Assembly: GCA_019694755.1 (NCBI GenBank)
Contig: JAIBBI010000043.1
Coordinates: 1-35,224 of the forward strand
Length of the DNA: 35,224 nt
Direction: 5' to 3'
Source of the DNA: Gemmataceae bacterium
GTDB lineage: Bacteria > Planctomycetota > Planctomycetia > Gemmatales > Gemmataceae
Positions 1-35,224 of the stretch are shown here, in pieces. How positions within the stretch are numbered: the first letter of the stretch is position 1; every line of letters begins with the position of its first letter. A program made the translations under genes and the position numbers. A model generated the notes under the pieces. It had not been told where the DNA came from and made no database searches. It saw nothing but the letters and a program-made list of their open reading frames with translations.

Positions 1-12
1 CACGGGTGAGTC

Positions 13-267
13 ATGGACTTCCTCACGTGGGCGATCCTGGGGTTGGTGGCAGGGATTCTCGCCAAGTGGCTCATGCCCGGCCCGGATAGCGGCGGCTTGA
101 TCATGACCATCCTGCTCGGCGTCGTCGGCGCATTGGTCGGCGGACGCATCGCCGGGTTCATGGGATGGGGCGGCGTCAACGGTCTCAACCTGCCGAGCCT
201 CGCGTTCGCCATCGGAGGTTCAATGGCAGTGCTGCTGATCTATCGCATTATCACTGGAAAGGTGTGA
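13..267 (+). CDS. GlsB/YeaQ/YmgE-family small membrane protein
   Basis: An 84-residue, very hydrophobic and glycine-rich protein with about three membrane segments (residues 5-20, 28-50 and 62-80). The start MDFLTWAILGLVAGILAKWL, the central GLIMTILLGVVGALVGG and the Gly/Gly-containing third helix are the pattern of the YeaQ/YmgE (transglycosylase-associated) family, and the length is normal. Members sit in the inner membrane and are often stress-induced; their molecular role is not known. Its stop lies three bases from the stop of the minus-strand GH3 gene, so the two are tail to tail with no room for a separate terminator. The upstream context lies outside the window. Confidence 0.85.
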   Translation: MDFLTWAILGLVAGILAKWLMPGPDSGGLIMTILLGVVGALVGGRIAGFMGWGGVNGLNLPSLAFAIGGSMAVLLIYRIITGKV

Positions 268-270
268 CAG

Positions 271-1950
271 TCAGCCGGCCGCGGCCAACACCGGCATGGT
301 CGTCCGGAAATTGACATCACCAATCAGACACGGGTGTTTGTACTGCTCGGCCGAACCGCCGCGGGTGCGCTGCCGATTCGCGTCCCATTCACGCCAAGTA
401 CCCGGCGGAAGCGGCTCGACCCGAACCGGACCCAACCGGCGGCTCGATCGCTTGGCCGCATACTCATCGTTGGCGATCGACAACGCGGAATCGAACGCCC
501 CGAGGAACTTCTCGACCGATGTCGCCGGCCACGCTCCCGCCTCGACAAAGAAGCCGTAGTAAGGCATCCGGTCGTCCCAGACCGGCGCGACTACATAGAC
601 CGGCAACGGCAGGCCGAGTTGCTCCGTCACCTGGGCGACGGCATGCGTCACCTGATACTCCGATAGCTTTTCACCGGTCAGACTGGCGATGTGGCTACCC
701 TTGCTCAGAAACTCAATCTGCGGCGTTTTCCCGTAGAAGCCGCGGACGCGTACCAGATCGTGCAGGTCGTACCGGTACAGCCCCGCGGCCGTCGTCGGCG
801 TCAGAAAGTACTGTTTGCCGTCTTCCAACTCGTGCGCCCCGAGGACGATCGGCTTCTCCGAGTCGATTTCGGCTTCGGGAATGAACTCGAAGTAATGGGT
901 GGTCACGTCCAGTACACCCGCCGGCGTGTCGTCGATCATCGGGATCGTCATTCGCCCCTCGCTGGCAATGAGCCCGAGGTCGCGCCGGAAGGTCTCGCCG
1001 TAGTACTGCTTCAACTGGCGGATGTACGGGCCGACGGATCCGCCCATCCACGTGCCGATCAGTAACCGCTCCGGGGGCCAAACATGGTACGGCCGAAGGA
1101 CTCCGTCTCGGGCCGACGCCCGTTCCAACTCGCGGGCCCGCTCCGGAGACTTCTTCAGGAACGGCATCAGCGTTTCGCGGACGCCGGCCGGCAACTTCAG
1201 GTCGCGGGACAAAGTTCCGTCGGCAATATCCCGCAACAGGTTTTCGGCACGTGCTTCGAGTACCCGGGCCAATGCAACCAGAGTGCTCGGGTTGGCGGCC
1301 GAGAGAACTCCCACCCTTCGGCACAGGCCCAGGCGCAACGCGATGTAATGCCTCGAGGCGGTATCGGTCACGGGGTTGGCGGCCGCGGGCATCACGTACA
1401 GGAAGCGAATGAACCGCTTCTGCAACGCGGTCGTCAGCCCTGAGAGGCTGCCGCAGGGTATCCCCGCCTCGGTGTGAAACTCCGCGGGGTCACCGGCCAT
1501 CTGAAGCATCGGACTGCACGAGATCGACTGGTGGTCGAGGAGCATCCGCAAGCCCCAACGGTTCCAGCCGCGTTTGTAGTCCTTCAGATACCGGTCCGTC
1601 ACCGGAATGGTTTTGCGGGCGGCCGTGGTCCCGCTCGTGAGTGCGAACATCCTCACCCGGCCGGCGATCAACGCTTCGGTCTCGCCCTTCCGCACGCGGG
1701 CAATGTACGGCTCGAGGTAGTCGTACGGGGCGAGCGGCACGTTTCTTCGATAATCTTCGACGGTCTTGATCGAGGAGAAGTGGTGATCGCGGGCGAAGGC
1801 CGTGCCGGCGTGCGTGGTCAGGATCTCGCGGAGACGGTCCTCCTGAGCCCTGCGGGGGTCCTTGCAAGCCGCGGCGAACTGCCAGAGGCGGACCCGGCTC
1901 GGGAATCCGACGATCTTGCCGAGCGCGAGCAATGCCAGTCGCGGGTTCAT
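271..1950 (-). CDS. GH3 auxin-responsive-promoter family protein (acyl-adenylate/amido synthetase fold)
   Basis: A 559-residue protein of typical GH3 length. Visible ATP/AMP motifs are TSGTTAARKTIP (about residues 105-116, the SSGTT-type phosphate loop) and YRYDLHDLVRVRGF (about 393-406), followed by a late conserved lysine region near the C-terminus (residues 520-545). Plant GH3 enzymes adenylate a carboxylic acid such as a jasmonate or auxin and conjugate it to an amino acid. Bacterial members are common in Planctomycetota and Bacteroidota, but their substrates are mostly unknown, so only an acyl-adenylating activity is inferred. No signal peptide is seen, so it is probably cytosolic. It follows prs on the same strand with a 60-base gap and may be the last gene of a speE-like/prs/GH3 transcript. 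The ribosome binding site before the ATG at 1950 is weak. Confidence 0.85.
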   Translation of the reverse strand: MNPRLALLALGKIVGFPSRVRLWQFAAACKDPRRAQEDRLREILTTHAGTAFARDHHFSSIKTVEDYRRNVPLAPYDYLEPYIARVRKGETEALIAGRVRMFALTSGTTAARKTIPVTDRYLKDYKRGWNRWGLRMLLDHQSISCSPMLQMAGDPAEFHTEAGIPCGSLSGLTTALQKRFIRFLYVMPAAANPVTDTASRHYIALRLGLCRRVGVLSAANPSTLVALARVLEARAENLLRDIADGTLSRDLKLPAGVRETLMPFLKKSPERARELERASARDGVLRPYHVWPPERLLIGTWMGGSVGPYIRQLKQYYGETFRRDLGLIASEGRMTIPMIDDTPAGVLDVTTHYFEFIPEAEIDSEKPIVLGAHELEDGKQYFLTPTTAAGLYRYDLHDLVRVRGFYGKTPQIEFLSKGSHIASLTGEKLSEYQVTHAVAQVTEQLGLPLPVYVVAPVWDDRMPYYGFFVEAGAWPATSVEKFLGAFDSALSIANDEYAAKRSSRRLGPVRVEPLPPGTWREWDANRQRTRGGSAEQYKHPCLIGDVNFRTTMPVLAAAG

Positions 1951-2010
1951 GGGTGCGGATACTCGTGGGCGTGGGGGCCGCGAAGTATCGACCGATGAAC
2001 CGGCGGCACC

Positions 2011-2967
2011 CTAGTCGAATAGTACGCTGACCGACTCGTTTCCGTGAACGCGCTTGATCGCGTCGGCAATGAGAGGCGCGACACTCAGCACCCGCAGATT
2101 CGGCAATGGTGGCGCGTTCGGCAAAGGGATCGTGTCAGTGATCACGATCTCGGTCAGCGGGGCGGCCCGGAGTCGCTCGAAGGCCGGGCCACACAGCACG
2201 CCGTGGGTCGCGCAAGCGTACACCTCGCGGGCCCCGAACTTCCGGGCGACCTCGGCCGCACCGACAACGCTCCCGGCCGTCGAGATCATGTCGTCGAAGA
2301 TCACGCAGACCTTTCCGTCGAGCGGCCCGCCGATGAGATTGACCTGCTTGACCTCGCTGCCGCTGATGCGCCGCTTGTCGACGATGGCGATCGAACCGCC
2401 GAGCTTGGTCTGGTGCCGGAGCACTCGCTTGACGTTCCCCTCATCGGGGCTGAGAACCACGAAGTCGTTCTTGGGGATGTTCAGATTTTTCACGAATCCG
2501 TTGAGCACCGGGTAGGCGTGGAGGTGATCGACGGGGATGTCGAAGAAGCCCTGGATCTGGGCGGCGTGCAAGTCGAGCGTGATGACGCGGTCGACACCGG
2601 CGGTGGTGAGGAGGTTGGCCGCGAGCTTGGCGGTGATCGGCACCCGGCCCATATCCTTGCGGTCCTGCCGGGCGTAGCCGTAATACGGCAGCACGGCCGT
2701 GATCCGGTTCGCGCTGGCCCGCTTGAAGCAGTCGACCAGAATCAACAACTCCATGAGCGTTTCGTTCACCGGCGGCGAAGTCGGCTGGACGATGAACACG
2801 TCCCGGCCGCGGACGTCTTCGTCGATGCGGACGGAAGTCTCTCCGTCGGGGAAGTTGTTGATGGTCAGCTTGCCGAGGGTGTCGCCGAGCGACTTCGCCA
2901 CGGCCTCGGCCAACGGGAGATTGGCCCGGCCGCTGAACACCTTGAGCTTGCCGTACGCGGGAGTCAT
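2011..2967 (-). CDS. prs: Ribose-phosphate pyrophosphokinase (PRPP synthetase)
   Basis: A 318-residue cytosolic enzyme making 5-phosphoribosyl-1-pyrophosphate from ribose 5-phosphate and ATP, the precursor for purine, pyrimidine, NAD, His and Trp synthesis. Family signatures: FSGRANLPLAEAVA near the N-terminus, NNFPDGETSVRI (about 37-48), PYYGYARQDRKD (ATP site, about 95-106), the metal-binding TLDLHAAQIQGFF, the flexible-loop VDKRR and the PRPP loop FDDMISTAGS (about 225-234). Length and order of motifs are normal for class I. In the PRPP loop a serine stands where the commonest bacterial form has Asp (DDMIDTAGT); this is a known natural variation and need not affect activity. The ATG at 2967 puts the first conserved motif at residues 11-13 as expected. 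Seventy-five bases separate it from the upstream membrane fusion gene on the same strand. Confidence 0.96.
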   Translation of the reverse strand: MTPAYGKLKVFSGRANLPLAEAVAKSLGDTLGKLTINNFPDGETSVRIDEDVRGRDVFIVQPTSPPVNETLMELLILVDCFKRASANRITAVLPYYGYARQDRKDMGRVPITAKLAANLLTTAGVDRVITLDLHAAQIQGFFDIPVDHLHAYPVLNGFVKNLNIPKNDFVVLSPDEGNVKRVLRHQTKLGGSIAIVDKRRISGSEVKQVNLIGGPLDGKVCVIFDDMISTAGSVVGAAEVARKFGAREVYACATHGVLCGPAFERLRAAPLTEIVITDTIPLPNAPPLPNLRVLSVAPLIADAIKRVHGNESVSVLFD

Positions 2968-3042
2968 GCAGAAAGCCCGTGGGTGCCTCGGCTGCCGGTC
3001 GTCTGGATGAGGGTAACATACGGACGCGGGCCGTCCGGAAAA

Positions 3043-5400
3043 TCACCGCCGGCGAAACGTCTCGGCAATCAGGTGATCCACCGGCGCGAAGTCGTCGGTC
3101 AGCAGCGGAATCGGGCTGTTTTTCTCGGACTTCTCCATGTACTCTCGCAGGCGATCCTGCGGCATCACCTTCGTGACCATTTCGACGCCCTGCTTCTTCA
3201 GGGCGGCGTCTAGCCTGTCCGGGTTGATCGGCTGATTGGTCCCCGCGATCACGAACACCGACCTTGTCGGCTTGTCCCAGAGTTCCACCTCGCCGAGCAG
3301 CGTGACGTGCGGAAAGGTCGCCTGCATGGTCTTGATAGCCGCGGGTAGCAGTCGCCCGTCTTCGTACTCGTCGATGACCGTCAGCAGGTAAACCCCGTCG
3401 TCGCTCAAGGCCTTGCGCACGCCGTCGTTGTACTGCTTCGTCATGATGTGCGCGGGCACCGAGAGGTCGTTGACCGCGTCCTGCACGATGAGCTGATAGC
3501 CCCGAGGCGGGGCAAGTTCCTGAATGTACTGACGGCCGTCGAGGTTGTACGTCTTGATCTTCGTATCGCGCGGCATACCCAGCGCGGCATACACCGCTTC
3601 CGTCACGCCTGGGTCGATTTCGACCACGTCTACCTGCGCCTGCGGCACGAACTTGTCGATCCAGCGGGGCAGCGTGTAGCCGCCTCCGCCGATGACCAGG
3701 ACGTGCGGATTGGCCGTCTCCGCGGCCGCGGCGCGGAGGAACTCGGCCTGCACCTGCTCATGCCCGTAGCCCATTCGCGAGACGTCGGCATACCAGCCGG
3801 TCGCGTCTTTTTCGTTGATCCAGTTGCCGTAGATGTGCGAGTGGATCAGCAGGTCGAGCACCATTCGGCGGGCGGTGTCTTCGTCGTCTTCGCTCGAAAT
3901 GCTGATGAGGTAGTAGTTGGTCTCCTTGCAGTAGATCGCGTCGGGCCGGTGGGAGAGAAACTTCCGCTGCCCCGCACCAATCACGATCATCAGCAGGAGC
4001 AGGATCACGCCCGATGCGATGAATTCCATTGGCTTACGCCACAAATTGCCGACGGGCATCGACAGGCTGACCATCACGGCGGCGACGGCCAGGATCACGG
4101 TCATCGACCCGAGCAGACCGATGAGCGCCCAACCGGTCGCGAACGTGCCCACGATCGCCCCGGCACAAGACCACGCATAAATCCGCCCGGCCACCCGGCC
4201 CGCGTCGCTCCAATGGGCCACCGCCAAACGCGTGACCTGCGGCGAAATCGTGCCGAACGCCACCATCGGCAGGAAGAAAAGCATCAGCGAACTGGCGACG
4301 ACTCGCTTCGCGATCCCCGCTTCACTGATGCGGTAAACCACGACTTTCAGGTAATGCTTGGCCCATTCATGGGGCGGCCAGAAGCCGGGAGCCACATCGT
4401 CGGGATTGTGATTGAACGCACTCAAGGCGGCGAACACGGCGAGAATCATCGCCGTGAGGAACCCGGTCCAGAACAGCGACCCGCCGAGCGTGCTGCGGCG
4501 CGGGGAGCGGTCGGCGATCCAACCGCCCAGCCAGTTGCCGACGGTCACGCCGGCGAGCACGACGCCGATGATCCCGGTCCACGTGTAGATCGACACGCCG
4601 AGCACCGGTGCGAGCAGCCGGCTCGCCGTTAACTCGATGGCCATCGAGCAAAAGCTGGCGAGAAATACGATGCCACACGCCGCCGGGACGGTTAGCGACT
4701 CCGTGAGGTCCTGCTCCGGATGATTCGATACCGGTTCGGGAACCTCGCCGGCGACCAACCGGCCGGGGACGATCGCGCCGAGGATCGCCATGACCCCGGC
4801 CGCCCCGCACACCAGCGCGGTCACGCCGAAGTAGGCCATCAGATGGAAGCCAGTGAAGAAATTGCCCGCGAGGCTGCCGAGCGTGCCGAGGGCGTACACC
4901 ATGCCGACGACCCGGCCGGTCTTGTGGACATCCGGCAGTAGCAACTTGATCGCCACCGGTGTCGTGAGGCTGAGTGTGAACGCCGTCGGGAAGCAGACGA
5001 GGAACGAGACCAACGCGATCCGCGGGTGCAGTGGGATGCCGCGAACGATGCTGCCGTCGCCCAACAGGCGGATCACGGCGATCGAAGACAGGAGAGCTGC
5101 CGCCCCGGACCAGAGGATGAGCCGGAGTGTGCGTCCGCTGGCCGCGCGGTCTGCCACCCGGCCCCCATACCAGTTACCCGCCGAGATCCCGGCCAGGAAC
5201 ATGCCGATGACCGAAGTCCACGTCGCCAGCGACGAGCCGATGTAGGGCGACATCATTCGCCCTGCGACGAGTTGCAGCACAAGCAGGGCGGCATTGGCGA
5301 GGAAAACGACGAGGCAGATCACGACGTTAATCGAGGGGTCCCTCCTGCTGCGTAGGTTAGCGACGGCCCGCGGGAGCGTCTGTAGCAGTCCTCGCCCCAT
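3043..5400 (-). CDS. Multipass membrane protein fused to a spermidine-synthase-like domain
   Basis: A 785-residue protein. Residues 20-500 contain many hydrophobic helices in two similar halves, each beginning with the same kind of segment (NAALLVLQLVAGRMMSPYIG and MAIELTASRLLAPVLG), a transporter-like region. The last ~250 residues form a Rossmann methyltransferase-like fold of the spermidine synthase family: VLVIGGGGYTLPR, DVVEIDP, DGRQYIQ and YQLIVQDAVND. The second glycine motif is GGGGYT instead of the GGGDG of true aminopropyltransferases, so polyamine synthesis is doubtful. The family is often labelled 'fused MFS/spermidine synthase'; function is unknown. A GTG/ATG further upstream (5490) would overlap the divergent Hsp70 gene; the ATG at 5400 (MGRGLLQTLP) gives a 37-base divergent gap and is preferred. 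Confidence 0.82.
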   Translation of the reverse strand: MGRGLLQTLPRAVANLRSRRDPSINVVICLVVFLANAALLVLQLVAGRMMSPYIGSSLATWTSVIGMFLAGISAGNWYGGRVADRAASGRTLRLILWSGAAALLSSIAVIRLLGDGSIVRGIPLHPRIALVSFLVCFPTAFTLSLTTPVAIKLLLPDVHKTGRVVGMVYALGTLGSLAGNFFTGFHLMAYFGVTALVCGAAGVMAILGAIVPGRLVAGEVPEPVSNHPEQDLTESLTVPAACGIVFLASFCSMAIELTASRLLAPVLGVSIYTWTGIIGVVLAGVTVGNWLGGWIADRSPRRSTLGGSLFWTGFLTAMILAVFAALSAFNHNPDDVAPGFWPPHEWAKHYLKVVVYRISEAGIAKRVVASSLMLFFLPMVAFGTISPQVTRLAVAHWSDAGRVAGRIYAWSCAGAIVGTFATGWALIGLLGSMTVILAVAAVMVSLSMPVGNLWRKPMEFIASGVILLLLMIVIGAGQRKFLSHRPDAIYCKETNYYLISISSEDDEDTARRMVLDLLIHSHIYGNWINEKDATGWYADVSRMGYGHEQVQAEFLRAAAAETANPHVLVIGGGGYTLPRWIDKFVPQAQVDVVEIDPGVTEAVYAALGMPRDTKIKTYNLDGRQYIQELAPPRGYQLIVQDAVNDLSVPAHIMTKQYNDGVRKALSDDGVYLLTVIDEYEDGRLLPAAIKTMQATFPHVTLLGEVELWDKPTRSVFVIAGTNQPINPDRLDAALKKQGVEMVTKVMPQDRLREYMEKSEKNSPIPLLTDDFAPVDHLIAETFRRR

Positions 5401-5437
5401 AGAATAAGGGCGATCCGTTCGCCCCAGGAAGCACGGC

Positions 5438-7246
<1,809 letters not shown>

Positions 7247-7420
7247 CCGAGATAGCCTGCCTCCCGGGACGCATTTATCGGACGGTGGGGCTGTTGCCAG
7301 CCGCAACTGGCTCTCAGCAAGGGTGTTGCGCGCCGGAACGAGTTGCGGCACATTCGTTTTCGCCATGTGCCCCACCCCGTTGGGGACGAATTAAACGAAC
7401 TGGACGAATGGACGAAAGTG

Positions 7421-7457
7421 GGTGTCGGGTGTCAGGTGTCAGGTGTCAGGTGTCGGG
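7421..7457. repeat. Tandem heptamer repeat GGTGTCR x5
   Basis: Five consecutive 7-base units read GGTGTCG, GGTGTCA, GGTGTCA, GGTGTCA, GGTGTCG, followed by GG. The unit is perfect apart from the last base (A or G). Heptamer tracts of this kind are easily expanded or contracted by slippage. It lies outside any supported gene, about 125 bases upstream of the DUF433 antitoxin start. Confidence 0.9.
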
Positions 7458-7536
7458 AAGAGTTCTGGCGGGCGTCGGCGGCAAGCAAGTTCGGGACACC
7501 CAAACAGTGGTCAAACGGCTGCGGCATGTCAGGCGC

Positions 7537-7565
7537 TTGTCGCCAGGGCGGACTTGGTGTAGTAT
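7537..7565 (+). promoter_or_regulatory. Candidate sigma-70-type promoter of the DUF433 gene
   Basis: TTGTCG at 7537-7542 and TAGTAT at 7560-7565 are separated by 17 bases, the optimal spacing. Expected transcription start is near 7572, about ten bases before the GTG/ATG region, so the leader would be very short; the GGGGGA ribosome binding site at 7572-7577 would lie at or just after the RNA 5' end. Called by eye only. Confidence 0.4.
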
Positions 7566-7582
7566 CGGGTCGGGGGATTCCA

Positions 7583-7819
7583 ATGGACAAACCGACGATC
7601 ACATCAGAACCGACCGTCATGATGGGCAAACCCGTTGTTGCCGGCACCCGGCTCACGGTCGAAATGATCTTGCGTAAACTCGGAGCCGGTGAAAGCGTCG
7701 ACCAACTTCTCGACTCACATCCACGGTTGACCCGCAAAGGCATCAGTGCCGCGCTTGAGTTCGCGGCCAACGCACTGGGCGCGGAGGTCGTCCGCCCGGT
7801 CGCCCGGCAATCCGCATGA
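7583..7819 (+). CDS. DUF433-family antitoxin (VapB-type partner of DUF5615)
   Basis: A 78-residue protein. The sequence PTVMMGKPVVAGTRLTVEMI, followed by a GAGES-x-DQLLDSHPRLT segment, is the standard DUF433 signature (…GKPVIxGTRIxVxxIL…LxxGxSxxEILxxYPxLT). Family members are small winged-helix-like proteins commonly encoded immediately upstream of DUF5615 PIN-like toxins and are regarded as antitoxins. The ATG at 7583 has a GGGGGA ribosome binding site five bases upstream; longer versions back to 7343 would include the heptamer repeat and are rejected. Its last four bases (ATGA at 7816-7819) overlap the start of the toxin gene, the translational coupling expected for this pair. The gene is intact although the toxin is broken. 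Confidence 0.85.
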   Translation: MDKPTITSEPTVMMGKPVVAGTRLTVEMILRKLGAGESVDQLLDSHPRLTRKGISAALEFAANALGAEVVRPVARQSA

Positions 7820-8176
7820 ATTTTCTAGCCGACGAGAACATCGACCGGCGCGTCGTCGAACGGCTTCGCGAGGACGGCCACGCCATTGATTGGATTACTG
7901 AGCTGGCACCGAGCGTAGCTGATGAGGAAGTTTTTGCGTCGGTCGGCGGATGCCAATGCTGTATTGATCACCGAGGATTAGGATTTCGGCGAACTGGTCT
8001 ACCGCCGCGGGCTGTCACACGCGGGTGTGATGCTGCTCCGACTCGAGGGGTTGGACAATGTGGCCAAGACTGAGGTCGTGTCTCAAGTCGTAAGGGATAA
8101 CGAGGAAGAACTGGCCGGGGCGTTCACGGTGGTGACGCCAGACGTCGTCCGGTTGAGGCACCCGGGTAGAAAGTGA
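7816..8176 (+). pseudogene. DUF5615 PIN-like toxin, disrupted by a frameshift and an in-frame stop
   Basis: The gene opens with MNFLADENIDRRVVERLRED, the DUF5615 (PIN-like, Mut7-C-related) N-terminus with its metal-binding Asp-Glu-Asn. After DEEV the frame breaks inside a run of five T at 7931-7935; with four T the sequence continues LRRSADANAVLITED, then hits TAG at 7979-7981 exactly where the family has a Lys or Arg before DFGELVY, and resumes DFGELVYRRGLSHAGVMLL to a stop at 8174-8176. Restoring both sites yields a full-length ~119-residue toxin. The open frame actually present from 7816 ends at 8073 with unrelated residues. The toxin is therefore probably inactive, unless the two lesions are sequencing errors. 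The family is thought to be a ribonuclease. Confidence 0.85.
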
Positions 8177-8331
8177 ACCGGTAAACAGATGTTTGGCCAC
8201 GATGCCATGCGACGTGTCGCACTTGCTGAAAGCCGAGTTGAACTTGCTGCGATCTGTCGCCAGGTTTGACCGGCGGGACGTATGCCCGCTTGCAGCAGGC
8301 TTACTATTGTCCGGCAGGAATGCAACAGGCA

Positions 8332-9297
8332 CTACCGTCGGCGATATCGGCGGATGCGGTGAGCCGTGGCCACGGCAAATGCCACGAGGACCATGCTGGA
8401 CGGCTCCGGTACGGCTATGATCGCCAGACCGTAGGGCTGGTTCAGGCCTGTGATGAAAGTCGTGTTGATGGCTGCACCCGTGGTGGCGTCGTACTGACGT
8501 ACGGCCGAGTCGCCGTAGCCGGTTACGAAAAGGTGGTTGTTGCCGTCGTAGACCAGACCCACGGGGTTGCTCAGTCCCGTGATGAAGTTGGCGTCGATGA
8601 CCGCGCCGGTGGTCGCGTCGTACTTTCCGATCGTGCTGTTATTGAAGTTCGCGACGAAAAGGTGGTTGGCGAAATCCGTTGTCATTTGCTGGGGGCTGCT
8701 CAGCCCCGTGATGAACGAGTTGTTGATGGTCGCGCCGGTCATGGCATCGAACAGCCCGACCGCGTTGCTGTTCTGACTGGCCACCAGAAGCCGATTGCCG
8801 GGCAGCACGAGCGGGAACGATGGGCCGTTCAGTCCCTGTGCCGAGGTGATGAACGCCGAGTTCAATGTCGCGCCGGTCGTCGCGTTGTAACGGCTGACAG
8901 TGTGGGAATCAAAGTTGGCGACGAACAGGTTGTTGTTCGCGTCTACAGCGATGCCGTTGGGATTCTGGAGCCCCTGGGGACCGATGACGAGACTGGAGTT
9001 GATCGTCGCACCGGTCGTCGCGTTGAAGAGGCCGACCCGGTTGTTGAAATAGCCGGTGACGTACAGCCCATTCGGCCCCAGCGCGATGCCGGTGGGGCCG
9101 TCCATTCCTTGCCCTGCGTTGACGAGAGCGGTATTGATCGGCGCCCCGGTCGTCGCGTTGTACGCTCCCACGGTATCGCTGCCCGCATTGGCGACGTAGA
9201 GGATCGGCTGGGCCTGAGCCGCGGGCAAGACGAGAAGCGCGATCACAAGAGCGCATGCCGTGCGCACGAGCCAGGTCGGCAGGCAGTAGGGTTTCAT
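8332..9297 (-). CDS. PEP-CTERM-anchored six-bladed beta-propeller (NHL/SMP-30-like repeat) protein
   Basis: A 321-residue exported protein. It begins with a signal peptide (MKPYCLPTWLVRTACALVIALLVLPAAQAQ, cleavage after AQA), followed by six repeats of about 43-46 residues with the shared pattern YNATTGAxIN-x-G-L-x-P-x-GIA-x-LFVANF, a six-bladed propeller of the NHL-like type. The end is a PEP-CTERM signal: VPEPSS, a hydrophobic helix and a basic tail (RRYRRR), which directs processing by an exosortase and surface or extracellular display. The ATG at 9297 is preferred over an upstream start at 9423 because it begins directly at the signal peptide. A good promoter lies just upstream. Ligand unknown; propellers of this kind usually bind proteins or glycans. 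Confidence 0.87.
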   Translation of the reverse strand: MKPYCLPTWLVRTACALVIALLVLPAAQAQPILYVANAGSDTVGAYNATTGAPINTALVNAGQGMDGPTGIALGPNGLYVTGYFNNRVGLFNATTGATINSSLVIGPQGLQNPNGIAVDANNNLFVANFDSHTVSRYNATTGATLNSAFITSAQGLNGPSFPLVLPGNRLLVASQNSNAVGLFDAMTGATINNSFITGLSSPQQMTTDFANHLFVANFNNSTIGKYDATTGAVIDANFITGLSNPVGLVYDGNNHLFVTGYGDSAVRQYDATTGAAINTTFITGLNQPYGLAIIAVPEPSSMVLVAFAVATAHRIRRYRRR

Positions 9298-9323
9298 GGC
9301 TGGATCTCTGAAGTGGTGTGGGC

Positions 9324-9352
9324 ATCCTAGCCACAAAGTGACCAGACTACAA
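9324..9352 (-). promoter_or_regulatory. Candidate promoter of the PEP-CTERM gene
   Basis: On the minus strand TTGTAG (9352-9347) and TAGGAT (9329-9324) are 17 bases apart. The expected start of transcription is near 9317, giving a leader of about 20 bases before the ATG at 9297. Spacing and position support the chosen start codon. Confidence 0.45.
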
Positions 9353-9367
9353 GAAATCCGAGTCGCG

Positions 9368-9421
9368 TGGCGTCGACGCCGTCGCGCGGGACCACGTCGT
9401 GCTGACGCACCGACGCTCGCC
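9368..9421 (+). repeat. Direct repeat copy 1 (54 bases, imperfect)
   Basis: The stretch beginning GGCGTCGACGCCGTCGCGCG and ending CACCGACGCTCGCCA is repeated at 9740-9793 with only a few substitutions (for example GACCACGTCGTGCTGACG versus GACCAGTTCGTGCTAACG). The two copies flank the large palindrome at 9440-9668 in the same orientation. Confidence 0.85.
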
Positions 9422-9439
9422 ACAGATCGTCCTGGGGTG

Positions 9440-9668
9440 TCACGCCGGAGGCGTCGAAGGGTAATAGCCTGGGGTGAGCCGTACTCGGCGAACCCCAGGT
9501 CGGCTCACCCCTCTGGAATCACCACCCCGTAGGGGTCGGGAGACGCGGCTTGTCCCACACGATTCCCCCAGCCCCATCCGGGGCGGAATTCGTTTGTTGG
9601 CACGATTCCCGGGGTAGCGCGGAGTACCGCTCACCCCGGGCTGTTGACCTTCGACGCCTCCGGCGTGA
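9440..9668. repeat. Long imperfect palindrome (arms ~57 bases)
   Basis: The left arm 9440-9496 and right arm 9611-9668 are near reverse complements. Outer arms TCACGCCGGAGGCGTCGAAG (9440-9459) and CTTCGACGCCTCCGGCGTGA (9649-9668) match perfectly over 20 bases; the remainder (…GGGGTGAGC-GTACTC-GCG--CCCC) pairs with scattered mismatches and a one-base bulge. The ~114-base centre contains two small CCCC/GGGG hairpins near 9525 and 9575. It could fold into a cruciform or RNA hairpin, and resembles a REP/MITE-like interspersed element. It has no coding capacity of its own. Confidence 0.85.
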
Positions 9669-9739
9669 AAACCCGGCCGGGGACGATGGAAGGCGATCAT
9701 CGAGGCGTCAGCCCGACGTGAACGCTTGCCACGGCCCGC

Positions 9740-9793
9740 GGCGTCGATGTCCTCGCGCGGGACCAGTTCGTGCTAACGCACCGACGCTCGCCA
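9740..9793 (+). repeat. Direct repeat copy 2 (54 bases, imperfect)
   Basis: Second copy of the 9368-9421 repeat, same orientation, about 370 bases downstream and beyond the palindrome. Both end in the identical 15 bases CACCGACGCTCGCCA. Confidence 0.85.
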
Positions 9794-9910
9794 AGTACCT
9801 CGCGTTCCGCTCGGCCGCGTATGATGGCGTATTGACGATGCGCAGGTCGCTGCAGCAGGCGGCGAAGCCGGGATGAGGGCGTTCCCCGGCGGAGCCGGTG
9901 AGCTAGGTTT

Positions 9911-9952
9911 ACCAAACAAGCAGAATCACGAGTTGCAAGTAGCCTGTTTGGT
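9911..9952. promoter_or_regulatory. Inverted repeat ACCAAACA-n-TGTTTGGT, candidate operator of the OLD gene
   Basis: ACCAAACAAGC at 9911-9921 and GCCTGTTTGGT at 9942-9952 are reverse complements with one mismatch, 20 bases apart. The right half-site lies inside the spacer of the candidate promoter 9933-9961, and a further copy of its core (CCTGTTTAGTC versus CCTGTTTGGTC) occurs at 10026-10036. This arrangement suits binding by a dimeric regulator, but no regulator gene is adjacent. Confidence 0.4.
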
Positions 9953-9961
9953 CGCCAGAAT
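9933..9961 (+). promoter_or_regulatory. Candidate promoter of the OLD nuclease gene
   Basis: TTGCAA (9933-9938) and CAGAAT (9956-9961) with a 17-base spacer. Each hexamer matches four of six consensus positions. Transcription would start near 9968, leaving a leader of about 100 bases. The right arm of the inverted repeat sits in the spacer. Confidence 0.35.
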
Positions 9962-10067
9962 GACTGACGACGCGCCGATGCTGACTACCGCGGTTTGGCG
10001 GCATTCGCCGAAACTCCGCATGTGACCTGTTTAGTCCCCGCAATAACCGAGAATGGAGCGCCCCAGC

Positions 10068-11750
10068 ATGAAACTGTCATCCATCCACGTAAAGAACTTC
10101 CGAACACTTGAGGACGTATGCGTCCGGTTCAGTGGTTTCTATACTGCCATCTCTGGTCAAAACAACGCAGGCAAGACTACGTTACTAAGAGCCATCCGTC
10201 ACACTTTCCGAGACAACTCGAGAGAGTTTTACTTCTATCGCCGTCGCGACGAAATCACATACCGCGACGATCGGACACAGTGGGCAAAAAAAGACGAAGA
10301 CATTGTCTTCAGATACGTGGTTACCGTCTCACCAACTGAGGATCCGGGCCTTTTCCAGTTCATAGAAAAGTTTAATGAAGAGAAGTTACCGCCAAATCAT
10401 GCCACACTTGACGTTCAAGTCTCGTGCGGTGCAAGCGACGAAACGCTCTGCACATGTTGGGTGAATCAGAAGGAACTGTCCACGTTTGCATCAAAAGAGG
10501 TCCTTCAAAAGCTGAAGTCCTCTAATCTGGCCTTCATGCACGATTCGGCCCACGCGTTTTCTCCGATTTTTGGTGCTGGCGGGCGTCACCTACATGAACT
10601 GACATTCACAGCCGATGAATTGAAGGAAATTTCGCAAGAGCTCGCCCGCGTGCAGGCGAAGATAAAGAAGATCTCTAAGGCCCACAAGACAGAATTGTCC
10701 GAACTTTTGGGCCATCTGGAGGAGAAGTACGAAGTCGACTTTTCTATTCCTGAAGACATGTTTACGGGATCAATCCCTTTTGCGGTCAACCTTCGAGACA
10801 AAAACGTCGACATTCCGCTAAACGACTGGGGTAGCGGAACAAAGAACCAAACTCAGATAATGATGTCAATCCTTCAAGCTACACGAATCAGATCTAAGCC
10901 AGATGAGAACAAGATAACGCCGATCATCCTAATTGAGGAGCCTGAGAGCTTTCTTCACCCTTCTGCACAGGCCGAATTCGGTCGCGTACTCATTGATCTC
11001 GCAAACGAACTTCAAATCCAAACCGTGGTCACCACGCATAGCCCATACATGCTGTGTCAAAGCGATGCTCAATCCAACGTTCTTTTGGGCAGAAAAATCT
11101 CCTATGGCAAGACCAAGAGCACAGAAGTTATTGAGATCAAAGATGACAACTGGATGGAGCCATTCGGCAACATCCTAGGGCTGAATAACGCTGAATTCTC
11201 TCCTTGGAAAGAGGTACTGTTTAGCGGCAAGCAGTGTGTGCTACTTGTTGAAGGCGAGATTGATAAATTATACTATGAGCAGATTAACCGTCTCGGTTTC
11301 GCAGACTTGGTCCTTCCTGAAGGGCTGGAGATCGTTCCGTACGAAGGCAAAGATTCGCTAAAGAACTCGATTCTGCTAAAGTTCATTATCGACAAGTTTA
11401 AGAAGGTCTTGGTCACGTTTGACCTTGACGCAAAGCAGGACCTAGAACGAACCATGGCGCAAGTCGGACTTGAGGAGAACACGGGGTACCTAGCAGTTGG
11501 ATCGAACAAGCCAGGAAAGCAGTGTATAGAGGGTCTCTTGCCTGAGAGAGTGCTTTCAAAGGTTCATAGCGAAAACACAGATCTTGTAATGGCGCTTACT
11601 TCGGCGGACAACAAGGATCGAAAGTCTGCGAAGAGTTCTTTCAAACAGAAGCTATTGGCCGAGTTCGTCGCCGACAAGACTATTTCCCGCGACGATTTGG
11701 AGCCGTTTCTCCCGGTATTCAAAGCGCTTTCAAGACTGGCCCCTAAATGA
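10068..11750 (+). CDS. OLD-family ATP-dependent nuclease (AAA ATPase + TOPRIM), class 1-like
   Basis: A 560-residue protein. Residues 1-370 are an ABC/SMC-like ATPase: SIHVKNFRTLEDV start, Walker A GQNNAGKTT (30-38), a coiled middle (about 180-220), signature-like WGSGTKNQTQIMMS, Walker B IILIEEPESFLHP (E290, E291) and the H-loop TVVTTHSPYML. From about 390 a TOPRIM nuclease follows: LLVEGEIDKLYY (E395), FDLDAKQD (D452, D454) and a closing KQCIEGLLP. This is the OLD architecture (P2 phage Old), often linked to phage defence or DNA processing. No UvrD-like helicase is next to it, which argues against Gabija (GajAB) and for a solitary class 1 protein. The ATG at 10068 has GGAG nine bases upstream and is preferred over 10053. 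Codon use is visibly more AT-rich than in all neighbours, suggesting horizontal acquisition. Confidence 0.88.
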   Translation: MKLSSIHVKNFRTLEDVCVRFSGFYTAISGQNNAGKTTLLRAIRHTFRDNSREFYFYRRRDEITYRDDRTQWAKKDEDIVFRYVVTVSPTEDPGLFQFIEKFNEEKLPPNHATLDVQVSCGASDETLCTCWVNQKELSTFASKEVLQKLKSSNLAFMHDSAHAFSPIFGAGGRHLHELTFTADELKEISQELARVQAKIKKISKAHKTELSELLGHLEEKYEVDFSIPEDMFTGSIPFAVNLRDKNVDIPLNDWGSGTKNQTQIMMSILQATRIRSKPDENKITPIILIEEPESFLHPSAQAEFGRVLIDLANELQIQTVVTTHSPYMLCQSDAQSNVLLGRKISYGKTKSTEVIEIKDDNWMEPFGNILGLNNAEFSPWKEVLFSGKQCVLLVEGEIDKLYYEQINRLGFADLVLPEGLEIVPYEGKDSLKNSILLKFIIDKFKKVLVTFDLDAKQDLERTMAQVGLEENTGYLAVGSNKPGKQCIEGLLPERVLSKVHSENTDLVMALTSADNKDRKSAKSSFKQKLLAEFVADKTISRDDLEPFLPVFKALSRLAPK

Positions 11751-11751
11751 G

Positions 11752-11769
11752 GTTTGCGCCTCCGCAAAC
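11752..11769 (+). terminator. Weak hairpin after the OLD gene
   Basis: GTTTGCG (11752-11758) and CGCAAAC (11763-11769) form a seven-base perfect stem with loop CCTC, one base after the OLD stop codon. It is followed by TTGTG rather than a proper T-run, so intrinsic termination would be inefficient. Confidence 0.35.
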
Positions 11770-11992
11770 TTGTGCCGCCGCAATTGGCCACCTTTGTTTG
11801 GCCATTTGTCTCCACGCATTTTCACCGGCCACGCAACGGGATTATTGACATTGTAGCCCGTATGCCTCGTCCGCTAGCTGTGGTCGGACGATCAGCAATG
11901 ACCGCAAACCACTTGCTTGTTGACGGAGCGACTTAATGATCCGCGGGTGAGAATGACCATCCATACTTGCGATAGAGTTACAATGACCCAAA

Positions 11993-12457
11993 TCAACCCC
12001 GCCCCAGCATCTTCGCCCACGCGGCGTGTTCTACTGCGAGTATCTCTTCTTCGCCGATTTCGAAGTCGGTGAACTCGAAGCCCGGGGTTACTGTCGCGCC
12101 GCAGAGGGCCCATTGGCCGCCGGGGAGCAACCTTGTTGATTGCCAGGCGCGGGCGGGGACCATGAGTTGCGGGCGTTGGCCTGCCAGGAGGTCGGTGCCC
12201 AGGATGTGGCGCAGGGCCATGCCGTCCGGCAGTAATTGGATCTGCTCGGCGGGATCGCCGAGGTAGAAGTGCCACTGCTCGTCCGACGAGACGCGGTGCA
12301 GGCGCGAGGGGCTGTCGTTCGTCAGCAAGTAGTAGATGGCCGTGCCGCACGAGCGGTGGCCGACGGTGATCGGGCTGCGGAAGGTCTCGCGGTAATACCC
12401 GCCCTCGGCCGGGAGCGGGACCAGGCCCAGCTCGCGGATCACCTGCTCGGCCGTCAT
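11993..12457 (-). CDS. DUF985 / cupin_5 family protein
   Basis: A 154-residue cytosolic single-domain cupin. Family hallmarks: ELGLVPLPAEGGYYRETFRS at the start, then TAIYYLL, a SRLHRVSSDEQWHFYLGDP core and VPARAWQSTRL, ending with PGFEFTDFEIG. The His and Glu residues in the HRVSSDEQWHF stretch are the likely sugar/metal pocket of the beta-barrel. Substrate unknown; related proteins have been called sugar-binding or epimerase-like. The start at 12457 overlaps the stop of the upstream methyltransferase by four bases (ATGA), so it is the last gene of a tightly coupled operon. The longer open frame back to 12844 is out of frame with the real upstream gene. Confidence 0.88.
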   Translation of the reverse strand: MTAEQVIRELGLVPLPAEGGYYRETFRSPITVGHRSCGTAIYYLLTNDSPSRLHRVSSDEQWHFYLGDPAEQIQLLPDGMALRHILGTDLLAGQRPQLMVPARAWQSTRLLPGGQWALCGATVTPGFEFTDFEIGEEEILAVEHAAWAKMLGRG

Positions 12458-13485
12458 AATCGCGTCACCACCAGCACGGCGTAATCCCGCCGCGCGAGGA
12501 TCAGCGGCGGCTCGAACAGTTCTTCGAGGATGGCCGCGACCTCTTCGACCTGGCGGGTGACGAGGTACAGCCGGCCGCCCCGCTTCAGGAGCCGATGGGC
12601 CGACTTGGCGAACAGCGCGGCAATCGTGCCGTGGGCGAAGTACGGCGGGTTCGCGAGGGCGAGGTCGAACTTCTTCTCGGGAAGGTCCTGGAAGTTGTTC
12701 GTCATGATCGCTTCGGCGTGCTTCAACCCGTGCTTCTCGATGTTGAGCCTGGCGACGGCGATGGCCCGGGCGTTCGAGTCGGCGAGCGTGAGCGACGAGG
12801 TCTCGCCGGCCCGCAGAGCGGCCACGATGCCCGCGACACCGCACCCGCAGCCGAGGTCAACGATCCGCTCGCCCTCCCGGACTTCCAACACGTCGAGCAG
12901 CGAGCGCGTGCCGTCGTCGAGTTTGCCGTACGAGAACAACCCTGGCCGGGTCAGAAACTCGACGTACTCCTTCGGCCGGACGCGGGCCGAGAACGTCTGC
13001 TCGTGCCGGCGGCGCTTCCGCTCGCCGTCGCGGACGCTCCAGAGCACTGTGCCCAGCTTGCCCGTTTCGAGGGCGACTTTGCCGAACACCTTCTTCATGA
13101 GGGGCGGATAGAATTTGTCTTTGTTCACGGGCGACAGCACGGCCAGCATGCCACGCTGCTTCAGGACATGGAATGACTGATCAACGAGGTCGAGCTTCAA
13201 CTCGCGCTCGCCGGACGGCGGCGACGGGAACACGACCGCGCCGAACTCGGCCGGGAGGTCCCACAGATCGGGCGTGACTTCGACGCGGGCGGTGAGGCCG
13301 CGGACGACGAGTTCCTCCTGCAGGCGGTCGCCCTGATAGCCGTCGATCTGCCAGCAGACGGAGTCGGGCCGGCCGACGGCTTCGACGAGATCGCCGGCGG
13401 TCCGTGGCGAGCCGAGCAGCACCAGCACCGGGCCGCCAAGCCGGTCTTTGACGGCCGGCCAGAGCGGCATGTATGCGCTGGGCAT
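12454..13485 (-). CDS. RsmC/RlmG-like rRNA (guanine-N2)-methyltransferase
   Basis: A 343-residue class I SAM-dependent methyltransferase, the same length as E. coli RsmC. An N-terminal degenerate methyltransferase-like half (residues 1-165) precedes the catalytic half: SAM motif IVDLGCGCGVAGIVAA (about 207-222), acidic loop LADSNARAIAVA and the catalytic NPPYFAHGT (about 273-281), which fits the NPP[FY] rule for base-amino methylation. The family makes m2G in 16S (G1207) or 23S rRNA; which site cannot be read from sequence. The ATG at 13485 overlaps the upstream stop by one base (TGATG) and has GAGGAAA seven bases upstream. Open frame continues to 13971 but without family similarity. Confidence 0.85.
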   Translation of the reverse strand: MPSAYMPLWPAVKDRLGGPVLVLLGSPRTAGDLVEAVGRPDSVCWQIDGYQGDRLQEELVVRGLTARVEVTPDLWDLPAEFGAVVFPSPPSGERELKLDLVDQSFHVLKQRGMLAVLSPVNKDKFYPPLMKKVFGKVALETGKLGTVLWSVRDGERKRRRHEQTFSARVRPKEYVEFLTRPGLFSYGKLDDGTRSLLDVLEVREGERIVDLGCGCGVAGIVAALRAGETSSLTLADSNARAIAVARLNIEKHGLKHAEAIMTNNFQDLPEKKFDLALANPPYFAHGTIAALFAKSAHRLLKRGGRLYLVTRQVEEVAAILEELFEPPLILARRDYAVLVVTRL

Positions 13486-14315
13486 CAGACAATTTCCTCG
13501 TCGTCGGCGAAGCCTTCCTTGACCTTCTTCTGCAGGAGCGTGTTGATGCACAGTGCGGTGACGGGCAGCCCGGCCATGAAACAGATCACGGCCGGGCCCA
13601 TGAGGGCCATGTCGGGCGACTCCGCGCCCTCGTAGGCCCACATGGCGAGCAGTATCCCCAAAGGTAAGACCGGGCACAGCAATGCCATGATCGAGCCGAG
13701 CATGGCCATCCAGTAGACGCGGACTTCGTGCATCTTCGAAGCCCCGCCGCAGACCGCCGCCCCCCAGCAGAAGTACGCGACGCCGCCGGCCAGCCACAGG
13801 AGCCGGTTGCGGAACTCGTCGGTGGAGAGCTCGACGTATTTCGTCTTCTTCTCGCCGACCTCGTACAGCGAGCGTTTCTTCTTCTCTTCGACCTGTTCCC
13901 GCTTGAAGATCATGTCCCACGTGGCGACGACGCCGGTGGTCACGCCCATGATGCAGGCGATGCAGCCCCACAGGAGAAGGACATTCGACGGCTTGACGAC
14001 CAGTTGGATGGCGGGGCCGCGCTTGCTCTTCTCGAACCGCTCCTTCATGGGGCCGAAGGCCTTGGCGCGTTCTTCAATGTCTTCCTGCTTCTCGGCCTCC
14101 TCGCCGGCGAGGCCGTAGTTCATCGGCCCTTCGTCGTCGAAGCGGTTGCGGGGGCCGGTGGACGGCGGCGGGGCGGCCGGCTTTTTCGGCGCGGCGGCTT
14201 TTGGCACTGGCGCGAAGATGTGGTCGCACTCCGAGCACTTCAGCTTCTTGCCCGGCTCGAGCGGTTCTTTCTTCTTTAACTGGGCCTGGCATTCGGGGCA
14301 GGTGTAGATCGGCAT
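13485..14315 (-). CDS. Zinc-ribbon membrane protein of unknown function
   Basis: A 276-residue protein. It starts with a zinc ribbon (YTCPECQAQL…LKCSECDHIFAPV; four Cys in two CxxC pairs), followed by an Ala/Pro/Lys linker and a charged segment (residues 60-115). A first membrane helix lies at about 117-140 (NVLLLWGCIACIMGVTTGVV), then a Lys/Glu-rich soluble loop and three further helices (about 178-200, 208-232, 240-262). The sequence CxxC ribbon joined to a membrane region is common in planctomycete genomes and usually left uncharacterised. It sits between two RNA methyltransferase genes, 32 bases from the upstream one and overlapping the downstream one. The start at 14315 has a GGAAGCGGAA purine tract upstream; a longer frame to 14522 overlaps the THUMP gene and is rejected. 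Confidence 0.75.
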   Translation of the reverse strand: MPIYTCPECQAQLKKKEPLEPGKKLKCSECDHIFAPVPKAAAPKKPAAPPPSTGPRNRFDDEGPMNYGLAGEEAEKQEDIEERAKAFGPMKERFEKSKRGPAIQLVVKPSNVLLLWGCIACIMGVTTGVVATWDMIFKREQVEEKKKRSLYEVGEKKTKYVELSTDEFRNRLLWLAGGVAYFCWGAAVCGGASKMHEVRVYWMAMLGSIMALLCPVLPLGILLAMWAYEGAESPDMALMGPAVICFMAGLPVTALCINTLLQKKVKEGFADDEEIV

Positions 14316-14347
14316 TGGTTCCGCTTCCGCAATATGCTCCGCCGGCT

Positions 14348-15436
14348 TCAGGCCGACCGCGGAGGCTTCCTCCATACACTCAGGGTCGCCAACTGGCCGA
14401 GAACCCGGACCCGCAATTGCCGGACGCCTACCCAGCCCCGCGCCAGCGCGGGCCGCGTGAGCGCGTCGTGCTCGGCGACCAGCACAACCGCCCGGCCGTC
14501 GGGCCGGAGAACCCGGTCCCATTCCCTCACCATATCACGATACAACCCCGGCACCTCTTCGGGCGTACTCAGTTGCTTGCCGAAGGGCGGATTCGCAAGA
14601 ATCCTGTCGACGCACTCCGTTGCCAGTGGCAACTCCCGCGCATCCCACCGGGCGAGGCCGACGCCCCGGCGAAGGTTGACCCCCGCCCCACTTACTGCGC
14701 CCCACTCGGTGTCGCCGCCGATCGCCGTCACGGTGAACCCGCGCGAACGGGCCAGCGCGATTGCCTCGGCCAGGATCGTGCCCATGCCGCAGCACGGATC
14801 GAGGATCACGGCATCGGGCCCGGCCCCGGCTAGGCGGGCCATCGCGGCCGCGACCGTGGGCCGGAGCGACGCCGGGCGGTGCTCCTGCTTGTAGGTCCGG
14901 TGACGCATCGAGGAATCGCTGAGGCGGACGCCGCACACGGCCATCGAGTCCTGCAGGGTCAGCCAGACCTCGACGGCCGCGTTATCGTCGACGATCGGCC
15001 AGCCGGCGGGAATGTGACCGGTGAGGCCTTCGAGCAGCTTGTCGCGGGCGTCGGTCCGGCGATAGCCGCGCTCGCCCTGCATCTGCGTGACGGCATGCCA
15101 GGAGGTCTTGCCCGCTGGCTTTGGGCGGATGGAGTGGTGGATGCGGAGGAGATTGGCCCAGTCGGCATCGCGGGCGGTCCACTTGCGGATGCTCTCGAGG
15201 TCGGCCGCCCGCCGGGTCAGCGCGTCGGTGCCCCAGGCGAGCAGAAAGACATCTTCGACGGTCCGCAGCCGGAGGAGCTCGGGCCCGATGTGCGGCACCC
15301 GGAAGATCACGATCCCGCGGTCGATCTTCCGGACGGTGCCTCCCAGATCGCGCGTGATCTCGTCGGCCGCCACAGACTCCAGCCCGGGCACCACCATCGC
15401 GTAACAGGGAGGATCGGAACGATCAGCCGCCTTCAT
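14348..15436 (-). CDS. THUMP-domain RNA (guanine-N2)-methyltransferase (Trm11/TrmN-like)
   Basis: A 362-residue protein. Residues 1-160 form a ferredoxin-like/THUMP RNA-binding region (YAMVVPGLESVAADEITRDL at the start is typical). The C-terminal methyltransferase has DPCCGMGTILAEA (about 232-244) as SAM motif I, GGDTEWG as the acidic loop and the catalytic ILANPPFGKQL (about 286-296). The family includes Trm11 (G10), TrmN/Trm14 (G6 of tRNA) and RlmL; the single-catalytic-domain length fits the tRNA enzymes. Substrate position unknown. It is the first gene of the four-gene minus-strand operon ending at 11993. Confidence 0.88.
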   Translation of the reverse strand: MKAADRSDPPCYAMVVPGLESVAADEITRDLGGTVRKIDRGIVIFRVPHIGPELLRLRTVEDVFLLAWGTDALTRRAADLESIRKWTARDADWANLLRIHHSIRPKPAGKTSWHAVTQMQGERGYRRTDARDKLLEGLTGHIPAGWPIVDDNAAVEVWLTLQDSMAVCGVRLSDSSMRHRTYKQEHRPASLRPTVAAAMARLAGAGPDAVILDPCCGMGTILAEAIALARSRGFTVTAIGGDTEWGAVSGAGVNLRRGVGLARWDARELPLATECVDRILANPPFGKQLSTPEEVPGLYRDMVREWDRVLRPDGRAVVLVAEHDALTRPALARGWVGVRQLRVRVLGQLATLSVWRKPPRSA

Positions 15437-15458
15437 GGAGAAATGATACGAGTAGGAA

Positions 15459-15496
15459 GATTGCAGAAGTCAGAATGCAGATTGCAGAATGCAGAT
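15459..15496 (+). repeat. Short direct repeat, ~21-base period (GATTGCAGAA)
   Basis: GATTGCAGAA occurs at 15459-15468 and 15480-15489, with AATGCAGAT-like partial units between and after. The tract sits in the 165-base divergent gap between the THUMP methyltransferase and the DUF1559 gene, and is less GC-rich than its surroundings. Confidence 0.7.
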
Positions 15497-15544
15497 GGAT
15501 CAGTCAGGTAATTGTTTGGCGGATCGCGGAAAGCGGATTCCGAC

Positions 15545-15574
15545 TTGGCTGTGGGTGGTTGAGTGGGGTATCAT
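15545..15574 (+). promoter_or_regulatory. Candidate promoter of the DUF1559 gene
   Basis: TTGGCT (15545-15550) and TATCAT (15569-15574, five of six consensus bases) with an 18-base spacer. Transcription would start near 15581, about 20 bases before the ATG at 15602. Confidence 0.45.
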
Positions 15575-15601
15575 GGCCGGACCGACTCGGGGGCTCGTTG
15601 A

Positions 15602-16534
15602 ATGTTCGCACGTCTGAGGCGTGGCTTCACGCTCATCGAGTTGCTCGTCGTCATTGCGATCATTGCCGTTCTGATCGGGCTGCTCCTCCCGGCCGTGCAA
15701 AAGGTCCGCGAAGCGGCCAACCGGCTCAAGTGTGCCAATAATCTCAAGCAACTCGGCCTGGCAGCCGTCAATTATCACGAGCAATACGGTTTCTTTCCCA
15801 TCAGCGTCAGCTTCGAGAGCGAAGGTTCCAGCCCCGCGCCGGCCAATAAGCTGACGGGCCGCGGTTGGATTCTGGAGGCCCTGCCCTTCTTCGAGCAGGA
15901 TTCGCTGGCCCAACGGTTCGAGCCGAGCCGGACGGGCTCGATGATCAGTGGCACCGGCGGGATCATGAACCCGTCGGTGCGACCCTTCCTGACGACGATA
16001 CTGCCGAACCTCGTCTGCCCGTCGGACAATTCACCGCGCGTGATCACGACGCAGTACCAGCTTTACGGGCAGCCGGTCGCGGTCACGAGTTACAAGGGCT
16101 GCATCGGCGACACCGACATGGGATACACTGTCTCGATCCATCAGGGGTCGTTGCCACCGACGTTCTTCACCAACAAGTGCAACGGGATCTTCTACCGCAA
16201 CAGCTATCAGGACCGGGTCTCGATCATTCACATCCAGGACGGCACGTCGAACACGTTTCTGATGGGCGAAGACGTGCCGCGGTACAACAACCACTCGGCC
16301 GCGTTCTACGCCAACGGCGACCACGCCAGTTGCTACGCCCCGCTGAACTACAAGCCACAGCCTCCCGACCCGAGCCTTTGGTGGAACGTGATGGGATTCC
16401 GCAGCGAGCATCCCGGCGGGGCCAATTTTTGCATGGCCGACGGGTCGGTGCAGTTCGTCGCCAACGGGATCAAGCAGAGCATTTATCGGGCGCTCAGCAC
16501 GAAAGCACGAGGCGAGAATGCCGAGCTACCCTGA
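15602..16534 (+). CDS. DUF1559 prepilin-like protein
   Basis: A 310-residue protein with a type IV prepilin leader: RRGFTLIELLVVIAIIAVLI (residues 7-26), with the G-F cleavage/methylation site followed by Glu at mature position 5, then the planctomycete-typical LLPAVQKVREAANRLKCANN and LKQLGLAAVNYHE. The C-terminal H-x-G-G-A-N-FCMADGSVQF (about 272-286) is the standard DUF1559 closing motif. Members are extremely abundant in Planctomycetota and are thought to be cell-surface pseudopilin-like proteins cleaved by a prepilin peptidase, but their role is unknown. It overlaps the following lipoprotein gene by 17 bases, the usual two-gene arrangement. Confidence 0.95.
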   Translation: MFARLRRGFTLIELLVVIAIIAVLIGLLLPAVQKVREAANRLKCANNLKQLGLAAVNYHEQYGFFPISVSFESEGSSPAPANKLTGRGWILEALPFFEQDSLAQRFEPSRTGSMISGTGGIMNPSVRPFLTTILPNLVCPSDNSPRVITTQYQLYGQPVAVTSYKGCIGDTDMGYTVSIHQGSLPPTFFTNKCNGIFYRNSYQDRVSIIHIQDGTSNTFLMGEDVPRYNNHSAAFYANGDHASCYAPLNYKPQPPDPSLWWNVMGFRSEHPGGANFCMADGSVQFVANGIKQSIYRALSTKARGENAELP

Positions 16535-16931
16535 CCTCCGGATGACAGTCTGGTCACTGTTGGTGGTGGTAATGGTCGGGTGCGGCGGGGGGCCGGTCCG
16601 GGTGACCGGGTTGGTCACGCTCGACGGCACGCCGGTGAATACCGGCACCGTGACGTTTTACCCGGTCGAGGACGGCACGCTGTATTACGGGACGATCACC
16701 GCGTCGGGCCGGTATGAGTTGGCGAGCGTCGACGGCCGGGTCGCGATCGAGCCGGGCGAATACGACGTGGCCGTGCGGATCGTCGAGGCGGTGCCGTCGC
16801 CGGACCCGAATCAGCCGCCACAACCCAAGCTCCGCTCGCCGGTGAAGTACGGCGACCAGAAAACGAGCGGCTTCCGATTCCGCATCCGCCCCGGCGCGAA
16901 TACGGCCGACCTGCCGATGAAGTCGAAGTAA
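16518..16931 (+). CDS. DUF1559-linked small lipoprotein (carboxypeptidase-regulatory-like fold)
   Basis: A 137-residue exported lipoprotein. A hydrophobic leader ends in the lipobox VMVGC (Cys22), followed by VRVTGLVTLDGTPVNTGTVTFYPVE, the standard opening of the small beta-sandwich domain found next to DUF1559 genes. A later YELASVDGRVAIEPGEYDV is also typical. The protein is probably anchored to a membrane through a diacylglyceryl cysteine. The ATG at 16518 has a GAGGCGAG tract directly upstream and overlaps the previous gene; an alternative ATG at 16542 (MTVWSLLVV) would also leave a full signal peptide. Confidence 0.85.
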   Translation: MPSYPDLRMTVWSLLVVVMVGCGGGPVRVTGLVTLDGTPVNTGTVTFYPVEDGTLYYGTITASGRYELASVDGRVAIEPGEYDVAVRIVEAVPSPDPNQPPQPKLRSPVKYGDQKTSGFRFRIRPGANTADLPMKSK

Positions 16932-16972
16932 CGCCCGAGTCGCACATCGCTGCTTTCTGTTAGAATCTCGCC

Positions 16973-18667
16973 ATGGTCTATGGCTGTCTGACGAGTCTGT
17001 TGCTTTGTGGCGGGCTGATCGCGCTGGTGCATCCGGTCGTGGTGCGTTCTGTGGACACGCCGGTCGCGTGGGGCGTGTCGGCGGGGCTGGCGTTTGCGAA
17101 CCTGCTGGCCGTCGGCGCACTCTGGAACGCGGCGCGGGCGTGGGGCAACGCCCGGCTGATCGGGCGGGCGGTAGCCGGGGAGTCGCCGGTGGAGGGGCGG
17201 CGGGCCGCCGTCGCCGGGCGCGTCGAGGCTATCGGCGCGACGATGCAGGCGCCGTTTTCCGGCAAGCCGTGCGTCTTGTACGAGATCGACATCTCCCATG
17301 ACTCCGAAGTCCCGCAGTCGGATGACGACTCGACCCGCACGGTGTCCGTCAAGGACTTCGGCGGGGTCGGCAAAGTACCGTTCGCCGTCCGAAACGACTT
17401 CGAGGCTGTCCGCATCTTCGGCATGCCGGACCTCGACGCCCTGCCCGCGCGTACCTTCGCCCGCCGGGCCGACCTCGCCCGGATCACCCGATTCGTCCGC
17501 GAAACCGAATGGCAGGACTACAGCGGACTGAACGTGTTGAAAGGTGCGAAGAGGCTGTGGTCGACGCTAAGTACGCAGGAGGAATCATTCGTCCAGCACT
17601 GGCGTCTGATCGCATTGGCCGACTGCGCCTGGCTCGAATCGGAAGACTCCGGGGCCGAGTTCACGCTGCCGACCTTCACGGAGAAGATCGTCGCGCCGGG
17701 CGATGTCGTGACCATCGTCGGCTATTGCGACGGCCAGCTCGGCGGCCTGACCTCCACGGTCACTCGCGACGGCAACATACTCACCATCTACACCGGCGAG
17801 CCCAGGGCGGCTCTCGCGAGACAGAGGCGGTCGTTTTTCAGCAATCTGATCGGCGGGATCCTCGGCCTGGCACTCATCAACGGAATCGCCACCGTCGGGA
17901 TGCAACTGTACCGCAACGCCCCCGAACGGCAGAAGGAACTCGCCACACGCTTATCGAAGGCCGTGGCCGACGGCGACCCGGCCGGGGTCGAGTCGGCCTT
18001 CGTCCGCGGGCTCAAGCCGGGGTCGCGCAAGGACTCGTCGGAGAGGTCCGCGCTCTGGGACGCGACTGATGCCACGATGGTCGCCCTGCTCGTCGAGCGC
18101 GGCATCGATCCGAACGCGACCGACAAAGAGGGTAATACGGCGCTGATGGCCGCGGCATCGAGTGGCCGGGCGGAGGTCGTCAAAGCCTTGCTGGCCGGCG
18201 GTGCGGACATCAACGCCCGCAATCCGAAGTCGCTCCGCACCGCGCTCGTCGCGGCGATCGGGGCCGAGCGGCACGAGTGCGTGGCGGTACTCCGGGCGGC
18301 GGGCGCGATCGATGACACGGTCAATGCCGGAAACGGTCGACCGATCACCCCGAACGATGAGCCGTACAGAATCTGCCGGGAGTACAACGCGGCCGTCCAC
18401 GGTAGAAACCTCCCGCGCATCCTCGAGCTATCCGCACCCGAGCGGGCGAGCTACCTGCACGACATCGACTGGGACGCGTGGCAATCCAGTCGGCCGATCG
18501 AACCGGTGACCATCACCGGCTACTGGCGCGACGATCATGCCACGGTGGCCATCGAGGGCGACACGCCGCGGAGCGGGCGGCAGACCTGGGTGATCCAGCT
18601 TTTCCGGTCCGGCGGGCAGTGGCGTATCGTCCGGGAGCGGTGGGTGCTGTCGGGCCGGGTGGATTAG
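16973..18667 (+). CDS. Membrane protein with GIDE-like domain and ankyrin repeats
   Basis: A 564-residue protein. Two N-terminal membrane helices (about 4-24 and 32-52) are followed by a region like the GIDE domain: VAGRVEAIGATMQAPFSGKPC then VLYEID, with PFAVRNDFEAVRIFG further on. A third helix lies at about 291-310. Ankyrin-type repeats follow (about 370-440), with GNTALMAAASSGRAEVVKAL and LLAGGADINARN. The last ~100 residues (EYNAAVHGRNLP… to VIQLFRSGGQWRIVRERWVL) look like a small alpha/beta domain of the SnoaL/DUF4878 kind. In eukaryotes the GIDE domain belongs to a mitochondrial E3 ligase with a RING finger, which is absent here. Function unknown; a membrane-tethered protein-interaction role is a guess. 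A TAGAAT hexamer ends six bases before the ATG. Confidence 0.7.
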   Translation: MVYGCLTSLLLCGGLIALVHPVVVRSVDTPVAWGVSAGLAFANLLAVGALWNAARAWGNARLIGRAVAGESPVEGRRAAVAGRVEAIGATMQAPFSGKPCVLYEIDISHDSEVPQSDDDSTRTVSVKDFGGVGKVPFAVRNDFEAVRIFGMPDLDALPARTFARRADLARITRFVRETEWQDYSGLNVLKGAKRLWSTLSTQEESFVQHWRLIALADCAWLESEDSGAEFTLPTFTEKIVAPGDVVTIVGYCDGQLGGLTSTVTRDGNILTIYTGEPRAALARQRRSFFSNLIGGILGLALINGIATVGMQLYRNAPERQKELATRLSKAVADGDPAGVESAFVRGLKPGSRKDSSERSALWDATDATMVALLVERGIDPNATDKEGNTALMAAASSGRAEVVKALLAGGADINARNPKSLRTALVAAIGAERHECVAVLRAAGAIDDTVNAGNGRPITPNDEPYRICREYNAAVHGRNLPRILELSAPERASYLHDIDWDAWQSSRPIEPVTITGYWRDDHATVAIEGDTPRSGRQTWVIQLFRSGGQWRIVRERWVLSGRVD

Positions 18668-18695
18668 CCGATGGCACGCCGGTTGCTAGGCGGGG

Positions 18696-18723
18696 TTGCA
18701 GGATCGGCCATGTTTCCTATATC
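18696..18723 (+). promoter_or_regulatory. Candidate promoter of the TPR/alpha-CTD gene
   Basis: TTGCAG (18696-18701) and TATATC (18718-18723) with a 16-base spacer, in the 103-base gap before the gene at 18771. The leader would be about 40 bases and contains a CCGGAGAG ribosome binding site ten bases from the ATG. Confidence 0.38.
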
Positions 18724-18770
18724 ATTCTTGATCCACTCCACCTTCGAGTGTCCCGGAGAGACTGCGTACC

Positions 18771-20102
18771 ATGAGCGAACCGCTCATCGATTTGAAAGCC
18801 CTGCTCGTCGAACACGAAGACTGCGACGCGGGCACCGTCCAAAAGCTGCGGAACGGCCTGGCCCAGGGCGGGACGCAACTCCGCAGCCTGCGCGAGGCGG
18901 CCGAGCAATTGCAGAAGAAGATCGACGCCGGCCAGGGCGCGAAGGCCAAGCTGCACCTGAAGCTGGGCATCGCGTACTACTTCCTCGGCTACATGGAGCG
19001 GGCGGTCGACAACCTGCAACATGCCGAGACCGCGCTCGGCAGCTTCTACCTCGGCAAGGCGCTCGCCGCCCGGCACAAGCCTGAAGAAGCCATGAAGGCG
19101 TTCGACAAGGCGGAGAAGGCCGGCTACACCGCGAGTCAGGTCAACCTCCAGCGCGTGGGCCTGCACCTGAAGCAGGGCGACGCCACGAAGGCCAAGCACC
19201 TGCTCGAAAAGCACAAAGACCTCGAAAGCCACTCGTCGGAATACCACTTCCAGACCGCGGGCGTCGCCCGGGCGGAAGGGCACCAGGCGGCCGCGATCAA
19301 GTCGCTGGAGCGGGCGGTCGAGCTCGACCCGTCGCACACCGGCGCGCTGTTCCAGCTCGGCTACCTCAACGACCTCGCCGGCAACGACGACGAGGCCATC
19401 GGCCTGTACGAGCGGTGCCTGAAGTACCCGCCGATCTCGATCGGCGCGGTGAACAACCTCGGCATCCTCTACGAAGACACGGGCAAGTACGACAAGGCGG
19501 CCGAGTGCTACGGCCGGATGCTGAAGGCCGACCCGAACGACGAGCGCGCCCGGCTGTTCCTGAAGGACGCCCAGGCCGGCCAGACGATGTACTACCACTC
19601 CGACGACGACACGCCGTCGAGCAAGTTTGCCCAGGTCCTCGACCTGAACGTCACCGATTTCGAGCTGTCGGTCCGGGCCCGCAACTGCCTGAAGAAGATG
19701 AACATCCGCACGCTCGGCGACCTCACCCGCGTGACGGAAGCGCAGCTGCTCGCCAGCAAGAACTTCGGCGAGACCTCGCTCGACGAGGTCCACGACCTCA
19801 TGAAGTCGAAGGGCCTGCGGGTCGGCCAGTCGATCAACGAGGGGCTGCCTTACGAGCCGCGGTACCGCCCGCAGCAGCAGCTTTCGCCCGAAGAGCAGGC
19901 CGTGCTGGGCAAGCCGGTCAGCGAGTTGAACCTGTCGGTGCGTGCCCGCAAGTGCATGAGCCGGCTCGGTATCGGCACGCTGGGCGAACTTTGCCAGCGC
20001 ACCGCCGACGAACTGCTCGAGGCCAAGAACTTCGGCGTGACCTCGCTCACCGAAGTCCGCGAAAAGCTCGTCACCTACGGCCTGAAGCTCCGCGGCGACT
20101 GA
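18771..20102 (+). CDS. TPR protein with two RNA polymerase alpha-CTD-like domains
   Basis: A 443-residue soluble protein. Residues 40-280 are tetratricopeptide repeats (LHLKLGIAYYFLGYMERAVD, ALFQLGYLNDLAGNDDEAIG and AVNNLGILYEDTGKYDKAAE are clear units). Two C-terminal domains match the RNA polymerase alpha C-terminal domain: residues about 288-355 (FELSVRARNCLKKMNIRTLG … NFGETSLDEV) and 379-443 (LNLSVRARKCMSRLGIGTLG … NFGVTSLTEV). Set against E. coli alpha, domain 1 keeps the DNA-contact residues R265 (R302), N268 (N305), C269 (C306), G296 (G333), S299 (S336) and E302 (E339); domain 2 keeps all of these but N268, which is Lys394. K298 is Thr in both. The protein is known in Planctomycetota by automatic annotation, but its function is unknown; binding to DNA or to polymerase partners is inferred. 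Confidence 0.85.
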   Translation: MSEPLIDLKALLVEHEDCDAGTVQKLRNGLAQGGTQLRSLREAAEQLQKKIDAGQGAKAKLHLKLGIAYYFLGYMERAVDNLQHAETALGSFYLGKALAARHKPEEAMKAFDKAEKAGYTASQVNLQRVGLHLKQGDATKAKHLLEKHKDLESHSSEYHFQTAGVARAEGHQAAAIKSLERAVELDPSHTGALFQLGYLNDLAGNDDEAIGLYERCLKYPPISIGAVNNLGILYEDTGKYDKAAECYGRMLKADPNDERARLFLKDAQAGQTMYYHSDDDTPSSKFAQVLDLNVTDFELSVRARNCLKKMNIRTLGDLTRVTEAQLLASKNFGETSLDEVHDLMKSKGLRVGQSINEGLPYEPRYRPQQQLSPEEQAVLGKPVSELNLSVRARKCMSRLGIGTLGELCQRTADELLEAKNFGVTSLTEVREKLVTYGLKLRGD

Positions 20103-20127
20103 GCCGGGCCTAGTTATCGATTTCTCC

Positions 20128-20176
20128 GGAAGGGGTGAGCGGGTGGAAGGGCTTCCTTCGCCTGCTCACCCCTTCC
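20128..20176 (+). promoter_or_regulatory. Long hairpin just upstream of tgt
   Basis: GGAAGGGGTGAGC (20128-20140) and GCTCACCCCTTCC (20164-20176) are perfect reverse complements, and pairing continues inward with wobbles and one mismatch to a small loop near 20151-20153, a stem of over 20 pairs. It lies between the TPR/alpha-CTD stop (20102) and the tgt start (20196). No T-run follows, so a plain intrinsic terminator is unlikely; a transcript-processing or regulatory hairpin, or a dispersed repeat, is possible. Confidence 0.6.
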
Positions 20177-20195
20177 CCTGTTCCCGGATGCGTCC

Positions 20196-21308
20196 ATGGC
20201 CGCGATTTCCTTCCAGGTCGAACACCAATGCGAGACCGCCCGGGCCGGCACGCTGACGACGCCGCACGGGATCGTCGAGACGCCGATCTTCATGCCCGTC
20301 GGTACGCAGGCCACGGTCAAAGGCCTGACCCCCGAGATGGTGGCCGGGGTCGGCGCGAGCATCATCCTCGGCAATACGTACCATCTCGCACTGCGCCCCG
20401 GTGCAGAGCGCGTGGCGTCGTTCGGCGGGTTGCACCAGTTCATGCACTGGGGCGGCTCGATCCTCACCGACTCGGGCGGCTTCCAGGTCTACTCGCTCGC
20501 ACACCAGCGCAAGATCACCGATCACGGCGCGACCTTCCGCTCGCACATCGATGGGCGACTGCTCGAACTCACCCCCGAGTCGGCGACGCAGATTCAGGAG
20601 CAACTCGGCAGCGACATCGCCATGTGCCTCGACGAGTGCCCCCCGGCCCAGGCGGCCGGCGACGTCATGGAGCGGGCGGTCAATCGCAGCATTTTGTGGG
20701 CCGGGCGCTGCAAGGCGGCGCACACCCGGCCTGATCAGGCGCAGTTCGGCATCGTGCAGGGCGGCCTCGACATCGACCTGCGCCGCAAATGCGCCGAGCC
20801 GCTGGTGGACCTCGACTTCCCGGGCTACGCGCTCGGCGGGTTCAGCGTGGGCGAAGCGCCTGAGCAGATGCACGCGGCCCTGCCCGCCAGCGCGGCCCTG
20901 CTGCCGATTGGGAAGCCGCGGTACCTGATGGGCGTCGGCCGGCCGCTCGACCTGCTCGTGGGCGTGGCCGCGGGCATCGACATGTTCGATTGCGTGCTGC
21001 CGACCCGCAACGGCCGGAACGCCCACGCCCTGACCCACTTCGGCGTCGTGAAACTGCGAAACGCCCGGCACGCAGCCGACCCCGGCCCGCTCGACGCGGC
21101 CTGCGGGTGCTATACCTGTACAAACTTCTCCCGCGGCTATCTGCATCACCTGTTCGCGGCCAGCGAGATGCTGGGCCCGACGCTGGTGAGCCTCCACAAC
21201 ATCGCTTACTACTTGGACTTGATGCGAAACGCCCGCGCTGCGATCATCGCCGGGCGGTATCCGGACTACGTCGCCAATTGTGTGGCCCGATGGGCCGAAA
21301 AAGCATAG
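20196..21308 (+). CDS. tgt: tRNA-guanine(34) transglycosylase
   Basis: A 370-residue enzyme that exchanges guanine for a 7-deazaguanine (preQ1) at the wobble position of tRNAs with GUN anticodons, toward queuosine. Signatures: TPIFMPVGTQATVKGLTPE, ILGNTYHL, ILTDSGGFQVYSL (with the catalytic-pocket Asp), the nucleophile D265 in GIDMFDCVLPTRNGRNA, and the zinc site C303, C305, C308 and H334. Each corresponds by spacing to Z. mobilis D280 and C318/C320/C323/H349. Length normal. The gene is followed 32 bases later by yajC and then secDF, the conserved tgt-yajC-secD-secF order of many bacteria. Confidence 0.97.
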   Translation: MAAISFQVEHQCETARAGTLTTPHGIVETPIFMPVGTQATVKGLTPEMVAGVGASIILGNTYHLALRPGAERVASFGGLHQFMHWGGSILTDSGGFQVYSLAHQRKITDHGATFRSHIDGRLLELTPESATQIQEQLGSDIAMCLDECPPAQAAGDVMERAVNRSILWAGRCKAAHTRPDQAQFGIVQGGLDIDLRRKCAEPLVDLDFPGYALGGFSVGEAPEQMHAALPASAALLPIGKPRYLMGVGRPLDLLVGVAAGIDMFDCVLPTRNGRNAHALTHFGVVKLRNARHAADPGPLDAACGCYTCTNFSRGYLHHLFAASEMLGPTLVSLHNIAYYLDLMRNARAAIIAGRYPDYVANCVARWAEKA

Positions 21309-21340
21309 AATTCTCTCTTTGCCGAAGGTAAGGACACGCA

Positions 21341-21700
21341 GTGATTGCCGCCGAATTGACCAGTTTCCTGCTCGCCGACGCCGATCCCGCCCGCCCGGCC
21401 GGGTCCGGTCTCGACACGTTCATCTTCCTCGTCGCCCCCCTGCTTTTGTTCCTGGTGCTGATTGTCCTGCCGATGCGGCGCGAGTCGCGCGTCCGTAAGG
21501 ACATGCTGGCCGCGCTCAAAAAGGGCGACCGCGTGCTGGTGAACGGCTTTCTGATCGGCACGGTGGTGCAACTGGGCAAGGGCGAAGACGACGTGCAGGT
21601 GAAAGTCGACGACAACGGTGCGACCAAGATCCGCGTGCTCCGCGGCAGCATCACCCGCATTCTGAAATCCGAAGACGCGCCCGCCAAGGATGGGGCCTGA
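21341..21700 (+). CDS. yajC: Preprotein translocase accessory subunit YajC
   Basis: A 119-residue protein starting at GTG with TAAGGA upstream. A single membrane helix (about 28-45, FIFLVAPLLLFLVLIVLPM) is followed by the family signature PMRRESRVRKDMLAALKKGD and RVLVNGFLIGTVVQL, and a small cytosolic domain. The N-terminal periplasmic part is longer than in E. coli. YajC associates with SecDF at the SecYEG translocon. It lies between tgt and secDF and its stop overlaps the open upstream end of the secDF frame. A TAGAAT hexamer at 21306-21311 overlaps the tgt stop and could mark an internal promoter. Confidence 0.95.
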   Translation: MIAAELTSFLLADADPARPAGSGLDTFIFLVAPLLLFLVLIVLPMRRESRVRKDMLAALKKGDRVLVNGFLIGTVVQLGKGEDDVQVKVDDNGATKIRVLRGSITRILKSEDAPAKDGA

Positions 21701-21725
21701 CCTCTTCTCAGGAACGGTATCGATC

Positions 21726-24700
21726 ATGAACTATGAAGTCTGGCAGAGCCTGTTGATCGTCGCCGCGGTCGTCGCGGTGACCTACGGACTGTATTGGGCG
21801 TGCAGTCGGTTCATGCGCCCGTTCCACTACCGCGCCTTTCTCTGCCTGCTGGCCGTGCTGGTCAGCGGCTGGGTCGTGGCCGGGGCAGGCCGGAAGTACA
21901 CCCGCGGCGAAGGCGGGTTCAAGCTCGGCGTCGACCTCATCGGCGGCACCATCCTTGTCTACGAAGTAGACGTCGAGAAGCTGAAAGACACGGCCGGCGA
22001 AGACGCCCTCGCCAAGCTCGAGCCGGCCAAGATGGTCGAGTTCCTCAAGCGCCGCATCGACCCCAACGACCTTTACAACGTCACCATCCGCCCCGTCGGC
22101 GGCAACACCCGCTACGAGATCATCCTGCCCACCGGCGGCTCGCACCAGGCCGTCATCAAGCAGCAGGCGTGGGACGCGCTGCTCGAGGCAGTCCGCAGCA
22201 ATCCCGAGTGGAAGGCCCCTCTGGCCGGCGTCGACCTCAACGTCGACCGCGACCGCTCCCGCGACCTCGGCTTCCGCATCCGCACCGCCCTCGACAAGAA
22301 AGTCTGGACCGACGTCCTCGCCAAGTTCCAGACGCAGTTCGCGGACAAGGTGAAGGACGTGAAACTCGACGGTTTGGCCGTCGGCAACATCGACGGCGTC
22401 GCCGAGGCCGTGAAGGCCACCGGCCTGACCGCCGACGAGGTGAAGAAGTTCTTCGTCGGCGCGTACAAGCCGATCGCAGAGAAGGATGTCAACGATTTCA
22501 TCGCGGCCAACTACAGCTTCAGCTCGACCGGCAACCGCAAGGACTTCTCCGCCGAGCTGGTCGAAGAGACCAAGTCGCTGATCGCCCGGCAGGGGAGCCT
22601 CGAGTTCCGCATCGCGGCCAACGGCACCGACGACCGCCCGGGCATCGACGCGGCCCGGAAGTTCATGGAAGACCCGAAGAACAAGGCCGAACTCGACTCC
22701 CGCGCCCGTCGGGGCTTTGCCCCGCCGCCGGTCGCCGCTCAGGCCGACGACCCGAACAAGTACTCGTACATGTGGGTGGAACTCGACAAGACCGAGCGGA
22801 TGTCGCTGGGCCTTTCGAACGCCATGTCCGGCGTGTCCGACCGGTGGAAGAAGCTGGCCCAGGCCCGGACCGACGGCAAGATCGTCGTCGACTCGTTCCC
22901 GCACAACGACACCAAGGGCGGACGGTCGGGCGAAGCCTCGTTCGTCTTCTACAGCCGGCCGTGCCTCAACGAAAAGCTCACCGAAGAAGAGCGGGCCAAG
23001 AAGCAGTTCGAGTACTTCATGCTGCTCCGCGACCCGATCCGCGACTCGGCCGGGAAGCCGCAGGCGATCACCGGCGAACGCCTCCGCCGGGCGGAAGTCA
23101 ACGACTTCGATCAGGCCGTCAGCTTCGACTTCGATTCCGAAGGCGGCCGGATGTTCGGCAACCTGACCAGCTCCAACGTCCCCACGCCCCCCGGTCAGCA
23201 GGTCAACCTGACTTTCCGCCACCTCGCTATCGTGCTCGACGGCATGATCGTCTCGGCCCCGTTCCTGTCGACCCGCATCGACAACTCGGGCCAGATTCAG
23301 ATGAGCGGTTCACCCCGCGAAGACCGCGTCCGCCTCGCCAAGATCCTCCGCTCGGGTGCCCTGCCCGCCCCGATCAAGCCGATCCCCGTCAGCGAGAGCA
23401 CCATCGGTGCCACGCTCGGCGGCGACACGATCTTCAAGGGCCTGCTCTCGGTCGGCATCGCGTTCGCCGCGGTGCTCGTGTTCATGGTCTTCTACTACCA
23501 GTTCGCCGGCTGCGTTGCCTGCGTCGCGCTGCTGGCCAACCTGCTGCTCACCGTCGCCTTCATGGTGTTCGTGAATGCCACTTTCACGCTGCCGGGCCTC
23601 GCGGGCCTCGTGCTCATGCTCGGCATGGCGGTCGACGCCAACGTGCTGATCTACGAGCGCATCCGCGAAGAACGCGAACGCGGGGCTGGCCTGACCGTCG
23701 CCCTGCGGAACGGCTACGACCGGGCGTTCCCCACGATCATCGACACCCACCTGACAAGCTTCTTCACCGCCGTCGTGCTTTATGCCGTCGGCAACGATCA
23801 GCTCCGCGGCTTCGGCATCTCGCTGGCCGCCGGCCTCGTCATCAGCCTGTTCACCTCGCTGTACATGACCCGGCTGCTGTTCGACGTCTGGCAGTACAAG
23901 GGCTGGCTCAAGAACCTCTCGATGCGGAAGTTCTTCACGAAGACGAACATCGACTTCATGAGCATACGCTACTACTGGTTCACCGCCACCATCATCCTGA
24001 CCGTGGTAGGCCTGTCACTGTTCCTTCTCCGCGGATCGCAGGGCCTGAATGTCGATTTCGTCGGCGGCACGGCCTACGGCGGCCAGCTTAAGGAAGGCCA
24101 GGCCCGGACCATCGGCGAACTGCGCGAACTCCTGAGCGCCCAGGGCGATCGCCTCGCCGTCGCTCAGGCCACCCAGATCGACGACGCGGGCAAGGTGTTC
24201 CGGATCACCTACAAGAACTTCCCCGACCCGCAGCCGCAGGTCGAGTTTGTCGAGCCCGTCGACGGCACGGCCGCGACGAAGGAAGCCCGCGAAAAGACCG
24301 TCGCCGAGCGGGCCAAGCTGCTCCCCGACTGGTCGGTCGAGCAGACGTTTGTCGCCGGCGACACGGGCAACAAGGCGGGGGCCAGCCGGTTCTTCACCGT
24401 CCGCACCACCGAAAAGGACGCTGACCTCGTGCAGGTCAACGTCGACCGACTGCTTTCCGAAGTGAAGGACGGCAAGCTTTCGTCATTGCTGAAGAGCATC
24501 ACGCTCGACAAGTATGACGTGAAGGGCAAGCAAGTCTCGCTCGAGTTCAGCGACTACGCCAGCCCGGGCTACCTGAAGCTGTTCCTGGCCCGCGAGTTCA
24601 CGCTCGGCGGATTCGGTCCGCAGTCCTTCGACCTGCGTGGCGAAGGCAAAGGCCAGGAGAGCCGCTACAAGAACATGACGCTCGAGATCACGACCTCGGC

Positions 24701-25415
24701 CTTCGACCCGGCCAAGGAGGCCGACCGGGCCAAGCTCGACGCGATCCTGAAGCAGACCAAGGCTGACTTCGCCTCCCGGCCGCAACCGGAACGCCTCGAG
24801 AAGTTCGACGCGCAACTCGCAGCCGAGACGAGCGCCCGCGCCGCCTACGCCATTTTGCTGAGCTGGGCAGTGATCCTCGGGTTCCTCTGGTTCCGGTTCG
24901 GCAACTGGACCTTCGGCCTCGCGGCCGTCATGTGCCTGATCCACGACCTTGCGTTCACCCTCGGCGCGATTGCCGGGGCCCACTACCTCGTCAAGTTCAT
25001 GCCGGGCGTCGCCAGCATGCTGCTCATCGACGACTTCAAGATCGACCTCCCGGCCATCGCGGCGATGCTCACCCTGATCGGCTACTCGGTCAACGACACC
25101 ATCGTCGTGTTCGACCGGATTCGCGAGGTCCGCGGCAAGAACCCGCAGCTTACCCCGCAGATGATCAACGACTCGGTCAACCAGACCCTGAGCCGGACCC
25201 TGCTCGCGGCCACCACCGTGTTCCTCGTCGTCGGCGTGCTTTACGTCTTCGGCGGCGAGAGCATCCGGCTGTTCTCGTTCGTGATGGTGCTCGGCGTCAT
25301 CGTCGGTACCTACTCGTCGATCTACATCGCCGCCCCGCTGCTGCTCATCTTCGGCGAAGGCAAGGAACCCAAGCCGGTCGGCGGCCGGGCCCTGGCCGAA
25401 TCGGCAAAGAGCTGA
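21726..25415 (+). CDS. secDF: Fused protein-export membrane protein SecDF
   Basis: A 1229-residue fusion of SecD and SecF, which use the proton-motive force to help pull proteins through SecYEG. SecD part: two hydrophobic helices at residues 5-26 and 36-53, FKLGVDLIGG (65-74), a very large periplasmic P1 region, and GMAVDANVLIYERIREE (about 634-650) in the membrane domain. SecF part: NVDFVGGTAYGG (from 775) and YSVNDTIVVFDRIREVRG (from about 1120). The SecD membrane core (about 558-720) and SecF core (about 1040-1215) both have five or more helices. Separate SecD and SecF total about 940 residues in E. coli; the extra length comes mostly from the P1 region and a second periplasmic region around 800-1030. 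ATG 21726 has an AGGAA ribosome site; ATG 21690 overlaps yajC. Confidence 0.95.
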   Translation: MNYEVWQSLLIVAAVVAVTYGLYWACSRFMRPFHYRAFLCLLAVLVSGWVVAGAGRKYTRGEGGFKLGVDLIGGTILVYEVDVEKLKDTAGEDALAKLEPAKMVEFLKRRIDPNDLYNVTIRPVGGNTRYEIILPTGGSHQAVIKQQAWDALLEAVRSNPEWKAPLAGVDLNVDRDRSRDLGFRIRTALDKKVWTDVLAKFQTQFADKVKDVKLDGLAVGNIDGVAEAVKATGLTADEVKKFFVGAYKPIAEKDVNDFIAANYSFSSTGNRKDFSAELVEETKSLIARQGSLEFRIAANGTDDRPGIDAARKFMEDPKNKAELDSRARRGFAPPPVAAQADDPNKYSYMWVELDKTERMSLGLSNAMSGVSDRWKKLAQARTDGKIVVDSFPHNDTKGGRSGEASFVFYSRPCLNEKLTEEERAKKQFEYFMLLRDPIRDSAGKPQAITGERLRRAEVNDFDQAVSFDFDSEGGRMFGNLTSSNVPTPPGQQVNLTFRHLAIVLDGMIVSAPFLSTRIDNSGQIQMSGSPREDRVRLAKILRSGALPAPIKPIPVSESTIGATLGGDTIFKGLLSVGIAFAAVLVFMVFYYQFAGCVACVALLANLLLTVAFMVFVNATFTLPGLAGLVLMLGMAVDANVLIYERIREERERGAGLTVALRNGYDRAFPTIIDTHLTSFFTAVVLYAVGNDQLRGFGISLAAGLVISLFTSLYMTRLLFDVWQYKGWLKNLSMRKFFTKTNIDFMSIRYYWFTATIILTVVGLSLFLLRGSQGLNVDFVGGTAYGGQLKEGQARTIGELRELLSAQGDRLAVAQATQIDDAGKVFRITYKNFPDPQPQVEFVEPVDGTAATKEAREKTVAERAKLLPDWSVEQTFVAGDTGNKAGASRFFTVRTTEKDADLVQVNVDRLLSEVKDGKLSSLLKSITLDKYDVKGKQVSLEFSDYASPGYLKLFLAREFTLGGFGPQSFDLRGEGKGQESRYKNMTLEITTSAFDPAKEADRAKLDAILKQTKADFASRPQPERLEKFDAQLAAETSARAAYAILLSWAVILGFLWFRFGNWTFGLAAVMCLIHDLAFTLGAIAGAHYLVKFMPGVASMLLIDDFKIDLPAIAAMLTLIGYSVNDTIVVFDRIREVRGKNPQLTPQMINDSVNQTLSRTLLAATTVFLVVGVLYVFGGESIRLFSFVMVLGVIVGTYSSIYIAAPLLLIFGEGKEPKPVGGRALAESAKS

Positions 25416-25438
25416 CGGCGGGCGGGAATATCAAACGA

Positions 25439-25474
25439 AAAGGCCCCGGATCTCGCAAGAGATCCGGGGCCTTT
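25439..25474. terminator. Strong bidirectional Rho-independent terminator
   Basis: A perfect 16-base stem (25439-25454 pairs with 25459-25474) with a GCAA tetraloop. CTGTTTTCC follows on the plus strand, giving termination for secDF (stop 25415). On the minus strand the stem is followed by TTCGTTT, serving the convergent RHH/zinc-finger gene (stop 25498). Confidence 0.92.
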
Positions 25475-25497
25475 CTGTTTTCCGTCGAACGTCCGCG

Positions 25498-25929
25498 TCA
25501 CATGGTGACGTGGATCTTCTTGTGGTGCTCGGCGAACCGCTCGGGGGCGACGTGCATGCCGCAATCGTCGCAGGGCGGCTGCTTGGTGTAGCATTTCTCG
25601 CAGTAGAGCGGCCCGCCGTGGAAGAACTGGTCGAGCCGGCTCCGCTCTTCGTCGCGGAGGTGGAGCAGGTCGGACGGCAGAGCGATCTTCTCGCCGCAGA
25701 CGTCGCACTTGCGGGTGTTGTTCTTGGCGAGGATCGGGGCGTAATGATCGTGGATGCCGCGAGGCACGACGCCGGCCCCGGTGCACAGCGGGCACGCCAT
25801 GCCGAGCTGGGCGACGATCGCCTTGCGGATGAATGCCGACTTGTTCGGGAGCTTGTTCAGGAACTCGGCAAGGTCGTCTTCCACCTTGAAGGCGACGATC
25901 TGCGACTTCGGAGACTTACGGGCCGGCAT
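25498..25929 (-). CDS. Ribbon-helix-helix protein with C-terminal zinc-finger region
   Basis: A 143-residue protein. Residues 9-42 (SQIVAFKVEDDLAEFLNKLP then NKSAFIRKAIVAQL) fit a ribbon-helix-helix/CopG DNA-binding fold: a strand, then two helices. The rest is Cys/His-rich, with CPLC, CDVC, CEKC and CDDC pairs and a closing HHKKIH, enough ligands for two or more zinc sites; one CxxC…CxxC pair frames a GIHDHY segment. Joining an RHH fold to this sort of zinc region is uncommon. It may be a metal-responsive or structural-zinc transcription factor; target unknown. It is transcribed alone, convergent with secDF through a shared terminator, with GGGAAA upstream of the ATG at 25929. Confidence 0.75.
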   Translation of the reverse strand: MPARKSPKSQIVAFKVEDDLAEFLNKLPNKSAFIRKAIVAQLGMACPLCTGAGVVPRGIHDHYAPILAKNNTRKCDVCGEKIALPSDLLHLRDEERSRLDQFFHGGPLYCEKCYTKQPPCDDCGMHVAPERFAEHHKKIHVTM

Positions 25930-25981
25930 GAGGTTTCCCAGCGAACGGGTATTGTTCAGTCATCTTACACGGACGCGCACG

Positions 25982-26013
25982 AAAAAGCCCGCCGGGAGTG
26001 GACCCCGGCGGGC
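25982..26013 (-). terminator. Rho-independent terminator of the small secreted protein gene
   Basis: On the minus strand GCCCGCCGGG (26013-26004) pairs perfectly with CCCGGCGGGC (25996-25987) across a seven-base loop, followed directly by TTTTT (25986-25982). It lies 22 bases after the stop at 26035 and just upstream of the RHH gene. Confidence 0.88.
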
Positions 26014-26034
26014 CGAATCACCGTCGGAGGACGA

Positions 26035-26388
26035 TTAGGCGTCCTTCTTCTTCTTACGGCCTTCGCCGCTCATTTTGATTTCGGTGACGACGTCTTTGCC
26101 GTCTTTCTTCGAGGTCGTCGCATTGACGCCGACGCCACCCGTCTTCTCAACCATCTTGGCGAGAGCCTTCAGGGTGAATTCCTTCTCGGTGCCGTCCTTG
26201 CCCTTCATTTTCGGCATCTTGCAGTCGGAAGCCACGGTGTATTCCGTGTCCTTGCCGTCGACGCTGATCGTGATCTTGTTGGCCGAGTCGTCGACCTTGG
26301 TCACCTTGCCCTTGACCTCGTCGGCCAGGACCGCGGTGGCGCAGAACAGGACGCCGAGAATAGCCGCACCGGCCAGCTTACGGAACAT
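26035..26388 (-). CDS. Small secreted protein, lysine-rich C-terminus
   Basis: A 117-residue protein with an N-terminal signal peptide (MFRKLAGAAILGVLFCATAV then LA, cleaved near ADE). The mature part, about 95 residues, opens VKGKVTKVDDSANKITISVD and contains TVASDCKMPKM; it resembles a small OB-like beta-barrel found in planctomycete exported proteins. It ends in a run of lysines (GRKKKKDA), which would stay soluble or bind an acidic surface. The ATG at 26388 has a clean GAGGAG seven bases upstream; an alternative GTG at 26403 would destroy that site. A strong terminator follows. Function unknown. Confidence 0.72.
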   Translation of the reverse strand: MFRKLAGAAILGVLFCATAVLADEVKGKVTKVDDSANKITISVDGKDTEYTVASDCKMPKMKGKDGTEKEFTLKALAKMVEKTGGVGVNATTSKKDGKDVVTEIKMSGEGRKKKKDA

Positions 26389-26532
26389 GCGAACGCTCCT
26401 CACGATGATTCATCCGGGACCGGCCGCGGAGCGACCCTTTGCCGCCCACCCCGTCCCAGTTCATTTCAACACCGGAATCGTATGCAGGTACCGAGTCGGC
26501 TCCAAGTATCGCCGCAAGTTCTCATGCGTACC

Positions 26533-27660
26533 TCACGGAGCCCGCACAAAACGGGCGTCTGCCCAGTTGACGTGATCCTGCACGTCGCCTCCTGCGCCGA
26601 AATCGACCGACAAAACCAGCGATTTCGCCCCCCGCGGCAGCGGCACCGCGAGCCGCCGGGCCGGGTCGCCGCCCGACATGTTCCACGGCTCGACCGCGGG
26701 CTTTCCGTCGACTTCGACGCCCAGGCGGACATTGCCGCGCACGCCGATCACAGCATCGAGCCCCACCCACGCCTCGAACCGCCCGGCCCCCGCCGGCACG
26801 GGAAACTCCGCCCGCGCCCGGCTATGCAGGCCCAATCCGCGGTCGAACGTCTCGCCGCCGAGCCGGAGCGGGCCGCCCGCCGCGTTGGCGTCCCGGCCCA
26901 GCGGCCAGGCCAGCGCGAGGAACGGCACATGCTCGTACTTCGATTCTTTCATTTCCGACAGGTAAGCGACCTCCGGCGCGTATAGGCACACGACATCACC
27001 GAGGCGGACGCGCACGGCCAAGCCCCCGGCCGTGGTCAGCGCGAGCCGGCCGTCGGCCAGTTCCGCCCGCTTCGCCACGACCCGTGCGCCGTTGGCGAGC
27101 ACGACTCGGCCGACCTTGTCCCGCGCCCGACCCGGGCGGGCCAGCGCGGTGCTGAACGCCACGCCGGCCACGCGGTCGACGCCCACGGCCGAGCGCTTCC
27201 CGGCCGCCTCGAGGGTGAATTCGCCCCGGCCCATGCCGACGACCGTGCCGCGGAGCGTGTCGCCGTTCTTCAGATGCAGTTCATCCGTCGGCCGGACGGC
27301 GGACACCGGGCGGGCCGGGCCGAGCCAGACCTCGGCAACGTCGGAGGCCGGCACCCGCATGTCCTGCGCAAAGCCGAGATCGATGGTTGTGTTCAGGACA
27401 TCGTTGTCGAGGCTGTTCAACCGGGCCGGCCAGACGTCGCCGGCCAGCAGGCGAACGTGGGGGGTGCCGGTCGGCGCGGCCGGTCGGGCGACGCCCGCCT
27501 GATGGACCTCGACCAGTCGGCCGGGCCCGATCCGCGTGCCGCCCACGGTCGCGGCCCAGTCGGCCCGCAACTCCGTCCACTCGCCGACGGCCGGCGCGTC
27601 GACGGTCGTCGCCTCGAACCGCGGCACATCCACCAGCAACAGACACAGCAAAACGATCAT
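26533..27660 (-). CDS. Exported NPCBM-domain protein
   Basis: A 375-residue protein with a short N-terminal hydrophobic leader (MIVLLCLLLVDV). Residues about 45-215 carry beta-rich segments around LHLKNGDTLRGTVVGMGRGE and KVGRVVLANGARVVAKRAEL. The C-terminal ~140 residues fit the NPCBM/NEW2 domain: LGGETFDRGLGLHSRAR, then FEAWVGLDAVIGVRGNVRLG and VLSVDFGAGGDVQDHVNWAD. NPCBM is a carbohydrate-binding-like domain often on secreted glycosidases and proteins of Planctomycetota; no catalytic domain is seen here. It begins nine bases after the last of the five paralogs and is probably the last gene of their operon. Confidence 0.82.
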   Translation of the reverse strand: MIVLLCLLLVDVPRFEATTVDAPAVGEWTELRADWAATVGGTRIGPGRLVEVHQAGVARPAAPTGTPHVRLLAGDVWPARLNSLDNDVLNTTIDLGFAQDMRVPASDVAEVWLGPARPVSAVRPTDELHLKNGDTLRGTVVGMGRGEFTLEAAGKRSAVGVDRVAGVAFSTALARPGRARDKVGRVVLANGARVVAKRAELADGRLALTTAGGLAVRVRLGDVVCLYAPEVAYLSEMKESKYEHVPFLALAWPLGRDANAAGGPLRLGGETFDRGLGLHSRARAEFPVPAGAGRFEAWVGLDAVIGVRGNVRLGVEVDGKPAVEPWNMSGGDPARRLAVPLPRGAKSLVLSVDFGAGGDVQDHVNWADARFVRAP

Positions 27661-27669
27661 GGAATCAGT

Positions 27670-29055
27670 CTATTCCGCCTTCGGCGGCGGCGCGGGCTGG
27701 CGTCGCTTGTCCGGGTCGAAGAGGCGAAAACTGATGGTGCGATTCTCCATCTGTTCTGAGCTTAGGAGCGATGTCACGTATGCCGAGAGTGGTTCGCCCC
27801 GCGACACGATGACGCGACCGAACGACGACTTCTCCCACCTCAGCGGCTTGCCAATGTACGGATCAATAGGCAGCGATTGCAATAGCCCGTCTGTGACCAG
27901 AGCGTCCGGCGTGTCGGACCATTGGTCGTGCTTCTGCCGGTATCGCTCGGCTGTCAGCCCGACCAGCAGCAATCTCAATCGGGCCTGCCGGATCGTTTCC
28001 TCCTGCAATCCACGGAGCATACTTCGGCTGACGGATTGCGTGAGTACATCCAAAGTGGAGTCCGGTTTCGCGGCCTCGCCGATCGCCTCCCGCCGAATCT
28101 CGATAGGCATCCGGGAAATGACGACGATCTCATTCGATTTTCGCAGGGATTTGACCTGATTCCGCGCTAAGACTCCGGGGAAGACCAACATCCAGGACTG
28201 CCAGCCGGCCGGGGCCGCGCCCGACCTCGCCGCCGCCTGCGGATTCGCGCAGAAGTATTCATACATGCAGAACTGACCGGCCCGTTCGCCCCGCATACCC
28301 CACAGCGCGACGGGGTCCGCGAGTTCTACCTCGATCAACCCCTGGAGTTCAAACAACTGCCCGTCCGTCGGAACGCAGGTCGCGAGAAACCGTTCCGTGG
28401 CGTCGACGCACGCGCCGTCGATAGCGATGCGGACAAGCATCGCCAGCAACGAAGGCTCGTCGCCGATGTTCCGGCCGAGGTGAAACATGGCGATCAGGTC
28501 GTCGAACGCACCGAGAGAGTCGCCGGCCTCGACCCGATCATTCATCGCCGCCCGCAGGAGCCAGCATGCCCGGAGCGTTTCCTGTTGCCGAGGAAACACC
28601 GAGAGCATCGGGTCGTCCGCAATCGTGACCGGGAATCGCCCCACGCGCAGGTGACGTAACTTTCGCAACTCGGCGATGGCCGGGCCGCAATCGCGCATGA
28701 TCTGACTCAGTTCGGACTGTTGCGCAACGTTGTCGACCACATTGAGCGAGTTGCCCGCCGCGTTCCCGGCATTGAGCAGCTTGAGCGTGTTCGCCGGGGC
28801 GGCCTTCGCGAGTCGCAACCCTTCGAGAATGACCAACGCGCCGTTTTCAGAATCGGGGATCACCTTGCGGTGCGCTTCGATGTCGCGAAGTTGCCAGTGC
28901 GGGTCATCCGCGGCCGCTTCGGCCATGGCCGCCCGCAACTCCGCGCCGGCTTGATACCACGTCCAGCCCGAGAACAACGCCCCCGCGGTCAGCACCACGG
29001 CGATCAGCACGACGACTCGCCGACGCAACGTCCAACGGGGCGAATGATCCAACAT
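27670..29055 (-). CDS. Tandem paralog family, copy 5 (membrane-anchored, pilin-like C-terminus)
   Basis: A 461-residue protein of the five-copy family. One N-terminal membrane helix (about 13-32) is followed by the family box AAMAEAAADDPHWQL (about 39-53), a helical middle with GPAIAELRKLRHLRVGRF, IAMFHLGRNIGDEPSLLAML and LWGMRGERAGQF, and the C-terminal module ERYRQKHDQWSDTPDALV, LPIDPYIGKPLRW, ending SFRLFDPDKRRQPAPPPKAE. The C-terminal module resembles pseudopilin-like regions common in Planctomycetota. It has a CGGAG ribosome binding site seven bases before the ATG. Its last ~55 coding bases are nearly identical to those of copy 4. Confidence 0.78.
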   Translation of the reverse strand: MLDHSPRWTLRRRVVVLIAVVLTAGALFSGWTWYQAGAELRAAMAEAAADDPHWQLRDIEAHRKVIPDSENGALVILEGLRLAKAAPANTLKLLNAGNAAGNSLNVVDNVAQQSELSQIMRDCGPAIAELRKLRHLRVGRFPVTIADDPMLSVFPRQQETLRACWLLRAAMNDRVEAGDSLGAFDDLIAMFHLGRNIGDEPSLLAMLVRIAIDGACVDATERFLATCVPTDGQLFELQGLIEVELADPVALWGMRGERAGQFCMYEYFCANPQAAARSGAAPAGWQSWMLVFPGVLARNQVKSLRKSNEIVVISRMPIEIRREAIGEAAKPDSTLDVLTQSVSRSMLRGLQEETIRQARLRLLLVGLTAERYRQKHDQWSDTPDALVTDGLLQSLPIDPYIGKPLRWEKSSFGRVIVSRGEPLSAYVTSLLSSEQMENRTISFRLFDPDKRRQPAPPPKAE

Positions 29056-29086
29056 GTTCGTGCTCCGAAGTCCCTTATCGCCGGGG

Positions 29087-30475
29087 TCACTCCGCCTTCG
29101 GCGGCGGCGGCGCGGGCTGGCGTCGCTTGTCCGGATCGAAGAGGCGGATGCCGAAGTCGCGGCCCTTCATCAATTCCGCCGGCGTCGATGTCGCCATGCC
29201 TGCCGTCGGGAGTGGCTCACCCACCGAGTACACCACCCGGCCGTAGGGCGTTTCCTCCCACGTCAGAAGCTTGCCGTTGTAAGGGTCGGCCGGCAGCAAC
29301 GGCAGCAACCCCTCGGCCACCAGCGCGGACAGGACAGTCGGCCACCGGCCGTGCTTCAAGCGATACCGCTCGGCCGCGATCGCCAGGAGCAGCGACCGCA
29401 GCTTCGCCTGCCGCCGCAGCTCCTGGCGGATGCACTTCCCCGTCGAGAACCCTGCCGATTTGGCTAACGGGCTCAACGATTTTGCCCGTTCGTCGATCTG
29501 CTTGGTCGCTTCCAGCCGGTTCTCCACGGGGCCGCGGGCAATCGCCACGTATTCATTCGACTGTTTCAGAAACTCCACCTGGGCGTGACGGATGTAGCCG
29601 GGCAGAAAGCACAGCACGCTCTGCCAGCCGCCGCCGGTCACGCCCCCGGCTGCCAGCGGGTCACCGCGGAGATAATCGAACATCGCGAACTCAAAGCCCC
29701 GCTCGCCGCGGACGCCCCAGTATGCGACCGGCTCGTCGATCTCGATGGCGATCAACTCTTGAAGCGCCTTCAACTGATCGTCCGTCGGCGTCGTGGTGGC
29801 GAGCAATCGCTCCGCGGCCGCCACCGCGACGGCATCGCACGCGATCCGGACGAGCATCGAGATCAGCGTCGGCTCGTCGCCGAGCGCCCGGCCGGCATGG
29901 AACATCGCGATGACATCGTTGACCGCCTGGGCGGTGTCGCCGGCCTCGATCCGCTCCTGCATCGCGGCCCGCAACACGCGCAGGCTGTCCCGCGTATCCT
30001 GCACGTGCGGCAACAGGGCCATGGCGGGGTTGGCTGGGACTTTCAAATCGAACCGACCGATGGGCCGGTCGCGCAGCTTGCGATATTCCGCGATGGCCGG
30101 GCCGTACCCCGCCACGACCGTCGCCAGTTGCGCCTTCTGATCGGAATTCGCGAGTACGTTCGGAGCCTCGCCGAGTGTGGACAGCAGATCGCCGTCGAGC
30201 GACTTCGCCGTGCCGGCCGCCGCGAGTTTGGCGAGTTTGGCCCCTTCGAGAATGACCGGCGCGGAGTTCTCGGCACCGGGCACCTTCAGGCGGTGGGCGA
30301 TCAGGTCGGCCAGTTGCCAGTGCGGGTCGTCTTGGGCCGCCTCGGCCATTGCGGCCCGCAACTCGGCCCGACTCTGATACACCGCCCACCCGAAAAACGC
30401 CGCCAGCCCGACCAATGCCAAGGCAAAGGCGAACAGCACACGCCGGGTCAGAACTCGCAAACGGGGAAAGGCCAT
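29087..30475 (-). CDS. Tandem paralog family, copy 4
   Basis: A 462-residue protein, the closest relative of copy 5 over the middle region (shared GPAIAE, RAAM-x-R-EAGD, DVIAMFHAGRALGDEPTLIS, VRIACDA, WGVRGERGFEF). N-terminal membrane helix at about 13-35 and box AAMAEAAQDDPHWQL. C-terminal ERYRLKHGRWPTVLSALV, LPADPYNGKLLTWEETPYGR and IRLFDPDKRRQPAPP. The first 16 codons and 17 bases upstream are identical to copy 3. A gap of 31 bases separates it from copy 5. Confidence 0.78.
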   Translation of the reverse strand: MAFPRLRVLTRRVLFAFALALVGLAAFFGWAVYQSRAELRAAMAEAAQDDPHWQLADLIAHRLKVPGAENSAPVILEGAKLAKLAAAGTAKSLDGDLLSTLGEAPNVLANSDQKAQLATVVAGYGPAIAEYRKLRDRPIGRFDLKVPANPAMALLPHVQDTRDSLRVLRAAMQERIEAGDTAQAVNDVIAMFHAGRALGDEPTLISMLVRIACDAVAVAAAERLLATTTPTDDQLKALQELIAIEIDEPVAYWGVRGERGFEFAMFDYLRGDPLAAGGVTGGGWQSVLCFLPGYIRHAQVEFLKQSNEYVAIARGPVENRLEATKQIDERAKSLSPLAKSAGFSTGKCIRQELRRQAKLRSLLLAIAAERYRLKHGRWPTVLSALVAEGLLPLLPADPYNGKLLTWEETPYGRVVYSVGEPLPTAGMATSTPAELMKGRDFGIRLFDPDKRRQPAPPPPKAE

Positions 30476-30519
30476 GTGGGAAGGCTCCGGGGGGGCTTAC
30501 TGTGTGATTCGGGACGTGT

Positions 30520-31926
30520 TTACCGATTGGGCCGCGGGTTTGGATTGAAGAGCCGGACGCCTATCGGCCCGCCCATTGTGCAGTATTCCGGCATTGCAAT
30601 TCTTGGATGATCGCCGTCTTTGCCAAATCGAACATGAGCTACCGCACCTACCTCCATCGGCAGTTGCTCGATTGACTTTCTGTCAAAGCCCGGATACTTG
30701 TCCATCAAGTAGTTGATTGCAACCCACCATTCCAACTGCTTGCCGGTGAACGGATCGATAGGCACGTCATTGAGATACCCAGCGGCCACAACCTCGGTGA
30801 GGGAGTTCGGCCATTGGCCCGCTCGCAACGAGTACCTTTTCGCGCCGACTATCGCTCGCAGGCAGCGAAGCATTGCAATCCTTCGGACGTCCAGTTCTAT
30901 CGGATGACACTTCAAGGGGACCATACTGAATTTGGACATTGGTCGAGGTAGTACCTGACTATTCAGTTCCGACGCGGCGTTAGTCCGAAACTCGGGGGGC
31001 AATCGGGTGACCGCGACATGTCTATTGAACGCAAGTAGGACACTCAATTGTTCTTTACGCAACTCCGTTGCTAGAAGCTGTTCCCACCTCCCGACAGACC
31101 CTCCGCCCGCCAGTAGCATTCTTGAATTGCCGGACCAACGTGCCTTTTCATACGCCGCAAATAGGACGGCCCGTTCGCCGCGATAGGCTTGCTCGGCGAC
31201 CCGGTCCAATTCCAACTCGGCAGCAATTCGACCAATTGTGACAAGACTCTGATCAGTGATCGTTGGCCATGAAACCAAAACTTCCGCTAGTTGAACCCCG
31301 GAAACTTCCGCGAGCGTCCTGTAGTCGATTGCCGATTCGCTCGGAATGGTACTCAGTGCGCGGGAAAAACGGAAAGTGGCGATCAAGTCGTTGACGGCCT
31401 CGTCAATACGACCGGATTGGCAGTTTACAATTGCAGATAATTCCAGGAACGATGGCACTCGATAGGCGTGAAGGGCGACCGTTGAAAAGTAATTCGCTGC
31501 GGGGTCAGACGAGTTAATCTGAAAGCGACCGATGGGTAAATAGCTCATCCTTCGCAACTGCTCAATGAGGTTTCGGTTTTCATCAACGACTCGTCTCAAG
31601 TCGGCAGTTCTTTTTCTTTGTGGTCCATCAGGTCCGAATAGAAGCAGACTGCCGTACGGCAGGTGCCTCCCTTCGGCATAAATCGTGGGAGCTAAACGCT
31701 CGACAAGTGATGCGACAGTCTCCGTTTCCGCGGCACTGTCAGCCTGCTTCAACATGTCTTCAAGCCGCCAGTGCGGGTCGTCTTCGGCCGCCTCGGCCAT
31801 CGCGGCTCGAAGTTCCGCGCCACTCTGATAAACCGCCCACCCGAAAAACGCCGCCAGCCCGACCAATGACAGGGTAACGGCGAACAGCACACGCCGGGTC
31901 AGAACTCGCAAACGGGGAAAGGCCAT
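30520..31926 (-). CDS. Tandem paralog family, copy 3 (divergent, lower GC)
   Basis: A 468-residue protein sharing its first ~52 residues with copy 4 (MAFPRLRVLTRRVLFA… AAMAEAAEDDPHWRL), after which similarity drops sharply. The centre (LPIGRF, DEAVNDLIATFRFSRALS, AYRGERAVLFAAYEK) is recognisable as the family but divergent. The C-terminal module (LRAGQWPNSLTEVVAAGYLN, DVPIDPFTGKQLEWW) carries an insertion and the end is VRLFNPNPRPNR rather than DPDKRR. Beyond the N-terminus the gene is visibly richer in A+T than its siblings, so it may be a chimera. Confidence 0.75.
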   Translation of the reverse strand: MAFPRLRVLTRRVLFAVTLSLVGLAAFFGWAVYQSGAELRAAMAEAAEDDPHWRLEDMLKQADSAAETETVASLVERLAPTIYAEGRHLPYGSLLLFGPDGPQRKRTADLRRVVDENRNLIEQLRRMSYLPIGRFQINSSDPAANYFSTVALHAYRVPSFLELSAIVNCQSGRIDEAVNDLIATFRFSRALSTIPSESAIDYRTLAEVSGVQLAEVLVSWPTITDQSLVTIGRIAAELELDRVAEQAYRGERAVLFAAYEKARWSGNSRMLLAGGGSVGRWEQLLATELRKEQLSVLLAFNRHVAVTRLPPEFRTNAASELNSQVLPRPMSKFSMVPLKCHPIELDVRRIAMLRCLRAIVGAKRYSLRAGQWPNSLTEVVAAGYLNDVPIDPFTGKQLEWWVAINYLMDKYPGFDRKSIEQLPMEVGAVAHVRFGKDGDHPRIAMPEYCTMGGPIGVRLFNPNPRPNR

Positions 31927-31955
31927 GTGGGAAGGCTCCGGGGACTGTCAGTGAT

Positions 31956-33344
31956 TTATGGAGACGAGGCCGGCCGCCGACGCTGATCGGGGTTGTAGAG
32001 ACGGAAGGTGATGTTCGAACTGGTGCCGCCCCGGAGCGACGGGTCGTATTTGCCGAACTCGTCGACGCCACCGGGGCCGATGGAATACAGGAGTATGCCG
32101 AAGTCGACGGGCTTCCACCGCAGCGGCTTGCCGTCGAACGGGTCGACCGGCCAAGCCGACAACTTCCCGTCCGCAACCAACTCCTCCGGCCCCGGGGGCC
32201 ACCGACCGTGCGCGAGGCGATACCGCTCGATGGCGAGGGCGGCGTGCGTTGCTGATAGTCTGGCCTGCCGCATCAATTCCGCTTGAATCGGCCAGACGAT
32301 CAGTACCAGGTCGTCGCCCGCGCTGGACTTCAGTTTCGGACAATGGCCTTCGATCCGCTCCGCCTCCCGCATCCACTCCCAGGTTGGCCGATTGAGCACC
32401 TGGATCGCTTCGTTGTGACTCCGCAAAATGATTGCCTGGGCATTCTTGTCGTTCAAGGGCAGCAACCCCTTCCATGTTGCCGGCTTTGGCTTCGGAATCG
32501 GGCCGGCAGCCGTCGGGTTTCTGACGGCGTATTCGAACCCGGCAAAGCACCTCGCCCTTTGCTCGCGAAAACACTCCGCAACGACTGCATCAGTTCGAAC
32601 TTGTTCAACCGTTCGACTCAGCGCCACCAGTTGCTCCTCCGTCAATCGACACATACCCAGAAGCCGCTCGATGCTGAAACAGACGGCGTTGTCGCAAGCG
32701 AGAGCAGCCATCTGGCCGCCTTCCATCGGCTCATCGCGAAACAGATTGCGGATGGAAGTCATCAGAAAAATGTCGTCCATCGCGGCCGGGATGTCCTCGG
32801 ACGAAATCCGATCCTCCACCATTACCCTTACTATTCGAACCGCCTTCAACAGAGCCTCGCCAGGTGCCAGGTCAACGTCGAATGGATTGCCGGTCTGCTT
32901 CCGATTGAATCGGCCCCCGGACGATTGACGCAATCGTCGGGCTTCCTGGATGGCCGGGCCGTATGTGGCCATGTGACCCGCCAGCACCGTCGATTGTGCG
33001 GGCGTCAGTTCCCGCGACGGATCGTTGCCGAGATCGGAAACCTCGAAGAGCTGAAAGTTAGCGGGCGGTACCGGGCCTATCTTTCGGGAACACTCATCGA
33101 TCAGGTCGGCGCACCGTCGCACGATCTCGGCCCCGTTTTCCTGTTGGCTATAGACCTTTCTTCGCGCCTCCCTGTCTGCGAGTTGCCAGTGCGGGTCGTC
33201 GGCCGCAGCCTCGGCCATCGCGGATTGGAGTTCCGCTCGCCCGAAAATGACGGTCATCCAGAGTGAAGCCGCAAACGCGACGAACGCCACCACGATGGCG
33301 ATCACGACGCCACGAATCAGAACACGCCAACGGCGAGAGGCCAT
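31956..33344 (-). CDS. Tandem paralog family, copy 2
   Basis: A 462-residue protein: membrane helix at about 12-33, box SAMAEAAADDPHWQL, then GPAIQEARRLRQSSGGRF, a DIFLMTSIRNLFRDEPMEGG segment where others have IAMFH…DEP, and FREQRARCFAGFEY. C-terminal ERYRLAHGRWPPGPEELV, PVDPFDGKPLRWK and FRLYNPDQRRRPASSP, the last shared at the DNA level with copy 1. Start ATG at 33344 has CGGAG upstream; 28 bases separate it from copy 1 and 29 from copy 3. Confidence 0.77.
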   Translation of the reverse strand: MASRRWRVLIRGVVIAIVVAFVAFAASLWMTVIFGRAELQSAMAEAAADDPHWQLADREARRKVYSQQENGAEIVRRCADLIDECSRKIGPVPPANFQLFEVSDLGNDPSRELTPAQSTVLAGHMATYGPAIQEARRLRQSSGGRFNRKQTGNPFDVDLAPGEALLKAVRIVRVMVEDRISSEDIPAAMDDIFLMTSIRNLFRDEPMEGGQMAALACDNAVCFSIERLLGMCRLTEEQLVALSRTVEQVRTDAVVAECFREQRARCFAGFEYAVRNPTAAGPIPKPKPATWKGLLPLNDKNAQAIILRSHNEAIQVLNRPTWEWMREAERIEGHCPKLKSSAGDDLVLIVWPIQAELMRQARLSATHAALAIERYRLAHGRWPPGPEELVADGKLSAWPVDPFDGKPLRWKPVDFGILLYSIGPGGVDEFGKYDPSLRGGTSSNITFRLYNPDQRRRPASSP

Positions 33345-33372
33345 AGTGAGGGCTCCGGGAGCTACCGGTGGT

Positions 33373-34752
33373 TCAAGGAGTGGTGACCGGCCGCCGACGC
33401 TGATCGGGGTTGTAGAGGCGGAAGCCGACGAGGCCCTTGGGCAAATAGGGTCTGGCTGAATCCACGTCCTCTTTTGGATCGCTGCCCCGGGCGTACACGA
33501 TTCGCCCGAAAGGTGTCTCCTTCCAGCCGAGCGGCTGACCGTCGAACGGGTCGGCGGGCAGGGTTTTCAGGAAGCCCGCCGAGACAAGTTGTTCGAGTCG
33601 CTCGGGCCACTGGCCCCGGGCCAGTCGATACCGCTCGGCCGCCAATGCGACCAGCATGCACCGCAACATCGCCTGTCGGCGAATGTCTGTTTCGATCATA
33701 TCGCCGGGCCATTTGATGCGGATGATGCCATCAACGTCTATGCTGTCGATCGTGTTTCGGGCCTTTATCAGTGCCGCCGACTGTTGCTCGACGGGCAACC
33801 GTGCTACCTCCAACCATTGGTTCATTGCGATCAAGAACGCAATCTGATCATCCCTGAGCGAACTTCCCGTGACGAAGCCGAGTTGATGCACAAACGAACC
33901 GCGGGCGGTCCGCAGTCTTCTGGTCAAGGATGTGGCATCGCGGTCGTAGCCTGCAAACTGCGCCGCCCTTTGACTGCGAAACGCTCGCACCGCTGACGGA
34001 TCAGCAAGAGATGCGGCGACGGCATTGCAAATCCCGTCCAATTGTTCGTCGGAAAGCGGTAACTGCGCGAGCAAGTGCTCTGCAATGCAAGCGGCATTCT
34101 GTTCGGTCCACATTCGTACCGCGATCATCGCGACGCCCGGGTGTATTCCCGCGCACCGGCCAGCTTGGATCGCCGCATGAAAGTCTTGCACGGCTCCGGC
34201 GACATTCCCGTCGCTGATCGCTAGCGCGGCCGACACCTGCAACTGCCAGGCCGCACGGCTGGCTCCGCCGACAGTGATCAACTTGAACGCTCTCATCGGG
34301 TCGGCCGGGTCCTCCGGCCAATTTCCCATCGGAAGGTTGGGCAACCTTTTCAGGTCGATGACCGCCGCGGCGAGTTCCGGGTCTTTCGATCGAATTGCGG
34401 CGAGAGTTTCTGGGAACGGCTTTCGATTGGGCGTCTCTCTTATCTCTTTGATGGCATGAATCTCCGTGACGGTGCCTCCCCCGAACGGGTTTGCTCGCTT
34501 GGCGATTGCAACAAGCGGCATGTCCCATTTCGAGATCACCGTTACTACCGTCTCGCCCGGTTCCTGCTTCGGCCGGGCTGCGAGCATGTCCGCGAGTTGC
34601 CAGCCGGGGTCGCTGGCTGTGGTCTCGGCCACGAGTGCCCGCAGGGCCGCCTCCTGCCGGTAGTTGAGGAAGAATACGACGCCCCCGGCGACAAGAATCA
34701 GGGCCGGGAGGGCGAAGAGCAATCGGCGGACGTTTGGGAAACGTCTTAACAT
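33373..34752 (-). CDS. Tandem paralog family, copy 1 (operon-proximal)
   Basis: A 459-residue protein, first of the array. Membrane helix at about 12-30 (LLFALPALILVAGGVVFFLN). The family box is weaker here (ALVAETTASDPGWQL). Conserved points are LKRLPNLPMGNW, FHAAIQAGRCAGIHPGVAMI, AFRSQRAAQFAGYDRD, ERYRLARGQWPERLEQLV, LPADPFDGQPLGWKETPFGR and FRLYNPDQRRRPVTTP. Its ribosome binding site is weaker than in the other copies. The 119-base divergent gap to the gene at 34872 contains an inverted repeat at 34788-34810. Confidence 0.77.
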   Translation of the reverse strand: MLRRFPNVRRLLFALPALILVAGGVVFFLNYRQEAALRALVAETTASDPGWQLADMLAARPKQEPGETVVTVISKWDMPLVAIAKRANPFGGGTVTEIHAIKEIRETPNRKPFPETLAAIRSKDPELAAAVIDLKRLPNLPMGNWPEDPADPMRAFKLITVGGASRAAWQLQVSAALAISDGNVAGAVQDFHAAIQAGRCAGIHPGVAMIAVRMWTEQNAACIAEHLLAQLPLSDEQLDGICNAVAASLADPSAVRAFRSQRAAQFAGYDRDATSLTRRLRTARGSFVHQLGFVTGSSLRDDQIAFLIAMNQWLEVARLPVEQQSAALIKARNTIDSIDVDGIIRIKWPGDMIETDIRRQAMLRCMLVALAAERYRLARGQWPERLEQLVSAGFLKTLPADPFDGQPLGWKETPFGRIVYARGSDPKEDVDSARPYLPKGLVGFRLYNPDQRRRPVTTP

Positions 34753-34787
34753 GGGGCGCCCCGGGCGGCCGGGTGTGCGGGTCGTTC

Positions 34788-34810
34788 CGGGAATTCCGAC
34801 CGGAATCCCG
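34788..34810. repeat. Inverted repeat in a divergent promoter region
   Basis: CGGGAATTCCG (34788-34798) and CGGAATCCCG (34801-34810) are reverse complements with one base missing, two bases apart. The element sits between the start of the paralog operon (34752) and the divergent gene (34872); a TAGAAT hexamer at 34834-34839 is close by. Operator or cruciform, unproven. Confidence 0.45.
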
Positions 34811-34871
34811 AAGCACAGCCGGGCTTCTCCGGGTAGAATAACAGAAGTGTTTGCCGAACGGGAGGCGATGG

Positions 34872-35224
34872 ATGGCGACCGCTCAGGTACCGCGCGGCCC
34901 GGCGAAATACGACGCCTATCTCGACGCCCGCCTCGACCGGGCCCGGAAGCGCGTCCGCGCGGCCGACCTCGCCGCCAGCGCGTTCGGTCTCGTCGCCATC
35001 ACCCTGGGCTATGGCCTGTTCATGTTGCTCATCGACCGGGCGGTGCAACTGCCCGCGATCGCCCGGCAACTCGGCCTCGTCGCCTACGTCGGCCTCGCCG
35101 GCTACTTCGTCTGGCGACGTTTCCTTCAGCCGCTCTCCACCACCATCAACCCGTACTATGCCGCCCGGCAGGTCGAGCGCACGCTTCCGGGGTCCAAGAA
35201 CAGCCTCGTCAGTTGGCTCGACCT
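34872..35224 (+). CDS. Membrane protein, 5' part only (runs off the window)
   Basis: At least 117 residues are readable before the window ends. The start ATG at 34872 has GGAGG seven bases upstream. Residues 13-29 are charged (YDAYLDARLDRARKRVR), then two hydrophobic helices (about 35-55, LAASAFGLVAITLGYGLFML, and 67-83, LVAYVGLAGYFVW) and NPYYAARQVERTLPGSKNSL. This pattern opens large membrane proteins of Planctomycetota, in some cases annotated as DUF4175-like, but the visible part is too short to assign. No stop is seen. Confidence 0.65.
   Translation, partial: MATAQVPRGPAKYDAYLDARLDRARKRVRAADLAASAFGLVAITLGYGLFMLLIDRAVQLPAIARQLGLVAYVGLAGYFVWRRFLQPLSTTINPYYAARQVERTLPGSKNSLVSWLD

What the first reader, a model, noticed from the sequence alone, without database searches (positions are those of the whole stretch)
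18771..20102. TPR protein with two RNA polymerase alpha-CTD domains that retain DNA-contact residues
Both C-terminal domains align with E. coli alpha-CTD, and domain 1 keeps R265, N268, C269, G296, S299 and E302 equivalents, the residues known to touch the minor groove of UP elements. Both lack K298 (Thr). A free protein carrying two alpha-CTDs plus a protein-binding TPR scaffold could act in trans as an UP-element reader, an anti-activator competing for alpha contacts, or a bridge to translation/export. It sits immediately before tgt-yajC-secDF. No experimentally described function is known to me.
Basis: partly seen in the sequence, partly recalled or inferred. Interest (0 to 1): 0.65.

Follow-up and report, generated by a model that had tools for sequence, protein, structure and literature searches.

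The report
Free-standing protein with two polymerase DNA-reading domains
Sampled bacteria of the phylum Planctomycetota nearly all carry a separate protein in which a protein-binding scaffold is joined to two copies of the DNA-reading domain of RNA polymerase; the first copy has kept its DNA-contacting residues without change across the phylum, so it is probably an undescribed helper of gene transcription.

Summary
ORF 18771-20102 (+) is a 443-aa protein with about six to seven TPR hairpins and two bona fide RNA polymerase alpha-CTDs (Pfam PF03118, 140 bits). A predicted model (pLDDT 90) superposes both on E. coli alpha-CTD (best pairs about 0.7-1.1 A), with the contact residues on the helix-hairpin-helix surface.

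It is much more than one odd gene. A homologue was found in 286 of 294 sampled Planctomycetota genomes and in all 155 of good quality. All 117 homologues read here carry two CTDs. CTD1 and CTD2 form separate sister clades, so one ancestral duplication preceded the phylum's radiation. CTD1 is invariant at R265, N268, C269, N294, G296, S299, E302 and E261; CTD2 keeps most of these, but N268 is Lys/Arg. Among divergent genomes CTD1 is more conserved than RpoA's own alpha-CTD (66% vs 52%). The missing K298 means nothing: every planctomycetal RpoA examined also has Thr there.

Best explanation: a trans-acting, RNAP-independent alpha-CTD carrier that reads A/T-type minor grooves (and perhaps sigma) at promoters, with TPR docking to a partner. 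DNA or RNAP binding was not tested. The tgt-yajC-secDF linkage was found in only about half of the loci. I found no described function.

The parts
18771..20102 (+). gene for the 443-aa TPR + two alpha-CTD protein
   Evidence: ORF list and translation; Pfam; homologues in 286/294 Planctomycetota genomes
18939..19592 (+). TPR superhelix, residues about 57-274; residues 154-274 are the conserved part
   Evidence: Pfam TPR models, predicted helices with pLDDT about 90-97, conservation profile, VIA-align Z 19.2 to TPR protein TTC0263, 182 residues, rmsd 4.3
19629..19805 (+). alpha-CTD 1 (R302, N305, C306, N331, G333, S336, E339 = E. coli R265, N268, C269, N294, G296, S299, E302; D296/E298 = D259/E261)
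   Evidence: PF03118 hit 74.3 bits; structure; residue tables
19884..20069 (+). alpha-CTD 2 (R391, K394, C395, N420, G422, S425, E428)
   Evidence: PF03118 hit 74.1 bits; structure; residue tables
20128..20176 (+). strong GC-rich hairpin between the stop codon and tgt, no T-run; unique in the genome; role unknown
   Evidence: fold -50.9 kcal/mol for 20103-20195, z -4.7; only itself and its own complement found in the genome; not listed by the terminator scan
20196..21308 (+). tgt (queuine tRNA-ribosyltransferase), downstream neighbour
   Evidence: Pfam TGT 502.5 bits
21341..21700 (+). yajC, downstream neighbour
   Evidence: Pfam YajC 56.5 bits
21690..25415 (+). fused secDF, downstream neighbour
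   Evidence: Pfam SecD_SecF_C, two stretches, and SecDF_P1_head

Best explanation
[quoted passage not shown] SHOWN here: two true alpha-CTD sequences (PF03118) on a TPR scaffold; predicted alpha-CTD folds with DNA-contact residues in register; near-universal presence in the sampled phylum, with the two-CTD architecture in all 117 homologues read; one ancient duplication; strong purifying selection on CTD1's DNA-contact set. INFERRED: CTD1 (and, with an altered basic contact at 268, CTD2) inserts its Arg into narrow, A/T-type minor grooves upstream of promoters, like the UP-element contact of RNAP, but in trans; the retained acidic 261 determinant may also touch region 4 of the housekeeping sigma, which keeps the R603 equivalent (HPVRS); the conserved C-terminal TPRs (residues 154-274) hold a protein partner, RNAP itself or a factor, so that extra alpha-CTDs are delivered to chosen promoters and modulate their activity. 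The sign (activation or competition) is unknown.
For: PF03118 twice, and RpoA the only other CTD gene of the genome. Homologue at E<=1e-10 in 286/294 phylum genomes and 155/155 good ones (a few of the weakest matches may be RpoA or TPR alone). Exactly three PF03118 domains (one RpoA + two) in 51 of 59 high-completeness genomes. CTD1 at or near 100% at R265, N268, C269, N294, G296, T298, S299, E302, E261; CTD2 R265 and E302 100%, N294, G296 and S299 98%, K/R at 268 in 96%. Thermus alpha-CTD, which lacks UP response and whose DNA-interacting residues are not conserved (PMC5511352), has H268, S269 and G294 (sequence), so the fold alone does not force these residues. Divergent-pair identity CTD1 66% vs RpoA-CTD 52%. 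Structure: pLDDT 90.4 and 82.6; rmsd about 0.7 A over 63-64 residues to 3n97 and 1lb2, alpha-CTD bound to DNA; VIA Z 12-13.5, ungapped register 98..164 = 250..316. R265 and N294 enter the minor groove in the E. coli rrnBP1 complex (PMC7822876). Sister CTD1/CTD2 clades, joint branch 99/91. Sigma R603 equivalent kept.
Against: No direct evidence of DNA or RNAP binding. Basic backbone contacts K291 and K298 (PMC7822876) are absent (mostly Ser/Ala and Thr in CTD1), though planctomycetal RpoA lacks K298 too. CTD2 has lost N268. CTD2 is absent in one genus and degenerate in another genome, so a paired-CTD mechanism is not obligatory. Gene context points to housekeeping functions, not to a regulator. 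Conservation of an alpha-CTD could also reflect protein-protein contacts.
Confidence: 0.45

Rival explanations
1. Alpha-CTD decoy or adaptor: the CTDs are used mainly as protein-interaction modules that bind activators, NusA or sigma in competition with RpoA, tuning alpha-dependent activation; DNA contact is secondary.
For: D259 93% and E261 100% in CTD1; E286 also 100%, part of the activator-facing surface; in 12 of 19 matched RpoAs E261 is Asn. The TPR scaffold suits protein assembly.
Against: The DNA-contact set is as invariant as, or more invariant than, the other determinants; positions 287, 288 and 317 of the activator-contact surface vary freely.
Confidence: 0.25
2. Nucleoid-associated or architectural protein: tandem alpha-CTDs bind A/T-rich minor grooves across the chromosome, and the TPR multimerises or bridges them; promoters are not the main target.
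For: Two tandem minor-groove readers on a linker of nearly constant length (37-39 residues between G352 and R391 equivalents in 42 of 62 members); near-universal presence in the sampled phylum; conserved R267 next to the contact set in both CTDs (98% and 94%) but rare in the RpoAs read.
Against: The 261 determinant need not be kept for this; a genus with one CTD exists; no evidence of oligomerisation.
Confidence: 0.15
3. A role in translation, tRNA modification or secretion: the HhH modules bind RNA or ribosome and the TPR binds Sec or Tgt factors, matching the tgt-yajC-secDF neighbourhood.
For: tgt lies within 2 kb downstream in 35 of 69 classifiable named loci, in Gemmataceae/Isosphaeraceae and Phycisphaerae, with yajC and secDF usually following.
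Against: In 28 of the 69 loci no tgt lies within the 3 kb or more read downstream; yajC-secDF next to tgt is a generic bacterial cluster; RNA binding would not explain conservation of the exact minor-groove set.
Confidence: 0.1
4. Relic: a duplicated rpoA fragment fused to TPRs with no alpha-CTD-specific function.
For: CTD2 loss or erosion in a few genomes.
Against: Near-universal retention in the sampled phylum and invariant residues in CTD1.
Confidence: 0.03

Closest known systems
RNA polymerase alpha subunit (RpoA) C-terminal domain, Pfam PF03118
   Same: Same domain family and predicted fold (about 0.7 A), same DNA-contact residues in CTD1, T298 shared with planctomycetal RpoA
   Different: No alpha-NTD, two CTDs in tandem, TPR scaffold, family-specific R267, M273 (CTD1)/L273 (CTD2) and N268->K/R in CTD2
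Bacterial TPR scaffolds (TTC0263, MamA and similar)
   Same: Superhelix of TPR hairpins
   Different: The TPR entries listed do not carry alpha-CTDs; conserved H189, F194, D201, E235, D236, D266 are a pattern of this family
Small stand-alone alpha-CTD-like proteins of some Planctomycetota (L146, L147) and NCBIfam PRK07758
   Same: Free alpha-CTD-like domains outside RpoA
   Different: Single domain, no TPR; L146/L147 fall in a separate clade
Spx and AfsR/SARP type regulators (1z3e, 8hvr)
   Same: Work at or through alpha-CTD
   Different: They bind alpha-CTD; this protein carries alpha-CTDs itself

Membership tests
RNA_pol_A_CTD domain (PF03118) | HMM score above the gathering threshold | tested here: met
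   140.3 bits in two stretches against 23.8; all 62 aligned members match
RNA_pol_A_CTD domain (PF03118) | alpha-CTD fold with contact residues on the HhH surface | tested here: met
   Foldseek 0.7 A to 3n97/1lb2; VIA-align Z 12-13.5 for both domains, in register
RNA_pol_A_CTD domain (PF03118) | UP-element contact residues R265, N268, C269, N294, G296, K298, S299, E302 | tested here: inconclusive
   CTD1 has all but K298 (Thr, as in every planctomycetal RpoA read); CTD2 also lacks N268 (Lys)
RNA_pol_A_CTD domain (PF03118) | Binds A/T-rich DNA minor groove | not testable with these tools
   Needs EMSA or ChIP
RNA polymerase alpha subunit (RpoA) | alpha-NTD and full-length equivalog score | tested here: not met
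   No NTD in the Pfam result; NCBIfam rpoA models score 132.9 and 127.3 against cut-offs 302 and 227.8; the true rpoA is at G000:C133
TPR protein | Tandem 34-residue helix-turn-helix repeats | tested here: met
   TPR models above cut-off, predicted helices, TPR structures as top fold matches
Phylum-wide conserved family of Planctomycetota | Present as an orthologue across the phylum | tested here: met
   286/294 genomes, 155/155 good ones; clades of CTD1 and CTD2
Phylum-wide conserved family of Planctomycetota | Absent outside the phylum | not tested
   The genome search cannot be centred outside the phylum; the one scan of 84,980 species returned planctomycetal loci among its best 80 (two MAG titles name other groups), but only exact peptide patterns were used

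The most novel reading that the evidence does not exclude
A phylum-wide auxiliary RNA polymerase factor: the TPR domain docks on RNAP or sigma and supplies two additional alpha-CTDs in trans, so that planctomycetal promoters are read by more than the two alpha-CTDs of the core enzyme, a mode of promoter recognition not described in other bacteria to my knowledge.
Probability: 0.2. Interest if true: 0.85.

Novelty: new variant of a known kind. Interest (0 to 1): 0.62.

Why it matters
Alpha-CTD is the main upstream-DNA and activator contact of bacterial RNA polymerase, and textbook knowledge places it at the end of the alpha subunit. A near-universal, vertically inherited planctomycetal protein that carries two alpha-CTDs apart from the polymerase, with a first copy conserved at least as strictly as RpoA's own, suggests that a whole phylum adds a layer to promoter recognition. 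Genetics exist for one member, Planctopirus limnophila (transposon essentiality map, PMC10632474), so the role is directly testable.

Tried and rejected
Function papers: four searches for alpha-CTD/TPR/planctomycete terms, one for PF03118 and one for planctomycete UP elements gave nothing on this family; only CC-licensed PMC papers are held. The PVC signature-protein paper mentions neither RpoA nor TPR in its main text. The P. limnophila essentiality paper reports RNAP core genes essential, but its gene table is in a supplement that cannot be opened here, so this gene's essentiality is unknown to me. Plasmid collection: only RpoA-type and generic TPR matches among those listed, none covering 80% of the protein. 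Whole-model fold searches listed TPR proteins only, so the CTD pair was folded alone. No sigma-70-like promoter in 18500-21800, no Rfam match in the window. A 'loss of K298' argument was rejected because RpoA of the phylum lacks it too. First attempt at family search for flanking genes failed on a wrong frame.

Full report
WHAT IS THERE. The ORF at 18771-20102 (+) is a 443-aa protein. Pfam finds RNA_pol_A_CTD twice (1.6e-41, 140.3 bits, cut-off 23.8) behind a stretch of TPRs. The genome (5.6 Mb, 335 contigs) holds three PF03118 domains: one in the true rpoA (C133) and the two here; a profile of the family finds no second copy. tgt, yajC and secDF follow.

STRUCTURE. AlphaFold2 with 62 homologues gives mean pLDDT 90.4. 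The C-terminal 165 residues folded alone (pLDDT 82.6) match DNA-bound E. coli alpha-CTD at about 0.7 A over 63-64 residues (3n97, 1lb2). VIA-align gives Z 12-13.5 for each of the two domains, for instance model 98..164 on E. coli 250..316 at 1.1 A. That register puts R391, K394, C395, N420, G422, S425 and E428 at E. coli 265, 268, 269, 294, 296, 299 and 302; in CTD1 the set is R302, N305, C306, N331, G333, S336 and E339.

DISTRIBUTION. A match at E<=1e-10 occurs in 286 of 294 genomes sampled across the phylum and in 155 of 155 that are at least 90% complete. Nearly all are strong, full-length or near full-length matches (mostly E 1e-40 to 1e-115); a few weak ones may be RpoA or TPR alone. All 117 homologues whose DNA was read through the domain search have exactly two CTDs (a few of the 117 rows are the same gene or near-copies). 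In 59 genomes of high completeness 51 have exactly three PF03118 domains, as expected from RpoA plus this protein. Exceptions: one genus keeps CTD1 only (L144, L145) and one genome has an eroded CTD2 (L152). Whether the family exists outside Planctomycetota could not be tested.

ORIGIN. A tree of 61 columns puts 20 CTD1s and 20 CTD2s in two sister clades (CTD1 91/97, CTD2 97/92, joint 99/91) apart from RpoA. The sampled homologues span several classes, so one duplication before the phylum's radiation followed by vertical descent is the simplest reading. The tree has few columns and the deeper root is unresolved.

RESIDUES. CTD1 is invariant or nearly so at E261, R265, N268, C269, K293, N294, F295, G296, T298, S299 and E302. 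CTD2 keeps R265 and E302 in 100%, N294, G296 and S299 in 98%, and replaces N268 by K (83%) or R (13%). Both carry R267 (98% and 94%), where RpoA has mostly Ser or Thr. T298 is found in all 44 planctomycetal RpoA CTD rows inspected (25 and 19, partly the same genomes), so the lack of K298 is a lineage trait. In 19 genomes with all three domains compared, 61 divergent pairs average 66% identity in CTD1, 56% in CTD2 and 52% in RpoA-CTD; over all 171 pairs CTD1 and RpoA are equal (71%). Thermus alpha-CTD, reported not to respond to an UP element and not to conserve the DNA-interacting residues (PMC5511352), reads H268, S269 and G294 (alignment by eye of the sequence), so the fold does not by itself impose the set. 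In the E. coli rrnBP1 complex R265 and N294 enter the minor groove and K291/K298 touch phosphates (PMC7822876). The first pair is kept here and the second is not.

PARTNER SURFACES. D259 (93%) and E261 (100%), the sigma-contact determinant of E. coli (PMC5511352), are kept in CTD1, and the housekeeping sigma of this genome keeps the R603 equivalent (KLQHPVRS, register set by eye). TPR residues 154-274 are better conserved than the N-terminal part, with 22 of 121 positions at 90% or more; some members lack the N-terminal TPRs (L106, 370 aa; L150, 346 aa). The partner is unknown.

NEIGHBOURHOOD. Of 80 named loci 69 can be judged: tgt lies within 2 kb downstream on the same strand in 35, elsewhere in the locus in 6, and in 28 not within the 3 kb or more available (L076, with tgt matching from 4 bp before the end of the frame, counted as adjacent). 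In many Phycisphaerae a SpoIID gene lies between. In 25 loci of the Gemmataceae group an RlmL-like methyltransferase gene is directly divergent. The link to tgt-yajC-secDF is old but not obligatory and says little about function.

MECHANISM. I favour an auxiliary alpha-CTD carrier acting at promoters in trans (0.45): the most strictly conserved part across the phylum is what an alpha-CTD needs to read a minor groove and touch sigma. A protein-interaction decoy (0.25), a nucleoid protein (0.15) and a translation/secretion role (0.1) remain. No step of binding or regulation was shown.

NOVELTY. Both domain types are known and automatic annotation would name them; I found no report on the combination, within an open-access library only. 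I rate it a new variant of a known kind, of fairly high interest because it is near-universal in the sampled phylum and directly testable.

Noticed in passing
window 20128-20176: Very stable GC-rich hairpin (-50.9 kcal/mol for 20103-20195, z -4.7) between the TPR/alpha-CTD gene and tgt, without a T-run and unique in the genome; a terminator, attenuator or processing site is possible.
   Followed up: partly
L146 1206-1533 (+); L147 1535-2000 (-): Small stand-alone alpha-CTD-like proteins (ORFs of 109 and 155 aa, motif AEIGLxVRTTNCLE...NFGEKTLDEV) in two same-class genomes, in a clade apart from RpoA and from CTD1/CTD2.
   Followed up: partly
L144 6060-7221 (-); L145 4383-5559 (-); L152 6599-8075 (+): In one genus CTD2 is gone and only CTD1 remains; in another genome CTD2 has lost its KNFG motif. 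Natural tests of which domain matters.
   Followed up: partly
L109 9318-10451, also L083, L087, L089, L097: A SpoIID-domain gene lies between the TPR/alpha-CTD gene and tgt in many Phycisphaerae; a similar ORF lies downstream in some other genomes (L018, L019, L032).
   Followed up: partly
window 15602-18667: DUF1559 protein, a short lipoprotein-like ORF and an ankyrin-repeat membrane protein sit between the RlmL-like gene and the TPR/alpha-CTD gene; in 25 related loci these two genes are directly divergent, so this looks like an insertion in this lineage.
   Followed up: partly
L069, L065: Gemmataceae-type loci filed under MAGs titled Bacteroidales and Candidatus Kuenenia; probably misbinned or mislabelled contigs.
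   Followed up: no
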